DNA of 64,000 nt, taken from an uncultured Pseudokineococcus sp. Its GTDB lineage: Bacteria; Actinomycetota; Actinomycetes; Actinomycetales; Quadrisphaeraceae. Position numbers and translations under genes: made by a program. Below are positions 1-64,000 of the stretch, one piece after another. The number at the start of each line of letters is the position of its first letter. The first letter of the stretch is position 1. The notes beneath the pieces were generated by a model. It was not told where the DNA came from and made no database searches. It saw only the letters and a program-made list of their open reading frames with translations. The stretch lies in the NCBI RefSeq assembly GCF_947495735.1, contig NZ_CANMAA010000004.1, positions 248,001 to 312,000 of the forward strand, in the 5' to 3' direction.

Positions 1-164
1 TGGCCGAGGTCGGGCCGCACGACGTCGACCACGGCGCCCTGCGCCGAGAGCGCCTCCCCCAGCAGGGCCGGCGGGCACACGTCCTCGTGCTGGACGACGA
101 GGACGCGCAGCGGCTCCTCCCCGGAGCGCTCCGCCGCCGGCGCTCCCGCGGCTCCCCCGCGCAC
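1..164 (-). CDS. Type 1 glutamine amidotransferase, N-terminal fragment (cut by window edge)
   Basis: Only the first ~54 codons lie in the window. After a short Ala/Gly/Glu-rich leader the protein runs into LRVLVVQHEDVCPPALLGEA, the usual first strand and turn of GMP-synthase-like class I amidotransferases. The catalytic Cys/His/Glu would be outside the window. I chose GTG at 164 because GGAGG lies 8 nt before it; GTG at 173 is the alternative. The gene follows glnA2 on the same strand with only ~23 nt between them, so the two are probably co-transcribed and concern glutamine or gamma-glutamyl amide chemistry. Family assignment rests on a short stretch and is moderate. Confidence 0.6.
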   Translation of the reverse strand, partial: MRGGAAGAPAAERSGEEPLRVLVVQHEDVCPPALLGEALSAQGAVVDVVRPDLG

Positions 165-187
165 GTCCCCCACCTCCGCGACGGCGA

Positions 188-1558
188 TCAGAGCCAGGGC
201 AGGAAGCGCCGCAGCTCGAACGGCGTCACCTGGGCCCGGTAGTCGACCCACTCGGCCCGCTTGTTGCGCAGCACGTGCTCGAACATGCTCTCCCCCAGCG
301 TCTCCGCGACCAGCTCGCTGCCCTCGGTGAGCGAGATGGCGTGGTCCAGGCTCGCCGGGAGCTGCCCGATGCCCATGGCGCGCCGCTCGGCGCCGGACAG
401 CAGGGCCACGTCCTCCTCGACGCCCTCGGCGAGCGGGTACTCCTCCTCGACGCCCTTCAGGCCGGCCGCCAGCAGCACCGCGAAGGTCAGGTACGGGTTG
501 GCCGCGGTGTCGATGCCGCGGTGCTCCACGCGCGCGGACTGCGCCTTGCCGGGCTTGTACATCGGCACCCGCACCAGGCCGGAGCGGTTGTTGTGCCCCC
601 AGGCGATGTCCGAGGGGGCCTCGTTGCCGCCCCACAGGCGCTTGTAGCTGTTGACGAACTGGCTGGTGATGAGGGTCGTCTCGGGCGCGTGGCGCAGCAG
701 CCCGGCGATGAAGTGGCGTGCGGTGGCGCTCAGCTCGTACTTGGCGCCCGGCTCGTGGAAGGCGTTCCGGTCGCCCTCGAACAGGGACAGGTGGGTGTGC
801 ATCCCGCTGCCCGGCTGGTCCGCGAGCGGCTTGGGCATGAAGGAGGCGTAGACGCCCTGCTGCAGCGCCACCTCCTTGACCACCGTGCGGAACGTCATGA
901 TGTTGTCCGCGGTCGTCAGCGCGTCCGCGTAGCGCAGGTCGATCTCGTTCTGGCCGGGCCCGGCCTCGTGGTGGCTGAACTCCACCGAGATGCCCATGGC
1001 CTCGAGCATCGCGATGGCCGCTCGGCGGAAGTCGTGCCCGGCACCGCCCGCCACGTGGTCGAAGTAGCCCATGGTGTCGGCCGGCACGGGCGGGTGCACC
1101 GGGTCCGCGAGGCCGTCCCCGACGCTGTCGGCCGGGCTCCCCTGGAAGAGGTAGAACTCGATCTCGGGGTGGGTGTAGAAGGTGAAGCCCTTCTCCGCCG
1201 CCCGGGAGAGCGTGCGCTTGAGCACGTTGCGGGAGTCGGCCAGCGCGGGCTCGCCGTCCGGGGTGAGGATGTCGCAGAACATGCGAGCCGTGCCGGCGCT
1301 GCTGCCGTCCCCGCGCCAGGGCAGGACCTGGAACGTCGAGGGGTCGGGCCGGGCGATCATGTCGGACTCGGAGCGGCGGGCGAGGCCCTCGATCGAGCTG
1401 CCGTCGAAGCCGATGCCCTCGGCGAAGGCCCCCTCCAGCTCGGCCGGCGCGATGGCCACCGACTTCAGGCCGCCGAGCACGTCGCCGAACCACAGCCGGA
1501 CGAACCGGATGTCGCGCTCCTCGATCGCGCGGAGCACGAACTCCTGCTGGCGGTCCAT
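188..1558 (-). CDS. glnA2: Glutamine synthetase family protein, GlnA2 type
   Basis: 456 aa, full length for a type I glutamine synthetase. The start MDRQQEFVLRAIEERDIRFV and the block GIGFDGSSIEG are diagnostic of the actinobacterial GlnA2 branch. The ATP/Mg and glutamate-binding motifs are present: EFSHHEAGPGQNEID and KPLADQPGSGMHTHLS. The region where GSI-beta enzymes carry the adenylylated Tyr reads LLSGAERRAMGIGQLP and has no Tyr, so GlnE-type control looks unlikely. GlnA2-type enzymes of actinomycetes have been linked to gamma-glutamylation of polyamines rather than bulk ammonium assimilation; which substrate applies here cannot be read from sequence. ATG at 1558 is preceded by AAGGG at 9 nt; an ATG at 1567 is possible. 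The neighbours nadE and panB match the usual actinobacterial glnA2 setting. Confidence 0.92.
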   Translation of the reverse strand: MDRQQEFVLRAIEERDIRFVRLWFGDVLGGLKSVAIAPAELEGAFAEGIGFDGSSIEGLARRSESDMIARPDPSTFQVLPWRGDGSSAGTARMFCDILTPDGEPALADSRNVLKRTLSRAAEKGFTFYTHPEIEFYLFQGSPADSVGDGLADPVHPPVPADTMGYFDHVAGGAGHDFRRAAIAMLEAMGISVEFSHHEAGPGQNEIDLRYADALTTADNIMTFRTVVKEVALQQGVYASFMPKPLADQPGSGMHTHLSLFEGDRNAFHEPGAKYELSATARHFIAGLLRHAPETTLITSQFVNSYKRLWGGNEAPSDIAWGHNNRSGLVRVPMYKPGKAQSARVEHRGIDTAANPYLTFAVLLAAGLKGVEEEYPLAEGVEEDVALLSGAERRAMGIGQLPASLDHAISLTEGSELVAETLGESMFEHVLRNKRAEWVDYRAQVTPFELRRFLPWL

Positions 1559-1629
1559 CCGTCCCATCCCTTCGCTGTGCCCCTCGGGGCGGAGCCCCGC
1601 GCGGCGGCGTCCGCGGCGGCGCGGGCGCC

Positions 1630-1635
1630 ATCCTG
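1630..1635 (-). promoter_or_regulatory. Possible -10 box for glnA2
   Basis: CAGGAT on the minus strand would place a start of transcription near 1623 and leave a 5' leader of about 65 nt before the glnA2 ATG. No clear -35 element is visible. Weak call, made because CANNNT boxes recur in front of other genes of the window. Confidence 0.25.
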
Positions 1636-1744
1636 CCAGCGGCCGGGCCCGGGGAGGCGACGTCGGCCCGGCCGGTCGACCGGGCCCTGCTCGGCCGGGA
1701 CGTCCACCGCACCGGCCCGCGCGGTGGGGACGAGTGCCTCGGCA

Positions 1745-1750
1745 TACCGT
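1745..1750 (+). promoter_or_regulatory. -10 box of leaderless MFS gene
   Basis: TACCGT ends 6 nt before the GTG at 1757 and there is no ribosome-binding site. With a normal -10 to start distance, the transcript would begin at or next to the GTG. Confidence 0.55.
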
Positions 1751-1756
1751 CCTGGC

Positions 1757-3316
1757 GTGAGGACCCCGCGCGCCGCGGGACCGCGGAGCGGTCCGGACCA
1801 CGCCCCCCGCCCTCGGCAGGACCCTCCCGGGCCGCGGGGGAGGTCGTCGGGCGACGACGGCGCGGAGCCGCCGGACCCGCGGCGATGGAGGGCGCTGGCC
1901 GTCTGCCTGGTCTCGGGGTTCATGACGCTCCTCGACGTCTCGATCATCAACGTCGCGCTCCCCTCCCTCCGCGAGGACCTGGGCGCCACGGGCAGCGACC
2001 TGCAGTGGGTGCTGTCGGGGTACGCGCTGGCGTTCGGCCTGGTGCTCGTGCCCGCGGGGCGCCTCGGGGACGCCCACGGCCGGCGGCGCGTCTTCGTCGC
2101 CGGCCTGGCCCTGTTCACCACGGCCAGCCTGCTGTGCGGGCTGGCGCCCTCGCCCGGCTGGCTGCTCGCCGCCCGGCTCCTGCAGGGGGTGGGCGGCGGG
2201 CTGCTGCAGCCCCAGGTGGCCGCGTTCATCCAGTCGCTGTTCTCCGGGCCGGAGCGGGGCCGCGCGTTCGGGCTGCTGGGGACGAGCATCGGGCTGTCCA
2301 CCGCCGTCGGCCCGCTCCTCGGCGGCACCATCCTCAGCGTCGACCCGGACCCCTCCGCCTGGCGCCTGGTGTTCTTCGTGAACATCCCCATCGGCGTCGC
2401 GGGCGTCGTGCTCGCGATGCGGTGGCTGCCCTCGGCCCGGCCCGAGGGCGGACGAGCCTCGCACGTCGACCTCGCCGGCGTGGCCCTGCTCGCCGCCGCC
2501 CTCACGGCGCTGCTGCTGCCCCTCCTGGAGCAGCCGGGCGCTGCGTCGTGGGCGAGCCTCTGGGTGGGCTCCGCCGTCCTCGGCGTCGCCTTCGTGCGCT
2601 GGGAGCGGCGGCGCACCCGGTCCGGGCGGGACGCGCTGGTGGACCTGTCGCTGTTCCGCGAGAGCCGGTACCGCAACGGCGTCCTCGTCGGGCTCGTGTA
2701 CTTCACCGGCTTCACGACGATCTTCTTCGTGCTGTCGATCTACCTGCAGGACCAGCTCGGCCTGAGCCCGCTGCAGGCGGGCCTGGTGCAGACGCCCTTC
2801 GCCGTCGGCGGCGCCATCACCCCGGTGCTCGCGGGCCGCGCCGTCAGCCGGCTCGGGCGGCGCCTCGTCGTCGCCGGTCTCCTGGCGGTGGCCGTCGGGC
2901 TGCTCGGGGTCCTCGCCGTCGTGGCGACGCTCTCGGACGTCCTGCCGCCGGGGCAGCTCGGCCTCGCCCTCGCGCTCCCGCTCCTCCTGGGCGGCGCCGG
3001 CAGCGGTGTCGTCATCTCCCCCAACACGACGCTGACGCTCTCCGTGGTGGCCTCCGAGCGCGCGGGCTCGGCCAGCGGCGTCCTGCAGACCAGCCAGCGG
3101 ATCGGCTCCTCGGTGGGCATCGCCCTCGTGGGCGCCGTCTACTTCGGCGTCGCGGCGGCCTCGGGCGGGGCCGCCCCGGACTACGCCGCCGGGCTGTCGG
3201 CGAGCCTGCTCGTCGCCGTGGTCCTCGTGCTCCTGGCCCTCGTGCCCGCTGCCGCCGACCTGCGCGACGAGCGCCGGCAGCAGCGGGCCGAGGGCGCGGG
3301 GCGCGGCGGCGGCTGA
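1757..3316 (+). CDS. MFS drug-export permease, DHA2 (EmrB/QacA) family
   Basis: 519 aa inner-membrane antiporter, the length expected of 14-helix DHA2 transporters. After a ~45-residue polar N-terminus, helix 1 holds LLDVSIINVALPSL, the D1-type motif of the family. The loop motif GRLGDAHGRRRVF (motif A) follows, then the LQGVGGGLLQPQ segment (motif B) and the motif C-like GPLLGG. Such proteins expel amphiphilic drugs or lipids at the cost of the proton gradient; the substrate cannot be deduced. GTG at 1757 was chosen because TACCGT lies 6 nt upstream, as in other leaderless genes here. The gene is divergent from glnA2 and its stop is only 4 nt from the end of convergent ppk2. Confidence 0.9.
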   Translation: MRTPRAAGPRSGPDHAPRPRQDPPGPRGRSSGDDGAEPPDPRRWRALAVCLVSGFMTLLDVSIINVALPSLREDLGATGSDLQWVLSGYALAFGLVLVPAGRLGDAHGRRRVFVAGLALFTTASLLCGLAPSPGWLLAARLLQGVGGGLLQPQVAAFIQSLFSGPERGRAFGLLGTSIGLSTAVGPLLGGTILSVDPDPSAWRLVFFVNIPIGVAGVVLAMRWLPSARPEGGRASHVDLAGVALLAAALTALLLPLLEQPGAASWASLWVGSAVLGVAFVRWERRRTRSGRDALVDLSLFRESRYRNGVLVGLVYFTGFTTIFFVLSIYLQDQLGLSPLQAGLVQTPFAVGGAITPVLAGRAVSRLGRRLVVAGLLAVAVGLLGVLAVVATLSDVLPPGQLGLALALPLLLGGAGSGVVISPNTTLTLSVVASERAGSASGVLQTSQRIGSSVGIALVGAVYFGVAAASGGAAPDYAAGLSASLLVAVVLVLLALVPAAADLRDERRQQRAEGAGRGGG

Positions 3317-3320
3317 GCCC

Positions 3321-4256
3321 TCAGGCCCCGGCGCCGCGCCCCGCGTCCTCGGCGGAGGAGGAGGCCCCCTCGGGGGCCCGGTCGACCTCCAGGATGCTGC
3401 TGGCCGGGACGACGAGCTGGGGGTCGGGCTCCCCGACCACGTCGGCGTCCTTGTCGTCGTAGGGGAAGCGGGAGAGCACCACGCGCATCGCCTCCAGGCG
3501 CGCGCGCTTCTTGTCGTTGGTGCTCACCACGACCCAGGGGGCGAACGGGAGGTCGGTGCGGGCGAACATCTCCTCCTTGGCCCGGGTGTACTCGTCCCAG
3601 CGGCCGAGGCTCTCGATGTCCATGGGGCTGAGCTTCCACTGGCGCACCGGGTCGATCTGGCGGATCAGGAAGCGCGTGCGCTGCTCGGCGCGGGTCACGG
3701 AGAACCAGAACTTGACGACGTGGATGCCGTCGTCGGCGAGCATCTGCTCGAACAGCGGCACCTGCGCCATGAACCGGTCGTACTGCTGCGGCGACGCGAA
3801 GCCCATGACGCGCTCGACCCCGGCGCGGGTGTACCAGGAGCGGTCGAAGAAGACCATCTCCCCCGCGGCCGGGAGGTGGTTGACGTACCGCTGGAAGTAC
3901 CACTGCGTGGACTCGCGCTCGCTGGGCTTCTCCAGGGCGACGACGCGGGCGCCCCGGGGGTTGAGGTGCTCGGTGAAGCGCTTGAGCGTGCCGCCCTTGC
4001 CGGCGGCGTCCCGGCCCTCGCAGAGGACGACGAGCCGCTCGCCGGACGCCTTCATCCAGCGCTGCAGCCTGAGGAGCTCGATCTGCAGGCGGCGCTTCTC
4101 GACGGCGTAGTCCTCACGGCGCATGCGCTCGGCGTAGGGGTAGCCCTCCCGCCAGGTGTCCACGCGCCGTCCGTCGGCGTCGACGAGCTCGGGCTCGTCC
4201 TCGTCGTCGACGACGGTGACCCCCGGGGGCACCTCCAGGTGCTCGTGCACTGCCAC
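3321..4256 (-). CDS. ppk2: Polyphosphate kinase 2
   Basis: 311 aa single-domain PPK2, a cytosolic kinase that moves phosphate between polyphosphate and nucleotides. Visible motifs are the Walker A GRDAAGKGG, the Walker B FFDRSWY and the lid segment RFLIRQIDPVRQWKLSPMD. The single domain and short acidic N-terminal extension fit class I or III enzymes (NDP phosphorylation); the class cannot be fixed by eye. The C-terminal ~30 residues are low-complexity and acidic. Start GTG 4256 has GGAGG 10 nt upstream; GTG 4250 is an alternative. Divergent from nadE, convergent with the MFS gene. Confidence 0.92.
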   Translation of the reverse strand: MAVHEHLEVPPGVTVVDDEDEPELVDADGRRVDTWREGYPYAERMRREDYAVEKRRLQIELLRLQRWMKASGERLVVLCEGRDAAGKGGTLKRFTEHLNPRGARVVALEKPSERESTQWYFQRYVNHLPAAGEMVFFDRSWYTRAGVERVMGFASPQQYDRFMAQVPLFEQMLADDGIHVVKFWFSVTRAEQRTRFLIRQIDPVRQWKLSPMDIESLGRWDEYTRAKEEMFARTDLPFAPWVVVSTNDKKRARLEAMRVVLSRFPYDDKDADVVGEPDPQLVVPASSILEVDRAPEGASSSAEDAGRGAGA

Positions 4257-4424
4257 GGCCCGCACGCCTCCCTCGCCGCGCACCGCGCGGCTCTCGCTGC
4301 ACCCGCCTCCTGGCGGCGGGCCCACGGGTGACCGTGGCGCTCGCACCCCTCCCCCGCAAGGCGAGACGCCGAGCGGCCCGCCGGTCGCCCGTCGCCCGTC
4401 CCGGGGCCGGGGCCGGGGCCTGGC

Positions 4425-4430
4425 TAGGCT
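4425..4430 (+). promoter_or_regulatory. -10 box of leaderless nadE
   Basis: TAGGCT ends 6 nt before the nadE ATG at 4437. There is no Shine-Dalgarno sequence, so the nadE-panB transcript should start at the ATG. Confidence 0.55.
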
Positions 4431-4436
4431 CGCCGC

Positions 4437-6233
4437 ATGCCCTCTCTGCGCCTCGCCCTGGCCCAGGTCGACACCACCGTGGGCGACCTCGACGGCAACG
4501 CGGCGCTGGTGCGGCGCGCCGCCGCCGAGGCCGCGGCGGCGGGCGCGGACCTGCTCGTCCTGCCCGAGCTCGCGCTGACCGGCTACCCCGTGGAGGACCT
4601 GGCGCTGCGGCGGTCCTTCGTCGACGCCTCCCGGGCGGCCGTGGGCCGCCTCGCCGAGGACCTCGCCGCCGACGGGCTCGGGGACCTGCCCGTGGTCGTG
4701 GGCTACGTCGACCGGGCCTCCGGGGCGGTGGCCGAGGGGGTCAGCAGCGCGGGGCGCGGCCAGAAGGAGGAGGGCCGGCGCGAGGGCGCGGCGACCGGCG
4801 TGCCCAAGGGCCTGCCCCAGAACTGCGCCGCGCTGCTGCACGGCGGGCGCCAGGTGGGCCGCTACGCCAAGCACCACCTGCCGAACTACGGCGTCTTCGA
4901 CGAGTTCCGCATCTTCGTGCCCGGCCGCGACCTGCTCGTCGCGCGCGTGCGCGGGGTCGACGTCGCCGTCGCGATCTGCGAGGACCTCTGGCAGGAGGGC
5001 GGCCCCGTGGCCGCCGCCCGCGCCGCCGACGCCGAGCTGCTCGTCGTCCTCAACGCCTCCCCGTACGAGCGCGCCAAGGACGACACCCGGCTGGCGCTGT
5101 GCCGTCGTCGCGCCGGCGAGGCCGAGGCGGTCCTGGCGTACGTCAACAGCGTCGGCGGCCAGGACGACCTCGTCTTCGACGGCGGGTCGGTCGTCGTCGC
5201 CCCCGACGGGGAGGTGCTCGCCCGCGGCGAGGCCTTCGCGGAGCAGCTGCTCGTCGTCGACCTGGACCTGCCCGAGGGCGCGGCCGCCCCGCCGTCGGTC
5301 GAGCGGGTGCAGCGCGTCGTGGTCAGCGAGGAGCCGGCGCCGGCGCGCGAGCCCGTGCCCGCCCCGCTGGCCGAGCCCCTGGACGACACGGCCGAGCTGT
5401 GGGGCGCCCTGGTGCTGGGCCTGCGCGACTACACGCGCAAGAACGGCTTCCGGCAGGTCCTCCTCGGCTTGTCCGGGGGCATCGACTCGGCGGTCTGCGC
5501 CGCGCTCGCGGTCGACGCGCTGGGGCCGGAGGGCGTGGTGGGCGTCTCGATGCCGAGCAGCTACTCCACCGAGCACTCGCGCAGCGACGCCGACGACCTG
5601 GCCGAGCGCCTGGGCATCGACTACCGGGTGCACCCGATCGCGCCGATGGTGGAGGCCTTCCTCGCGAACGTCCCGATGAGCGGCGTGGCGGAGGAGAACC
5701 TGCAGGCCCGGGTGCGCGGCACCCTGCTCATGGGCGTCTCGAACTCCGAGGGCCAGCTCGTGCTGACGACCTCGAACAAGAGCGAGCTGTCGGTCGGCTA
5801 CTCGACCATCTACGGCGACTCCGTCGGCGGCTTCGCGCCGCTCAAGGACGTGTCCAAGACCGACGTGTGGCGCCTCGCGCGCTGGCGCGACGCCGACGCG
5901 GCGTCGCGGGGCGAGCGCGAGCCGATCCCGGAGGCGTCGATCACCAAGGCGCCGTCCGCGGAGCTGCGCCCGGACCAGACCGACCAGGACTCCCTGCCGG
6001 AGTACGACGTCCTCGACGCGCTGCTCGAGGACTACGTCGTGCGCGCCATGGGCCGCTCGGAGCTGCTCGAGGCGGGGCACGCCCGCCACGACGTGGAGCA
6101 GGTGGTCGGTCTCGTGGACCGCGCGGAGTGGAAGCGGCGCCAGGGCGCGCCCGGCACCAAGACCACGACCGTGGCGTTCGGGCGCGACCGGCGCCTGCCC
6201 GTCACGTCGCACTGGCGCGAGGAGGACGCGTGA
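4437..6233 (+). CDS. nadE: Glutamine-dependent NAD+ synthetase
   Basis: 598 aa two-domain enzyme that amidates deamido-NAD+ to NAD+ with glutamine as nitrogen donor. The N-terminal nitrilase-like glutaminase has its Glu-Lys-Cys triad in LPELALTGYP (near residue 44), KHHLPNYG and ICEDLW. The C-terminal synthetase has the PP-loop LGLSGGIDSA and the SYSTIYGDSVGGFAPLKDV block. The glutaminase domain carries a charged insertion of about 25 residues between VGYVDRASG and LPQN that looks like variable loop sequence. Translation probably starts at the 5' end of the mRNA. The stop overlaps the panB start (GTGA), so the two are translationally coupled. Confidence 0.96.
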   Translation: MPSLRLALAQVDTTVGDLDGNAALVRRAAAEAAAAGADLLVLPELALTGYPVEDLALRRSFVDASRAAVGRLAEDLAADGLGDLPVVVGYVDRASGAVAEGVSSAGRGQKEEGRREGAATGVPKGLPQNCAALLHGGRQVGRYAKHHLPNYGVFDEFRIFVPGRDLLVARVRGVDVAVAICEDLWQEGGPVAAARAADAELLVVLNASPYERAKDDTRLALCRRRAGEAEAVLAYVNSVGGQDDLVFDGGSVVVAPDGEVLARGEAFAEQLLVVDLDLPEGAAAPPSVERVQRVVVSEEPAPAREPVPAPLAEPLDDTAELWGALVLGLRDYTRKNGFRQVLLGLSGGIDSAVCAALAVDALGPEGVVGVSMPSSYSTEHSRSDADDLAERLGIDYRVHPIAPMVEAFLANVPMSGVAEENLQARVRGTLLMGVSNSEGQLVLTTSNKSELSVGYSTIYGDSVGGFAPLKDVSKTDVWRLARWRDADAASRGEREPIPEASITKAPSAELRPDQTDQDSLPEYDVLDALLEDYVVRAMGRSELLEAGHARHDVEQVVGLVDRAEWKRRQGAPGTKTTTVAFGRDRRLPVTSHWREEDA

Positions 6234-7120
6234 GCGAGGAGCCGGCTCCCTACGGCGCCGCGGCGGCCGGGCCTCCCGGCGCCGCCGCGCCGACCTCCCC
6301 CGTGCCCGCCTCCCCCTCCCCCCGCGTGGTGCGGACCACGACGCTGCGGCGCTGGAAGGAGGAGGGCCGCCGCTGGGCGATGCTCACCGCCTACGACGCG
6401 ATGACGGCGTCGCTCTTCGACGAGACCGGCGTCCCGGTCCTGCTCGTCGGCGACTCGGCGGCGACCACCGTCCTCGGGCACGCGTCGACCATCCCGGTCA
6501 CGGTCGAGGACATGCTCGTGCTGACCAGGGCGGTGACCCGGGCGACCTCGCGCGCGCTCGTCGTCGCGGACCTCCCGTTCGGCAGCTACCAGCAGGGCCC
6601 GGCGCAGGCCGTGGCCACCGGGGTCCGGATGCTCAAGGAGGGCGGTGCCGCCGCGGTGAAGCTGGAGGGCGGCGCCGCCGTCGCCCCCAGCGTGAGCGCG
6701 CTCGTCGACGCCGGCGTCCCGGTGATGGGCCACGTCGGCTTCACCCCCCAGTCCGAGCACGCCCTGGGCGGCTACCGCGTGCAGGGGCGGGGCGAGGGCG
6801 CCGAGCGCCTGCTCGCCGACGCCCGGGCCCTGCAGGACGCGGGGGCCTTCGCGGTCGTGCTCGAGATGGTCCCGGCGCCCCTGGCCGAGCGCGTCACCCG
6901 AGCGCTGGAGGTGCCCGTGGTCGGCATCGGCGCCGGTGCCGGGACCGACGCGCAGGTGCTGGTGTGGACGGACATGGCCGGCCTGGGCGGCGGCCGGACG
7001 CCCCGCTTCGTCAAGCAGTACGCCGACCTGCGCGGCGAGCTGGCGAGGGCCGCCCGGGCCTACGTCGAGGACGTGGAGGCCGGGAGCTTCCCCGGCGCGG
7101 AGCACTCCTTCGAGGAGTGA
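6230..7120 (+). CDS. panB: 3-methyl-2-oxobutanoate hydroxymethyltransferase (ketopantoate hydroxymethyltransferase)
   Basis: 296 aa enzyme of the first step of pantothenate and CoA synthesis; it transfers a one-carbon unit from methylene-tetrahydrofolate to alpha-ketoisovalerate. A ~30-residue Ala/Pro-rich leader precedes the core. The core shows MLTAYDAMTASLFDE, the metal-binding VGDS, the AVKLEGG block, GHVGFTPQS with the Q-rich loop, and the catalytic VLEMVPAPLA followed by GIGAGAGTDAQVLVWTDM. The GTG start overlaps the nadE stop by four bases and has GGAGG just upstream. Placing NAD and CoA synthesis in one transcript is common beside glnA2 in actinobacteria. Confidence 0.95.
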   Translation: MSEEPAPYGAAAAGPPGAAAPTSPVPASPSPRVVRTTTLRRWKEEGRRWAMLTAYDAMTASLFDETGVPVLLVGDSAATTVLGHASTIPVTVEDMLVLTRAVTRATSRALVVADLPFGSYQQGPAQAVATGVRMLKEGGAAAVKLEGGAAVAPSVSALVDAGVPVMGHVGFTPQSEHALGGYRVQGRGEGAERLLADARALQDAGAFAVVLEMVPAPLAERVTRALEVPVVGIGAGAGTDAQVLVWTDMAGLGGGRTPRFVKQYADLRGELARAARAYVEDVEAGSFPGAEHSFEE

Positions 7121-7140
7121 GCCCTCGCGGGACCGGGCTG

Positions 7141-7200
7141 CTCCAGGCCCGGGCTGTCGGACGACCGGGCTGTCGGACGACCGGGGCTCCCGCGGACCGG
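7141..7200. repeat. Short direct repeats in the panB/sortase gap
   Basis: The gap 7121-7241 contains two exact copies of the 16-mer GGGCTGTCGGACGACC plus degenerate flanks. It has no ORF and no obvious hairpin terminator, and lies between two converging genes. Confidence 0.6.
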
Positions 7201-7241
7201 GGCGGTCGGTGCGGCCGCGCCGCCGCACCGACCGGCGGCCC

Positions 7242-8030
7242 TCAGCGGGCGTCGACGGCTGACTCCTCGGCGGTGACGACGAGGTTCTCCGTGGAGCGGC
7301 GGCCGTCCTCGCGCTGGAAGCACGTGATCAGGACCAGCCGGCCCGGGTGGACCTCCCACACCGCGTCCGCCTCGGGCAGCTCGTCCTTGCCGTAGCGCCG
7401 CACGTCGGTGACCGCGTACTCCGCCGTCCCCGAGGGCGTCTCGACCTCGACGAGGTCCCCGGGCCCCACCGCGCCGCCCTCGAAGTCCGCGTCCAGCAGC
7501 GGGTCGAAGGCAGCCTCGCCCCGGCTCCAGGAGTGCGCGGCGATGTAGACCGTGTTGTCCGGCGCCGACGCCCCCGCCCCCGGCTCGCCGTAGGGGTCGA
7601 TCCAGTACGCGTCCGTCATCGTCGGCGGGTTGATCGCCCCGCCGTCCGGCACCAGGGCGTGGACCGGCAGGTCGAGGTCGACCGAGGGCACGCGGAGCCG
7701 GATGTCGGCGTCCGTCCCCAGGGCTGCCGCCGCGGTCGGCTGGGGCACGTCGACCGGCGGCGCCTGGACTGACGGCGCCGCAGCAGAGGGTGTCGCCAGA
7801 CTCGACGCGGGGGGCACCGTCAGCGCCGGCTCGGGTGCGACGTCCCGCTCCGAGGCCACCGCGGGGGTCTCGGGCTCCTCGCCGCCGAGGCCCAGGGCCA
7901 CGAGCGAGCCACCGGCGACCGCCAGGGCTGCGGCGGCGCCCACGAGGGCGGCACGCCGCGACGGGCGCCGCCGCCCCCGTCCGGGGGTGGCGACGCCCGT
8001 CGGCGAGGGGCTCTCAGGCGCGGCGGCCAC
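7242..8030 (-). CDS. Class F-like sortase (cysteine transpeptidase)
   Basis: About 262 aa, membrane-anchored enzyme that links a partner protein to the cell wall. An Arg-rich segment and one N-terminal membrane helix (ALVGAAAALAVAGGSLVALG) are followed by a Pro/Ala linker and a compact sortase barrel. The catalytic His lies in IAAHSW, the Cys in LITCFQR and the Arg in GRRSTENLVV. The short barrel with no C-terminal membrane helix fits actinobacterial class F. The start is uncertain: GTG 8030 keeps the overlap with the substrate gene to 17 nt, while a start as far out as 8117 is open. The enzyme directly follows its likely substrate gene on the same strand. Confidence 0.85.
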   Translation of the reverse strand: MAAAPESPSPTGVATPGRGRRRPSRRAALVGAAAALAVAGGSLVALGLGGEEPETPAVASERDVAPEPALTVPPASSLATPSAAAPSVQAPPVDVPQPTAAAALGTDADIRLRVPSVDLDLPVHALVPDGGAINPPTMTDAYWIDPYGEPGAGASAPDNTVYIAAHSWSRGEAAFDPLLDADFEGGAVGPGDLVEVETPSGTAEYAVTDVRRYGKDELPEADAVWEVHPGRLVLITCFQREDGRRSTENLVVTAEESAVDAR

Positions 8031-9288
8031 GGCGCCCCGTGCGGAGGGCGGCAGCGCCGGCGCCGGCGGCCACCGCCAGGAGGGCCGCGCCGGCGGCGAC
8101 CAGACCGCCGTCGACACCGCCGCCCTCGACGCCGGTGTTGGAGCGCAGGCCCGGGTTCTGGGCCGGGGCCGGTGCGGGCGCCGTGACGGTCACCGTGGGC
8201 GTGGGCACGGGCGCGACGGCCGCCGCCTCGAGGACGAGCTCGCCCACCGCGACCATGGAGACGGAGTCGTCGGAGCTGGGCACGAAGAGGACCATGAGGT
8301 AGCTGCCCGGCCGGAGGTCCTCGGACGGCCTCACCGTGGCCGAGCGCTCCCCCGTCTCCGGGTCGCCGGCGTAGTCCTCGAGGTCGAGCGCCACCACGTC
8401 GCCCTCGGCACCGTCGCCCTCGGACGCCGAGCCCTCGAGATCCGCCTCGAGGTCCTCGAGCACCCGGGCGGTGCCGGTCGCGGCGCTCGACGCCGACGTC
8501 CCCTCGACGGCCTCGGCCACGACGGATGCCGCCGAGGACGACTCGAGCACGAGGTCGCCCTCCTCGTCGTCGTCGCCGAGCGGCAGGAGGAAGCCGTCGA
8601 GCCCCTCGAGCGTCTCCACCCCCAGCCCGCGGAGGCTCGAGTCCTCCGGCAGCACGACTTGGAAGGGCTCGCCCGCCCGAGCTGCCACCGGCTCCTCGAC
8701 GAAGGTGAACGCCTCGAGGGCGCTGGCGTCCACCGCGGCCGGGGTCCGCACCAGCTCGGCCGCGTCGCCCGTCGGCTTCAGGTCGAGGGGGACGGTCACC
8801 TCGAACGACGGGGCGTCGGCGAAGCCCTCGACCTCGAGGCCGGTGACCAGCAGGAAGACGTCGTCGACGTTCGTCAGGGCGTCGTCGGCGGCGGGGAGGA
8901 CCACGGTGAGCAGCCCGTCGGTGACCTTCGGCTCCAGCTCCTCCGCCAGCGTGAGGGGCTGCGGGACCTCTCCCACCTCCAGGGCGTCCTCGTAGTCCTC
9001 CATGGTGACCAGAGCGGCCGCCGCATCGGCGGAGACGGCGCGGTCGGGCAGGTCCACCGTGACGGTGCCGTCCCCCGCGGCGAGGTCGACCGGGGTCGCG
9101 TCCAGCTCGTTCGCCTGGTCCCGGTCCAGCGGGAGGCCGAAGGCGGAGAAGGCCACGTCCTGCCCCGGGTCGAGCACGAAGGAGGACGTGGCCGCCAGCG
9201 CGCTCGGCGCGGCAAGGGCCAGTGCGGTGGTCGCGGCCAGAGCACCGAGGCCCGTACTGGCGACCCGGCGGGTGGTCGTGCGCGGCAT
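8014..9288 (-). CDS. Sortase-anchored surface protein with NTG-type sorting signal
   Basis: 424 aa. The N-terminus is a clear Sec signal peptide (RRVASTGLGALAATTALAL, cleavage near APSALAA). The mature part is acidic, rich in Val/Leu/Asp and probably all-beta; it contains an Asp/Glu-rich loop (PLGDDDEEGD) and I recognise no enzyme domain. A Pro/Thr/Val stretch spans the wall. The C-terminus has the sorting layout: pentapeptide-like LRSNTG, a Gly-rich turn, a hydrophobic helix (GLVAAGAALLAVAAGAGAAAL) and the positive tail RTGRRGRRA. The motif departs from LPxTG and LAxTG. The gene is translated from ATG 9288 and is followed by its sortase with overlapping ends, so the two form a dedicated pair. 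Function on the surface is unknown. Confidence 0.8.
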   Translation of the reverse strand: MPRTTTRRVASTGLGALAATTALALAAPSALAATSSFVLDPGQDVAFSAFGLPLDRDQANELDATPVDLAAGDGTVTVDLPDRAVSADAAAALVTMEDYEDALEVGEVPQPLTLAEELEPKVTDGLLTVVLPAADDALTNVDDVFLLVTGLEVEGFADAPSFEVTVPLDLKPTGDAAELVRTPAAVDASALEAFTFVEEPVAARAGEPFQVVLPEDSSLRGLGVETLEGLDGFLLPLGDDDEEGDLVLESSSAASVVAEAVEGTSASSAATGTARVLEDLEADLEGSASEGDGAEGDVVALDLEDYAGDPETGERSATVRPSEDLRPGSYLMVLFVPSSDDSVSMVAVGELVLEAAAVAPVPTPTVTVTAPAPAPAQNPGLRSNTGVEGGGVDGGLVAAGAALLAVAAGAGAAALRTGRRGRRA

Positions 9289-9392
9289 GGAGGCCCTCTC
9301 GCGTCGTGGCGGGCGTGGCTCACCCGCTGCGGGTGCACCATATCGACCGGTTCCGCCCCTGGCTGGGCCTTAGGACCGACGGCACGGACGCA

Positions 9393-9428
9393 AGCGCCCC
9401 GCTCACCCGAACGGGTGAACGGGGCGCT
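9393..9428 (-). terminator. Hairpin downstream of pdxS
   Basis: Two 17-nt arms (9393-9409 and 9412-9428) pair with a single mismatch around a 2-nt AA centre. It lies 28 nt after the pdxS stop and carries no T-run, as usual for high-GC actinobacterial terminators. Confidence 0.65.
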
Positions 9429-9456
9429 CGCCGACCTCGTGCGGGCGGGGTCGGAG

Positions 9457-10410
9457 TCACCAGCCCCGCGAGGCCAGGCGGTGCGGCTCGGGGATGGCGT
9501 CGACGTTGAGGCCGACCATCGCGTCGCCCAGGCCGCGGGAGACCTTCGCGATGACGTCGGGGTCGTCGAAGAACGTCGTCGCCTTGACGATGGCCGCGGC
9601 GCGCTCGGCGGGGTTGCCGGACTTGAAGATGCCCGAGCCGACGAAGACGCCCTCGGCGCCGAGCTGCATCATCATCGCGGCGTCCGCGGGGGTGGCGATG
9701 CCGCCCGCCGTGAACAGGGTCACGGGCAGCTTCCCGGCCGCGGCGACCTCCGCGACGAGCTCGTACGGGGCCTGCAGCTCCTTGGCCGCGACGTACAGCT
9801 CGTCGCTGCTCATCGAGGACAGCCGGGCGATCTCCGCGCGGATCGTGCGGATGTGGCCCGTGGCGTTCGAGACGTCGCCGGTGCCGGCCTCGCCCTTGGA
9901 GCGGATCATCGCGGCGCCCTCGGTGAGGCGGCGCAGCGCCTCGCCGAGGTTCGTGGCACCGCAGACGAAGGGGACCGTGAAGCGCCACTTGTCGATGTGG
10001 TGGACGTAGTCGGCCGGCGTCAGCACCTCGGACTCGTCGACGTAGTCGACGCCCAGGCTCTGCAGGACCTGCGCCTCGACGAAGTGCCCGATGCGCGCCT
10101 TGGCCATGACGGGGATCGAGACCGCGTCGACGATGCCCTGGACGAGGTCGGGGTCGCTCATCCGCGCGACGCCGCCCTGGGCGCGGATGTCGGCGGGCAC
10201 GCGCTCGAGGGCCATGACGGCGACGGCGCCGGCGTCCTCGGCGATCTTGGCCTGCTCCGCGGTGACGACGTCCATGATGACGCCGCCCTTGAGCATCTCG
10301 GCCATGCCGCGCTTGACCCGGGCGGTGCCGCGCGCGGCGCTGTCCCGGGCGCTCTCCCCCGGCCCGGTGGGCTGGGCGGCGGCGGGCTGGGTCGTCTCGG
10401 GCGTGGGCAC
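9457..10410 (-). CDS. pdxS: Pyridoxal 5'-phosphate synthase lyase subunit PdxS
   Basis: 317 aa (beta/alpha)8 subunit that builds PLP from ribose 5-phosphate, glyceraldehyde 3-phosphate and the ammonia supplied by PdxT. The chain shows [17 protein letters not shown] with the first catalytic Lys region, [20 protein letters not shown], and the [11 protein letters not shown] and [15 protein letters not shown] blocks. A ~30-residue Thr/Ala-rich N-terminal tail is extra. No pdxT lies in the window; in relatives it often follows PimA-linked pdxS genes, so it is presumably beyond or elsewhere. GTG 10410 follows a weak GAGG. It is separated from the upstream PIM genes by 230 nt and probably has its own promoter. 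Confidence 0.97.
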
Positions 10411-10641
10411 CGGTACCTCGCAGGTCTCGTGGGGCTGGGCGGTCAGGCTGGGGCGGTCAGGGCTGGGCGTCGGAGCGGGAGCGGTTCGGGCCGGGAGGTC
10501 GGTCCCAGCCGGTCGTGCGCGGAGGGCGCCGGGAGGGCGCCGGGTGCGGAGCGGTCTCCGCCGCCGCCGGGCCCGCCGCGACCTCGAGCGACGCGCTCGG
10601 CGCCGTCCGGCCCATGGTAGGCCCCCGCCCCGCGCGGGCGG

Positions 10642-11298
10642 TCAGGGCAGCAGGCCCGGCGGCGGCTCGTCGTCGACCTCGAAGGTCCTCGGCTCCGGGG
10701 CGCGGCCCGCGAGGCGCGCCCAGCGCACCAGGCGGCCCCGCCGGCGCCGGCGCACCTGGACCTGGGCGTCGTTGGAGAACCGCCGCGCCAAGGACAGCCG
10801 CCGGCACGCCGTCACGAGGTCCTCCAGCAGCCCCTCGGCCGCGGGCTCGCGCCACAGCTCGGCGAGCACCTCCGGGGGCAGGGCCGCGCGCAGCGCCGCG
10901 GAGAGGTCGCTCTCGGCGCGCTCGCGCTCGGCCGTCAGGCGCCCGGGGCCGGCGGTGGGGTCGGGCGACAGACCTGGTACCCGCTGCTCGTCGGGCCCGG
11001 GTCGCCGGGCGGCCTCGTCGTCGGGCTCGCCCTCCCCCAGGGCGTCCGCCGCCGCCACGGCGAGCAGCACCGACGCCGCGGGGTCCAGGAGCCCGCTGCG
11101 CGCCAGGCGGTCCACGGCGGCTGCACGGCGGACCAGCTGCTCGACGAGCGCGGCCCGCGCGCCGTCGGCGCGCCGGTGGAGGCGGTCCAGCCGCCTCGCC
11201 GCCGTGCTGAGCAGCAGCGCGGCGACCACGAGGGCGAGCACGACCAGCGGCACGAGGACCAGCAGCCGCACGTCGACGAGGACGTCGGCCCCGCTCAT
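10642..11298 (-). CDS. LemA-like membrane protein of the PIM operon
   Basis: 218 aa. One N-terminal membrane helix (LLVLVPLVVLALVVAALLL) is followed by long Arg/Ala-rich helices (RLDRLHRRADGARAALVEQL) that resemble LemA-type proteins, then a charged middle and a basic C-terminus with RRRRRGRLVRWARLAG. The start ATG overlaps the PimA stop (ATGA), so it is the last member of the thrS-to-pimA run. A conserved protein of this layout sits between pimA and pdxS in other actinomycetes; its role is unknown. The LemA resemblance is by eye only. Confidence 0.7.
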   Translation of the reverse strand: MSGADVLVDVRLLVLVPLVVLALVVAALLLSTAARRLDRLHRRADGARAALVEQLVRRAAAVDRLARSGLLDPAASVLLAVAAADALGEGEPDDEAARRPGPDEQRVPGLSPDPTAGPGRLTAERERAESDLSAALRAALPPEVLAELWREPAAEGLLEDLVTACRRLSLARRFSNDAQVQVRRRRRGRLVRWARLAGRAPEPRTFEVDDEPPPGLLP

Positions 11299-12719
11299 CG
11301 CCGCGCCGCCGGCCCGCGGTCGCCGGAGGGGCCGGGGCCCGCGCCCCTGCGCCGGCGCGCGCGCCACGGGCGGCCGGCGTCCGGGCGGCGTGCCGGGTCG
11401 GCGCCGTCGGCGGCGCCCGTCGCGTCCGGTCCCCCGCCGTCGGTCCGGTCGTCGGCCCGGTCGTTGGCACGGGCGTCGGCCCGGTCGTGCGTACGGGCGT
11501 CGGCCCGGTCGTGCGTACGGGCGTCGGCCCGGTCGTGCGTACGGGCGTCGGCACGCTCGTGCGTACGGGCGTCGGCACGGGCCCGGGCGCGGTCGCCCTG
11601 CAGCACCGTCTCGTAGACGGCGACGAGCTCGTCGGCCACGACCGACCAGTCGTAGCGGCGCACGGCCAGCGCGGCGGCGTCCCGGCGCGCCGCGGTCGAC
11701 GCCGGGTCGCCGAGGACGTCGTGCACGGCGGCGGCGAGCGCGGCGCTGTCGCCCACGGGGAAGAGGGCGCCGAGGGCGCCCTGCCCGAGCACCCGGCGGA
11801 ACGCCGGCAGCGCGCTGGCCACCACGGGGGCACCGGCGGCCATGGCCTCGACGAGCACGATGCCGAAGCTCTCCCCGCCGATCTGCGGCGCCACGTAGAC
11901 GTCGACGGAGGCCAGCAGCGCCCGCTTGTCCGCCTCCGAGACGGGCCCGAGCGGCACGAGGGCGGCGGCGTCCTCGGCGGGCAGCGCCCGCAGGGCCTCG
12001 CCGTCGCCGGAGCCCGCCACGAGCACCCGGACGCCGGGGTGCTGGGCCCGCAGCCGCGGGACGGCACCGGCGAGGACGGCCAGGCCCTTGCGCGGCTCGT
12101 CGACGCGCCCGAGGAAGCCGACGACCGGCGGCCGGCCCGCGCGGGCCCCGAGCCAGCGGGGGTCCGGCTGCGCGTCCGCGAAGTCGGCCACCCGCACGCC
12201 GTTCGGGACGACGACCGCGTCGCCCCCGAGGTGCTCCACGACGGTGCGCCGGGCGTCCTCGCTCACCGCGATGCGGGCGGACAGGCGCTCGAAGCCGGGG
12301 CGCAGCAGCGGCTGCGCCGCCCGCATGGCCCGCGAGCGGTCCAGGGCGCTGTGGAAGGTGGCCACCACCGGCACCTCGGCGGCCAGCAGCGCCAGCAGGC
12401 CGAGGCTCGGGGACGCCGGCTCGTGCACGTGGACGAGGTCCCACCCGCCGGTCGCCAGCCACCGGCGCACGCGCGAGTTCGTCACCGGCCCGAAGGACAG
12501 CCGCGCCACGGACCCGTTGAAGGGGACGGCCACGACGCGGCCGGCGAGCTCCAGGCCCTCGTCGACCCCGTCCTCCGCGCTCGCCGCGCGCTCCCCGCCG
12601 GGGGCCAGCACGCCGACCTCGTGGCCCAGCCGGCGCAGCTCGCGCGCCTGGTCGCGCACGTGGAGCTGCACCCCGCCCGCGACGTCGAGCGCGTACGGGC
12701 AGACGATCCCGATCCTCAC
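11295..12719 (-). CDS. pimA: Phosphatidyl-myo-inositol mannosyltransferase (PimA-like, GT4)
   Basis: 474 aa GT-B glycosyltransferase that puts the first mannose on phosphatidylinositol at the inner face of the membrane. The N-terminal domain starts MRIGIVCPYALDVAGGVQLHV and holds the acceptor region VHVHEPASPSLGLLAL. The C-terminal domain has GFLGRVDEPRKGL and the GDP-mannose site GGESFGIVLVEAMAAGAPVV. The catalytic core ends near residue 375. The last ~100 residues are an unusual tail of 8-residue repeats (DRADARTH) followed by Arg/Pro-rich sequence. GTG 12719 overlaps the upstream acyltransferase stop (GTGA). Confidence 0.9.
   Translation of the reverse strand: MRIGIVCPYALDVAGGVQLHVRDQARELRRLGHEVGVLAPGGERAASAEDGVDEGLELAGRVVAVPFNGSVARLSFGPVTNSRVRRWLATGGWDLVHVHEPASPSLGLLALLAAEVPVVATFHSALDRSRAMRAAQPLLRPGFERLSARIAVSEDARRTVVEHLGGDAVVVPNGVRVADFADAQPDPRWLGARAGRPPVVGFLGRVDEPRKGLAVLAGAVPRLRAQHPGVRVLVAGSGDGEALRALPAEDAAALVPLGPVSEADKRALLASVDVYVAPQIGGESFGIVLVEAMAAGAPVVASALPAFRRVLGQGALGALFPVGDSAALAAAVHDVLGDPASTAARRDAAALAVRRYDWSVVADELVAVYETVLQGDRARARADARTHERADARTHDRADARTHDRADARTHDRADARANDRADDRTDGGGPDATGAADGADPARRPDAGRPWRARRRRGAGPGPSGDRGPAARR
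11451..11586. repeat. 24-bp tandem repeat in the 3' part of pimA
   Basis: About five and a half copies of a 24-bp unit starting GTCGGCCCGGTCGTGCGTAC, in frame, encoding DRADARTH on the minus strand. Copies differ by 0-4 bases, so the array is fairly young or kept uniform. Confidence 0.9.
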
Positions 12720-13867
12720 GAGCCCGCCCCCGTCCGGGCGCCGTCACCCTCGGGTCGGGCGCCGACGGGCCCGCCGGCGCCGGGGCCGGGCTCCGTTCCG
12801 GGCAGCAGGACGGGGCTCAGGAGGTGCCAGTCCTGGGGGTGTCGGGCGAGCGCGGCGGCGAGCAGGTCGGCGCAGGCCTGGGTCGTCGCGGCGACGCGCT
12901 GGGGCCGAGGGCCGGTGACGACCCTCTCGACGCGGTGCGGGCGTCCGAGCACGACCCAGCCCCCGGCCACGGAGCGGTCCCGCTCGTACCAGGCCTCGAA
13001 GGCGAACAGGGGGGCGTCGGCGAGGTCGGCCAGGGCCGCCGCTCCCGAGGCCAGCCGCGCCCGGCCGCCCAGGAAGTCGACCTCGACGGCCGCTCCCCCC
13101 AGGTCCCGGTCGACGAGCAGGGGCACCAGGGACCCGGAGCGGACGCGGCGCACGAGCTGGGGCAGCGGCGGCGCGGCGCCGGTGTGCGGGAGGGCCTCGA
13201 TGCCCACGGCGGCGCGGGCCCGCACGAACGCCTCGAACACGTCGTCGTCGGCGAGCCGCTCCACCACCGTGGTGGTGGGTCCCATCTCCAGCGGCCCCCA
13301 CGCGCCCAGGACGTCCCAGCTGGCCGAGTGCGTGAGCGCCACCACCGCGCCGCCGACGGCGAGGGCGGCGCGCAGCTCCTCGTCCTCGACGAAGCGGACG
13401 GCCCGCCGGCGGCGCTCCTCGGACCAGGTGTCGACCACGAAGGTGTCCACCCAGGCGCGGGCGTGCGAGCGCAGGGCCGCCCGCAGCACCAGCCGGGCGC
13501 GCCACGGCGCCAGCCCGGGACGGGCGTGCTCGAGGTTGCGGACCAGGTGCCGCACCCCGGCCAGCGCCTCCGCGCGCCGACCGACCGGGGAGAGCGCCAC
13601 GACCCACGCGACGTCGACGACCGCGGCCGCCGCGGCGCGCACGAGGGGCTCCGGCAGGGCCACGACGGTGCGCCACAGCAGCATCAGCGGGGACGGGCGG
13701 CGCCGTCCCCGCCGCCCGCGCCGCGAGCCCGTCCCTCGCGCGCCGGTCCCCTCAGCGCCGGTCCCCTCAGCGCCGGTCCCCTCTGCGCTGGTGCCGTCCG
13801 GCCCGGCAGGACCGGAGGCCACCGGGTCCTTGCGCACCGGCTCCCTGCGCACCGGCTCCCTGCTCAC
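12716..13867 (-). CDS. Phosphatidylinositol mannoside acyltransferase (PatA-like, LpxL/HtrB family)
   Basis: About 383 aa. The core from MLLWRTVVALP resembles lauroyl-type acyltransferases; the motif THSASWDVLGAW stands at the position of the catalytic HxxxxD (here H-SASW-D), followed by LVPLLVDRDLGG. In this operon the enzyme should acylate PIM mannose. A 60-residue N-terminal tail of short repeats (EPVRR and GTGAE units) precedes the core. Start GTG 13867 overlaps the pgsA stop; a start closer to the core is possible because no good ribosome-binding site is present. The stop overlaps the pimA start. Confidence 0.85.
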   Translation of the reverse strand: MSREPVRREPVRKDPVASGPAGPDGTSAEGTGAEGTGAEGTGARGTGSRRGRRGRRRPSPLMLLWRTVVALPEPLVRAAAAAVVDVAWVVALSPVGRRAEALAGVRHLVRNLEHARPGLAPWRARLVLRAALRSHARAWVDTFVVDTWSEERRRRAVRFVEDEELRAALAVGGAVVALTHSASWDVLGAWGPLEMGPTTTVVERLADDDVFEAFVRARAAVGIEALPHTGAAPPLPQLVRRVRSGSLVPLLVDRDLGGAAVEVDFLGGRARLASGAAALADLADAPLFAFEAWYERDRSVAGGWVVLGRPHRVERVVTGPRPQRVAATTQACADLLAAALARHPQDWHLLSPVLLPGTEPGPGAGGPVGARPEGDGARTGAGS

Positions 13868-13868
13868 C
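13741..13868. repeat. Two 15-bp tandem repeats encoding the PatA N-terminal tail
   Basis: 13741-13796 holds about four copies of CGCCGGTCCCCTCAG (protein GTGAE) and 13821-13868 about three copies of ACCGGCTCCCTGCGC (protein REPVR). Both units are multiples of three and leave the reading frame intact. Confidence 0.85.
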
Positions 13869-14487
13869 GGGCGCGGGGGGTCGTCGCGAGCGACTGACGC
13901 CGCACCGTGGCGATGCGCTGGCCGACCGTGACGGCGCTGCCCAGGGCGAGCAGGGACAGCACGACGACGAGGAGCGCCGTCGGCGCGCCCAGCCCCACGA
14001 AGAACGTCCCGGCCAGGACGGCGACGAGGCGGTCGGCGCGCGCCGCGATGCCGACGTCCGCCGTCATCCCGAGCCCCTCCGCCCGGGCCTTGGCGTAGGA
14101 GACGACCGACCCGAGGACCAGGCAGACGAGGGCGAGGACGCCCGCGGCGCCGTCGTCCCCCTCCCCCAGGAACCACAGCGCGACGCCCAGGAAGATCGCG
14201 GAGTCGCCGAAGCGGTCCAGCGTCGAGTCGAGGAAGGCCCCCCACGGCCCGGAGCGACCGGCCATGCGGGCCATCACGCCGTCGAGGGTGTCCGAGAGGA
14301 CGAAGGCGGTGATGACCAGGGGCCCCGCCACGAGATGACCGGCGGGGAGCAGGACAAGCGCGGACACGACCACCCCGAGCGTCCCGAGGACCGTGATGAC
14401 GTCGGGGCTGACGCCGAGGCGGACGAGCGCGCGCGCCGCCGGGGTGAACACGGCGGACATCACGGCACGGGCGTAGCGGCTGAGCAT
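13864..14487 (-). CDS. pgsA: Phosphatidylinositol phosphate synthase (CDP-alcohol phosphatidyltransferase)
   Basis: 207 aa integral membrane enzyme that joins CDP-diacylglycerol to inositol 1-phosphate, the entry step to PI and PIM lipids. The family signature D-x2-DG-x2-AR-x8-G-x3-D-x3-D is complete in SDTLDGVMARMAG and GAFLDSTLDRFGD. About six hydrophobic helices follow the family pattern. I place the start at ATG 14487, because TACTGT at 14503-14498 ends 10 nt before it and no Shine-Dalgarno is present; GTG 14499, four codons upstream, is the other option. The stop overlaps the acyltransferase start (GTGA). Confidence 0.92.
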   Translation of the reverse strand: MLSRYARAVMSAVFTPAARALVRLGVSPDVITVLGTLGVVVSALVLLPAGHLVAGPLVITAFVLSDTLDGVMARMAGRSGPWGAFLDSTLDRFGDSAIFLGVALWFLGEGDDGAAGVLALVCLVLGSVVSYAKARAEGLGMTADVGIAARADRLVAVLAGTFFVGLGAPTALLVVVLSLLALGSAVTVGQRIATVRRQSLATTPRAR

Positions 14488-14575
14488 GGTGCTGCGCACA
14501 GTAGCCAGGCCGACGGGGCCCGCCCGACCACCGCGCGGGCGCCCCGGTCGTCCTCGGGGGCGCCCGTCGCGGGCG

Positions 14576-15226
14576 TCAGGCCCGCGTGCGGTCCGGCTCC
14601 GGCCAGGCGGCGGCGAGCTTGCTCCGCGTGTCGCCCAGCAGCTCGGGCACGGCCTTGGTGCGGCCCACGACGGGCAGGAAGTTGGCGTCCCCGCCCCACC
14701 GCGGCACGACGTGCTGGTGCAGGTGGGCGGCGATGCCGGCGCCCGCGACGGCGCCCTGGTTCATGCCGAGGTTGAAGCCGTGCGGGGCGCTGACGTCGGC
14801 CAGGACCCGCAGGGCCGTGCGCGTCATCCGCGCCACCTCGACCGTCTCGCTCTCGGTCAGGTCGACGTAGGAGGCCACGTGGCGGTACGGGCAGACCATG
14901 AGGTGGCCCGGGTTGTAGGGGTACAGGTTGAGCACGGCGAAGCACTCCTCGCCGCGCGCCACCACGAGGCCCTCGGCGTCGTCGCCCTCCCGCGCGCGGC
15001 AGAAGGGGCACTGCGGCCCCTCGTGCTCGTCCGCGGGCTTGTTCTCCCCGCCGATGTAGGCCATGCGGTGCGGGGTCCACAGGCGCTCGAAGCCGTCGGC
15101 CTCGCCGGCGTAGCGGCCCGCCGGGTCGACCCGGACCCCGTCCGGCCCCTCCGCCGGGCCGTCCTGCCCCGGGCCGTCCTGCCCCGGGCCGTCCTGCCCC
15201 GGGCCGTCCGCCGGGGAGCCGCTCAC
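14576..15226 (-). CDS. HIT-family nucleotide hydrolase/phosphorylase
   Basis: 216 aa. The core (from [10 protein letters not shown]) carries a CPFC pair, the [13 protein letters not shown]-like block [12 protein letters not shown] and the histidine triad [10 protein letters not shown]. Actinobacterial proteins of this size beside pgsA act on dinucleoside tetraphosphates (AP4A phosphorylase-like); the exact reaction is inferred. The first ~60 residues are low-complexity and contain a GPGQD repeat encoded by a 15-bp tandem array. GTG 15226 overlaps the thrS stop. Conserved thrS-HIT-pgsA order supports the call. Confidence 0.9.
15156..15210. repeat. 15-bp tandem repeat in the HIT gene N-terminus
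   Basis: Three full and one partial copy of GGGCCGTCCTGCCCC, in frame, encoding GPGQD units on the minus strand. Confidence 0.85.
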
Positions 15227-17316
15227 ACCTGCGCCCGGGAGCGCACGGCGTCGACGACGCGGGCGACCGCCTCGTCCACGGGCACGCCGTTGTCCTGGGT
15301 GCCGTCGCGGAACCGGAAGCTCACGGCGCCCTTCTCGACGTCCTCGCCGCCGGCGATGAGCAGGAAGGGGACCTTCTGCTTGGTGTGGGTGCGGATCTTC
15401 TTCTGCATGCGGTCGTCGGAGTCGTCGACCTCCACGCGCACCCCCTGCTCGCGCAGGCGCGCGGCGACCTCGCGCAGGTACGGCGCGAAGTCCCCCGCGA
15501 CGGGGATGCCGACGACCTGCACGGGGGCCAGCCACGGCGGGAAGGCGCCCGCGTAGTGCTCGACGAGGAGGCCGAAGAACCGCTCGATGGAGCCGAAGAG
15601 CGCGCGGTGGATCATCACCGGGCGCTGGCGGGTGCCGTCGGCGGCCTGGTACTCGAGCTCGAAGCGCTGCGGCAGCTGGAAGTCCACCTGGATCGTGGAC
15701 ATCTGCCAGGTGCGCCCGATGGCGTCGCGCGCCTGGACGGAGATCTTCGGCCCGTAGAAGGCCGCGCCCGCCGGGTCCGGGACGAGGTCCAGGCCTGAGC
15801 GCTCGGCCGCCTGCGCGAGCGCGGCGGTCGCCTGCTCCCAGTCCTCGTCGCTGCCGATGGACTTGTCCGGGTTCCGCGTCGACAGCTCGAGGTAGAAGTC
15901 GTCGAGGCCGTAGTCGCGCAGCAGCCCGAGGACGAAGTCGAGCAGGTCGCCCAGCTCATCGGCCATCTGCTCGCGGGTGCAGTAGATGTGGGCGTCGTCC
16001 TGCGTCATCCCGCGCACCCGCGTGAGGCCGTGCACGACGCCGGACTTCTCGTAGCGGTACACGGTGCCGAACTCGAAGAGCCGCAGCGGCAGCTCGCGGT
16101 AGGAGCGGCCGCGGCTGCGGTAGACGAGGTTGTGGAACGGGCAGTTCATCGGCTTGAGGTAGTAGTCCTGCCCCTGCCGGCGCACGACGCCGTCCGCGTC
16201 GCGCTGCTCGTCCAGGTGCATGGGCGGGAACATCCCGTCCCCGTACCAGTCGAGGTGACCGGAGGTCTCGAAGAGGTCCTTCTTCGTGATGTGCGGGGTG
16301 TTGACGAAGGCGTACCCGGCCTCCTCGTGGCGGCGCCGCGAGTAGTCCTCCATCTCGCGGCGCACGACGCCCCCGCGGGGGTGGAACACGGCCAGGCCGG
16401 AGCCGATCTCGTCCGGGAAGGAGAAGAGGTCCAGCTCGGTGCCCAGCCGGCGGTGGTCGCGGCGCTCGGCCTCGGCCAGGCGCTCGACGTGGGCGGCCAG
16501 GCCCTCCTTGGTGGCCCAGGCGGTGCCGTAGACGCGCTGCAGCTGGGCGTTCGCCTGGTCGCCGCGCCAGTAGGCGGCCGCCGAGCGCGTCAGCGCGAAG
16601 GCGTTGCCCAGCACCTTGGTCGAGGAGACGTGCGGCCCGCGGCACAGGTCGCGCCAGACGACCGAGCCGTCGCGGCGCAGGTTGTCGTAGATCGTGAGCT
16701 CGCCGCCGCCGACCTCGACGGAGGCGCCCTCGGCCACCTCGCCGCCGTCCGCGGCGTCGGTCGAGGACGAGCCCTTGAGCCCGATGAGCTCCAGCTTGTA
16801 GGGCTCGTCGGCCAGCTCGGTGCGGGCCTCGTCCTCGGTGACGACGCGGCGGCGGAAGCGCTGGCCCTCCTTGACGATGCGCGCCATGGCCTTCTGCAGG
16901 GCCTGCAGGTCCTCGGGCGTGAAGGGCACCTCGACGTCGAAGTCGTAGTAGAAGCCGTCGGTCACGGGCGGGCCGATGCCCAGGCGCGCGTCGGGCCGCG
17001 CCTGCTGCACGGCCTGGGCCAGGACGTGCGCGGCGGAGTGCCGCAGCACCTGCAGCCCGTCGGGCGAGGCGGCGAGCACGGGCTCGACGACGTCGCCGTC
17101 GGCGACCTCGGAGTCCAGGTCGCGCAGCTCGCCGCCGATCCGGGCGACGACGAGGGCGTCGTCGCCGCGACCGGCGCGGTGGTCCTCCTCCAGCACCTGC
17201 CAGGCCGTCGCCCCCTGCGGCACCCGGCGCTCGGTGCGGCCGGTGGCGCCCTCGACGACGACGGTGAGGAGCGGGGCGTCGGTCGACGGCGCGGTGGTCT
17301 CGGGGCTCTGCGTCAC
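15223..17316 (-). CDS. thrS: Threonyl-tRNA synthetase
   Basis: 697 aa, full-length class II synthetase. Domains in order are TGS (residues ~15-80), the editing/SAD domain with [10 protein letters not shown] and the DLCRGPHV motif, the catalytic core with motif 2 [11 protein letters not shown] and motif 3, and the anticodon-binding domain from ~600. The zinc-site Cys is in [10 protein letters not shown], and the two His ligands are expected in [10 protein letters not shown] and [12 protein letters not shown] short Asp/Gly/Ser-rich insertion ([13 protein letters not shown]) lies in the SAD domain. GTG 17316 sits 7 nt after TAGCAT with no ribosome-binding site. First gene of the run leading to pimA. 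Confidence 0.97.
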
Positions 17317-17323
17317 GGCCGCG

Positions 17324-17329
17324 ATGCTA
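17324..17329 (-). promoter_or_regulatory. -10 box of leaderless thrS operon
   Basis: TAGCAT on the minus strand ends 7 nt before the thrS GTG. It should drive the thrS-HIT-pgsA-patA-pimA-LemA-like run, in which every junction overlaps or nearly touches. Confidence 0.6.
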
Positions 17330-17388
17330 GCGACGCACCACCCCGCCGCCGACGCCCCCGACGGCCGCCGCACTTCCCCGCAGGGGGC

Positions 17389-18069
17389 TCAGGCGCCGGC
17401 CGGGCCACCGGCCGCGACCAGCCGGACCGGGTCCCCCACGGCGACCTCGCCCTCGACGACGACGTCGGCGTAGACGCCCAGGCACCGGCGCGGCGTGCGG
17501 GTGACGACGAGCACGGCGTCACCGACGAGCAGGCGGGCGCCGACCCAGGCCCGCTCGGCGCCGGGCCCTTCGACCGGGTCGAGGGCCAGGACGACGTTGG
17601 CCCTCGGGTCGGGGTCGCACTCCTGCGCGTCCGGGCCCGCCTCGGCGCCCAGGCTGACGAGGTGGACCGGGGCGACGGCGGCGCTCCCGGGCGCCGCGTC
17701 GTGCTCGCGCGCGGGAGCCGTCGCCGCCCCCGGGACACCGGTGGCCGCGGCGAGGCCGGCGTCGTCCAGCTCGGAGCCGCCGGCGTCGGCGACGACGAGC
17801 CGGCCGCTGCGCAGGCTCGCCCGCAGCGAGGCCAGCGCCGGCGCGTCGCGCCCCCGCAGCGGGCGCCCGGAGGCGTCGACCAGCACGTGCCCGCGGTCCC
17901 CGGCCAGCCCGGCAGCCGTGCAGCGCACGCGCTCCACCACCTCGCCCGCGGCGGAGCGCAGCGGGTAGCGGGTGAGCGCCGCCACGGCGCCGACGACCCG
18001 GCCGGCCCGCTGGTCGGCCCGCCGGTCGCGGTGCGGCCCCGACCCGTTGGCCTCGTCTGCGCTGGTCAC
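17389..18069 (-). CDS. MOSC domain protein
   Basis: 226 aa. An N-terminal beta-barrel (AALTRYPLRSAAGEVVERVR, GLAGDRGHVLVD) leads into a MOSC core with the conserved Cys in TPRRCLGVYADVVV. MOSC proteins handle sulfur or molybdenum-cofactor ligands through that Cys, and some reduce N-hydroxylated compounds with a partner; the substrate here is unknown. The start GTG has an excellent AGGAGGT 7 nt upstream, in contrast to the leaderless neighbours. Followed on the same strand by a strong hairpin? No: the hairpin at 18111-18145 lies upstream and belongs to the tRNA. Confidence 0.85.
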   Translation of the reverse strand: MTSADEANGSGPHRDRRADQRAGRVVGAVAALTRYPLRSAAGEVVERVRCTAAGLAGDRGHVLVDASGRPLRGRDAPALASLRASLRSGRLVVADAGGSELDDAGLAAATGVPGAATAPAREHDAAPGSAAVAPVHLVSLGAEAGPDAQECDPDPRANVVLALDPVEGPGAERAWVGARLLVGDAVLVVTRTPRRCLGVYADVVVEGEVAVGDPVRLVAAGGPAGA

Positions 18070-18110
18070 GGCGGGACCTCCTGGCGGCGAGGGACTGGGG
18101 CCCGGGACGA

Positions 18111-18145
18111 CGAAGGCCGGCCCCCGGATCGGGGACCGGCCTTCG
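18111..18145 (-). terminator. Terminator of tRNA-Val(CAC)
   Basis: The arm CGAAGGCCGGCCCCCG pairs with the downstream CGGGGACCGGCCTTCG with one bulged position around GAT. It begins 8 nt after the 3' end of the tRNA on the minus strand. Confidence 0.75.
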
Positions 18146-18152
18146 GGACGGG

Positions 18153-18224
18153 TGGGCGATACTGGATTCGAACCAGTGACCCCCTCGGTGTGAACGAGGT
18201 GCTCTACCGCTGAGCCAATCGCCC
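18153..18224 (-). tRNA. tRNA-Val, anticodon CAC
   Basis: 72 nt. Acceptor GGGCGAT pairs with ATCGCCC and the discriminator base is A. The seven-base anticodon loop TTCACAC gives anticodon CAC, reading GTG. The T-arm loop holds TTCGAAT. CCA is not encoded. This gene stands alone with its own terminator. Confidence 0.97.
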
Positions 18225-18318
18225 GTCGGCGCCGCGTGCGGCGTCGGACGTGAACAGTACCCGATCCCGGCGACCGGGCGTCGCCGAGGCCGGACGAGGG
18301 GCGGCGGCCCGGACGGGC

Positions 18319-19017
18319 TCAGCCCCTCGGGTCGACGCCCGGCAGCCGCACGAGCTGGAGCGCCAGGCCCTCGGGCACCCACCCGGGCAGGCCGAGGGCG
18401 ACGGCGAGACCCAGGGCGACGGCGGTCAGGACGGCCACCACCAGCGCGGTCGAGCCGAGCAGCCGCACCCCCAGGGGCATCCGCGCCGTCCGCTCCGCGA
18501 AGCGGTGGGCGCCGACGCGGGCGCGCTCGAGCAGGCGCCTCGCCCAGCGGAACTCCGTGGACAGGACGGCGAGGGCTAGGAGGAGCAGGGGGATGCCGCC
18601 CGGGCCCGGGAGCCAGCTCACCAGCGCCCAGGCGACGAGCAGCAGGCCCCCGACCACGCCCACGCCCACCCGGTACAGCCGGTGGAGGCGGGGCCGCTCC
18701 TGGCGCAGCCGGTCCCGCCATCCCCATCGGCTCGGCTGGTCGGAGGGCGCCGTGGCTCCGGAGTGCTCGGCCGCGCCCCCCTCCGTGGAGACCCGCTCCG
18801 AGGAGACCTGCGCCGAGGAGTCCCGTCCGGCCGCGCCCGGCCCCGGCCCCGGCCCGCCCCACTCGGCCCCGGGCTCCACCGCTGCTCCCGGCTCGAGGGG
18901 CGCGGGACGCTCGCGGCGCGGCCGCACGGGGAACGACGCCCCGTCGTCACCGGGTCCTGACCCGTCCGCGGCGGAGCCGCCCGTGCCGGCGTCGACGCGC
19001 CGGGAGCCGCTGGGCAT
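18319..19017 (-). CDS. TIGR02611-like (PGPGW) small membrane protein
   Basis: 232 aa. The first ~100 residues are disordered (Ser/Gly/Glu-rich). Then come a basic helix and the hallmark segment SWLPGPGGIPLLLLALAVLS followed by TEFRWARRLLERAR, typical of actinobacterial PGPGW membrane proteins. A second pair of hydrophobic helices is near residue 195-220. The function of the family is unknown. ATG 19017 lies 6 nt after TAGTCT, so the mRNA is probably leaderless. Confidence 0.8.
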   Translation of the reverse strand: MPSGSRRVDAGTGGSAADGSGPGDDGASFPVRPRRERPAPLEPGAAVEPGAEWGGPGPGPGAAGRDSSAQVSSERVSTEGGAAEHSGATAPSDQPSRWGWRDRLRQERPRLHRLYRVGVGVVGGLLLVAWALVSWLPGPGGIPLLLLALAVLSTEFRWARRLLERARVGAHRFAERTARMPLGVRLLGSTALVVAVLTAVALGLAVALGLPGWVPEGLALQLVRLPGVDPRG

Positions 19018-19023
19018 GGCCCG

Positions 19024-19029
19024 AGACTA
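19024..19029 (-). promoter_or_regulatory. -10 box of the PGPGW gene
   Basis: TAGTCT on the minus strand with a 6-nt spacer to ATG 19017. Confidence 0.5.
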
Positions 19030-19115
19030 GGCGAGCGCTCCTCGCCGGCGGTCCGGCGGATCCGCTCGGCGCACGACCCGAGCCGTCCCGACGGTGGTGG
19101 ACCGGGAGCCCCTGG

Positions 19116-19144
19116 TGCTCGGCAGGACTTCTTGAGCACTTGAG
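19116..19144 (-). promoter_or_regulatory. Weak FliA/WhiG-like box upstream of the PGPGW gene
   Basis: CTCAAG, 15 nt, then GCCGAGCA on the minus strand. It matches the sigma-28-type -35 and most of the -10 element but has G where T is expected in GCCGAT. It lies ~100 nt from the start codon and may be chance. Confidence 0.25.
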
Positions 19145-19280
19145 CGGCGAGCGCCCGCACTGCTCCGTCCGGGCTACTGCGGGCGTCCTGGTTTAGCTCT
19201 GGCCTCCCGGGGGCACATCCTCTTCAGACCGGACGGCCGCTCGGGCCGCCACCGCACGCCAGCCCCCGCAGGAGGCCCGC

Positions 19281-19727
19281 ATGTCCCCCGTCACGCCCCG
19301 CAGCTCCGGCCGCCCCGCGGACGTCGAGTCGCCGGTCGACCTCCGCCTCGTCTCGCCCGACGGCGAGTCCGTCGCCCTCCCCGTCCTGCTCCGCTACGCG
19401 GTGGACGACCCCTTCGCGGTCACCGTGGCCTTCGGGTCCGGCGCCGAGCCCGGCTCGGACGTCCAGTGGGTCTTCGCCCGCGAGCTGCTCCTGGCGGGGC
19501 TCGAGGCCCCCAGCGGCGACGGCGACGTCCGCGTGTGGCCCGCGGCCGACGGCCGCCCCGACACCACGTGCGTCGCGCTGAGCTCCCCGGACGGCCGCGC
19601 GCTGCTCGAGGCCGCGACGAGCGACCTGCGCGCCTTCGTGGCCCGCACCCTGGCCGCCGTCCCGCGCGGCGGCGAGGCCCGCTGCATGGACCTCGACGCC
19701 GAGATCGGCCACCTCCTCACCGCCTGA
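19281..19727 (+). CDS. SsgA/SsgB-family sporulation and cell-division regulator
   Basis: 148 aa. The sequence follows the family throughout: LLRYAVDDPFAVTVAF, VQWVFARELLLAGL, GDGDVRVWP, ALSSPDGRALLEA, DLRAFVARTLAAVPRG and a final DLDAEIGHLL. SsgB in Streptomyces recruits FtsZ to future septa; single-copy SsgB-like proteins mark actinomycetes that sporulate or divide in complex ways. Start ATG 19281 has GGAGG 5 nt upstream. It is bounded by strong hairpins downstream and converges with pabC. Whether this is SsgB or another paralogue needs a tree. Confidence 0.88.
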   Translation: MSPVTPRSSGRPADVESPVDLRLVSPDGESVALPVLLRYAVDDPFAVTVAFGSGAEPGSDVQWVFARELLLAGLEAPSGDGDVRVWPAADGRPDTTCVALSSPDGRALLEAATSDLRAFVARTLAAVPRGGEARCMDLDAEIGHLLTA

Positions 19728-19731
19728 CCGC

Positions 19732-19766
19732 GGTCGGGGCGGGGGGCAGCACCTCCCGCCCCGACC
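19732..19766 (+). terminator. Hairpin after the SsgB-like gene
   Basis: GGTCGGGGCGGG pairs perfectly with CCCGCCCCGACC around an 11-nt loop, 5 nt after the stop codon. Confidence 0.7.
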
Positions 19767-19800
19767 CGGGGCAGCCCTCGCGCTGCAGCGCACGACCCGA

Positions 19801-19848
19801 GCACGACGACGCCCCGGCGGCGACCCCGCTGCCGGGGCGTCGTCGTGC
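19801..19848. terminator. Strong bidirectional hairpin between SsgB-like gene and pabC
   Basis: A perfect 18-bp stem (19801-19818 with 19831-19848) closes a 12-nt loop. It stands between converging genes and can serve both. Confidence 0.75.
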
Positions 19849-19905
19849 CCGGGAGCGGTGGCGCCCCAGAGCCGACCGCCCCGCGGTGCGGGTGTCTCCG
19901 TCGCA

Positions 19906-19990
19906 CGGCGGCCCAGCGGGACCGGCGGCCCAGCGGGACCGGCGGCCCAGCGGGACCGGCGGCTCAGCGGGACCGGCGGCTCAGCGGGGG
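19906..19990. repeat. Five 17-bp tandem repeats at the pabC 3' end
   Basis: Units CGGCGGCCCAGCGGGAC at 19906, 19923, 19940, 19957 and 19974. The last one contains the pabC stop codon, so the array grew outward from the gene end. The unit is not a multiple of three. Confidence 0.9.
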
Positions 19991-20955
19991 TCGAGGTCCT
20001 CGGCGGCCCGGCGCGCGAAGAGCTCGGCGGCGCGGGCCGGCAGGCCCTCGGTCTCCAGCGGGCGCCCGTCGAGCGCCGTCTGCACCTGCACGTCGCGCAG
20101 CGAAGACGTCAGCAGCACGGCCGCAGCCCCCTCGAGCGCCTCCAGCGGCAGGGCGCGCTCCACGACCGGCAGCCCCTCCTGAGCGGCCCACTCGAGCAGC
20201 AGGGCCCGCGTCACGCCCGCCAGGCACCCGGAGGACAGGGGCGGGGTCACGAGCTCCTGCTCGGGCCGTCCTCGGCCGTCCCGCAGCTGCACCACGACGT
20301 TGCTGCCCGTGCCCTCGCACAGCTCCCCGCGCGTGTTCGCCAGCAGGGCCTCCCCGGCTCCGGCCGCGAGGGCGTGGCGCAGCGCGACCACGTTCTCGGC
20401 GTAGGACGTCGTCTTCAGGCCGGCGGTCGCGGCGCGCTCGTTGCGGGTCCACGGCACCACCACCACCGAGGGGGACACCGCCGGCGGCGGGGCGGCGGAC
20501 GCCGCCACCACGAGCGTCGAACCGCCGTGGCGCTCGGAGCCCAGAGGCCCCGGTCCGCTGGTCCACGTGATCCGCAGCCGCCCGCGGGCCAGCGGCCGGG
20601 CGGCCAGGACGGCGGCCACGGCCTCGCGCACGCGGTCCTCGTCGGGCCGGGGCAGCCCCAGGCCGTCGGCCGAGCGGGCCAGCCGGACCAGGTGACGCGT
20701 GAGCGCGAACGCGACGCCGTCGCTGACCCGGCAGGTCTCGAAGACGCCGTCGCCCGTCGTCATGCCGTGGTCGAGGGCGTCCACGACGGCGCCGCCGTCG
20801 GCGGAGAGGGAGCCGTCCACCCAGACGACGGGGGGCTCCGCCGCGGGCGCGGGCGGCGGGACGAGGCCGTCCGCCCCCGCCTCGGCCGCCCCCACGGCGC
20901 CGCCGGCGCCCTGCGCCCGCTCCGTCGTCCCGCTGCTCCCGGCGCCGGTGTCCAT
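19981..20955 (-). CDS. pabC: Class IV aminotransferase, probable aminodeoxychorismate lyase (PabC)
   Basis: 324 aa PLP enzyme. After a ~40-residue disordered leader the core reads VVWVDGSLS, DHGMTTGDGVFETCRV, then the Lys-bearing LKTTSYAENVVALRHA and the EGTGSNVVVQL and LSSGCLAGVTRALLLEWA blocks, typical of fold IV enzymes. Lying next to pabB, it most likely removes pyruvate from aminodeoxychorismate to give 4-aminobenzoate for folate; a branched-chain or D-amino acid aminotransferase cannot be excluded. ATG 20955 is 7 nt after CATGAT; ATG 20967 is the alternative. The gap to pabB is short (about 60 nt). Confidence 0.85.
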   Translation of the reverse strand: MDTGAGSSGTTERAQGAGGAVGAAEAGADGLVPPPAPAAEPPVVWVDGSLSADGGAVVDALDHGMTTGDGVFETCRVSDGVAFALTRHLVRLARSADGLGLPRPDEDRVREAVAAVLAARPLARGRLRITWTSGPGPLGSERHGGSTLVVAASAAPPPAVSPSVVVVPWTRNERAATAGLKTTSYAENVVALRHALAAGAGEALLANTRGELCEGTGSNVVVQLRDGRGRPEQELVTPPLSSGCLAGVTRALLLEWAAQEGLPVVERALPLEALEGAAAVLLTSSLRDVQVQTALDGRPLETEGLPARAAELFARRAAEDLDPR

Positions 20956-20962
20956 GGCACCG

Positions 20963-20968
20963 ATCATG
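20963..20968 (-). promoter_or_regulatory. Possible -10 box of pabC
   Basis: CATGAT on the minus strand with a 7-nt spacer to ATG 20955. It departs from TANNNT in the first base only. Confidence 0.35.
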
Positions 20969-21014
20969 GCCCGGCGGGGACGCCGTCGGCGGGCGGCGCT
21001 CCGACGTCGCGGCG

Positions 21015-22166
21015 TCAGGGGACGGCCCCGGACGCGATCGCGAGCAGCCGGGCGGCCTTCAGCTCGGTCTCGGCCCACTCCTGCTCCGGGTCCGAGCCCC
21101 ACGTGATGCCCGCTCCCGTGCCGAGCCGCAGCTCCCCCCCGGACGCGGTGAAGGTGCGGATGCCGACGGCCAGCTCCGCGGTGCCGCGGTCGGCGTCCAC
21201 CCACCCGATGCCGCCGCAGTAGGGGCCGCGGGGCGCCGTCTCGAGCGCAGCGATCGCGTCGAGGGCGGCCCGCTTCGGCGCCCCGCTGACCGACCCCGGA
21301 GGGAAGGTCGCGCGCAGGAGCTGCGCCCAGGTGGTCCCGGTGCGCAGCCGGCCGCGCACCGTCGAGACCAGGTGGTCCAGCCCGGGGTGGGCCTCCCGGG
21401 CCAGCAGGGCGGCGACCTCCACGGAGCCGGGTCGGCACACGCGCTGGAGGTCGTTGCGCACGAGGTCGGTGATCATCACGTTCTCGGCGACGTCCTTGCC
21501 CCCGAGCGGGCCGCCGGGCACGGCGGTCCCCTTGATGGGGCCGCTCTCCACGACGTCGCCGCGGCGCCGCAGGAACAGCTCGGGCGAGGCGGAGACGACG
21601 CCCTCCGCCCCCAGGTCCAGCACGCCGGCGTAGGGCGCGCGGTTGCCGGCGCGCAGCAGCGAGGCCAGCGCCCAGAGGTCGGGGGGCTCGGGCAGCGGCG
21701 CCCGCAGCACCCGGCAGAGGGTCGCCTGGTAGACGACGCCCTCGCGCACCAGCTCGCGGACGGCGCGCACGCCCGCGGTGTAGGCGGCGCGGTCCATCGA
21801 CGACGTCCAGGCGCCGGGCGCCGGCCCGCGCCAGGTGCCCCCCACGGGCGGGTCCGCGGGCCGCACGTCGGCGAACCGGAAGGCGCGCGCCCGGCCCCGG
21901 CCGGGGACGCCGACGGCGCTGGGCTCCCCCACCGCCGCCTCGAAGTCCGCGACGACGAACCACCAGCCGCCCCGCTCCAGGGCGTCGGGGTCCTGGGCGA
22001 GGTCCACCTCCTCCTCCAGCCCGGTGGCGAGCAGGCCGCCCCACCAGGCCGCGGGCGGGCTCGGCGCGGCGTCGCGAGAGCCGCCCGGGACGGCCTCCGG
22101 CGCGGGGGCGGAGGACGCCGCGGGGGGCGGGTTGGACGAGTCGTTCACCACTCGTCTAGAGTTCAC
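21015..22166 (-). CDS. pabB: Aminodeoxychorismate synthase component I (chorismate-binding, PabB)
   Basis: About 383 aa, the short form consisting mainly of the chorismate-binding domain. Diagnostic blocks are SPELFLRRRGDVVESGPIKGTA-type sequence at mid-protein, VMITDLVRNDLQRVCRPGSV, FPPGSVSGAPKRAALDAI and PYCGGIGWVDADR, with the closing RLGTGAGITWGSDPEQEW. It aminates chorismate with ammonia from a PabA partner not seen here. The N-terminal ~40 residues are low-complexity. The start is uncertain: GTG 22166, 22151 and 22148 are all in frame and none has a clear ribosome-binding site. Same strand as pabC. Confidence 0.9.
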   Translation of the reverse strand: MNSRRVVNDSSNPPPAASSAPAPEAVPGGSRDAAPSPPAAWWGGLLATGLEEEVDLAQDPDALERGGWWFVVADFEAAVGEPSAVGVPGRGRARAFRFADVRPADPPVGGTWRGPAPGAWTSSMDRAAYTAGVRAVRELVREGVVYQATLCRVLRAPLPEPPDLWALASLLRAGNRAPYAGVLDLGAEGVVSASPELFLRRRGDVVESGPIKGTAVPGGPLGGKDVAENVMITDLVRNDLQRVCRPGSVEVAALLAREAHPGLDHLVSTVRGRLRTGTTWAQLLRATFPPGSVSGAPKRAALDAIAALETAPRGPYCGGIGWVDADRGTAELAVGIRTFTASGGELRLGTGAGITWGSDPEQEWAETELKAARLLAIASGAVP

Positions 22167-22209
22167 GACGCACGCCGACGAGATCCCCCGGGGGTCACGG
22201 AGGCAGCGT

Positions 22210-22281
22210 GCGGATGTGGCTCAGTGGTAGAGCATCACCTTGCCAAGGTGAGGGTCGCGGGTTCGAATCCCGTCATCCGCT
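22210..22281 (+). tRNA. tRNA-Gly, anticodon GCC
   Basis: 72 nt. Acceptor GCGGATG pairs with CATCCGC and the discriminator is T. The loop TTGCCAA gives anticodon GCC. The T-loop is TTCGAAT. CCA is not encoded. First of three clustered tRNA genes. Confidence 0.98.
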
Positions 22282-22308
22282 CGGAGATCGTGCTCCGGCG
22301 CGACTCAC

Positions 22309-22379
22309 GGTGGAGTGGCCGAGTGGCTAGGCAGCGGCCTGCAAAGCCGTCCACACGGGTTCGAATCCCGTCTCCACCT
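22309..22379 (+). tRNA. tRNA-Cys, anticodon GCA
   Basis: 71 nt. Acceptor GGTGGAG pairs with CTCCACC and the discriminator is T. The anticodon loop CTGCAAA gives GCA. CCA is not encoded. 27 nt behind tRNA-Gly. Confidence 0.98.
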
Positions 22380-22422
22380 CGGCACGCCGCGGGGGACGAC
22401 ATCGGGCCCCTCGTGTGCACCC

Positions 22423-22497
22423 GGGCGATTGGCGCAGCGGTAGCGCGCTTCCCTGACACGGAAGAGGTCACTGGTTCGATCCCAGTATCGCCCACCA
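22423..22497 (+). tRNA. tRNA-Val, anticodon GAC
   Basis: Acceptor GGGCGAT pairs with ATCGCCC, with discriminator A at 22494, and the next bases read CCA. Loop CTGACAC gives anticodon GAC. This is the last tRNA of the cluster and borders the secretion island; its 3' part is repeated in degenerate form at 35702-35744. Confidence 0.98.
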
Positions 22498-22505
22498 CCA
22501 CGAAC
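22463..22505 (+). repeat. Left copy of 43-bp imperfect repeat (tRNA-Val 3' end), possible attL
   Basis: This segment runs from the anticodon arm of tRNA-Val(GAC) to 8 nt past its CCA. It matches 35702-35744 at 36 of 43 positions without gaps. The two copies enclose the whole secretion island (about 13.2 kb). Confidence 0.55.
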
Positions 22506-22534
22506 GGCCCCGGTCCTCGACCGGGGCCGTTCGT
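22500..22534 (+). terminator. Terminator of the tRNA-Gly-Cys-Val cluster
   Basis: A perfect 15-bp stem (22500-22514 with 22520-22534) with the loop CCTCG, immediately behind tRNA-Val. From here to the uORF at 22762 I see no gene. Confidence 0.85.
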
Positions 22535-22748
22535 CGTCTGGGCGGGCACGTGACCTACCCGTCGTCACCCGCCGGGAGCCACCAGCAACGGCTGAGGCCT
22601 GGCTAGACCTCGGACAGCGTCCATGCACCGCGTCAACGACGACCACGCCTGGACCACCTGCGCCGTCGACCAGCCGCCACGGGATCCAAGTGCAGCCGCA
22701 CGGCGCGGACATCTCGTCGAAGGTCGCACGCGCCCGATCCGTCCTCCA

Positions 22749-22754
22749 TAGTCT
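22749..22754 (+). promoter_or_regulatory. -10 box of the island's plus-strand transcript
   Basis: TAGTCT ends 7 nt before GTG 22762, the start of a 24-codon ORF that leads into the EccC-like gene. The region before it (22535-22748) has no other feature. Confidence 0.5.
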
Positions 22755-22761
22755 GCGCGGC

Positions 22762-22836
22762 GTGACCGGTCCCTCAGGCGCGGCGTCCTGCTGGCATCTG
22801 CCACGCCAAGCCCGAGGGGTGGGGGTGGACCCATGA
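22762..22836 (+). CDS. Leaderless 24-aa upstream ORF coupled to the EccC-like gene
   Basis: GTG 22762 opens a 24-residue frame (VTGPSGAASCWHLPRQARGV...) that ends in TGA at 22834-22836, overlapping the first ATG of the ATPase gene (ATGA). TAGTCT with a 7-nt spacer precedes it, so ribosomes would load at the mRNA 5' end, read the short frame and re-initiate on the ATPase gene. The peptide contains one Cys, one Trp and one His and resembles nothing I know. It may be a plain coupling device. No independent evidence of translation. Confidence 0.4.
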   Translation: MTGPSGAASCWHLPRQARGVGVDP

Positions 22837-25800
22837 TGATGTTGCGCTGCACGGTCGTGGACGCCAGAGCGGCCGCGCTCCACGACGTCGAGGTCTCAGC
22901 TGAGCCGGGATCCACCGTCGCCTCCCTGCTGGACGCCCTGCCCCTGGACGTCGCGGGGCGCCGGGCGTACGTCGGCTTCGAGGTCCTCGACCCGGCGCAG
23001 ACCATCGCCGAGTCGCCGCTGAGCGTGGGCTGCCTCGTGTCGATGGACGTCGCGGTCCCCGGACCGCGCTCCGTCCCCGACGGCGCAGGCGGAGCGCTCC
23101 GCGTCCTGTCCGGGCCGGACACCGGGCGCTGGACGTGGCTCCTCACGGACGTCGCCCTCACCGTCGGGCGCGAGCCGGGCGCAGGGCTGGTCCTCACCGA
23201 CCCGAAGGTGTCGGGTCGGCACGCCGAGGTCGTCGTCGGCCGGGACGAGGCACGAGTGACCGACTGCGGGTCGACGAACGGCACGCGGATCGCCGGTGTC
23301 GCACTGCAGGAGCAGATGTCCCTGCCGGACGGCGGCACCGTGGAGGTCGGCGAGTCGGTCCTGCAGTGGCTGCGCCTGGAGCGCGTGGAGCGGGAGTGGC
23401 GGCGCAGCCCGGACGGCCGCCTCGAGTTCACCCGCCGCTTCCATCGCGCCGAGGCGCCAGTCGCAGCGAGCGTCGACATGCCCGCGCCGGTCCCGACGAG
23501 CACGCGCAACTTCTTGGCGATGGGTGCAGCTCTGGTCGCCCCTCTCGTGCTCGGTGGGGTGATGGCCCTCGCCAACGGGCAGCCCGCCTACCTCTTGATG
23601 GCACTGCTCGCCCCGGTCACGGCAGGTCTGGGTTGGGTGGTGGAGCGGCGGACCCGGCGGCAGCAGCAGGTGGGGTTCGAGAAGGAGAAGATCCGTGCGG
23701 CGACGGAGATCTCCGCGGCCGTCACCGACCAGGAGCGCGTGCGCCGCCTGAACGACCCGGACGAGGTCACCCTGGGGCTGTACGCCCTCGGCGCCCTGCC
23801 CGGCCTGTGGACCAAGGAGCTCAACGGCCCGGACGCCCTGACGATGCGCGTCGGGGTCAGGGACGAGGACGCCCAGGTCGAGCTGCGCGGGGAACGATGG
23901 CCCGGTCTCGAGCCGCCACGGCTGCGCTCCGTCCCGGTGACGCTCGACCTGCGTGCCACCGGCGTCGTCGGGGTCGTCGGGGACACCCCGCGCGTGGAGG
24001 GTCTGGCCCGCTGGCTGGTCCTGCAGCTGGCCACGCGCCGCTCCCCCGAGGACCTCTCCCTGCACGTGCTCAGCACAGGTGACGGATCGCACCTGCACTG
24101 GGTGCGGTGGCTGCCCCACGTCGACGCCGGCCCGGACGGCGACGTCCCCTGCCTCGTCGCGATGACCGACGAGCAGCGTATGGCCCGCGCCGAGGAGCTC
24201 GAGCGGCTGGTCCGGAGCCGTCAGCGAGCGCGCCAAGGGACCTCGCAGCACGCGCGAGCCGACAGCGACGTGGTCGTGGTCCTCGACGGTGCCCACGAGC
24301 TCCGCCGGCTGAGCGGCATGAGGACCGTCCTCACCGAGGGGCCCGAGGTCGGGGTCTACGCCATCTGCCTCGACGAGACGGACGTCCACGAGTGCCGCGG
24401 CACGATCGCGGTGGACGCGCAGGGCCGACTGGACGTGGTGCGCACGCACGACGCCCCGGCCGTCCGGGCCACTGCTGAGTCGACCACCCGCGACGACGCG
24501 GAGCGCATCGCCCGCCTTCTCGCTCCCATGCGTGACAGGGCGCACGGGTCGGGCGGGGACACCGCGATCCCCCACCCGGTGCGCTTCCTCGACCTGGTGA
24601 AGATCGGATCCCCCGAGCCGACGGACGTCGCGCGGGTCTGGGAAGACCATCCGGGGCCCACCCTGCGCGTGCCGCTCGGGGCGGACGCCTCGGGGACGGT
24701 GCACGTCGACCTGGTCGGGCAGGGGCCGCACACGATGCTCGCCGGCACGACCGGAGCCGGCAAGAGCGTCCTGCTGCAAGCGCTGATCGCGTCCCTGCTG
24801 CTGCACAACCGACCGGACGAGCTCAACCTGATCCTCGTCGACTTCAAGGGCGGGGCCGCCTTCCTGCCCTTCGAGCGCTGTCCGCACGTGGTCGGCCTCA
24901 TCCGATCGGCGCAGGACGACCCCGCGACGAGGTTCGACGAAGCCGCCGCTGCGCGTGTCCTCGCGTCCCTGCGCGAGGAGAAGGACCGGCGCACGCGCAT
25001 CGTGGCGCAGTACGAGGACATCGACACCTACCTGCGCAAGAGGCCGGCAGGCGCCCCGGCGCTCCCCCGTCTGGTCATGGTGTTCGACGAGTTCGCCCGG
25101 GTGCTCGACGCCGCCCCCGGCTTCCTGCCCGAGCTCGTCGCGATCGCGGGCGTCGGGCGCTCCTTGGGGATGCATCTGCTCTTCGCGACCCAGGCCCTGA
25201 GCGGCAAGCTGACCCCGGAGATGAAGACCAACATCAACCTGCGCATCTCGCTGCGGCAGAACGAGCCCGGGGAGAGCATCGAGGTCCTCGACGTGCCGGA
25301 CGCGGTGCACATCCCGGGCCGACTGCGCGGGCGCGGTTTGATCCTGTCGCGGGTGGATGAGCTGCCGCAGCCCCGGCCCTTCCAGTCGGGCTACCTCGGC
25401 GCGCCGCCTCCCGTGGAGGGAGCGCCGCCGGCGCAGGTCCGCATCGTCGACTGGCCAGCGGTCGGCGATCTGCGACCGGTGGCGAAGGACGAGCGGTCGA
25501 ACCAGCCCACCGATCAGGACCTGCTGATCGCCGCCGTCGAGCGAGCCGCGAAGAACCTCAACCTGCCGGCGCCCTTGCGACCGCTGCTGCCACCGCTGCC
25601 GCCGACCGTCACGCTAGCCCAGCTGACGGAGCTCGCGACGTCGCCGGCTCCTGCAGCCACAGTGCCTTTCGGGCTCGCGGACCACCCGGAGCAGCAGGCT
25701 CAGCCGCAGGAGCACGTCCCGCTCACCGGGGACACTCGTGTCCTGATCGCCGGTGGGCCGCAGTCCGGCCGGACGACGGCGGTGCGCACGCTGATCCACG

Positions 25801-27131
25801 CCGCGGCCGAGCGATTACCCCCTGACCAGCTGCACCTCTACGTCGTCGAGCGCGAGCCGGCGGGCCTGTCGACCTACGCAGAGCTCCCCCACTGCGGCGG
25901 GGTCTTCGGGGCCGACGAACCGGACCGGGTGCGCCGGTTCGTGACGTGGCTGTACGAGGAGGTCGAGCGACGCAAGCGAGGGCTCACGGCTGCACGCGGC
26001 GAGACGCCGCCGACGCTGCTGGTCCTGATCGACGGCTGGGAGTTGTTCCACGACCCCGCCGACCCCGGTTCTGTGGGGACGTCGGTGGCCGGTCGCCTCG
26101 TGCAGGTCATCGAGGGCGGGACGAAGGTCGGGGTGCGTGTCGTCGTCACCAGCGAGCGAGGTCCGCTGACGCGCAAGCCCGGTGACCTGTTCGCCACCAA
26201 GGTGGTCCTGAAGTTTCCGCAGGCCAACGTCGTGCGGGACGTGCTGCCGGCTAGCGCGTTCCTACCGCCGCCGTTGCCGGGCCGCGGCGTCGTCGTCGCG
26301 GAGGGCGGGTCCGTCCGGCACGTGCAGGTGGCGCAGCCGGGCGAGAGCGTCCAGGCGCTCGTTGAGCGGGTGCGGGGCTCGTCACCGACCCCGGAGCGGG
26401 CGCCCCGGCGGTTCCCGTCCCTGCCGTGGCCGCTGCCGCTGGCCGACGTCCCCCGCCCAGACGGGGTCAGCGACGGCTGGGTTCCACTTGGCGTCGGCGG
26501 ACCCGACTTGGGACCGGTCGGGGTGGACCTGTTCACCGGTCCTCAGGGGCTGCTCGTGTCCGGGCCCGCCAAGTCGGGACGCTCCACCGCCGCGGCGACG
26601 ACCGCCCTCGCGCTGGCCCAGCGCGGCGTGGGCTGCATCGTTCTGTGCAAGCCGCAGTCGCCGGTGAAGGGGTGGCTGTCCGGGCGGGCAAACGTGATGG
26701 TGCTGGAGGGGCCGACCCTGACGGACGAGGTCATCCGCAGTGCCGCCGCCGGCCTGGGCACCGACCGCGTCGTCGTCATCGCTGACGACTGCGAGCAGCT
26801 CACCATGGTCGCGACCGAGAAGTCCTACGACGAGCTGCCGACCCTGCTCGCCGAGGCGCTGACACCCGAGCGGTCGGGGCAGATGGGGCTCGTGCTGTGC
26901 GGCAACGGCATGCCGCTCCTGGAGAGCACGAAGCGCTCGCTGGCCAGCGTCGCACAGCGGGTCTCGCAGGAGGGAGCGACGCTGTTGCTCACTCCGACGG
27001 ACCGTGCAACAGCTCGGGAACACCGGCTCGCGCTGGAGGCCGACCAGTACCTGGCCGGTCCTGCTGGCCGGGGCTACCTGTTGAGTGAGCGTAGGCAGCA
27101 ACTGGTCCAACTGCCCAACCGGACGCCGTAG
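22833..27131 (+). CDS. FHA-domain FtsK/SpoIIIE ATPase, type VII secretion EccC/EssC-like
   Basis: 1432 aa membrane motor. A ubiquitin-like N-terminus (residues 1-75) is followed by an FHA domain (~95-185) with the phosphothreonine-binding signature TVGRE, SGRHAEV and GSTNGT. Two membrane helices lie at ~226-270. Three FtsK/SpoIIIE ATPase domains follow: Walker A GTTGAGKS near 637 with Walker B LILVDFKGG; GGPQSGRTT near 973 with LLVLIDGWE; GPAKSGRST near 1243 with VVVIADDCE. The second and third P-loops have Arg instead of the catalytic Lys, so only the first looks fully active. FHA plus two helices plus three ATPases is the EssC layout rather than mycobacterial EccCa/EccCb. Three ATGs in a row open the gene. 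It converges with the rhs gene across 140 nt. Confidence 0.9.
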   Translation: MMMLRCTVVDARAAALHDVEVSAEPGSTVASLLDALPLDVAGRRAYVGFEVLDPAQTIAESPLSVGCLVSMDVAVPGPRSVPDGAGGALRVLSGPDTGRWTWLLTDVALTVGREPGAGLVLTDPKVSGRHAEVVVGRDEARVTDCGSTNGTRIAGVALQEQMSLPDGGTVEVGESVLQWLRLERVEREWRRSPDGRLEFTRRFHRAEAPVAASVDMPAPVPTSTRNFLAMGAALVAPLVLGGVMALANGQPAYLLMALLAPVTAGLGWVVERRTRRQQQVGFEKEKIRAATEISAAVTDQERVRRLNDPDEVTLGLYALGALPGLWTKELNGPDALTMRVGVRDEDAQVELRGERWPGLEPPRLRSVPVTLDLRATGVVGVVGDTPRVEGLARWLVLQLATRRSPEDLSLHVLSTGDGSHLHWVRWLPHVDAGPDGDVPCLVAMTDEQRMARAEELERLVRSRQRARQGTSQHARADSDVVVVLDGAHELRRLSGMRTVLTEGPEVGVYAICLDETDVHECRGTIAVDAQGRLDVVRTHDAPAVRATAESTTRDDAERIARLLAPMRDRAHGSGGDTAIPHPVRFLDLVKIGSPEPTDVARVWEDHPGPTLRVPLGADASGTVHVDLVGQGPHTMLAGTTGAGKSVLLQALIASLLLHNRPDELNLILVDFKGGAAFLPFERCPHVVGLIRSAQDDPATRFDEAAAARVLASLREEKDRRTRIVAQYEDIDTYLRKRPAGAPALPRLVMVFDEFARVLDAAPGFLPELVAIAGVGRSLGMHLLFATQALSGKLTPEMKTNINLRISLRQNEPGESIEVLDVPDAVHIPGRLRGRGLILSRVDELPQPRPFQSGYLGAPPPVEGAPPAQVRIVDWPAVGDLRPVAKDERSNQPTDQDLLIAAVERAAKNLNLPAPLRPLLPPLPPTVTLAQLTELATSPAPAATVPFGLADHPEQQAQPQEHVPLTGDTRVLIAGGPQSGRTTAVRTLIHAAAERLPPDQLHLYVVEREPAGLSTYAELPHCGGVFGADEPDRVRRFVTWLYEEVERRKRGLTAARGETPPTLLVLIDGWELFHDPADPGSVGTSVAGRLVQVIEGGTKVGVRVVVTSERGPLTRKPGDLFATKVVLKFPQANVVRDVLPASAFLPPPLPGRGVVVAEGGSVRHVQVAQPGESVQALVERVRGSSPTPERAPRRFPSLPWPLPLADVPRPDGVSDGWVPLGVGGPDLGPVGVDLFTGPQGLLVSGPAKSGRSTAAATTALALAQRGVGCIVLCKPQSPVKGWLSGRANVMVLEGPTLTDEVIRSAAAGLGTDRVVVIADDCEQLTMVATEKSYDELPTLLAEALTPERSGQMGLVLCGNGMPLLESTKRSLASVAQRVSQEGATLLLTPTDRATAREHRLALEADQYLAGPAGRGYLLSERRQQLVQLPNRTP

Positions 27132-27271
27132 CGGCGCTAGGGCGCAGGCGAGCGCCGGGGGCCCCTCTCGACCGTCTTCGCGCATCGTCGTGACGCGAAC
27201 AGGGCGCACCATGACCTCGCATTGCTCACAGTAGCGCCAGGCGAGGGCGCGACTCGAGCGGCGACACCTCC

Positions 27272-30200
27272 CTAATCACAGAGATCTTCAGGATCGGCCA
27301 CGAAGAACTGCGCACCCCCGCCAGAGTATCTAAAGTTGTTGGCTACGCGGCCCGAAAGGTAGGTGGCGCCTGAACGAATCCTAAATTGAGCCAACCCGGT
27401 CATTGCGTTGTTCGATGGAAGGGCGAGTTCACTACGCGTGGCCGGAAGTGTCGGCGTTAGATATCGGCCACGAGCCGCGGATCCGATTTCGCCCGGACGG
27501 ACGAGGGTGGACGCTGCCGGGATCCCGTCGACGGAGAAGAATCGGACGCCGTAGGTGTCGGGCCCAGCCACCTCGGTCCTGACGGTCCCGGGTGCGAACG
27601 AACCCAAGATCTGCTTTCGATGTACCCGCGGCACCCCCTGGTCGCGCAGGTACTGCGATGCTTGCCGGACCCCTGCGTAAGCACCCGAAAGTGCTTTCGA
27701 AGAGTTGCCACAGCCGCCACCTGCGTCACTCTTCGAGCCGGCCATGCCACTCTCTGTGGTCAAGCCCAGCGGGTCACTTAGGATCAGGGGATCAGCAACG
27801 TAGGCGTAGAGCGACGGCCCTCCCGCCAGCCGAATAGGGTCCTGACTGATGTACCGCTCGTCCTCCGGGTCGTAGTACCGGAAGCGGTTGTAGTACAAGC
27901 CGGTTTCGAGGTCCTCGTATTGCCCCGGGCGACGGAAGGGGCATCGCCAACGGTGACTCAACGAGTCGTCATCCAACTCGGACGTCAAGCCGTCTCGCTT
28001 GACGATTGCCGCAACAGGCTCACCGATGTAATCTGTTACGACAGAATCCGTGACGCCAGTGGTCAAGCGAGCCAGCGGGCGGAAACTTCCGGGCTCGAAC
28101 AGCCAACTTATCGGCGCGTCGGCGCTACCGCGCTCGAGCGGCTCGCGGACAAGGAAGCACGCTAATACGGCCTCTCGTCGCGCGACCGCAGTGTCCGCCG
28201 CCCAAAGCCCCGACCCGACTTGCGCGTCTGATTCACCGCGCACCCATTCGTGCAGGGGTACATCCGAGTCCCACACCCAGATGGTGGTCTGACCGCCGAA
28301 AGTCTTGCTGGCGCGACGACCTAGGGCGTCGTACGTGAACGTGACCTTCATGCCATCTGGGCGAATGACCTCGGCCAATTGTCCCGTCGCTTCCCACTGG
28401 TAGCGCCAAGCCTCTCCGTCCGAGCCGTCCTTGAACAGCAGGTCGCCCTCAGCGTCATATTCGTAACGAATGCGGCGGCCTGCGTCGTCCTCAGACTCCA
28501 GCAGTTGCCCCGCCGGCCCGTACACCCGGTCGGTGCGGTACCGGGTCCGGAAGAGGTTCCCCACCGCGTCGGGCATGCGCAGCTCGACTCGGCCATCGGC
28601 GTACGTCGCCGACATGAGCTGACCCAGCGCGTCGTGCTCGTACCGGATCGGGCCGGTCAGGGCGTCGACCACGCCGCGGAGCCGGCCGTCGACTTCCCAG
28701 TCGTACGTTCGATCCCGCACGACACCGTCCGTCGTCGTCACCTCCTGCCGCTCCGGCCGCCCGAGCCCGTCCCTGTGCCACCGGCTCTGCAAGCCGCCGG
28801 GCAGTTCACGAAAAACTTCCTGGCCGAGCGCATCTCGTGTGAACCGTGCCTCGAAGCCATCCGCGGATACGCCCGTGACGTCACCGACCGCGTTCCGCTC
28901 AATGGTCTCGTCCAGCCCGAGCGAGCTTTGCACCCGCACCCGGGAGTCGAGCTCGTCGTACTCGCTGTCGATCCAGTGTTCGCCCTGCCACTCCCGGGTG
29001 ACCCGGCCGAGCACGTCGCGCTCGAACCGCACCGGGACCGTGTCGTTCTCCGCCAGCATCAGCGCTCCGTCGGCGCGGTAGGCGAACCGCTCCCCCGTCC
29101 CGTCGCCGTGCTCGACGGCGACGACGCGGTCGCCGTCGTCGTAGCGGTACCGGGTCACCATCCCGGAAGCCCGGCGCATGGACACGACCCGCCCAAGGAC
29201 GTCTCGCTCATACAGGCGCAGCACCCCGTCGAAGCCGCGCTCGGTCGTCACCTCGCCGGTCGGACCGTGGCCGAACCCGTACACGTAGCCGTGCTCGTTG
29301 ACGACCCCGGTCAGCTGCTCCTCGGTGTCGTACTCAAACCGGACGGTCGTGCCGGCCTGCTCCCTGGAGGCCAGCCGCCCCATGCCTTGGTAGGTGAACC
29401 CGACGTCGTACAGCCGGTCGACGGCGTGCAGGAGGTTGCCCTCACCGTCGTACTCGAACTCCCGGACGTTGCCGTCCGGCTCGTCGACACGCACGACCCG
29501 GCCGGCCAGGTCGAACCGCCGGAGCTGGTCGTTGCCCAGCGGATCGGTTGCCGCGACGGGCCAGCCGAGGGCGTTGCGACGCCAGCCGCTCGTCGCCCCA
29601 TCCGGCGTCGTCACTTCCGAGATCGAGCCCCGCTCGTCGTACGTCAGACCGGTCACGCCGCCCGCGGGGTCAGTGACGCCGGCGAGCTGCCGCCCCGAGT
29701 AGTCGAAGGTCCACGTCCGGCCCAGCGGGTCGCGGCGCTCGCGGAGCAGCCCAGTGTCGTCGTAGGACCACGCCCACTCGCCGCCGACCGGGTCCACGGC
29801 GGCGATCGGGAGGTCGCGGTCGTCGTACGTCGACTCGACACTCGAGCCGTCGGGACGAATCACCGAGATCTCGTTGCCGCGGGCGTCGTATTCGTGCGTG
29901 GTGACGCGGCCGAGCGGATCGACCTCCTCGACGGGCTGCCGGTACTCGAAGCGGGTGCGGCGCTCGCCGCCCAGCGCGTCGATCGTGCGCACCACGACGC
30001 CACCCTCGTGCTCGTGCCGAGTGACATGGCCGAGGGAGTCGGTCACCGTCGTGACGCCCGGCTCGTAGACGAGGCGGTGGTCGTAGATGCCGCCGTCACC
30101 CCAGGTGTGCAGGCAGCGGGCGCGCTCGTCGGCGCCGTCGTACTCGAAGAAGAACGTGAGCCCGGTGCGGTCGGTCTCACGGACGAGCAGGTGACCGTCG

Positions 30201-31846
30201 TACTCGTAGCGGACCGCCTGCCCGAGGGCGTCGGTCATCGAGGCGAGGTTGCCGCGCGCGTCGTAGGCGTAGCGGGCGGCGGCGAAGCGCCCACCCGGCA
30301 GGTCGGGATGCGGGGCGGTGAGAGCGGTGAGGCGGCCCGCGTCATCGTGCTCCAGCCGCAGGTCTCGACCTCCGCTGTCGATGATCCGCGCGAGGCGGCC
30401 CTGTCCGTCATACGAGAGCGCGATCCGGTGGCCGGCGCGGTTCGCGACCGCCCGCAGGACGTGGGTGACCGGCTCGTCGCCGGCGTCCTCGTCCAGCGGG
30501 GCGAACCGGTAGGTGAGGCCGTCGGCCCCTGTGAGCAGGTAGCCGGCGTCGTCGCGGGCCACCGTCAGCCGTTCGACGCGCTCGTAGTAGCTGTCCCCCG
30601 GGTCGAGCGGGAACAGGTCCACCGCCCGCCCGTCGGGCGTCCGGTAGAGCACCGCGTCAGGAGCGACGTGCAGGGCCGCGTCGAAGGCGTGGTGCCAGCC
30701 GCGGCCCAGCGGGCCGGCGTACGTGCTGGTGCTGAACCAGACGCGCTCGAAAGCGAACGGCAGGGGGCCGGGCAGCGCGAAGTCGGTGAGGTCGGTGAAG
30801 ACCTTGCCGGTCGCGACGTCGACCGGGTGGCCGGTGACCGTGCAGATGCCGCGATGCGCCAGGTTGCGCCCCCGGTCACCGACGTCGTAGCGGTCACTGA
30901 GCCGCTTGGCCCGGTCGTGGGCGCGGTCGCTGAACTGCTTGACCGTCTTCGTCTCCTGCAGCCGCTTGACCGATCCGCCGATGGCCCGACCGCCGAAACG
31001 GGTGGCGAGCATCAACGCCGCTTCTCCCGCGAGGTCCTTCCACCCGATCTTGCCCTCACGCAGCTGCTTCAGCGTGTCGGCCACACCGACCGCGGCCGTC
31101 GCCAGCAGCGCCGCGCCGACGACGAGCGCCAGCGGGCCGCTGACGAACAGCGCCGCCACGGCGAGGACCATCCCGGCGTTCTCGCAGATCCGGACGAAGC
31201 CGTCCCAGGTGGTGAAGGACTGCTTGAGGTAGCCGCCGACCTTCTCCCACCACCGGCGGTTGCGCATCCCGCTGTCCTGGAGGGCGCCGTCGATGGCGGC
31301 GGCACACGTGCGCTCACCGTCACCGCGAAGGTTCTCCGCCTCCTCCGCCAGGCGTTCCGCGACACTTCGGAGACGTTCCGCCTCCTCGTAGCGGGACAGG
31401 GCGGCGCGGAAGGGCTCGGCCTGAACGCCGTAGTCCTCGATCGAGCGCCCGATGACGGGCCAACCGCTGGCCCAGGCGTCCCAGTCGGGGTCGATCGCCT
31501 CGAGCTCCCAGCTGGCCTCGCGCCGTGTCCTCTCGGCGGCAGCGCTGTTGTGCTGCGCGGTGCGCCACCTGTCCTGCGCTTGTTCCAGCGTGGTCGCGTA
31601 GATCTTGAGGGCTGCGCCGCACCCGCCGTAGCCGCGGCTCAGCTTGTCGAGCTCCTCTGGGAGGTCACCGATGAGCTCCTCCACCTTGGGCGCGAAGGCG
31701 CCCTGGAGAGCGAGCTCACCGCCGGTGATGTCGCGCCGCGCCGACCGCAAAGTGGCGGCGGCAGCACCCGCCGCCTCGGCACGGTCGGCCCAGTGCTGAG
31801 CGAGCAGGCGGATCCCCGCCGGATCTCCGGGCGTGCCTCGGGCCAC
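27272..31846 (-). CDS. Rhs polymorphic toxin with N-terminal WXG100-like domain and ART-like tip
   Basis: 1524 aa. Residues 1-~110 form a helical ESX/WXG100-like targeting domain, followed by coiled helices and a hydrophobic pair (~222-260). The DUF6531-type entry GHPVDVATGKVFTDLTDFAL begins near 335. Dozens of YD repeats (YDARGN, YDERGS, YDALGR) build the shell. The Rhs core closes with YDPEDERYISQDPIRLAGG and ends at SDPLGL near 1358. The last ~160 residues are the variable toxin: GSFAPGTVRTEVAG, TYGVRFF, GRYLTPTLPATRSELALPSN, TGLAQFRIRSGATYLSG and GGGAQFFVADP. From memory this resembles TreTu-type ADP-ribosylating Rhs tips. The tip DNA is much lower in GC. GTG start with GAGGAG 9 nt upstream. 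No immunity gene follows. Confidence 0.85.
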   Translation of the reverse strand: MARGTPGDPAGIRLLAQHWADRAEAAGAAAATLRSARRDITGGELALQGAFAPKVEELIGDLPEELDKLSRGYGGCGAALKIYATTLEQAQDRWRTAQHNSAAAERTRREASWELEAIDPDWDAWASGWPVIGRSIEDYGVQAEPFRAALSRYEEAERLRSVAERLAEEAENLRGDGERTCAAAIDGALQDSGMRNRRWWEKVGGYLKQSFTTWDGFVRICENAGMVLAVAALFVSGPLALVVGAALLATAAVGVADTLKQLREGKIGWKDLAGEAALMLATRFGGRAIGGSVKRLQETKTVKQFSDRAHDRAKRLSDRYDVGDRGRNLAHRGICTVTGHPVDVATGKVFTDLTDFALPGPLPFAFERVWFSTSTYAGPLGRGWHHAFDAALHVAPDAVLYRTPDGRAVDLFPLDPGDSYYERVERLTVARDDAGYLLTGADGLTYRFAPLDEDAGDEPVTHVLRAVANRAGHRIALSYDGQGRLARIIDSGGRDLRLEHDDAGRLTALTAPHPDLPGGRFAAARYAYDARGNLASMTDALGQAVRYEYDGHLLVRETDRTGLTFFFEYDGADERARCLHTWGDGGIYDHRLVYEPGVTTVTDSLGHVTRHEHEGGVVVRTIDALGGERRTRFEYRQPVEEVDPLGRVTTHEYDARGNEISVIRPDGSSVESTYDDRDLPIAAVDPVGGEWAWSYDDTGLLRERRDPLGRTWTFDYSGRQLAGVTDPAGGVTGLTYDERGSISEVTTPDGATSGWRRNALGWPVAATDPLGNDQLRRFDLAGRVVRVDEPDGNVREFEYDGEGNLLHAVDRLYDVGFTYQGMGRLASREQAGTTVRFEYDTEEQLTGVVNEHGYVYGFGHGPTGEVTTERGFDGVLRLYERDVLGRVVSMRRASGMVTRYRYDDGDRVVAVEHGDGTGERFAYRADGALMLAENDTVPVRFERDVLGRVTREWQGEHWIDSEYDELDSRVRVQSSLGLDETIERNAVGDVTGVSADGFEARFTRDALGQEVFRELPGGLQSRWHRDGLGRPERQEVTTTDGVVRDRTYDWEVDGRLRGVVDALTGPIRYEHDALGQLMSATYADGRVELRMPDAVGNLFRTRYRTDRVYGPAGQLLESEDDAGRRIRYEYDAEGDLLFKDGSDGEAWRYQWEATGQLAEVIRPDGMKVTFTYDALGRRASKTFGGQTTIWVWDSDVPLHEWVRGESDAQVGSGLWAADTAVARREAVLACFLVREPLERGSADAPISWLFEPGSFRPLARLTTGVTDSVVTDYIGEPVAAIVKRDGLTSELDDDSLSHRWRCPFRRPGQYEDLETGLYYNRFRYYDPEDERYISQDPIRLAGGPSLYAYVADPLILSDPLGLTTESGMAGSKSDAGGGCGNSSKALSGAYAGVRQASQYLRDQGVPRVHRKQILGSFAPGTVRTEVAGPDTYGVRFFSVDGIPAASTLVRPGEIGSAARGRYLTPTLPATRSELALPSNNAMTGLAQFRIRSGATYLSGRVANNFRYSGGGAQFFVADPEDLCD

Positions 31847-31876
31847 GGGCGGTTGCTCCTCTCAGGGCGCGGAAGC

Positions 31877-31902
31877 GCCGGTGCCCGTGTCCGAGCACCG
31901 GC
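31877..31902 (-). terminator. Attenuator-like hairpin between the WXG100 gene and rhs
   Basis: GCCGGTGC pairs with GCACCGGC around 10 nt, in the 68-nt gap between the WXG100 stop and the rhs start. It would let more transcript cover WXG100 than the long rhs gene. Confidence 0.4.
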
Positions 31903-31914
31903 AGCCCCCATCGG

Positions 31915-32214
31915 TCAGGAGACGCTGCTGCTCAGCGTCGTGTCGAGGTCGTCGTGTCCCTGCGCTGCCTTGTTGAGGAACTCCCTCATGCCGGTCAAGC
32001 CGGCGATGGCGTTCTTGGCGCCCTTGTCCCACTGCTCGTAGGAGTCACGGAACTTCCCCGGCGCAGCGCCGCCCTTGAACGAGGTCTGCACCAGCTGGTC
32101 GATCATCCGCTTCAGGTCGCCGAGCTGCTTGTCGATGTCGTCGCGCCCCACGTCGAGCTTCCGGGCGCTGTTCCGCAGCTCGGTGCGGTCGACGATGATC
32201 GTTGCTTCGGCCAT
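31915..32214 (-). CDS. WXG100-family protein with FKG in place of WxG
   Basis: 99 aa, the standard length of small type VII secretion substrates. Two amphipathic helices flank a turn that reads SFKGGAAPGKF; the canonical Trp is Phe here. The second helix has EQWDKGAKNAIAGLTGMREFL. Such proteins form helical hairpin dimers exported by, or serving as carriers for, EccC/EssC systems. ATG 32214 has AAGGAGA 6 nt before it. It lies directly upstream of the Rhs gene and is the likely secretion partner of its N-terminal ESX-like domain. Confidence 0.88.
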   Translation of the reverse strand: MAEATIIVDRTELRNSARKLDVGRDDIDKQLGDLKRMIDQLVQTSFKGGAAPGKFRDSYEQWDKGAKNAIAGLTGMREFLNKAAQGHDDLDTTLSSSVS

Positions 32215-32255
32215 GTCATCTCTCCTTCAGTGTGTGGCTGGGGCGTGGCGTTCGG

Positions 32256-32864
32256 TCAGTGCGGCGACAGGCCCGGTCGCCAGGCGAGCGTGCTGCTGAT
32301 CTCGTCGAAGAGACCGAGGAGGGGTTCGGCGAGCGCGGCCTGCGGGCTGGTGAGGACGACGTTCAGAACGGCTTCGCTGTCGGGGACGGGCACGAGCGTC
32401 TGCATCGACACGAGCGGGACGGACGGCGGCAGGACCGTCACCCCGCGGACTCGGACAGCGCGGCCGGCCCCGAACTCGAGCAGACGCACCTCGCGCCACT
32501 CGAGCGTGGTCTCTGACCGCGACACCGCGGGGATCTGAGCCGCGATGGCCTCGACCGTGTTGAGCCCTGGCTCGGGCATGCCTGCTGTGGTGAAGACCAT
32601 CAGCGACGCGAGCAGCGCCCGGTCGCCGCCCACGTCGTCCGCCGCGGCCGCGCAGTACACCGCGCCGGCACGCTCGGCCTCGGCGGCGAGATCGCGCAGT
32701 CCCCTCAGGATCGCGCAACGGTGCGGCCGGAGCTCAGGCAGCTCGGTAAGCCGGCGGTCGACCAGGCGGGACAGGTCGCCGGTGCGGGTCGCCCGCCACA
32801 CGTCGAACTCGAACCACGACTCAGGGATCCGCAGGGTGAAGAGCGGCGGGCTGAGGACGGTCAT
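32256..32864 (-). CDS. Unknown 202-aa protein of the secretion island
   Basis: I do not recognise this protein. It begins MTVLSPPLFTLRIPESWFEF, has no signal peptide or membrane helix, and alternates short strands and helices with an Ala-rich helix (LRDLAAEAERAGAVYCAAAA). The second half is strand-rich (RLLEFGAGRAVRVRGVTVLP, LVSMQTLVPVPDSEAVLNVV) and ends with LDEISSTLAW-like sequence. It starts inside the stop of the preceding gene (ATGA), so the two are coupled. By position it could be a chaperone for the Rhs/WXG100 pair or an immunity factor, which is speculation from context only. Confidence 0.75.
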   Translation of the reverse strand: MTVLSPPLFTLRIPESWFEFDVWRATRTGDLSRLVDRRLTELPELRPHRCAILRGLRDLAAEAERAGAVYCAAAADDVGGDRALLASLMVFTTAGMPEPGLNTVEAIAAQIPAVSRSETTLEWREVRLLEFGAGRAVRVRGVTVLPPSVPLVSMQTLVPVPDSEAVLNVVLTSPQAALAEPLLGLFDEISSTLAWRPGLSPH

Positions 32865-33238
32865 CCTGCTTCCCCCTGACCCGAGGCGACGCTCGATGCC
32901 TGCGGCGGCAGAGGTGCTGAGACCGCAAGCGCCTCCTGCGCGACGCCGGGAAGGGAGGCGTTCAGCGCCCCGTCCACCGTGCGGACGCCGTCGCTGAGTC
33001 CCTTGAGCATCGACGCGAGGGCATCCGTGGAGCCGACGATGTTCTCCCGGTGCTGCGAGGAGTCGTTCACGAAGTCCCGGAGCGCCGTAGTGATCCTGTC
33101 GGAAGCCAAAGCGCTCTCGGACGCGGTGTCTGGTCTCACGGGTTCGTGCAGCTCCTCGAGGACCCGACCGAGTCGGTGCACCGTCCGGTCGACGGCCTCC
33201 AGGTTGCAGGCGAAGACGCCCGACTGCGGCTCGGCCAC
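32861..33238 (-). CDS. Small helical ESX-like protein of the secretion island
   Basis: About 125 aa, nearly all helical: AVDRTVHRLGRVLEELHEPV, ITTALRDFVNDSSQHRENI, ALASMLKGLSDGVRTVDGAL, then an Ala/Pro/Ser-rich tail. The helical-hairpin length and the T7SS setting suggest an ESX-type substrate or co-substrate, but no WxG motif is present. I prefer GTG 33238, which has GAGGA 9 nt upstream; the frame stays open to GTG 33247. Its stop overlaps the next gene (ATGA). Confidence 0.7.
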   Translation of the reverse strand: MAEPQSGVFACNLEAVDRTVHRLGRVLEELHEPVRPDTASESALASDRITTALRDFVNDSSQHRENIVGSTDALASMLKGLSDGVRTVDGALNASLPGVAQEALAVSAPLPPQASSVASGQGEAG

Positions 33239-33346
33239 GATCAGCACTCCTCGGGCGTCATGGAGCGCTCCCGTTGGGAGGGCCGGGACTGTGCTGCCGC
33301 ACGAGCGTCGGGCGTCGCGGAGCCGCGACGGAGGCGTCGGCTGACC

Positions 33347-35323
33347 TCATGGGCAGTGCGTCCTCGGGCCGCTCATGAACTGGTCACGGCCGTCGGACCC
33401 ACCCCATTGGATGCATCCGGGGGTTCTCGCCTTCGTGTCGGCGTAGTACTTGAAGTTGCCGGAGTCGACGACAGCCCCGCCGCCGTACGGCTTGAGGTAG
33501 GCCGTCATCGGGCTCTCGACTCCCACGTTCGAGACCTTCAGAGTCACGACGCAGTTTTGCTGCGTACTGCCGTTCCACAGCAGGTACACGACACTGCCGG
33601 GTAGCGCGTGCTGCTCGCTGATCGTGAAGCCGGAGCCGCACGCCTGGGGCGCGGTGTACTTCTGCTTCGTCTCCGTACTCCGCCGGGCCGCTTCCTGCTG
33701 GCGAGCTTGCTCGGCCTGACGGGCGGCCTCCTGGGCGCGGGCCTGCTCGGCTTGGCGGGCGGCCTCCTGCGCGCGGGCCTGATCGGCTTGGCGGGCGGCC
33801 TCCTGCGCGCGGGCCTGATCGGCTTGGCGGGCGGCCTCCTGGGCGCGGGCCTGCTCGGCTTGGCGGGCCTGCTCCTGCTGGCGGGCCTGCTCCGCCTGCT
33901 TGACTTCATCCTGGCGGCTGGCCTCAGCGCCCCCGTCGCCGCCCGATCCGGCGACGCCGGGAGAGTTCGCCCCGAAAACAGCGCCACCCGCCCCCACGTC
34001 ACCGGACGCCGCCGCGGCTGCCCCGGCCTCCTCGGAGATCTCGCCGTCCGAGCCCGCAGGACCGGGACCGTCAGCGCTGGCAATTGCTACGTCCGGCAGC
34101 ACGACCTCTCCGGTCGGAACAGCCAGGGCCGGGTGCGTTTCCACCACCGAAGGGGAAGGGACTGGTTCCAGGGTTGGCATGCCGTCACTACCCGGCTCTT
34201 GCGGCGCGACCGTGGGCTCCGAGCTCAGGTCGGCGACGTCTGACGCCGACGCAGCAGCCTCGTCGCCGCCACTCACGACTGGGGATGACTCGTCCCGCAG
34301 CTGGGAGTACGCGATGCTTCCGCCGCCTGCCACGAGCGTCGTGGCGGCCAGGACGGCCGCTGCGAGGCGAGCGGGGTGCTTGCCCCAGCGTCGCCGAGCT
34401 GACGATGAGCCCGGCCCTGCTGGGAGCTGGATGGCCATCTCGGTCGGCAGTCTGTCCGTCGTCGCGAGCGGGGCCGGCGGCGGCGCGGCGCTGCGCGGCA
34501 AGGCTGCCACTCCCTGCGACGTCTGCGCCGCAGCGGTGGCGCGAAGCGCCAGCTCCCCGGCGAGCGGTCGCTGCTTCGGCTCCTTGTCGAGCGTCTGCTC
34601 GACAAGGGTCCAGAGGTCGTCAGGCAGCCCGTCCGGACGCACCAACGTTCCCTGCAGGTGCTGCTGGAGGACCGCCGCGACGTGCTCCCCGCGGAACGGA
34701 CGCCAGCCGGTCAGGCACTCGAAGAAGATGACGCCGAGTGCGTAGACGTCCGATGCCCCCGTCGCGCGTTGACCAGCGGCGACCTCGGGCGCCACGTAGT
34801 CCGGGGTGCCGACGAGCCTGGACGCGCGCGTCGTTGTGGGGCCGTCAGCCAGCCGAGCGATGCCGAAGTCTGTCACCATCGCCGCCGGCCCGGCCTGCGA
34901 CTCCGCGACGAGCACGTTCTCCGGCTTCAGGTCCCGATGCACGAGCCCTTCCGCGTGCGCCGCCGCGACCCCCGCAGCGATCTGAGCGATGAACTGGCAC
35001 GCTTCAGATGGCGGCAGCGGCCCCCGCTCACGCAGGACCCTCCGCAGATCCGGGCCATCGACCAGGTCGGAGACGAGAGCCAGTCGGTCGTCCTCCTCGA
35101 CGACGCCGCGGACTCGGACCACGCCCGGCATGTCCCGCCCGACGAGCATCGCAGCCTCGGCGATGAAGCGGGTCCTCACCTCCGCGTCCTCGGCGAGGTC
35201 TTCCCGCAAGACCTTGATGGCCACGAGGTCTCCGGACGAGCGTTCCCGAGCTCGCCAGACCCGTCCCGAGGAGCCCCGCCCGACCACGTCCAGGAGCTCG
35301 AAGCCACCGAGCAACGAGGTCAT
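33347..35323 (-). CDS. PknB-type Ser/Thr kinase with extracytoplasmic repeat and SapA-like C-terminal domain
   Basis: 658 aa. The cytoplasmic kinase (residues ~8-265) is complete: glycine loop VGRGSSGRV, Lys37 in VAIKVL, catalytic VHRDLKPENV, metal DFGIA, activation-loop end GTPDYVAPEV. A Pro-rich linker leads to one membrane helix (ARLAAAVLAATTLVAGGGSIAY, ~325-346). Outside follow a Ser/Pro/Glu-rich stalk, about five 12-residue AEQARAQEAARQ repeats forming a rigid helix, and a ~100-residue domain starting ACGSGFTISEQHALPGSVVY with four Cys, ending in CIQWGGSDG and THCP. From memory this last domain resembles Streptomyces spore-associated protein A. ATG 35323 has GGAGGT 5 nt upstream. It probably phosphorylates a partner of the ATPase FHA domain. 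Confidence 0.88.
   Translation of the reverse strand: MTSLLGGFELLDVVGRGSSGRVWRARERSSGDLVAIKVLREDLAEDAEVRTRFIAEAAMLVGRDMPGVVRVRGVVEEDDRLALVSDLVDGPDLRRVLRERGPLPPSEACQFIAQIAAGVAAAHAEGLVHRDLKPENVLVAESQAGPAAMVTDFGIARLADGPTTTRASRLVGTPDYVAPEVAAGQRATGASDVYALGVIFFECLTGWRPFRGEHVAAVLQQHLQGTLVRPDGLPDDLWTLVEQTLDKEPKQRPLAGELALRATAAAQTSQGVAALPRSAAPPPAPLATTDRLPTEMAIQLPAGPGSSSARRRWGKHPARLAAAVLAATTLVAGGGSIAYSQLRDESSPVVSGGDEAAASASDVADLSSEPTVAPQEPGSDGMPTLEPVPSPSVVETHPALAVPTGEVVLPDVAIASADGPGPAGSDGEISEEAGAAAAASGDVGAGGAVFGANSPGVAGSGGDGGAEASRQDEVKQAEQARQQEQARQAEQARAQEAARQADQARAQEAARQADQARAQEAARQAEQARAQEAARQAEQARQQEAARRSTETKQKYTAPQACGSGFTISEQHALPGSVVYLLWNGSTQQNCVVTLKVSNVGVESPMTAYLKPYGGGAVVDSGNFKYYADTKARTPGCIQWGGSDGRDQFMSGPRTHCP
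33686..33900. repeat. 36-bp tandem repeats in the kinase gene
   Basis: Units of 36 bp start at about 33722, 33758, 33794 and 33830, with degenerate copies on both sides. They encode the 12-residue AEQARAQEAARQ unit. Confidence 0.9.
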
Positions 35324-35701
35324 ACCCCACCTCCAGACGGAACGCGCGCCTTGTCGGACGTTGCACCTTCTGCGGCATCATTCAGGCGAACAGGTGACCC
35401 GATGGCGACCGTGACCAAATTGTGACGATGGGGCTACGGCTAGCTCGCGGCACAGCGCTGAGCGCGACCACCCCAGGCTCGTGCGTTCCTCAGGCACGCT
35501 CGTGAGCAATGCCCTGCCGGAACAAGGGCGTCGACATGCCGGGCTGCCGCGCGAAGAGGTGGCGGCGCTCGAGACGGCCCCCGATTCCTGTCGGCTCATC
35601 TCGAGGGTGGGACCACGCGGCTTCCATGCCTCCCAGCGCGCGCCGTGGGTGGTGTCGAACTCCTCGGATGGGCGGCAGGCCAGTGGATGCCCCTGCAGGA
35701 C

Positions 35702-35744
35702 AGAGGTCACTGGCTCGAACCGAGTCCCACCCACCAGCACGAAC
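35702..35744 (+). pseudogene. Degenerate tRNA-Val 3' end, possible attR of the island
   Basis: The segment matches tRNA-Val(GAC) and its downstream bases at 36 of 43 positions. It begins AGAGGTCACTGG and ends CCCACCAGCACGAAC. Weaker similarity seems to continue some bases to each side: a CCCTGCA block before it and CCCGGTC behind it. The T-stem no longer pairs fully and no complete cloverleaf can be drawn, so it is not a working tRNA. It lies in the 510-nt gene-free stretch 35324-35833, whose remainder shows nothing I can name and no integrase remnant. Confidence 0.55.
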
Positions 35745-35833
35745 ACTCCCGGTCGCACACCCGGCCCCCGTCGTCAGGTCGTCGGCAGGGCGGCCCGGCC
35801 CTCGGCACCCGTCGTGTGTCGGCCGGACCGCCG

Positions 35834-36793
35834 TCAGGTGCCCTCGGCGGCGCGCTCGCCCGCGGTCAGCCCGTCCTCGTCGCGCTCGGGCCGCACGTGC
35901 TCGACCGCCGCGTTGACGCCGGCGCCCAGGAGGACCGCCAGCGCCAGCAGGTAGAACCACAGGATCAGGACGATGGGCGCCGTCAGCGGCCCGTAGATGA
36001 CGACGCCCTGGCCGCTGCCGACCGTGAGGCCCAGCAGGGCGCGCAGGCCCCAGGAGGCCAGCACCCACAGCGCCAGGGCCAGCACCGCGCCCGGCAGCGC
36101 CCGTCGCCAGGCCAGCTTCACGGGCGTGGCGACGTGGTAGAGCAGCGCCAGGATCAGCGAGCTGAGCAGCAGGACGACCGGCCAGTACGCGGCCAGCAGG
36201 CCCTCCAGCTCCGCGGGGAGCAGGTCCTCGATCAGCGAGGGCCCGAGCAGGAGCAGCGGCAGCGCCACGGCGCCGGCGCCCAGCCCGAGGACGTAGAGGC
36301 CGACGGAGATCGCCCGGACCCGCACGAGCCCCCGGGTGCCGTGCGTCCCGTACATGATCGAGACCGTCTCCAGGAGGACGGCCAGCGCCCGGGAGCCCGA
36401 CCACAGCGACAGCAGGAAGCCGATCGAGATCAGGTCGAAGCGCGGACCCTCCAGCGCGGCGGCGACCGTCGGCACGATGGTCTCGTCCACCACCCGCGAG
36501 GTGAGGAAGGGCCCGAGCTGGGTGCTGAGCACCTGCTGCAGCTCGTCGGTGGTGTCGGCGCCCAGCCGCGAGCCCACCAGCGCGGCCAGCCCCGTGATCC
36601 CGAGGACGAGCGGCGGCAGCGAGAGCAGGGCGAAGAAGGCGGCCTCGGCGGCCAGCCCGGTGACGCGCTGCCGCATCCCCAGCCGCGCGGCCTCGGCGGC
36701 GACCCGCACCGCCGTGCCGAGCACGGGCGTCGACCGCAGGCGGCGGCGAGCGGCGCGACCCCGGCCTCGCAGGACCTCCCCCACGGCGCTCAC
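35834..36793 (-). CDS. YihY/virulence factor BrkB family membrane protein
   Basis: 319 aa with about six membrane helices. The family block LAAEAAFFALLSLPPLVLG is followed by a periplasmic-type helical loop, SLWSGSRALAVLLETVSIMYG, and GVVIYGPLTAPIVLILWFYL near the C-terminus. The function of these inner-membrane proteins is unknown despite the old RNase BN name. GTG 36793 follows TAGGGT by 8 nt without a ribosome-binding site. First gene of the core genome after the island; divergent from glgX. Confidence 0.9.
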   Translation of the reverse strand: MSAVGEVLRGRGRAARRRLRSTPVLGTAVRVAAEAARLGMRQRVTGLAAEAAFFALLSLPPLVLGITGLAALVGSRLGADTTDELQQVLSTQLGPFLTSRVVDETIVPTVAAALEGPRFDLISIGFLLSLWSGSRALAVLLETVSIMYGTHGTRGLVRVRAISVGLYVLGLGAGAVALPLLLLGPSLIEDLLPAELEGLLAAYWPVVLLLSSLILALLYHVATPVKLAWRRALPGAVLALALWVLASWGLRALLGLTVGSGQGVVIYGPLTAPIVLILWFYLLALAVLLGAGVNAAVEHVRPERDEDGLTAGERAAEGT

Positions 36794-36801
36794 GCTGCCC
36801 G

Positions 36802-36807
36802 ACCCTA
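36802..36807 (-). promoter_or_regulatory. -10 box of leaderless YihY gene
   Basis: TAGGGT on the minus strand with an 8-nt spacer to GTG 36793. Confidence 0.5.
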
Positions 36808-36972
36808 GACGCGCGGTGCCCGCCCGCCCCGGCTCGGCGGGGGTGCGAGTAGGCGCACAGGGCCCCGATGCGATGGGATGGAGCGCGCTCGCAGGCGCAC
36901 CGGGTCGGCCGCGCCGGCTCCGCCGGCAGCCCGACCGCCCCGCCCGCCCCCCAGACCCGAGGGACGACACCC

Positions 36973-39248
<2,276 letters not shown>

Positions 39249-39252
<4 letters not shown>

Positions 39253-41822
39253 GCACCGCACCCGACGACGCGACGACCGCCGAGAGCGCCGTCGCCGTCG
39301 AGCCCGCCGTCCGCGACGCCGGTGCGGCCGCCCGCCAGCACCGCCCCGGGCCCGGGCGGCCGGTCCCGACGTCCACCTACCGGCTGCAGGTGCAGCCGGA
39401 GTTCACGTACGACGACGCCGCGGCGGTGGCGGGCTACCTCGCCCGCCTCGGCGTCACGCACGCCTACCTCTCCCCCGTCCTGCAGGCGGCCCCGGGCTCG
39501 ATGCACGGGTACGACGTGGTCGACCACTCGCAGCTGTCGCAGGAGGCGGGCGGGCGCGAGGCCTTCGACCGGATGGTCGCCGCCCTGCGCGAGCACGGGC
39601 TGTCGGCCGTCGCCGACGTCGTCCCCAACCACGTCGCCGTCCCGACGCCGGCGACGTCCAACGCGGTGCTGTGGTCGGTGCTGCGCGACGGGCCCTACTC
39701 CCCCTACGTCAGCTGGTTCGACGTCGACTGGTCGACCGAGGACCACGCCCTGCTGATGCCCGTGCTCGGCTCGCGCATCGGGCAGGTGCTGGCCGCGGGC
39801 GAGCTGCAGCTGGACACCAGCGGCGACGAGCCCCTGCTGCGCTACTACGACCACGTCTTCCCGGTCCGGCCCGGCACCGAGAGCCTGCCGATGGACCGCC
39901 TGGTCGAGGCGCAGTGGTACCGGCTCGCGCACTGGCGCGTCGCCGACGAGGAGCTGAACTACCGGCGCTTCTTCGACGTCGACACCCTCGCCGCCGTCCG
40001 GGTCGAGGACGAGGAGGTCTTCGACGCCACGCACGCGCTGCTGCTCGAGATGCTGCGCACCGGCGAGCTCGACGGCCTGCGGATCGACCACCCGGACGGG
40101 CTCGCGGACCCCCGCGAGTACCTGCGCCGCCTGTGGGACCGGACCGGCGGCGCCTGGGTCGTCGTGGAGAAGATCCTCGAGGGCGCCGAGCAGCTGCCCG
40201 ACGACTGGCCCTGCGCCGGCACCACCGGGTACGACGCGCTCCTGCGCGTCGGCGGCCTGTTCGTCGACCCCGCCGGCGAGGCGCCCCTGACCGCGCTGTT
40301 CACCCAGCTGACCGGCGACCCCGCCGACTTCGGCCCCGTCGTCGACGAGGCCAAGCGCGAGGTCGTCGCCGAGAACCTCTACACCGAGGTGCACCGGCTG
40401 GTGGACCTGCTCGCGAGCATCTGCCACGCCGACGTGCTCCTGCGCGACCACACGCGCCGCGGGCTCACCGAGGTGGTCACCGAGCTGCTCGTGGCCTTCC
40501 CCCGCTACCGGGCGTACGTCGTCCCGGGCGAGGCGGCTCCCGCCGAGGCGGCGCGGGTCCTGGACGAGGCCGTCGAGCACGCCCGCGCGCAGCTGGCGCC
40601 CGAGCGCCACGAGACGCTGGAGACCGTGCGCGACCTGCTGCTGGGCCGCGAGGCCGGCTCCGCGGGGCGCACGGCCGAGGCCGAGCGCGCGGAGCTGGTG
40701 GTCCGCTTCCAGCAGACCTGCGGGCCCGTGATGGCCAAGGGCGTGGAGGACACCGCGTTCTACCGCTGGTTCCGCCTGTCCAGCCTCAACGAGGTCGGCG
40801 GGGCGCCCGAGCGGTTCGGCGTCTCCCCGGAGGAGTTCCACTCCTTCTGCGACGGGCTGGTCCAGCACTGGCCGACGAGCATGACGACGCTGTCCACGCA
40901 CGACACCAAGCGCGCCGAGGACGCCCGGGTGCAGCTGTCCGTCGTCGCCGGCGTGCCGGCCGCGTGGGCCGAGGCGCTGGCGCTGTGGCGCCAGGCCGCC
41001 GCCGAGCACCGGTCGGCGGTGCTGGACGGGGCCACCGAGATGCTCGTGTGGCAGACCCTCGTCGCGACCTGGGAGCCCGCGGGCGTGGACGGCCCCGGCG
41101 GTCCCATCTCCGCCGAGCGCCTGCTCGCCTACCTGGAGAAGGCGGTCAAGGAGGCCAAGCGGCACACCACGTGGACGGCGCCGGACACCGAGTACGAGGA
41201 CGCCGTCGCCGCCTTCGCCACGGGCGTCCTCGGGGACGAGGCCCTCCTCGCCCAGGTGGGGGCCTTCATCGCGGCCACCGCCCCGGCCGCCCGCGCCGCC
41301 GTCCTCGGCCAGAAGCTGGTCCAGCTGACGATGCCGGGCGTGCCCGACGTCTACCAGGGCACCGAGGTCGGCGAGCGCTCGCTCGTCGACCCGGACAACC
41401 GGCGCCCGGTCGACTACGAGCGCCGCAGCGCCCTGCTCGAGCGCCTGGACGCCGGGGCCCGCCCGCGCGACCTCGACGAGGAGAAGCTGCTCGTCACCTC
41501 CCGGGCCCTGCGCACCCGTCGTGACCTCGCGAGCGCCTTCACCGGCGCCGAGACGGGCTACGCGCCGCTGCCCACCTCGAGCGGGTACGCCCTGGCGTTC
41601 GCGCGCACCGAGGCCGGGCGGGCGCGCGCCGTGACCGTCGCCACGCGGCTGCCCGACGCGCTGGCCCGCTACGGCGGGTGGGGCGAGCACGTCCTCACCC
41701 TTCCCGAGAGCGGCTCCGGGAGCTGGACCGACGTCCTGACCGGCCGCACCCACGAGGCGGGGGCGGCGCGCCTCGCCGACGTCCTGGGCGACCTGCCCGT
41801 CGCGCTGCTCGTCGAGGGCTGA
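39249..41822 (+). CDS. treY: Maltooligosyltrehalose synthase
   Basis: 857 aa GH13 enzyme that turns the reducing-end bond of maltodextrins into a trehalose linkage. The core starts at [20 protein letters not shown] near residue 40. Active-site blocks are [26 protein letters not shown] with the nucleophile Asp, VVVEKILEG with the acid Glu, and [16 protein letters not shown]. The C-terminal part has [27 protein letters not shown]-type sequence that marks TreY. A ~38-residue acidic/Ala leader is extra. GTG 39249 overlaps the glgX stop and has AAGGGGGA before it. Confidence 0.96.
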
Positions 41823-41825
41823 GCC

Positions 41826-41853
41826 GCCGGGGGCCGCTGCGGCGGCCCCCGGC
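41826..41853 (+). terminator. Hairpin between treY and treZ
   Basis: GCCGGGGGCCGC pairs perfectly with GCGGCCCCCGGC around TGCG, 4 nt behind the treY stop. It is followed by a C-rich stretch, not T, and may be a partial terminator or an mRNA-end stabiliser inside the operon. Confidence 0.55.
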
Positions 41854-41892
41854 CCGCCCCCCCCCACCCACGCCCGTCCCGCAGGAGGACCG

Positions 41893-43692
41893 ATGCACGT
41901 GTTCACCGTCTGGGCCCCGGACGCCACCGGCGTCGAGGTCGAGGTCCACCCGTCCGCCACCGGTGGCGCGCAGGGTCGGCTCGTCACCATGGACCGCTCT
42001 GGCGGCGGGTGGTGGTCGGCCGAGGTCGCCGACGCCGGCCACGGCACCGACTACTCCTTCCACCTCGACGGCGGGCCCGCGCGCCCCGACCCGCGCAGCG
42101 CCTGGCAGCCCGAGGGCCCCGACGGGCCGAGCCGCGTCTTCGACCCCGCGCGCTTCGCGTGGTCCGACGGCGGCTGGGCGGGCGTGGACGGGCGCGGCGC
42201 CGTCTTCTACGAGCTGCACCTGGGCACCTTCACGCCCGAGGGCACCCTCGACGCCGCGACCGAGCGCCTGGACCACCTCGTCGACCTCGGCGTGCAGGTC
42301 GTCGAGCTGCTGCCGGTGGCGGCCTTCCCGGGCCGCTGGGGCTGGGGCTACGACGGCGTCGACCTCTGGGCGGTGCACCACCCCTACGGCGGGCCCGAGG
42401 CGCTGCAGCGCTTCGTCGACGCCTGCCACGCCAGGGGCCTCGGCGTCTGCCTGGACGTCGTCTACAACCACCTCGGCCCGGCGGGCAACTACCTGCCCGA
42501 GTTCGGCCCGTACTTCACCGACGAGCACGAGACCCCCTGGGGGACAGCGGTCAACCTCGACGCCCCCGGCTCCCGCGAGGTGCGCGCCTTCGTCGTCGAG
42601 GGGGCGCTGCGCTGGCTGCGCGACTTCCACGTCGACGCGCTGCGCCTGGACGCCGTCCACGCCCTCGTGGACGACTCCGCGGTGCACGTGCTCGCCGAGC
42701 TGTCCCTGCGCGCCGCAGACCTGTCCGACGAGGTCGGCCGCCCCCTGACGCTGGTCGCGGAGTCCGACCTCAACGACCCCCGCATGGTCGAGCCCGCGAT
42801 CGAGGGCGGCTACGGCATGCAGGCGCAGTGGGCCGACGACGTCCACCACGCGATCCACTCCCTCGTAACGGGTGAGCGGCAGGGCTACTACGTCGACTTC
42901 GGCTCGCTCGAGACCCTCCGCACCGTGCTGACGGGCGCCTTCTGGCACGCCGGCACGTTCTCGCCGTTCCGCGGCGAGGTGTGGGGGCGCCCGGTGGACC
43001 CGACCCGCCACCGCGGCAGCTCCTTCGTCGCGTACACGTCCAACCACGACCAGGTGGGCAACCGCGCCACGGGCGACCGCCCGTCGTCGTACCTGCCCGG
43101 CGGCGTCCTGGCCGCCAGCGCGGCGCTCGTCCTGCTCGGCCCCTTCTCCCCCATGCTGTTCATGGGCGAGGAGTGGGGCGCCCGCACCCCGTGGCAGTTC
43201 TTCACCGACTTCCCCGACCCCGAGCTCGCCGAGGCGGTTCGCACGGGCCGGCGCTCGGAGTTCTCCTCCCACGGCTGGGACGCCGAGGACGTCCCTGACC
43301 CGCAGGCGTCCTCCACCCGCGACGCCTCGGTGCTCGACTGGGAGGAGCCGACGACCGGCCGCGGGGCCGCGCTGCTGGCCTGGCACCGGCGGCTGCTCGA
43401 GCTGCGCGCGACCGAGGGCGAGCTGCGCGACGACGTGCTCGGCCGCTCGCCCTCCCTGGACGTCGTGGGTGACGAGGACGCCGGGTGGCTGGTCCTGGTG
43501 CGCGGGAGCTTCCGCGTGGCGGTCAACCTGCGCGACGTGCCGCAGGAGGTGCCGCTGGAGCGCGGCGCCGGCGTCGAGGGCGAGAGCGGCGCGGAGCTCG
43601 TCGCGTCCTTCGCCGAGGACGGCGACGTCGCCCTCGAGGGCGAGGTCGCGGTGCTGCCCGCCCACGCCGTCGCGGTGGCGCGCCTGCGCTGA
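41893..43692 (+). CDS. treZ: Maltooligosyltrehalose trehalohydrolase
   Basis: 599 aa GH13 enzyme that releases trehalose from maltooligosyltrehalose. An N-terminal beta domain (HVFTVWAPDATGVEVEVHPS) leads to the barrel with FYELHLGTFTPEGT, LDVVYNHLGPAGNY, LRLDAVHAL (nucleophile Asp near 252), LVAESDLND (acid Glu near 288) and YTSNHDQVGNRATGDR. The LFMGEEWGA loop is also typical. ATG 41893 has AGGAGG 3-4 nt upstream. Third gene of glgX-treY-treZ, the classic route from glycogen to trehalose for osmotic and desiccation tolerance. Confidence 0.96.
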   Translation: MHVFTVWAPDATGVEVEVHPSATGGAQGRLVTMDRSGGGWWSAEVADAGHGTDYSFHLDGGPARPDPRSAWQPEGPDGPSRVFDPARFAWSDGGWAGVDGRGAVFYELHLGTFTPEGTLDAATERLDHLVDLGVQVVELLPVAAFPGRWGWGYDGVDLWAVHHPYGGPEALQRFVDACHARGLGVCLDVVYNHLGPAGNYLPEFGPYFTDEHETPWGTAVNLDAPGSREVRAFVVEGALRWLRDFHVDALRLDAVHALVDDSAVHVLAELSLRAADLSDEVGRPLTLVAESDLNDPRMVEPAIEGGYGMQAQWADDVHHAIHSLVTGERQGYYVDFGSLETLRTVLTGAFWHAGTFSPFRGEVWGRPVDPTRHRGSSFVAYTSNHDQVGNRATGDRPSSYLPGGVLAASAALVLLGPFSPMLFMGEEWGARTPWQFFTDFPDPELAEAVRTGRRSEFSSHGWDAEDVPDPQASSTRDASVLDWEEPTTGRGAALLAWHRRLLELRATEGELRDDVLGRSPSLDVVGDEDAGWLVLVRGSFRVAVNLRDVPQEVPLERGAGVEGESGAELVASFAEDGDVALEGEVAVLPAHAVAVARLR

Positions 43693-43704
43693 GCCGAGCC
43701 GCAC

Positions 43705-43747
43705 CACGACCGGCCCGAGCCCCCGTGCGGTGCTCGGGCCGGTCGTG
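43705..43747. terminator. Bidirectional terminator after treZ
   Basis: A perfect 16-bp stem (43705-43720 with 43732-43747, CACGACCGGCCCGAGC arm) between the converging treZ and Tat-protein genes. Confidence 0.8.
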
Positions 43748-43764
43748 CAGGGCGGCCGGTCGGG

Positions 43765-45192
43765 TCAGCGCAGCCCGTACCGGCGGAAGGGGTTGGCCCC
43801 CTCCGCCGCCATGACGTACCAGGCGGTCGCCCCGATGTGCTGGGACTGGAAGTACCCGAAGCCGAACCCGGTGTCGAGGGCGCTGGAGGCGGCCACGACG
43901 CCGGAGGCGGGCGGCAGCGGGCGCCCGCCGACGGTCTGGTCCTGGCCGACGCGCGTCTGCGCGACGCGCACCTGCTCCAGGAGGTGCTCGGCCCGACGGA
44001 CGTCGTCGCCCCGGCCGCGGTCGCCCAGCGCGCAGGCCAGCTGCCCGGTCCCCTCGAGCCAGACGCCGGAGGGGTTGACCGGCACCCCCTCGTACACGGC
44101 GGTCGAGACCAGGCTCGCCGAGCTGAACGTGACGCCGGAGACGGTGACGCCGTCGGGCAGCTGGCTCAGCGGCTGCTGCGCGTCGTCGGTCACGGCCAGC
44201 GCGTCGGCCGCCCAGTCCAGGGCGGACGCGTAGCGGGGGTCCTGGAGGGACAGCCAGCTCCACGTCTGCGGGTCCAGGGGCAGGGGGTCGCGGTTGACCG
44301 TCTCGCCGTCGTTGCTCCCGGTGTAGAAGTACCCGCCCGACGGCTCCCACATGCGCTCGACGAGGGCGCGGGCCCGGGCCGCCTCCTCGAGCCAGCCGGG
44401 CTCCCCGGTCGCGACGGCGAGCTGGCGGAAGAAGCCGACGCAGTCGACGTTGTGCTCGGTCGAGACGTTGGGCACCCGCGCGCCGCCGGCGTCAACGCCG
44501 AACGAGAAGCCGCCGAGGGCGCCGCCGTTGCGGGCGTTCGTCGTGATCCACCGGCCGATCGCCACCGCCCCGTCGAGGTAGCGCCGGTCTCCGGTGCGCT
44601 CGTGCAGCTGCACCAGCGCGATGCCCGGCCACGCCATGTCACCGACAGCCGTGCCGAGGAAGCCGAACTGGTAGCCGACGTTCGCCGTGCCGTCCGGCAG
44701 CTCGAGCCCGGAGGGCTGGGACGAGCCGTCGTAGAAGGTGTACGGCCCGACGTTGTAGGCCTGCCGCAGGCGCCCGTCGTCGTGCACCGGGTCGTGCTGC
44801 TGGGCGAAGAGCAGGCCGTCGCCGAGGCGGCGGGCCAGGGCGACGCCACGGCCGCCGGCCGCGAGCGCGGCGCAGATGCTCAGCGCCTGGTCGTAGACGA
44901 AGGCCGTGCTGAACAGGCCGTTCTGGTCGGAGTAGCTCTGCGCCAGGACCGGTCCCGACCCGGCGGCCTCCGGGTAGGCGTCGGTCATCGCCCGCAGGAA
45001 GTCCAGCCCGCGGGCGGCCGACCGCCGTGACACCGGGTCGCCGACCCCGCGCCACGAGGCCCCCGAGGCCCCTGGCGCGACCGCGGCGAGAGCCACGGCC
45101 CCCGCGGTGCCGGCGAGCACCCCTCGGCGCGTGGGCGACCACCGCGCCCGCTCGGTCCTCGAGTCCTCGGCGCGCTGCGCGTCGTCCACCAC
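43765..45192 (-). CDS. Tat-exported protein with six-hairpin glycosidase-like fold, function unknown
   Basis: 475 aa. The N-terminus carries a twin-arginine signal (SPTRRGVLAGTAGAVALAAVA with cleavage near SGA). The mature chain shows repeated helix pairs with aromatic loops (QNGLFSTAFVYDQALSICAAL, YNVGPYTFYDGSSQ, GYFYTGSNDGETVNRDPLPL) and FGFGYFQSQHIGATAWYVMA near the end, as in (alpha/alpha)6-barrel carbohydrate enzymes. I cannot name a family or the catalytic acids with certainty. GTG 45192 and the next GTG both lie just after GGGGGAG. Converges on the trehalose operon, so a role in extracellular glucan metabolism is possible but only inferred. Confidence 0.7.
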   Translation of the reverse strand: MVDDAQRAEDSRTERARWSPTRRGVLAGTAGAVALAAVAPGASGASWRGVGDPVSRRSAARGLDFLRAMTDAYPEAAGSGPVLAQSYSDQNGLFSTAFVYDQALSICAALAAGGRGVALARRLGDGLLFAQQHDPVHDDGRLRQAYNVGPYTFYDGSSQPSGLELPDGTANVGYQFGFLGTAVGDMAWPGIALVQLHERTGDRRYLDGAVAIGRWITTNARNGGALGGFSFGVDAGGARVPNVSTEHNVDCVGFFRQLAVATGEPGWLEEAARARALVERMWEPSGGYFYTGSNDGETVNRDPLPLDPQTWSWLSLQDPRYASALDWAADALAVTDDAQQPLSQLPDGVTVSGVTFSSASLVSTAVYEGVPVNPSGVWLEGTGQLACALGDRGRGDDVRRAEHLLEQVRVAQTRVGQDQTVGGRPLPPASGVVAASSALDTGFGFGYFQSQHIGATAWYVMAAEGANPFRRYGLR

Positions 45193-45283
45193 GGTGCTCC
45201 CCCGTCCGCGGGACGACGTCGTCGTCGTCCCTGCTGCGGAACTGTCGCCGCGGGAGCGGCGCCGGTCAAGACCGGGGCGGGGG

Positions 45284-46363
45284 TCAGGCTCCCTCGCGCG
45301 CCAGCGAGGTCAGGCGGGACAGGGCCCGGTAGTACTTCTTGCGGTAGCCGCCCTCGAGCATCTCGCGGGTGAACAGGTTCGCCAGGCTCGCGCCGGAGAC
45401 GGACAGCGGCAGGGAGCGGTCGTACATCCGGTCGGCCAGGACGACGGTGCGCAGGCCCACGTTCTGGTCGGTCAGCGGCTGCAGGTCGCGCCAGAAGACG
45501 TGGGTCACGCCGTCGAGCATCGCGCCGTAGCGGCTGGGGTGGACCTTCGCGAGGTGCTCGGTCAGGGCGCCGAAGTCGTCCAGGACAGCACCGCTGCCGG
45601 CGCGCTCGGCGCGGGCGACCAGCTCGTCGTCGGCCAGGGGGGCCGGCGGGTCGGGCAGGCCGCGGTGGCGGTAGTCCTCGCCCTCGATGCGCACGACCTC
45701 GAAGTTGTCCCCCACCGCCTGGATCTCGCGCATGAAGTCGTCGGCGGCGAAGCGCCCCTCCCCGAGGGAGTCGGGCAGCGTGTTGGACGTCGCGGCCAGG
45801 CGCACGCCGGCGTCGACGAGCTCGCGCAGCAGCCGCGCCATGAGGACGGTGTCGCCCGGGTCGTCGAGCTCGAACTCGTCGATGGCCACGAGCGTCATGG
45901 ACGACAGCGCCCGCACGGCCTCCTGGAAGCCGAGGGCCCCCACGAGGTTCGTGTACTCGACGAAGGTGCCGAAGGCCTTCGGGCCCGGCACCGCGTGCCA
46001 CGTCGCCGCGAGCAGGTGGGTCTTGCCGACGCCGAACCCGCCGTCGAGGTAGACGCCGGGCGTGCCCTGCGGCTCGGCGGGGCGCCCGCGCAGCAGGCGG
46101 CGCAGGCCGCTCTCCTTCTCCCCGCGGGAGCCCTGGGCCCCCTGGACCCGCTCGGCGTGCCGCTCGAGCTCGGTGACCGCCTCGGCCTGCGAGGGCTCCG
46201 ACGGCGAGGGCCGGTAGGAGGCGAAGGAGACGTCCGCGAAGCGCGGCGAGGGCACGAGCTCGGCCACCAGCCGGTCCCGGCCCAGCTGGGGCGAGCGCCC
46301 CACCAGCGCACCGGGGCCGCGGCCCCGCCCGTCCGACCCGTCGCCCGTGCTCACCCTCACCAC
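45284..46363 (-). CDS. zapE: AFG1-like ATPase, cell division protein ZapE
   Basis: 359 aa AAA-type ATPase. Walker A is [11 protein letters not shown] near residue 120, preceded by YLDG as in the family; Walker B is [14 protein letters not shown]; the sensor segment is [18 protein letters not shown], followed by FMREIQAV. ZapE acts on the Z-ring in E. coli; the AFG1 name refers to mitochondrial relatives. Several in-frame GTGs crowd the start; 46363 is preceded by TAGGGT at 8 nt, fitting a leaderless start. Divergent from sseA. Confidence 0.93.
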
Positions 46364-46371
46364 GGTTCGCG

Positions 46372-46377
46372 ACCCTA
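46372..46377 (-). promoter_or_regulatory. -10 box of leaderless zapE
   Basis: TAGGGT on the minus strand, 8 nt before GTG 46363. Confidence 0.5.
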
Positions 46378-46643
46378 TGCCGGGGACCGCCGCGCGGCCG
46401 GTCGGCGTGCGGCTCCCCGGGAGTGCGCACGGCGCCGGGCCGGCCCCGGGAGCCCGCCCGAGCCCGTCCGCAGCGTGGGCGCTGGTGCAGCGCAGGGCCC
46501 CGTGCGGGAAGATCCGCCCGATGGCGGGGTGTTGCCCCGACAGCACCGCAGTGACGGACCGCGCGGGCCCGCGGCGACGAGCAGACGCCCGCCCGCGCCG
46601 GTCCAGCCCGAGACAACGACTCGAGCGACCCCGAGGAGAACAC

Positions 46644-47552
46644 GTGCCCGTCCCCACCGACCCGAGCCCCGCCCTGGCCGACTACGCCCACCCCGAGCGC
46701 CTCGTCACGACCCAGTGGCTCGCCGACAACCTCGGCGCCGAGGGCCTCGTGGTGGTGGAGTCCGACGAGGACGTGCTGCTGTACGAGACCGGGCACATCC
46801 CCGGCTCCGTGAAGATCGACTGGCACACCGACCTCAACGACCCCGTCACGCGCGACTACGTCGACGGCGAGGGCTTCGCCCAGCTCATGGCGGCCAAGGG
46901 CATCAGCCGCGACTCGACCGTCGTCATCTACGGCGACAAGTCGAACTGGTGGGCGGCCTACGCGCTGTGGGTGTTCACCCTCTTCGGCCACGAGGACGTC
47001 CGGCTGCTCGACGGCGGCCGCGCCGCCTGGCTCGCCGAGGAGCGCGAGACGACGACCGACGCCCCCTCCCCCGCCGCCACCGACTACCCGGTGGTCGAGC
47101 GCCGCGACGAGGAGATCCGCGCCTTCGCCTCCGACGTGCTCGGCCACCTGGGCAACGGTCCGCTCATCGACGTCCGCTCGGCCGAGGAGTACACCGGCGC
47201 GCGCACGCACATGCCGGCCTACCCCGAGGAGGGGGCGCTGCGCGGCGGGCACATCCCCACCGCCGAGTCCGTGCCGTGGGCTCGCGCCGCGGCCGAGGAC
47301 GGCCGCTTCAAGGGCCGCGCCGAGCTCGAGGCCATCTACTCCGGCGAGAAGGGCCTGCAGCCCGGCGACGACGTCATCGCCTACTGCCGCATCGGCGAGC
47401 GCTCCTCGCACACGTGGTTCGTGCTGACCCACCTGCTGGGCTACGACAAGGTGCGCAACTACGACGGCTCGTGGACCGAGTGGGGCAACGCCGTGCGCGT
47501 CCCCATCGCCACGGGCACCGAGCCGGGCGACGCCCCGGCTCGCCGCGCGTGA
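46644..47552 (+). CDS. sseA: Sulfurtransferase with two rhodanese domains (SseA-like)
   Basis: 302 aa, cytosolic thiosulfate or 3-mercaptopyruvate sulfurtransferase type. The inactive N-terminal rhodanese domain has [20 protein letters not shown] and [14 protein letters not shown]; the active C-terminal domain has [12 protein letters not shown] and the catalytic Cys in [20 protein letters not shown] 46644 follows GAGGAG by 5 nt. The stop overlaps the sufE start (GTGA), so the persulfide donor and the SufE-type acceptor are made together. Confidence 0.94.
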
Positions 47553-48034
47553 GCGCCGCCACCGCGGGTCCCGCGGCCGGCCAGGGGGGCCCGACCGAGG
47601 GCCTCCCCCCGGCGCTGGCCGAGATCGTCGAGGACTTCCACGCCGTCAGCGAGCCCGAGCGGCTGCAGCTGCTGCTGGACTTCAGCCGCGGCCTGCCGGC
47701 CCTGCCGCCGCGGTACGCCGACCACCCGGAGCTGCTCGAGCCGGTGCCGGAGTGCCAGTCGCCGATCTTCCTGCTCACCGAGGTGGACGACGACGCCGAC
47801 CGGACCGTGCGCCTGTTCTTCTCGGCCCCGCCCGAGGCACCGACGACCCGCGGGTTCGCCGGCATCCTCGCCGAGGGCCTCGACGGGCTGCCCGCCGCCC
47901 AGGTGCTCGACGTCCCCGGTGACGTCTGCTCCCGCCTCGGCCTGGACCGCGCCGTCAGCCCGCTGCGGCTGCGCGGCATGACCGGGATGCTCGGGCGCAT
48001 CCAGCGCCAGGTCCGCGAGAGCACCGCGGCCTGA
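47549..48034 (+). CDS. sufE: SufE-family sulfur acceptor
   Basis: 161 aa. The active Cys is in [11 protein letters not shown], followed by [22 protein letters not shown]-type sequence and a closing [19 protein letters not shown]. SufE accepts persulfide sulfur for Fe-S cluster or other thiolation chemistry. GTG 47549 overlaps the sseA stop. The sseA-sufE pair is common in actinobacteria away from the suf operon. Confidence 0.93.
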
Positions 48035-48048
48035 GCACCACCGCTCCC

Positions 48049-48948
48049 GTGAGTCTCCGGCTCCTGCACCCCCCGTCGCTCGGTGCCCCTCGTCTCGTCG
48101 AGGGCCCGGCGCCGGGGGGTGCCGGTGCGTCGGGGGGTGCCGGTGCGTCGGGGGGTGCCGGTGCGTCGGGGGGTGCCGGTGCGTCGGGGCCCCGCTCGTC
48201 GGACTCCCAGGACGACCTCGCCGACCTCTACGCGCACGCGCTGCCCTCCCCCGGCCGCGCCGCCCGGGTGCGGGCCAACCTCGTGACGACGCTCGACGGC
48301 GCCGCCGCAGGGGCGGACGGGTCCAGCCGCTCGATCTCGGGGGCGACCGACCTGCGCGTGCTGGTGCTCCTGCGTTCGCTCGCCGACGTCGTCCTCGTCG
48401 GGGCCGGCACCGCCCGCTCCGAGGGCTACGGGCCCCTGCGGGTGCGCGCGTCCCTGGCCGCCCGGCGGGCCGCCCTGGGCCAGGCCCCGGCACCCGCGCT
48501 CGCCGTCGTGACGCGGTCCGGTCGGCTGCCTGGCAACCTGCTCGCCGCGGCGAGCGGTGACCGCAGAGGCGCGGCGCCCCGCGTGCTGGCCGTGACGTGC
48601 GCGGCCGCCGGGGACCCCGCGCTGGATCGGCTGCGCTCGGGTCTCGGCGACGACGCGGTGGTGGTGGCCGGGGACGAGCACGTGGACCTGGTCGAGGCCG
48701 TCGACGAGCTCGCCCACCGCGGGCTGCACCGCGTGCTCTGCGAGGGCGGGCCCGCGCTGCTGCGGGACGTCGTGGCGGCCGGCCTGCTCGACGAGCTGTG
48801 CCTGACGACCTCACCGCTCCTCGTCGCCGGGGACGGCCCACGCGCCCTCGTGGGCGAGGCGCTCGTCGAGCGGCTCGAGCTCGCGTCGCTGCTGCTGGCC
48901 GACGACGGGGGCGGCACGCTGCTGGGGCGCTGGACCGTCCGTCGCTGA
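48049..48948 (+). CDS. RibD C-terminal (pyrimidine reductase) family protein
   Basis: 299 aa NADPH-binding reductase of the RibD/DHFR fold. Core motifs are RVRANLVTTLDGAAAG, ADVVLVGAGTARSEGYGPLR, LHRVLCEGGPALLRDVVAAGLLDELCLT and PLLVAGDGPRAL. Free-standing members reduce diaminopyrimidine-like compounds; the true substrate is often unknown because the main ribD lies elsewhere. A four-fold GGAGAS repeat sits at residues ~22-47, before the core. GTG 48049 has no ribosome-binding site and lies 14 nt after the sufE stop. Confidence 0.88.
   Translation: MSLRLLHPPSLGAPRLVEGPAPGGAGASGGAGASGGAGASGGAGASGPRSSDSQDDLADLYAHALPSPGRAARVRANLVTTLDGAAAGADGSSRSISGATDLRVLVLLRSLADVVLVGAGTARSEGYGPLRVRASLAARRAALGQAPAPALAVVTRSGRLPGNLLAAASGDRRGAAPRVLAVTCAAAGDPALDRLRSGLGDDAVVVAGDEHVDLVEAVDELAHRGLHRVLCEGGPALLRDVVAAGLLDELCLTTSPLLVAGDGPRALVGEALVERLELASLLLADDGGGTLLGRWTVRR
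48115..48190. repeat. 18-bp tandem repeat in the RibD-like gene
   Basis: Four copies of GGGGGTGCCGGTGCGTCG at 48115, 48133, 48151 and 48169, nearly identical, encoding GGAGAS units. Confidence 0.92.
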
Positions 48949-49000
48949 GGCCGGGAGGCTGCCCGAGGCCGACCGCCGAACCTCGTCCAGGTCGTGGTGC

Positions 49001-49032
49001 CACTTCGGGTCATCTTTCTCTAGTCCGAAGTG
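49001..49032. promoter_or_regulatory. Inverted repeat, possible operator or terminator
   Basis: CACTTCGG and CCGAAGTG (perfect 8-bp arms) flank 16 nt of unusually T-rich sequence (GTCATCTTTCTCTAGT). It lies between the RibD-like stop and the HNH gene. The AT-rich centre is striking in this GC background. Confidence 0.4.
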
Positions 49033-49103
49033 ACCGCAGCATCGTCGCAGGTCAGAGGCCTGCGGCTCGTTCCCCGACGCACGGCGGCGTCGGTGGTCGC
49101 GCC

Positions 49104-49109
49104 TAGCGT
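49104..49109 (+). promoter_or_regulatory. -10 box of leaderless HNH gene
   Basis: TAGCGT with a 7-nt spacer to ATG 49117; no ribosome-binding site. Confidence 0.5.
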
Positions 49110-49116
49110 CAGCTCC

Positions 49117-50523
49117 ATGACCACCGGCGGGCCGAGCGGCGAGGAGCCGTTCGGCGCGCCCGATCCCAGCCCGCGGCCGGACGCCGCGACGGGTCCTCAG
49201 GAGGAAGCCGCCGGACCTGTCGACGGAGCCCTGACCGCGCTGACCACGGCCCTGGACGCGCTGCTGACCGCCGAGGTGTGGCGCTGCACCGACGCCCAGG
49301 TCCGGGCCGCCGTCATCGACCTCGAGCGCCAGGCCGCCCGCCTGGACGCCGCTCGGCTCCGTGTCCTCGGTCATGCCGACGAGCGCCGCGTGGGCCTGGC
49401 CTCCGGGGCGCCGTCGACCGCGGACTGGCTCGTCGGGGCCACCACCACCCGCGCCGAGCACGCCCGCAAGCGCGTCGACCTGGCCGTCGCCCTGGACACC
49501 GACCTGACCGCGACCGGGAGGGCCCTCGCCGCCGGCGACATCACCGGCGACCAGGCCGGCGTCATCTCCACCACCATGGGCCGCCTCCACCCCGACCTCG
49601 ACGCCGCCACCCGCGCCGACGCGCAGGCCTTCCTGCTCGAGCAGGCAGCGCACCTGGACCCCCGGCGCCTCGCCAGGGTCGGACGCCACCTCACCGCCCG
49701 GCTCGACGTGCGCGCCGACGACGACCTCGCCCGCACCGAGGCCCGCCAGACCAGCCAGCGCCAGGTCCGGTGCACCCAGACCGACGACGGCACCTGGCTG
49801 CTCTCCGGCGTCCTCGACCCCACCGGCGGGGCGACGCTCATGGCCGCCCTCGAACCCCTCGCCGCACCACGGCCCGCCTCCGACGGGACGCCGGACGCGC
49901 GCTCCCATCCCCGGCGCCTCGCCGACGCCCTCGTGCAGGTCGCCGACGCCCACCTGTCCGGACGCACCGGCACCGGCTCCAGCAGGCCCCGCCTGCTCGT
50001 CACCGTGCCCCTCACCACGCTCCTGGACCCCGGCGCCCCGGGTGCCGCACCCGGCTTCCTGCCCGGCGGCCACCCCGTCTCCGGGGAGCAGACGGCGATG
50101 CTCGCCTGCGACGCCCAGCTCGTCCCCGTCCTGCTCACCGCCGAGAACCAGCCCCTCGACGTCGGACGCTCCGTCTACTCCTGGCCCGACAAGATCCGCA
50201 CCGCCATCAAGCTCCGCGACCAGACCTGCACCTACGGCACCTGCACCCGACCCGCGGACTGGTGCCACATCCACCACGTCACCGAGTACTCCCGCGGGGG
50301 CGCCACCTCAGAGCGCAACGGCGCCTGCCTGTGCGCCCACCACCACCGCCTCGTCCACCGCCAGCGCTGGAGAGGAGAGCTCCGCGGCACCCAGGTCATC
50401 TGGCACCCACCCGACAGCACCGACCCCCACGTCCCCCCACCCCCTTGGGCACCAGCCCTCGACCGCATCGTCGGCGCCTGGCGCCAGCGCCGACGGTCGT
50501 GCTCGTCGCCGGAGCCCCGTTGA
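49117..50523 (+). CDS. DUF222 / HNH endonuclease signature protein
   Basis: 468 aa. A long helical DUF222 (13E12-type) domain covers residues ~35-340. The C-terminal HNH zinc-finger nuclease shows TCTYGTCTRPADWCHIHHV, SRGGATSERNGACLCAHHHR and LVHRQRW, with both Cys pairs and the HNH residues present. Actinomycete genomes carry many copies of this family, some inside mobile elements; the biological role is unknown. No inteins or terminal repeats flank this copy. The start is chosen on TAGCGT 7 nt upstream; an earlier ATG at 49030 is in frame. Confidence 0.88.
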   Translation: MTTGGPSGEEPFGAPDPSPRPDAATGPQEEAAGPVDGALTALTTALDALLTAEVWRCTDAQVRAAVIDLERQAARLDAARLRVLGHADERRVGLASGAPSTADWLVGATTTRAEHARKRVDLAVALDTDLTATGRALAAGDITGDQAGVISTTMGRLHPDLDAATRADAQAFLLEQAAHLDPRRLARVGRHLTARLDVRADDDLARTEARQTSQRQVRCTQTDDGTWLLSGVLDPTGGATLMAALEPLAAPRPASDGTPDARSHPRRLADALVQVADAHLSGRTGTGSSRPRLLVTVPLTTLLDPGAPGAAPGFLPGGHPVSGEQTAMLACDAQLVPVLLTAENQPLDVGRSVYSWPDKIRTAIKLRDQTCTYGTCTRPADWCHIHHVTEYSRGGATSERNGACLCAHHHRLVHRQRWRGELRGTQVIWHPPDSTDPHVPPPPWAPALDRIVGAWRQRRRSCSSPEPR

Positions 50524-50703
50524 GCTCGATCGCCAACCGTGTGGGCGCGCTTCCCTGCGTCGCGCCGCTGCGGTGGCACGCGAGTCGGCTTGCCGACCTG
50601 TGTGCCACCGCGGGAGCAGCCCACCGCCGACGAGCGTGGGCGTCGAGGGCTCTGCGCCAGACCGCCGCCCGCGCCGGCGTCCCCTGCAGCCGCCGTCGAC
50701 GCC

Positions 50704-52125
50704 TCAGAGGTGCTCGAGGAGGAAGCGGGCGACCTCGCGCTCCCAGCGGTCGGGGTCGGTGTTCCACTCCTTGGTGTGCTGGGCGCCGGGGAAGTCCCGG
50801 AAGACGACCAGGTCCGGTCGGGCGGCTGCCAGCCGCCGCGACGGGCCGATGGGGACGACGTCGTCCTCCCCCGCGTGCAGGAGCAGCGCCGGCAGGTGCA
50901 GCTCGTCGGCGCGCACGACCCAGTCCAGGCGCGTGATGTCGATCGGCGCGCTGACGCCCAGCAGGGCCCGCGCCTCGGGGCGCGCCAGCATGGCGATGCC
51001 GAGCCTGAGAGCCAGCTGCGGCAGCCGGTTCTGGCGCGCGGCGTGCTCGAGGACGTCGCGCCAGTCCACGACCGGCGAGTCCAGGACCAGGGCCCGGACG
51101 CGGTCGGCCGTCCAGGAGCGCGTGGCCAGCTGCAGGACGATCGCACCGCCCATGGACCACCCGACGAGGACGACCTCGCGGGCGCCGTGGTCGAGCGCGT
51201 GCAGGACGGCTGCCTCGACGTCGAGCCACTCGGTGTCCCCGAGGCCGTAGTGGCTCGCCGCCTCGACGGGGGCGTCGGCGTCGTTGCGGTAGGCCGGCAC
51301 CAGGCACGAGAGCCCGAGGCGGTGCAGGAGCGGGACGGCGCGCAGGCACTCCTCGCGGGTCGCCCCGCGGCCGTGCACGAGCACCGCCCACACCTCGGCG
51401 CCTGCCGGCTGGTCGTCCGCGGTGGCCGAGCCGTCCTCCGCGCCCGTGGCCCGAGCCCGCTGCGCCGGCACGAACCAGGCAGGGAGCCCACCCAGGGGTG
51501 TGGGCACGAGGACGTCCTCGTGCGGCAGGCCCAGCGCCGCGGTGGGGTCGCCGACGTGCACGACACCGCTCCAGCGCGCCGGCCCCGGCGCGATCCCGCC
51601 GTCGGGGACGGAAAGGAGCTGCCGCACGACGGCGCCGTCCTCCTCGCGGACGACGTCGCCGACCTGGGCGGACCGACGTCCGCCGTCCAGCAGGAGCACG
51701 TAGCGGCCGCGGGCGCGCGTCTGGGCGTCGGCCGTCACGGTGATCACGGGCCCGTCGGGCCCCGTGCCGTCCGCGTCGACGGCCAGCACGCGCACGTCGT
51801 CGGGGCGCTCGTGGACGGGCGTCACCACGCGCCGGACGAAGAAGGCCGCCAGGCCGGACATCCCGGCCGCAGCCAGCGACGTCGCCGCGACTGCCCCGGC
51901 GCCCGACCAGGCGGCGACGCGCGCCGCCGTGCGAGCGCGCCGACGCGCGACCGGCCCGACCGGCAGGTGGCGGCGCACCGTGCCCAGACCGCGTCGGAGG
52001 GCTGCGGCGCCGGCTGCTGCTCGGACCGCCGCCTCGGCCGCCGTCGCGCGTGCGGGACCCTGGTCCGTCACCCCGCCGCCGGCGGTGGTCGCCCCGCCAC
52101 CGGTCGTCACCTCGTCCTTGCTCAT
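50704..52125 (-). CDS. Alpha/beta hydrolase with N-terminal membrane region
   Basis: 473 aa. An Ala/Arg-rich leader and a hydrophobic stretch (VAATSLAAAGMSGLAAFFV, ~75-95) precede a strand-rich domain. The hydrolase fold begins at AEVWAVLVHGRGATREECLR. The nucleophile Ser is in VVLVGWSMGGAIV, an acidic residue in LLLHAGEDDVVPIG, and the His in AQHTKEW, completing the triad. Substrate unknown. ATG 52125 overlaps the DoxX stop (ATGA). The 180-nt gap behind it towards the HNH gene shows nothing. Confidence 0.87.
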   Translation of the reverse strand: MSKDEVTTGGGATTAGGGVTDQGPARATAAEAAVRAAAGAAALRRGLGTVRRHLPVGPVARRRARTAARVAAWSGAGAVAATSLAAAGMSGLAAFFVRRVVTPVHERPDDVRVLAVDADGTGPDGPVITVTADAQTRARGRYVLLLDGGRRSAQVGDVVREEDGAVVRQLLSVPDGGIAPGPARWSGVVHVGDPTAALGLPHEDVLVPTPLGGLPAWFVPAQRARATGAEDGSATADDQPAGAEVWAVLVHGRGATREECLRAVPLLHRLGLSCLVPAYRNDADAPVEAASHYGLGDTEWLDVEAAVLHALDHGAREVVLVGWSMGGAIVLQLATRSWTADRVRALVLDSPVVDWRDVLEHAARQNRLPQLALRLGIAMLARPEARALLGVSAPIDITRLDWVVRADELHLPALLLHAGEDDVVPIGPSRRLAAARPDLVVFRDFPGAQHTKEWNTDPDRWEREVARFLLEHL

Positions 52126-52571
52126 CGGGGCCCCCGCGCGACGGCAACGGCGCTGGCCACCATGGGCACCTGCAGCGGGACGCGGATGAGGGTCACGACC
52201 TGGCGCGTCAGGGAGGCCCGGGGCGAGCGGAGCGCCCGCTGAGCCATGGAGATGTTCGCCGGCCAGACGGCGAGCAGCATGGCGGCGGACAGCGCTCCCC
52301 CGAGCCGGCGCGTGGCGGGCGCGGCGAGGGCTGCGGCGCACACGAGCTCGGCGACCCCGGACAGCAGGGTCCACGGGCGGGGAGCGCCGAGCGCGCGCGG
52401 CACGACGGCGTCGAAGATCGCCGGCCGCACGAGGTGCAGCACCCCGGTGCCTGCGAAGGAGACCGCCATCGTCCTCGCCGCCGCGTCGGCACCCGTGCGT
52501 CCGCGGCGGCGAGCGGCCGGCGGGCGACCGCGGGAGCCCGGCACCGCGGCGTGTCCTCGACGTCGAGCCAT
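52122..52571 (-). CDS. DoxX-like membrane protein
   Basis: 149 aa. After a basic leader, four hydrophobic helices follow the DoxX pattern: MAVSFAGTGVLHLVRPAIFD, PWTLLSGVAELVCAAALAAP, LGGALSAAMLLAVWPANI and VPLQVPMVASAVAVA. Family members are linked to sulfur or redox stress, mostly without known reaction. ATG 52571 is preceded by CAGGAT at 6 nt and no ribosome-binding site. Coupled to the hydrolase gene; divergent from ligC. Confidence 0.8.
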   Translation of the reverse strand: MARRRGHAAVPGSRGRPPAARRRGRTGADAAARTMAVSFAGTGVLHLVRPAIFDAVVPRALGAPRPWTLLSGVAELVCAAALAAPATRRLGGALSAAMLLAVWPANISMAQRALRSPRASLTRQVVTLIRVPLQVPMVASAVAVARGPR

Positions 52572-52638
52572 GGCGGCATCCTGCCCGCCCGCGGCGCGCT
52601 CTGCGGCCCGGGGCGGGCGGGAGTCGGCGCGGGAGGTG

Positions 52639-52644
52639 CAGGAT
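52639..52644 (+). promoter_or_regulatory. Possible -10 box of ligC
   Basis: CAGGAT with a 7-nt spacer to GTG 52652. It is the CANNNT variant also seen before DoxX and pabC. Confidence 0.35.
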
Positions 52645-52651
52645 CGGCAGC

Positions 52652-53905
52652 GTGCCCCCTCCTCCGGCCCGCCGCGACGCCCCCGACCCCGGACCGGCTG
52701 GCGCCGGAGCGACAGGACCCGCGGCGGTCGGGCCGGCGACGACCGACCCGGCGACCCCGGACCCCGCGACACCGGACCCGTCGATCCCAGCGGCTGCTCC
52801 CACCCCGGCCACCCCGGCCGAGCGCCTGCGCCTGCCGGTGCTGCCCCCGGTCGACCCCATGCTGGCGCGCGCCGCGCAGGCCGTCCCCGAGCCCGACTCC
52901 ACCCCGGGCAGCCTGTGGTTCGAGCCGAAGTGGGACGGCTTCCGCTGCATCGTCTTCTACGACGGGACCGCTGCGGGCGGCCCGGCCGTCGAGCTCGGCA
53001 GCCGCGGGGGCAAGCCGCTGACGCGCTACTTCCCCGAGGTCGTCGCCGAGCTGGAGCGCCAGCTCGGCGACGCCCGCTGCGTCGTGGACGGCGAGGTCGT
53101 CGTGCGGCGCGGCGAGCCCGGGGCCGAGCGCCTGGACTGGGACGCGCTGTCCCAGCGCATCCATCCGGCGGCCTCCCGCGTGCGGACGCTGGCCCGGGAG
53201 ACGCCCGCCTCCTTCGTCGCCTTCGACCTGCTCGCCGAGGGCGACGAGGACCTCATGCCCGCCCCCGCGGAGGAGCGGCGCCGACGGCTCGAGGCGCTGT
53301 GGGGCGGCCTCGAGGCGCCCCTGCACCTGACACAGCTCACCCAGGACCCCGATCTCGCCCGGCGGTGGCTCGCCGACTTCGAAGGAGCCGGGCTCGACGG
53401 CGTCGTCGCCAAGCCGGCCGCGGCCCGCTACGAGCCGGGCAAGCGCGTCATGACGAAGGTCAAGCACGCGCGCACGGCCGACGTCGTGGTCGTCGGATAC
53501 CGGGTCCACAAGAGCGGGGAGGGCGTCGGCTCGCTGCTCCTGGGCTTGCGCCAGCCCGGCGAGGACGGCTTCTCCCAGGTGGGCGGCGCCTCGGCGTTCA
53601 CGGCCGCACGGCGCCGGGAGCTGGTGGAGGAGCTGGCTCCCCACGTCGAGCGGGACGCCGACGGCGAGCCGCTGCGCGGCGCCGGGGAGCGGAACCGCTT
53701 CTCCGCCAGCAAGGACGGCTCCTTCGTCGTCGTGCGTCCCGAGCTCGTGTGCGAGGTGGGCTTCGACCAGCTGGAGAAGGGCCGGTTCCGCCACGTCGTG
53801 CGGTTCCTGCGCTGGCGGCCGGACCGCGAGCCGTCCTCGTGCACCACCGACCAGGTCGAGGTCCCCGCCGCCTACGACCTCGAGGCGGTGCTGTCCGGGG
53901 ACTGA
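52652..53905 (+). CDS. ligC: ATP-dependent DNA ligase (LigC-like)
   Basis: 417 aa. A 55-residue Pro/Ala/Thr leader precedes a compact ligase: motif I FEPKWDGFRC with the adenylated Lys, motif III-like DGEVVVRRG and FVAFDLLAEGD, motif IV GLDGVVAKPA, motif V KVKHARTADVVVVG, then the OB domain with VGGASAFTAARR. The lone ligase domain without polymerase or nuclease parts matches LigC rather than LigD, an auxiliary enzyme for base-excision or end repair. GTG start as the leaderless pattern suggests. Divergent from doxX with 80 nt between. Confidence 0.9.
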   Translation: MPPPPARRDAPDPGPAGAGATGPAAVGPATTDPATPDPATPDPSIPAAAPTPATPAERLRLPVLPPVDPMLARAAQAVPEPDSTPGSLWFEPKWDGFRCIVFYDGTAAGGPAVELGSRGGKPLTRYFPEVVAELERQLGDARCVVDGEVVVRRGEPGAERLDWDALSQRIHPAASRVRTLARETPASFVAFDLLAEGDEDLMPAPAEERRRRLEALWGGLEAPLHLTQLTQDPDLARRWLADFEGAGLDGVVAKPAAARYEPGKRVMTKVKHARTADVVVVGYRVHKSGEGVGSLLLGLRQPGEDGFSQVGGASAFTAARRRELVEELAPHVERDADGEPLRGAGERNRFSASKDGSFVVVRPELVCEVGFDQLEKGRFRHVVRFLRWRPDREPSSCTTDQVEVPAAYDLEAVLSGD

Positions 53906-54023
53906 CCCGTCCCGGGGACCGGCCTGTCCCGGGCCCTCGCGGCTGCGCGCCCGAGCGGTCCCGGGCCCCCGCCGTCACGCACCCGAGCCGTTCCGGGCCC
54001 CGAATCGCCGCGCGGGGCTGGAC

Positions 54024-54029
54024 TAGCCT
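54024..54029 (+). promoter_or_regulatory. -10 box of leaderless gene at 54037
   Basis: TAGCCT with a 7-nt spacer to GTG 54037. Confidence 0.5.
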
Positions 54030-54036
54030 TCCTGCC

Positions 54037-54564
54037 GTGCCCGACGACACCTCCCCCGCCGCCCCCGCCGACGCCGACGGCGACGTCCTCCTGCTCACCG
54101 AGGAGGCGCTCGACGAGGGCGACGCCGAGCGCATCGCGGCGGTCCACGAGGTGGAGGGCGTCCGGGCCGTCTACCGGGTGCTCGTGCCGGCCGACACCGA
54201 GCGCAACCTGCTCGCCGACGTCGTGGACCACCTGAGCCTCTTCGAGATGCGCGCCGCGCTCGACGCGCTGCGGGAGGGCCAGCCGGACGAGCGCGAGGCC
54301 CGCGCCGAGGCCGCGACCGCGCTCGAGCAGTCGCTCGCCGCGCTGCGCGCCGCCGGGTGCCGGGCTGACGGCGAGGTCGTGCAGGACGACCCGCTGCCCG
54401 CCCTCGAGGCCGCCGTGGCCGCCGGCGGGGTGCGCGAGGTCGTCGTCGTGACCCGCCCCCACGCCGTGGAGGACACCTTCCACCGCGACTGGGCCTCCCG
54501 GGCCCGCGAGTCCCTCGGCCTGCCCGTCCTCCACGTCTACGGCGGGACGGCGCGGCTCGGCTGA
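54037..54564 (+). CDS. Unknown 175-aa protein, universal-stress-like fold possible
   Basis: The chain has an acidic leader and then alternating strands and helices: DVLLLTEEALDEGDAERIAAV, AVYRVLVPADTERNLLADVVDHL, a long Glu/Ala helix, GVREVVVVTRPHAVEDTFHRDWASRAR and LGLPVLHVYGGTARLG. The closing part resembles nucleotide-binding or USP-type folds, without a full ATP motif. I do not recognise the family. GTG 54037 lies 7 nt after TAGCCT. Ends before a small gene at 54713. Confidence 0.7.
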   Translation: MPDDTSPAAPADADGDVLLLTEEALDEGDAERIAAVHEVEGVRAVYRVLVPADTERNLLADVVDHLSLFEMRAALDALREGQPDEREARAEAATALEQSLAALRAAGCRADGEVVQDDPLPALEAAVAAGGVREVVVVTRPHAVEDTFHRDWASRARESLGLPVLHVYGGTARLG

Positions 54565-54700
54565 CCGGACCGCGCTGCGTCCCGCAGCGCGGTCCAGCCG
54601 ACCGGGGCGAGGCCTGCCGTCCCGGGCGGCGACGCTCCCGGCCCGATCGGTCTCTCGAGCACGCCGCCGTCGACGAGCGGCGAGCGCGCGGCGCCCCGGC

Positions 54701-54706
54701 TACCGT
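54701..54706 (+). promoter_or_regulatory. -10 box of leaderless gene at 54713
   Basis: TACCGT with a 6-nt spacer to ATG 54713. Confidence 0.5.
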
Positions 54707-54712
54707 CGTCCC

Positions 54713-54991
54713 ATGACGGAGAGCGACGCCCGCGCCCTGGACGAGATGCAGACGCGCCTGCAGCGCGTGCTCAGCGAGCTGCGACGCCTGCAGGGCAGGC
54801 CCCCCGCCGAGGTGCGCGAGCGCCTCTCGCAGGCCATCGCCGCGGAGGGCCTGCCCGAGCAGCCGCCCTCGTGGGTGCGCGACAGCGCCGCGGAGCTCTC
54901 CGCCGGCCGCCTCGTCGTGATCGGCCCTCGGCAGATCCCCGAGGAGGCCGAGCACCTGGAGCCCGACCCCGACCAGCACGCCGCCGGGTGA
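54713..54991 (+). CDS. Small helical protein, function unknown
   Basis: 92 aa. A coiled-coil-like helix (ARALDEMQTRLQRVLSELRR) leads to PPAEVRERLSQAIAAEGLP, then SWVRDSAAELSAGRLVVIGP and an acidic tail. No Cys, no membrane segment. The strong leaderless promoter and the perfect hairpin behind it support a real single-gene transcript. No family recognised. Confidence 0.65.
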   Translation: MTESDARALDEMQTRLQRVLSELRRLQGRPPAEVRERLSQAIAAEGLPEQPPSWVRDSAAELSAGRLVVIGPRQIPEEAEHLEPDPDQHAAG

Positions 54992-55005
54992 CCACGCCCC
55001 CCGGT

Positions 55006-55054
55006 TGACGCACGAAGACCCCACCCGCCGAGCGGGTGGGGTCTTCGTGCGTCA
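55006..55054 (+). terminator. Very strong terminator hairpin
   Basis: A perfect 23-bp stem (55006-55028 with 55032-55054) closes the three-base loop CGA, 14 nt after the stop of the 92-aa gene. The longest perfect stem seen in the window. Confidence 0.85.
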
Positions 55055-55155
55055 GGCCCCGCGTGCGTCAGGGGCGGAGACGTCTGCGTCGCCGGCATGA
55101 CGACGAAGGCGCCATGGCCTCGTCCGTGCGCGTCTCGTCCGGCGCACCCCGCCCG

Positions 55156-55431
55156 TCACGTCTCGTCGGGACCCTCGGGGTCGTCCTGGTCGTCCCAGTA
55201 GCCCGAGCGCGCCTGGCCGCTGCCGTCGGCGTCGTCCGCGCCGCTGCTGGTGAGGTGGATGCCCTGGCGCCAGGCGTCCTCGGGCTCCGCCTCACCGGCC
55301 TCGGTGGTGACGGCCGGCTCGTGCGCCGGGGTCCCGGGACTCGCCTCCGAGGGCACCGGCACCGTCCGGCCCGTGCCGGCACCGGCCTCCTGCTCGGGGC
55401 CCTGCTCCTGGTCGACCTCGTCAGCGTCCAC
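55156..55431 (-). CDS. Small acidic hypothetical protein
   Basis: 91 aa, highly acidic and probably disordered (VDADEVDQEQGPEQEAGAG at the start, SGYWDDQDDPEGPDET at the end, with a short EDAWRQGIHLT block). The GTG start lies 6 nt after CAGACT, the CANNNT variant of the leaderless box, which is the main support. Divergent from msrB with 84 nt between. It could still be a chance frame in GC-rich DNA. Confidence 0.45.
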   Translation of the reverse strand: MDADEVDQEQGPEQEAGAGTGRTVPVPSEASPGTPAHEPAVTTEAGEAEPEDAWRQGIHLTSSGADDADGSGQARSGYWDDQDDPEGPDET

Positions 55432-55515
55432 CCGGCCAGTCTGGCGCAGCCCGCTCCCGCGGGCGCCGCGAGGGCCGCCGGGAACGACGGGCCCGCACGT
55501 CGTGTTGGACCGGGC

Positions 55516-55980
55516 ATGAGCGCATCGACCTCGTCCACCACCCCGTCGACGCCGGAGCAGACCCCCGCGGGCGCACCGGAGCCCGTGCGCCGCAGCGACG
55601 CCGAGTGGCGCGCGCAGCTCTCGCCGGAGGAGTACTCCGTGCTCCGCCTCGGGGGCACCGAGCGCCCGTACACCGGCGAGTACACCGACGAGAAGTCGGT
55701 CGGCGTCTACAGCTGCCGCGCGTGCGGCACCGAGCTGTTCCGCTCGGAGACCAAGTTCGAGTCCCACTGCGGCTGGCCGTCCTTCTACGCCCCGCTGGCC
55801 GAGGAGCGGGTCCGCTACATCAGCGACCGGTCCATGGGCATGACCCGCACCGAGGTGCGCTGCGGGGCCTGCGACGGCCACCTCGGGCACGTGTTCGAGG
55901 GCGAGGGCTTCGACACCCCCACCGACCAGCGGTACTGCATCAACTCCGTCTCGCTGCGCCTGCAGCCCGAGCGTGGCTGA
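55516..55980 (+). CDS. msrB: Peptide-methionine (R)-S-oxide reductase
   Basis: 154 aa. A Thr/Ser/Pro-rich leader precedes the complete MsrB domain. Zinc is held by CRACGTE and CGACDGHLGH; the catalytic Cys is in RYCINSVSL; SHCGWPSFY is the substrate-side motif. It repairs oxidised methionine in the cytosol. ATG 55516 has no clear ribosome-binding site. It overlaps the following acetyltransferase gene by 8 nt. Confidence 0.96.
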   Translation: MSASTSSTTPSTPEQTPAGAPEPVRRSDAEWRAQLSPEEYSVLRLGGTERPYTGEYTDEKSVGVYSCRACGTELFRSETKFESHCGWPSFYAPLAEERVRYISDRSMGMTRTEVRCGACDGHLGHVFEGEGFDTPTDQRYCINSVSLRLQPERG

Positions 55981-56470
55981 CCCGCTCGAGCCCGAGGAGG
56001 GGGTGCGCCGGGCCCTCCCGGGCGAGCTCGACGCGGCGACGCTCCACGCCCTGCTGCGGCTGCGCGTGGACGTGTTCGTCGTCGAGCAGGAGTGCCCCTA
56101 CCCGGAGGTGGACGGGCGCGACCTCGAGCCCGGCACCGAGCACCTGTGGCACGTCGGCGACGGCGTCGTCCGCGAGGGCGAGCAGGTCGCCGTCGCGGCG
56201 ACGCTGCGGGTCCTGGAGGAGCCGGCCGGCTCCTCCTCCCCGCGGCGCATCGGCCGGGTCGCCACCGCCCCCGGCGCCCGCGGCCAGGGCCTGGCGTCGG
56301 TCCTCATGACCGACGTCGTCGCCCGCCACGGCGCCGAGGGCCTGGTGCTGGACGCCCAGGCGCACCTGTCGGGGTGGTACGCCCGGCACGGCTTCGAGGT
56401 GGCCGGGGAGGAGTTCCTCGAGGACGGCATCCCCCACGTCCCCATGCACCGCCCCGGCACCGCCGGCTGA
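55973..56470 (+). CDS. ElaA-like GNAT acetyltransferase
   Basis: 165 aa. LHALLRLRVDVFVVEQECPY and DGRDLEPGTEHLW are the ElaA hallmarks; the acetyl-CoA site is RIGRVATAPGARGQGLASVL, and LDAQAHLSGWYARHGFEVAG plus EDGIPHVPMHR closes the domain. The substrate is unknown. GTG 55973 lies within the last codons of msrB, so the two are coupled. Confidence 0.92.
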   Translation: MADPLEPEEGVRRALPGELDAATLHALLRLRVDVFVVEQECPYPEVDGRDLEPGTEHLWHVGDGVVREGEQVAVAATLRVLEEPAGSSSPRRIGRVATAPGARGQGLASVLMTDVVARHGAEGLVLDAQAHLSGWYARHGFEVAGEEFLEDGIPHVPMHRPGTAG

Positions 56471-56482
56471 CGCCGCCCGCGC

Positions 56483-56539
56483 CAGCACGACGCACGAGAG
56501 CCCCCGTCCGGAGACCTGGACGGGGGCTCTCTCGTGCTG
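56483..56539. terminator. Terminator between the GNAT gene and hemQ
   Basis: An inner perfect 14-bp stem (GAGAGCCCCCGTCC) is extended by an outer 8-bp CAGCACGA/TCGTGCTG stem across a 6-nt bulge. It stands between converging genes. Confidence 0.8.
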
Positions 56540-56549
56540 GGGCCGGGGC

Positions 56550-57290
56550 TCAGGGCAGGCGGGCGACGACCTGCTGGGCGCTGACGCGCGGCCCCGTGAA
56601 GAACGGGACCTCCTCGCGCACGTGGCGGCGCGCCTCCGTGGCGCGCAGCTCGCGCATGAGGTCCACGATGCGGTGGAGCTCGTCGGCCTCGAAGGCCAGG
56701 AGCCACTCGTAGTCCCCGAGGGCGAAGGCGCTGACCGTGTTGGCGCGCACGTCCGGGAAGGGCATGGCCGCCATGCCGTGGTCGCGCAGCATCTTCTTGC
56801 GGTCGGCGTCCTCGAGCAGGTACCAGTCGTAGGACCGCACGAAGGGGTAGACGCAGAGGTAGCCGCGGGGCTCCTCCCCCGCCATGAACGCCGGGATGTG
56901 GCCCTTGTTGAACTCCGCCGGGCGGTGGAGGCCGGTGGAGGACCACACGGGCTCCAGCACCTGGCCCACGGCGGAGCGCCGGAGCCGGTGGTAGGCCGAC
57001 TGCAGGGCCTCGACCGTCGGGGCGTGCCACCAGACCATCAGGTCGGAGTCGGCGCGCATGCCGCTCACGTCGTACAGGCCTCGGACGACGACGTCGGCGT
57101 CGGCGGCGAGCAGCTGCTCGAGCTCCTGCGTCGCGGCGTCGCGCTCGTCGTCGGGCAGGTGGTCCACGGCGCGGAAGACCGACCACATCGTGTAGCGGAT
57201 CGTCTCGTTGACCTCCGCCGACGACGGGGGCGTCGCGGGGGCCGACGCGGGGGCTGTGGGGGTGGCCTGGCCGGTGCTCGTCTCGCTCAC
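56550..57290 (-). CDS. hemQ: Coproheme decarboxylase HemQ (ChdC)
   Basis: 246 aa chlorite-dismutase-fold enzyme for the last step of the coproporphyrin-dependent pathway: it oxidatively removes two carboxylates from coproheme to give heme b. Visible are [38 protein letters not shown], the catalytic-Tyr block [17 protein letters not shown], the probable axial His in [13 protein letters not shown], and [19 protein letters not shown] 57290 is 6 nt after GAGCAT and gives the usual short leader; GTG 57314 is in frame. Lies behind hemY and hemE on the same strand. Confidence 0.94.
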
Positions 57291-57450
57291 GCGCCCATGC
57301 TCCCAGGCCGCCACGGGGTGTCCCCCGGGGCCTTGGTCCTGACCTCCCGGACCACCAGCCGCTCAGCCCGCCGGCCGCTCTCGGCCGCGAGGAACTCCAG
57401 CCAGCCAGCAGCTCCCAGCCCATCAGCAGTACTCAACCCATCAGCAGCAC

Positions 57451-59004
57451 TCAGCCCGCCAGCAGCTGGCGCGCCGCCCGGCGGGCGGCGGCGATGCAGG
57501 CGGGCACGCCGACCCCCTCGTAGGCGGAGCCGGCGACGGCGAGGCCGGGCTGCTCGGCGACACCGGCGCGCGCGCGGGCCGCGAGGTCCAGGTGGCCGAC
57601 GTCGTACTGGGGCAGCCCGTCTCGCCAGCGGTCGACGCGGCCCGCCAGCACCGGGACGTCCTCGCCGCCCAGCAGCGAACCCAGCTCGGCGGCTGCGGAG
57701 GCCAGCAGGTCCTCGTCGTCGCGGTCGAGGACGGCCTCCTCGCCGGCGCGACCGGCGGACACCCGCAGCACGGCCGGCGGCGCGTCGGCCCGGTCGCCGT
57801 CCGCCCCGGCGGCAGCGGCGTCGGCGAGCCACGCCCACTTGGTGCTCGAGAAGGTCGACGCCTTGACGAGGCCGCCGTCGACGGGCGGCACCAGGAACCC
57901 CGACCGGCGCACGCCCGCCAGCACCGCACCGGGCACGACGAGGGTGGCGATGGCGCTGCTGGCCGTGCGCACGCGGCGCAGCTCCGCCGCCGCAGCCGGC
58001 GCCGCGTCGGCGAGCAGCCGTGCGGCCGCGGGCGCGGGCAGGGCCACGACGACGGAGCGGGCGGGCACGTCCCCGGAGGGCGTGCCGACCACCCAGCGCG
58101 CACCCCCGTCCGCCTCACCCCCCGAGGGCCCGGCCGCGCGGCGCAGGGACGTGGCCGCGGTGCGCAGCCTCAGCTCGACGCCGTCGTGCACCAGGCGGGC
58201 GGCGAGCTCCTCCGCGAGCCGGCCCACACCGCCGCGCAGCCCGGCGAACACCGGACCGGCCGCGGGCGCCGCCGGCGTCGGGACGCCCGCGGTCGTCGGG
58301 GCTCCCCCGGTCGTCGCAGCTCCGCTGGTCGTCGGGGCACCCCTGGTCGCCGGGGCCCCCGGCGCCGCCGCCCTCCCGGCGAGCAGGGGCTCGCCGCGCT
58401 CGGCGAGGTCCCACAGCGCCGGGACGGTCGCCCGCAGGGAGAGCGACCCGGCACTGCCCGCGTAGACGCCGCCGAGCAGCGGCTCGACGAGGCGGTCGAC
58501 GACCGCGCGCCCCACGCGACCGGCCACCCAGGAGGCGACGTCGACGTCGTCGACGCCCACGGGTTCGACCCGCTCCTCCGCGGCGACGCGGGCGACCTCC
58601 TCGGGCGCCAGGAGCCCGGCCAGGTGGTCGGTGGTGCGCGGCACCCCCATCACCGTCCCGGGCGGCAGGTCGTGCAGCCGCCCCCGCGTCGCCACGGCCG
58701 CGGGCACCGGCTCCGGGTGCACGACGTCGCCCGACAGGCCGAGCTCGTCGAGCAGCTGGAGGGCCTCGGGACGGCGCACGAGCAGCGACTCGGGGCCGAG
58801 GTCCACGAGGAGCGGCTCGCGGCGGCCCGGCACGTCGAGGGCGCCGCGCGCCATCACGCCGCCGACCCGGTCACCGGCCTCCAGCAGCACCACGCGCTCC
58901 CCGGCCCGGGCCAGCTCCCACGCCGCCACCAGGCCGCTGACGCCCGCGCCGACCACGACCACCGGCGCGGCGCCGGACGCCCTGACGACCTCCCCCGACG
59001 TCAC
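57451..59004 (-). CDS. hemY: Coproporphyrinogen/protoporphyrinogen oxidase (HemY/CgoX)
   Basis: 517 aa FAD enzyme. The dinucleotide fold is PVVVVGAGVSGLVAAWELAR with EAGDRVGGVM; the C-terminal FAD contact is LAVAGSAYEGVGVPACIAAA. Between them lie LVDLGPESLLVRRPEAL and EPLLGGVYAGSAGSLSLRAT. In actinobacteria with HemQ it oxidises coproporphyrinogen III. A low-complexity insertion of ~45 residues (GAPATRGAPTTSGAATTGG...) sits at ~206-250 in the middle of the chain. GTG 59004 has GGAGGGG 7 nt upstream and is 17 nt from the hemE stop. Confidence 0.95.
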   Translation of the reverse strand: MTSGEVVRASGAAPVVVVGAGVSGLVAAWELARAGERVVLLEAGDRVGGVMARGALDVPGRREPLLVDLGPESLLVRRPEALQLLDELGLSGDVVHPEPVPAAVATRGRLHDLPPGTVMGVPRTTDHLAGLLAPEEVARVAAEERVEPVGVDDVDVASWVAGRVGRAVVDRLVEPLLGGVYAGSAGSLSLRATVPALWDLAERGEPLLAGRAAAPGAPATRGAPTTSGAATTGGAPTTAGVPTPAAPAAGPVFAGLRGGVGRLAEELAARLVHDGVELRLRTAATSLRRAAGPSGGEADGGARWVVGTPSGDVPARSVVVALPAPAAARLLADAAPAAAAELRRVRTASSAIATLVVPGAVLAGVRRSGFLVPPVDGGLVKASTFSSTKWAWLADAAAAGADGDRADAPPAVLRVSAGRAGEEAVLDRDDEDLLASAAAELGSLLGGEDVPVLAGRVDRWRDGLPQYDVGHLDLAARARAGVAEQPGLAVAGSAYEGVGVPACIAAARRAARQLLAG

Positions 59005-59021
59005 AGCCCCACCCCTCCGGG

Positions 59022-60164
59022 TCAGCGCGTCGTCGTCTCGTGGACGAGGTCGACCACGCGGGCCAGCACGTCGGGGTCGGTCGCAGGCAGCACGCCGTGG
59101 CCGAGGTTGAAGATGTGCCCCGGGGCCGCGCGGCCCGCCTCGAGCACGGCGAGCACGCGCTCGCGCACGGCGGGCCAGGGGGCGAACAGCGCCGCGGGGT
59201 CGAGGTTGCCCTGCAGGGCGACGGGCCGGTCGACGGCGCGGCCCACCCGCTCGGCGGCCACGTCGAGCGGCACCCGGAAGTCGACGCCGACGACCTCGGG
59301 ACCCGCCTCGGCCATGGCGCCCAGCAGCTCGCCGGTGCCGGTGCCGAAGTGGATGCGCGGCACGCCCAGGTCTGCGACGCCCTCGAGGACGGCGGTCGAG
59401 TGGGGCAGGACGTAGCGCCGGTAGTCCGCGAGCGGCAGCGCGCCGACCCAGGAGTCGAACAGCTGCACCGCGCCGGCGCCGGCCTCGACCTGCACGCGCA
59501 GGAAGGTCGTCGTCAGCGCGGTGAGTCGCTCCATCAGCGCGCTCCAGAGCCCCGGGTCGCCGTACATCATCGCCTTGGTGTGCTCGAGGTTGCGGCTCGG
59601 CCCGCCCTCGACGAGGTAGCTCGCGAGGGTGAACGGAGCGCCCGCGAAGCCCAGCAGCGGGACGCCGCCGAGCTCGCGCACGAGCATCCGCGCCGCCTCG
59701 TCGACGAAGCCCACCTGCGCCGGGTCCAGGACGGGCAGCGCCTCGACGTCGGCGGCCGTGCGGACCGGCGAGGCGATGACCGGGCCGGTGCCCGGCACGA
59801 TGTCGAGGTCGACGCCGGCGGCGGCCAGCGGCACGACGATGTCGCTGTAGAGGACGGCGGCGTCGACGCCGTAGCGGCGGACGGGCTGCAGCGTGATCTC
59901 GGTGACCAGCTCGGGGGTCCGGCAGGCCTCGAGCATCGCCGTGCCGGCGCGCGCCTCCCGGTACTCCGGCAGCGACCGGCCCGCCTGGCGCATGAACCAC
60001 ACCGGGGTGCGCTCGCCGCGCCGGCCGTGCGCCGCGGCGCTGAAGGCGCCCTCCCCGGGCAGCGCCGGCGCCCCGGCGGCCGTCGTGGCCCCGGCCGTCG
60101 TGACACCGGCCGCGGTGGAGGGGGCGGGCGAGGTCGTCCGGGTGGCGTCGGGCACGTCCCGCAT
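59022..60164 (-). CDS. hemE: Uroporphyrinogen decarboxylase
   Basis: 380 aa. After a 45-residue Thr/Ala-rich leader come the family signatures [19 protein letters not shown], the catalytic-Asp block [30 protein letters not shown] and [13 protein letters not shown]. It turns uroporphyrinogen III into coproporphyrinogen III. First gene of the hemE-hemY-hemQ group; divergent from the DUF3000 gene with 66 nt between the starts. The start ATG 60164 has no clear ribosome-binding site. Confidence 0.96.
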
Positions 60165-60217
60165 GCTGCCACGGCGTGGCGGAGCCCCTCGTCCGCGGTC
60201 CCGCGCCGCGCGCGACC

Positions 60218-60223
60218 TACCGT
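60218..60223 (+). promoter_or_regulatory. -10 box of leaderless DUF3000 gene
   Basis: TACCGT with a 7-nt spacer to GTG 60231. Confidence 0.5.
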
Positions 60224-60230
60224 GCGAGCC

Positions 60231-60869
60231 GTGGACGGGCGACGGGGCAGGGGCGGCGCGCACGGGTCCCCCGGCGAGGGGCCCTCGGGCGCCAGCGGAG
60301 GCGGACCGGGCTCGGTGGTCGAGCGCTGCACCGCCAGCCTGCGCGCCGCGCGCACCCGCCCGGAGGTGCGCCTCGCCGAGGTGCCCGCCCCGGCCCGGGT
60401 GGCGCCGTTCGCCGTGGCCCTGTCGGCCGACGTCGTGCGGGCCGGTGACGACGACGACCTCGCCACCGGCCGCTTCGTGCTGCTGCACGACCCCGCCGGG
60501 CAGGAGGCCTGGGAGGGCGACCTGCGCGTGGTCACCTTCGCCCGTGCCGAGCTCGACCCCGAGACCGGCGGCGACCCGCTCCTCGGCGACGTCGGCTGGT
60601 CCTGGTTCGTCGACGCGCTGGCCGACGGCGGGGTGGAGCACACCGCCGCGGGCGGCACCGTGACCCGGGTCCTGTCCGACAGCTACGGCAGCCTCGCCGA
60701 GCGCGAGCCCACCGTCGAGCTCGAGGTCCGCGCGTCCTGGTCGCCGGTCGGCGGCCCGGACGTCGTGGGCGACCACCTGCGCGCCTGGGCCGACCACCTG
60801 CTGTGCACGGTGGCCGGCCTGCCGCCGCTGCCCGCCGGCGTCACCGCGCTCCCCCGCCGCGCCCGCTGA
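60231..60869 (+). CDS. DUF3000 family protein
   Basis: 212 aa. A Gly-rich leader is followed by the conserved DUF3000 layout: [80 protein letters not shown] and [20 protein letters not shown]. The function is unknown; the family is confined to actinobacteria and is typically found next to hemE, as here. Confidence 0.88.
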
Positions 60870-61135
60870 CGCGCCCCTCCCCGGCCTCCCCGCCGCGACC
60901 TCCTGCCGCCGCGACGCCCGCCCCTGCGCGCGCCCGTGGGCCCCTCCTCCGCGGCCCTTCCCCGCGGACCCCTCGCCGCAGGTCCGCCGCGTGGGCCCGC
61001 CTCGCACGTCCCGCGCCCGGCCGCGCCGTCCGGCGTCGCACCCCCGTGGGCGGTCCGCGCAGCCGGGACCGCGAGCCCCGCGGCCGGTGACCACCCCGTG
61101 GCCGGCAGGTCGTGTACTCGACGCGCGCGCCAGGG

Positions 61136-61164
61136 CTCAAGCCGCCGGACGGGTGTGCCGATGG
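61136..61164 (+). promoter_or_regulatory. FliA/WhiG-type promoter
   Basis: CTCAAG at 61136-61141, 15 nt, then GCCGATGG at 61157-61164. This fits the sigma-28 family pattern (-10 GCCGATAA, 15-16 nt spacing). Transcription would start near 61172, about 40 nt before the regulator gene. The gene-free stretch 60870-61210 shows nothing else. Confidence 0.55.
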
Positions 61165-61210
61165 GACTCCTGGTAGCGCCCACGGAAGGGCGCTTCGAAG
61201 GGAGTCGACC

Positions 61211-61912
61211 GTGTCCGCCGTCCTGCCGCCCCCCGCCCGAGGGACCGCCCGCACCGCTGGGGGTCCCGCGGTCGCCCGCATCCCCAGCCAGCACGCCCGG
61301 ACCCAGGCGCAGTCCGCCGCCGACCGCGGCACCGCGCTCGTGGCGCTGTCCTCGTCCTCGCTGCGCCGCGCCGCCGTCCGCGTCCTGCGCGGTCTCGGGG
61401 CCCGCGAGGTGCTCGCCGCGCCCGACGCGGCCGCCGCCCGCACCCTCGCCACCCGCCGCTCGGGCACCGTGGCCGTCGTCCAGCCGTCCTTCGGCGGCGG
61501 CACCGGCCTCGGCCTCGTCCGGGAGACCGCCCTGGGCGGCTGGGGCACGACCGTCGTCGTCGACCACCGCCGCGAGGGCGCGGACGCCGCCGCCGCCGCG
61601 GGCGCCGCGCTCGCCGCCGGCGCGCGCTGCTACCTGGTCGTCGACCCGGCCGAGGAGGAGGGCGGCCCCGTCCGGCCCGCCCGCCGCCTCGACGCCGTGC
61701 CGCCGACGGGCGCGTGGGAGGACCTGTCCGAGCGCGAGGTCCAGGTCATCTCCCTCGTGGCCGAGGGGCGCTCGAACCGCGACGTCGGCGAGGCCCTCGG
61801 CCTGTCGGCGCTGACCGTCAAGAGCCACCTCGCCCGCATCGCCCGCAAGCTGCGCACCGGCGACCGCGCCGAGATGGTCGCCATCACCCTGCGGGCGGGC
61901 CTCGTCAGCTGA
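61211..61912 (+). CDS. LuxR/NarL-family orphan response regulator, WhiI-like
   Basis: 233 aa. The C-terminal helix-turn-helix is canonical: LSEREVQVISLVAEGRSNRD, VGEALGLSALTVKSHLARIA, RKLRTGDRAEMVAI. The N-terminal receiver-like domain lacks the phosphorylation pocket: the strand that should end in Asp reads VAVVQPSFGGG, and the acidic pair after the first strand is missing. An orphan, atypical receiver regulator between DUF3000/hemE and rnd matches the location of whiI in Streptomyces, as I recall it. GTG 61211 has AAGGGAG 6 nt upstream, and a WhiG-type promoter precedes it. No sensor kinase is nearby. Confidence 0.8.
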   Translation: MSAVLPPPARGTARTAGGPAVARIPSQHARTQAQSAADRGTALVALSSSSLRRAAVRVLRGLGAREVLAAPDAAAARTLATRRSGTVAVVQPSFGGGTGLGLVRETALGGWGTTVVVDHRREGADAAAAAGAALAAGARCYLVVDPAEEEGGPVRPARRLDAVPPTGAWEDLSEREVQVISLVAEGRSNRDVGEALGLSALTVKSHLARIARKLRTGDRAEMVAITLRAGLVS

Positions 61913-62015
61913 CGCCCCCCACCGGCCCGGTGGGCCCCGCGGACCGGTGCGCGGTCCGCGGCGGCTCTCCCCACCGGGCCGGCGCCGCCACGGCGGTCGC
62001 GGTCGGGCCCGGGCC

Positions 62016-62021
62016 TACGGT
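62016..62021 (+). promoter_or_regulatory. -10 box of leaderless rnd
   Basis: TACGGT with a 7-nt spacer to ATG 62029. Confidence 0.5.
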
Positions 62022-62028
62022 GGCCCCC

Positions 62029-63501
62029 ATGACCGCGCGCCAGCCCAGCCCCGCCGCGGCGGACGCGTCGCCCGCCGGCGCGCCCGTCAGCAGCACCCCC
62101 GACCCCGCGCCCGCCGACGCGGCGGACGCGTCGACGGCGCAGCAGCCGGTGGGGTCACAGGGCGCCCAGCCCGGCGCCTCGGGCTCCGGCGCAGCAGACC
62201 CCGAGGCCACCGGCACCGAGGCGTCCGGCACCGAGGCACCTGGGGCCGAGGCGTCGGACGCCGACGCGCCGGCGCCGCTGCCGGTGCTCACCGAGCCCGC
62301 CGAGGGCGTGCCCGACGTGGTCGCGGACCCCGAGGCCCTGGCGGAGGCCGCCGCGCGGCTCGCCGCGGGCACCGGCCCGGTCGCCGTCGACGCCGAGCGG
62401 GCCTCCGGGTACCGGTACGGCCAGCGCGCCTTCCTCGTCCAGCTGCGCCGCGCCGGCACGGGGACGCTGCTCGTGGACCCCGACGCGCTGCCCGACCTGT
62501 CCTCCCTCACCGCCGCCATGGGCGACGCCGAGTGGGTGCTCCACGCGGCGGGCCAGGACCTGCCCTGCCTCGCCGCCGTGGGTCTGCGGCCCGGTGGCGC
62601 CCTGGTCGACACCGAGCTCGGCGCCCGCCTGGCCGGCTTCCCGAAGGTCGGGCTGGCGGCCGTCCTGCAGCGCCTGCTCGGGGTGGACCTGGCCAAGGAG
62701 CACTCGGCGGTCGACTGGTCCACGCGCCCCCTGCCCGAGCCGTGGCTGCGCTACGCGGCCCTGGACGTCGAGCTCCTCCTGCCGCTGCGCGACGCGCTGC
62801 TCGAGGTGCTGGAGGAGCAGGGCAAGCTGGCGTGGGCGGCCGAGGAGTTCGCGGCCGTCCGCGACGCCCCGCCCGCCCCGCCCCGCACCGACCCCTGGCG
62901 ACGCACCTCGGGGCTGCACGCGATCCGCTCGCGCCGCCAGCTGGCCGTCGTCCGGGAGCTCTGGGAGGAGCGGGAGCGGCTGGCCCAGCTCCGCGACGTC
63001 TCCCCCGGGCGGGTCCTGCCCGACCGCGCCGTCGTGGCCGCCGCGACGGCGATGCCGACCTCACCGGCCGCGCTGGCGGCGCTGCCCGTGTTCTCCGGCC
63101 CGGCCAACCGCCGCCGGGCGGCCACGTGGCTCGAGGCGATCCGCCGCGGGCAGGGGATGGCCGACCGCGACCTGCCCCCGACCTCGACGCCGGCCACGGG
63201 CCCCCCGCCGCCGCGCACGTGGAAGGACCGCGATCCCGCGGCTGCCGCACGGCTCGCCGCCGCGCGCGAGGTCGTCACGACCCGCTCCGAGGAGCTCGAC
63301 GTCCCCGTCGAGAACCTCCTCCAGCCGGACCTGCTGCGCCGCACGTGCTGGGAGCCGCCGCAGCCGCTGGACGAGGAGGGGCTGGTCAGCGCCCTGGCGG
63401 CAGGCGGCGCCCGCGCGTGGCAGGTCGCCCTGCTCGCGGGACCGCTCGCGCAGGCGATGGCCGACGCCCCGCCGGTGGAGGCCTCTGCTCGCCGGCCGTA
63501 A
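62029..63501 (+). CDS. rnd: Ribonuclease D-like 3'-5' exonuclease with HRDC domain
   Basis: 490 aa. An Ala/Thr/Glu-rich tail of short repeats (EATGTEASGTEAPGAEAS) fills the first ~85 residues. The DEDD exonuclease follows: Exo I VAVDAERASG, Exo II LHAAGQDLPCLA, Exo III YAALDVELLLPL. An HRDC domain (TDPWRRTSGLHAIRSRRQLA and on) and a second helical domain complete the protein. It trims tRNA and other stable RNA 3' ends. ATG 62029 after TACGGT; 117 nt behind the regulator stop. Confidence 0.93.
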   Translation: MTARQPSPAAADASPAGAPVSSTPDPAPADAADASTAQQPVGSQGAQPGASGSGAADPEATGTEASGTEAPGAEASDADAPAPLPVLTEPAEGVPDVVADPEALAEAAARLAAGTGPVAVDAERASGYRYGQRAFLVQLRRAGTGTLLVDPDALPDLSSLTAAMGDAEWVLHAAGQDLPCLAAVGLRPGGALVDTELGARLAGFPKVGLAAVLQRLLGVDLAKEHSAVDWSTRPLPEPWLRYAALDVELLLPLRDALLEVLEEQGKLAWAAEEFAAVRDAPPAPPRTDPWRRTSGLHAIRSRRQLAVVRELWEERERLAQLRDVSPGRVLPDRAVVAAATAMPTSPAALAALPVFSGPANRRRAATWLEAIRRGQGMADRDLPPTSTPATGPPPPRTWKDRDPAAAARLAAAREVVTTRSEELDVPVENLLQPDLLRRTCWEPPQPLDEEGLVSALAAGGARAWQVALLAGPLAQAMADAPPVEASARRP

Positions 63502-63548
63502 GGGCCCCTGAGGAGCCCGGAGGGCCGGGCTCCTCAGCGACGCCGTCC

Positions 63549-64000
63549 TCAGCGACGCCCGTGCAGGGCCCACGCGTGGATGTCGGCGTTCACCCGGCGC
63601 ACCTGCGCGGGGATCGTGAAGGCGTCGACCACGAACAGCACGAAGAGGGTGCCGAAGAAGAGGAACCCGACGAGGAACCACACGGTCAGCCAGCCCATGA
63701 GCGTCAGGCCCAGGTACAGGACCCCCTGCAGGGGCTGGCGGAGGTAGAACTTGTGGGCCCCGAACTGCGCCAGGAACAACCACAGCAGGTAGGCGACCGT
63801 CGTGTCCTTGTAGCCGAGCGGTGGTGCGGGCGGTCCCGCGTAGCCGCCCTGGCCGGGGTAGCCGCGCTGGCCCGCGTAGCCCTGCTGACCCGGGTACCCC
63901 TGCTGACCCGCGTAGCCCTGCTGACCCGCGTAGCCCTGCTGACCCGCGTAGCCCTGCTGACCCGCGTAGCCCTGCTGACCCGGGTAGCCCTGCTGGCCGC
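63549..64000 (-). CDS. TM2-domain membrane protein with GQQGYA repeats (cut by window edge)
   Basis: At least 150 aa; the start lies beyond the window. The C-terminal part is a TM2 domain: [20 protein letters not shown], a tight turn, [20 protein letters not shown], then a third hydrophobic stretch and a polar tail. The visible N-terminal part consists of six-residue [12 protein letters not shown] repeats, a flexible extension of the kind found on many actinobacterial membrane proteins. Function unknown. Convergent with rnd. Confidence 0.85.
63838..64000. repeat. 18-bp tandem repeat in the TM2 gene
   Basis: About nine copies of an 18-bp unit (CCCTGCTGACCCGCGTAG and variants) run to the window edge, encoding GQQGYA on the minus strand. 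Confidence 0.92.

Follow-up and report, generated by a model that had tools for sequence, protein, structure and literature searches.

The window analyzed here, a stretch of 64,000 nucleotides (C4:248001-312000) of the 4.2 Mb genome of an uncultured Pseudokineococcus, contains a gene for an atypical response regulator that is flanked by hemE and a DUF3000 gene on one side and by an RNase D-like gene on the other side (Table 1). Upstream of the regulator gene, at 61136-61164 on the plus strand, lies the only match in the 64-kb window to CTCAAG-N15-GCCGATGG, and 46 nt separate the end of the -10 element from the GTG start codon; an earlier note on this DNA had described a CTCAAG-N15 sigma factor box about 45 nt before the gene, in agreement with these positions. 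None of 100 dinucleotide shuffles of the window contained a match. The box fits the WhiG-class consensus that was derived in this analysis from whiI regions (-35 [C/G]T[C/A][A/C]AG, 15-base spacer, -10 GCCGAT), and its spacer differs from the 14-base spacer of the flagellin type. A reading frame with many repeats is located at the end of the window (63549-63998, minus strand).

Table 1. Features of the whiI locus in the Pseudokineococcus window
Feature	Position	Strand	Evidence
hemE (uroporphyrinogen decarboxylase), flanking marker	59022..60164	-	Pfam URO-D 3.2e-120; upstream on opposite strand in 73/80 loci (best 80 of 568)
DUF3000 gene upstream of whiI, start approximate	60315..60869	+	Pfam DUF3000 6.4e-65; relative upstream of whiI in 79/80 loci (best 80 of 568)
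-35 element CTCAAG, WhiG-class	61136..61141	+	exact match; also precedes whiI in G003 and G002, of the same genus
15-base spacer	61142..61156	+	length 15 at nearly all whiI regions with a clear box; 14 at most flagellin genes scanned
-10 element GCCGATGG	61157..61164	+	exact match; GCCGA[T/A] conserved across families
Likely ribosome-binding site AAGGGAG	61198..61204	+	by reading the sequence
whiI ortholog, atypical response regulator, 233 aa: degenerate receiver and LuxR/GerE HTH	61211..61912	+	domain, synteny, profile, pocket residues, tree
RNase D-like gene (3'-5' exonuclease, HRDC), downstream of whiI	62029..63501	+	Pfam DNA_pol_A_exo1 2.4e-32, HRDC 2.9e-13; downstream in 79/80 loci (best 80 of 568)

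The C-terminal part of the regulator is a GerE/LuxR HTH domain (Pfam, 5.1e-15), and no receiver domain was matched in the N-terminal half in Pfam at E 0.001. The receiver pocket reads L-S-Q-V instead of D-D-D-K, with glutamine at the phospho-Asp position. Degenerate pockets are present in 65 of the 82 rows of the WhiI alignment, and the full D-D-D-K pocket (with D or E allowed at the first two positions) is kept in 17 of these 82 proteins, which suggests that the ancestor of WhiI may have been an ordinary response regulator.

Gene neighborhoods were compared in the best 80 of 568 confirmed whiI matches (the named loci), with the neighbor families named by Pfam. All three flanking genes are in place around whiI in 73 of these best 80 of 568 loci, including those of Streptomyces; among the seven named loci that lack hemE, the upstream sequence is limited to about 1 kb or less in four and is longer in L104, L118 and L119. 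Profile scores from 344 genomes of the class set the WhiI group (at least 175 bits, plus one contig-edge fragment of 122) apart from the next proteins (at most 103), and the window gene groups in the tree with Streptomyces WhiI, with a WhiI/BldM split of 100/100 (no third response regulator was included, and the midpoint root is for drawing only). Judging from the locus, the tree and the gap in scores, the window gene is an ortholog of WhiI; the earlier note had described it as a WhiI-like regulator. Horizontal transfer was judged unlikely as the main explanation because the locus is conserved across the named loci.

The host genome encodes FlhA, five flagellin-family matches and a flagellar cluster, from which flagella are predicted; the name Pseudokineococcus does not occur in the literature searched for the genus. 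Four host proteins match TIGR02479 (cut-off 189.6 bits). The best two are C1:446852 (282 bits), which passes the cut-off, and C3:324211 (157 bits), which adjoins four flagellin genes (C3:320068-323721). The former is flanked by an integrase-family gene on one side and by an M23 peptidase gene and rpsB on the other, the arrangement of whiG in Streptomyces. A tree built from 45 sigma sequences places the C1 copy with Streptomyces WhiG (70-71% identity); the flagellin-locus copies, among which long branches are flagged, form a separate clade (both 100/100). By these sequence comparisons, the host has WhiG (C1:446852, beside rpsB) and a separate flagellar FliA (C3:324211). The earlier note had considered that the genome might have no sigma factor of this type; both are present, together with the flagellar cluster.

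Conservation of the box was assessed on two scales. Among 39 related genomes, a box with a score of at least 11/14 precedes whiI in all 19 orthologs with upstream sequence (19/19), so that the lack of conservation in relatives for which the earlier note had allowed was not observed. A wider set of 84 upstream regions included 69 from the class sample (67 genomes, two with a second copy), to which Streptomycetaceae (f35) contributed only 6 of their 36 WhiI genomes, and 15 from relatives. With a PWM trained without the tested family (leave-one-family-out), the seeds of which were picked by the FliA/WhiG consensus, 73 of the 84 regions score above all 60 shuffles, and 31 of 32 families are represented among these. 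The 11 misses are found in G095, G309, G103, G115, G076, G257, G137, G104 and G279 and in the extra copies of G325 and G270. The miss in G137 (L198) is due to a misplaced scan region, and the correct region scores 16.3 with a PWM that includes its own family. In G076 and G115, both with WhiG, the whiI box is present only in a degenerate N14 form, and no box was found before whiI in G257, also with WhiG. A 14-base spacer was observed before whiI in three relatives (G006, G008 and G012). The second whiI copies in G325 and G270 (L279 and L282) have no WhiG box and a long branch in the tree.

At the named loci, CTCAAG or GTCAAG with a 15-base spacer precedes whiI in Kineococcus, Kineosporia and Nanopelagicales, and most Streptomyces loci carry CTAAAG-N15-GCCGAAGA near the same place. 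Among these best 80 of 568 loci, scores of at least 12 were obtained before whiI in 24 of 25 cases outside Streptomycetaceae (the missing one is cut by the scan window and scores 19.1 in a wider window) and in all 55 cases inside this family. Outside Streptomycetaceae, no control region of the same best 80 of 568 loci reaches a score of 8, be it upstream of DUF3000 (0/21) or hemE (0/18), where starts are approximate, or after the whiI stop, before RNase D (0/25). Inside the family, the control upstream of DUF3000 scores at least 8 in 8 of 55 of these loci and at least 10 in none, and the hemE control and the one after the whiI stop are negative (0/55 each). Since many of these whiI regions had served to train the control PWM, this comparison tests the controls, not whiI. 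For so short a motif, a chance match or some other function could be proposed, but the shuffles of the window without a match, the conservation before whiI, the absence from neighbor genes outside Streptomycetaceae and the absence from the WhiG-less genomes G104 and G279 render this reading extremely improbable.

WhiI was found in 97 of the 344 class genomes, from 27 families; in a sample of 119 genomes from the phylum, only 4 had WhiI at 1e-30, none of them from outside the class. With WhiG accepted at 240 bits or more, 91 genomes have both proteins, 6 only WhiI, 2 only WhiG and 245 neither (55, 6, 2 and 245, respectively, without f35); these are counts of genomes, not of independent events, from presence lists compiled by hand. 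Among the genomes with WhiI and no WhiG at 240 bits, G060 and G080 have cut-off sigma fragments, G202 matches at 212 bits, and no FliA-family hit at 1e-38 was obtained for G079, G104 or G279. A clear whiI box is present in G079 (score 17.4) and also in G060, G080 and G202. Because WhiG is present in the family-mates of G079, whose assembly is 93% complete, the missing hit is probably due to an assembly gap. The complete genomes G104 and G279, from one genus, retain whiI and bldM, lack WhiG and have no box before either gene, and represent a natural test of the link between WhiG and the box. WhiG was found without WhiI in G046 and G147 and, at 200 bits, also in G041, G094, G162, G179, G189 and G263. 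The view expressed in the earlier note that the WhiG-WhiI link is older than Streptomyces is favored by the occurrence of WhiI in so many families, with WhiG in nearly all, and by a conserved box that is missing in the genus with whiI and without WhiG; the incomplete G079 has the box and no WhiG hit. The whiI genes of G104 and G279 (L270 and L276; family f17, genus g26) form a long branch (1.51) and resemble an 'unplugged' copy of the module.

The other possibility raised in the earlier note, that a motility sigma factor has taken over, implies that whiI is read by the flagellar FliA (C3:324211) and that WhiI is a part of the swimming regulon. The host has a flagellar cluster, with similar boxes before fliM, fliD, flagellin, flgK, cheB and MCP genes, and fliM and one flagellin gene carry the 15-base form, CTCAAG-N15-GCCGAT. 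However, WhiI does not follow FlhA across the class (both in 13 genomes, WhiI alone in 84, FlhA alone in 29, neither in 218; p = 0.72): FlhA is missing in 84 of the 97 WhiI genomes and WhiI in 29 of the 42 FlhA genomes, and G027 combines WhiG, whiI and the box without an FlhA match. The spacers point in the same direction. Of the 52 genomes searched, 30 were scanned at their flagellin loci, with spacers taken from best-match scans; the best site has a 14-base spacer in all 14 flagellated WhiG genomes scanned, in 9 of 14 genomes without WhiG (the other five have 13, 15 or 16, mostly with low scores) and in both unassigned genomes, and some of these flagellin boxes are weak (10/14 matched positions). 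Before whiI, a 15-base spacer is present in 12 of these 14 flagellated WhiG genomes and in those WhiG genomes that have a clear box and no FlhA, except for G367 (16). Genomes with one of the two sigma factors thus assign the 15-base spacer to WhiG and the 14-base spacer to FliA, and the whiI box, mostly with 15 bases, looks WhiG-class. Given this separation, along with the presence of a distinct flagellar FliA, takeover by the latter appears highly unlikely.

A less exclusive alternative is that both sigma factors read the whiI promoter in this genus, with WhiI fed by the pilus/c-di-GMP program as well as by the swimming program. The two promoter types share the same -10 and a near-identical -35 element, and the host genome has mixed sites, with N15 at fliM and one flagellin gene and N14 at pilM, which suggests that the two sigmas may overlap; the N14 forms before whiI in the three relatives and, in degenerate form, in G076 and G115 are also compatible with such dual recognition. 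Nevertheless, spacer and -35 differ in genomes with one sigma factor, where whiI has N15 (WhiG, no FlhA) and flagellin has N14 in 9 of 14 cases (no WhiG), and we consider recognition by both sigmas possible but unlikely.

Similar boxes are found at many other sites of the host genome. The looser pattern CTCA-N16..18-GCCGAT has 41 matches compared to 3 for the reversed control; some of the 41, inside reading frames, are probably due to chance. Boxes precede type IV pilus genes, namely those for PilM and two T2SSE ATPases (one with MshEN), as well as genes for GGDEF/EAL proteins, a PilZ protein, FliM, FliD, FlgK, flagellin, CheB and MCPs.

The pilM and bldM genes were scanned with the whiI-trained PWM, from the training of which they were absent. 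PilM was detected in 35 of 47 chosen genomes; no match was found in the other 12, which are G104, G279, G053 (the only Streptomycetaceae genome tested for pilM) and the WhiG genomes outside Streptomycetaceae G027, G044, G045, G077, G103, G108, G257, G359 and G367. Upstream of pilM, 27 of the 30 loci scanned score above all 50 shuffles, and the spacer is 15 in 28 of the 30. In two genomes of family f31, a second WhiG-like sigma factor (234-237 bits) is encoded about 5 kb from pilM (G049:C1:1985208-1991764 and G081:C77:12877-18184), suggestive of a pilus-dedicated copy.

The BldM-like gene of the host (146 bits, 47% identity) is preceded by CTCAGG-N15-GCCGATCA. Outside f35, 51 of 76 bldM regions, from 18 of 30 families, outscore at least 99 of 100 shuffles, and 57 of 76 outscore at least 95; the corresponding numbers in f35 are 1 of 15 and 2 of 15. 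The 25 of 76 regions without a significant box, several of them in WhiG genomes, include four weak hits that may not be BldM (L407, L408, L410 and L402, from G005, G008, G009 and G026, respectively) and one with only 133 nt of upstream sequence (L352 from G055). The phosphorylation pocket is intact in 73 of 80 BldM rows. In the host BldM (L220), the pocket is D-D-S-R, without the phospho-Asp, as in WhiI, and the phospho-Asp is also missing from BldM of genus-mates (L404-L406).

The best explanation of the data as a whole, and in our estimate a very probable one, is that the box is a WhiG promoter, not mainly one of flagellar FliA, which would drive the WhiI ortholog within a shared WhiG circuit together with the type IV pilus, c-di-GMP enzymes and BldM. 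From the presence, position, spacing and conservation of the boxes, the orthology and the co-occurrence, we infer that WhiG uses these boxes, that BldM and WhiI dimerize in the host and that c-di-GMP provides an input. In the proposed mechanism, WhiG would become active (in Streptomyces and Rubrobacter, it is held by the anti-sigma factor RsiG when c-di-GMP is bound); RNA polymerase with WhiG would then switch on the type IV pilus, the c-di-GMP enzymes, BldM and WhiI together, and BldM-WhiI heterodimers would act on second-wave genes. Streptomyces would have kept the step from WhiG to whiI; the single genome searched for pilM gave no match, and a box of this kind is mostly missing before bldM.

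According to previous reports, WhiG of Streptomyces venezuelae directs whiH, whiI and one further gene (PMC11005364), sigma-BldN drives one of the two bldM promoters of this species, and Streptomyces BldM and WhiI act as a heterodimer (PMC4125116). The link between WhiG and whiI described in these studies resembles that of the host in the sigma factor clade (70-71% identity), the orthologous regulator and the shared locus, as well as in the 15-base spacer and the near-identical -10 core of the promoter (GCCGAA in Streptomyces, GCCGAT in the host). Unlike Streptomyces, the host has a flagellar cluster and a WhiG-class box before bldM, whereas Streptomyces bldM has been published under sigma-BldN. 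The RsiG-(c-di-GMP)-WhiG system of Rubrobacter, for which predicted WhiG-class promoters, with mapped starts, have been described upstream of genes for type IV pili and c-di-GMP enzymes (PMC8325347), is similar to the host in the boxes before pilus and GGDEF/EAL genes; as a difference, the 119 phylum genomes gave no WhiI at 1e-30 from outside the class, and the word whiI does not occur in the text of that report. Actinoplanes missouriensis also has several FliA-family sigma factors in one actinobacterium, there tied to development according to a report (PMC13293333) the text of which does not mention whiI or bldM. The literature searched, which was accessible in part and comprised few subscription papers, contained no description of WhiG boxes upstream of whiI or bldM in organisms other than Streptomyces.

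According to one previous study, simple motile actinobacteria that contain WhiG have no WhiI, and the step from BldN to BldM is suggested to have been early (PMC4255298); if the present reading holds, both views would need revision. The data suggest an old origin of WhiI and BldM, which mostly occur together with WhiG and have WhiG-class promoters, so that the type IV pilus, bldM and whiI are the predicted targets of WhiG in the class outside Streptomyces. The WhiG-WhiI switch appears to predate Streptomyces sporulation by far, and its origin may lie in a surface-pilus program. We consider it reasonably likely that the ancestor of the class had a single WhiG regulon that united bldM and whiI with the type IV pilus (pilM) operon, and in which the same sigma factor made both halves of the heterodimer. 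The sporulation cascade of Streptomyces would then be this surface/dispersal program after loss of the pilus and transfer of bldM to sigma-BldN, with the co-expressed pair turned into a two-signal integrator, and the older circuit would still operate in flagellated relatives such as Pseudokineococcus. How Streptomyces sporulation originated thereby becomes testable in small, flagellated relatives. Finally, CTCAAG-N15-GCCGAT is found in the host before genes for a penicillin-binding protein and an alpha/beta hydrolase (L025 and L030; C5:55962 and C8:123412), which are possible further targets of WhiG.
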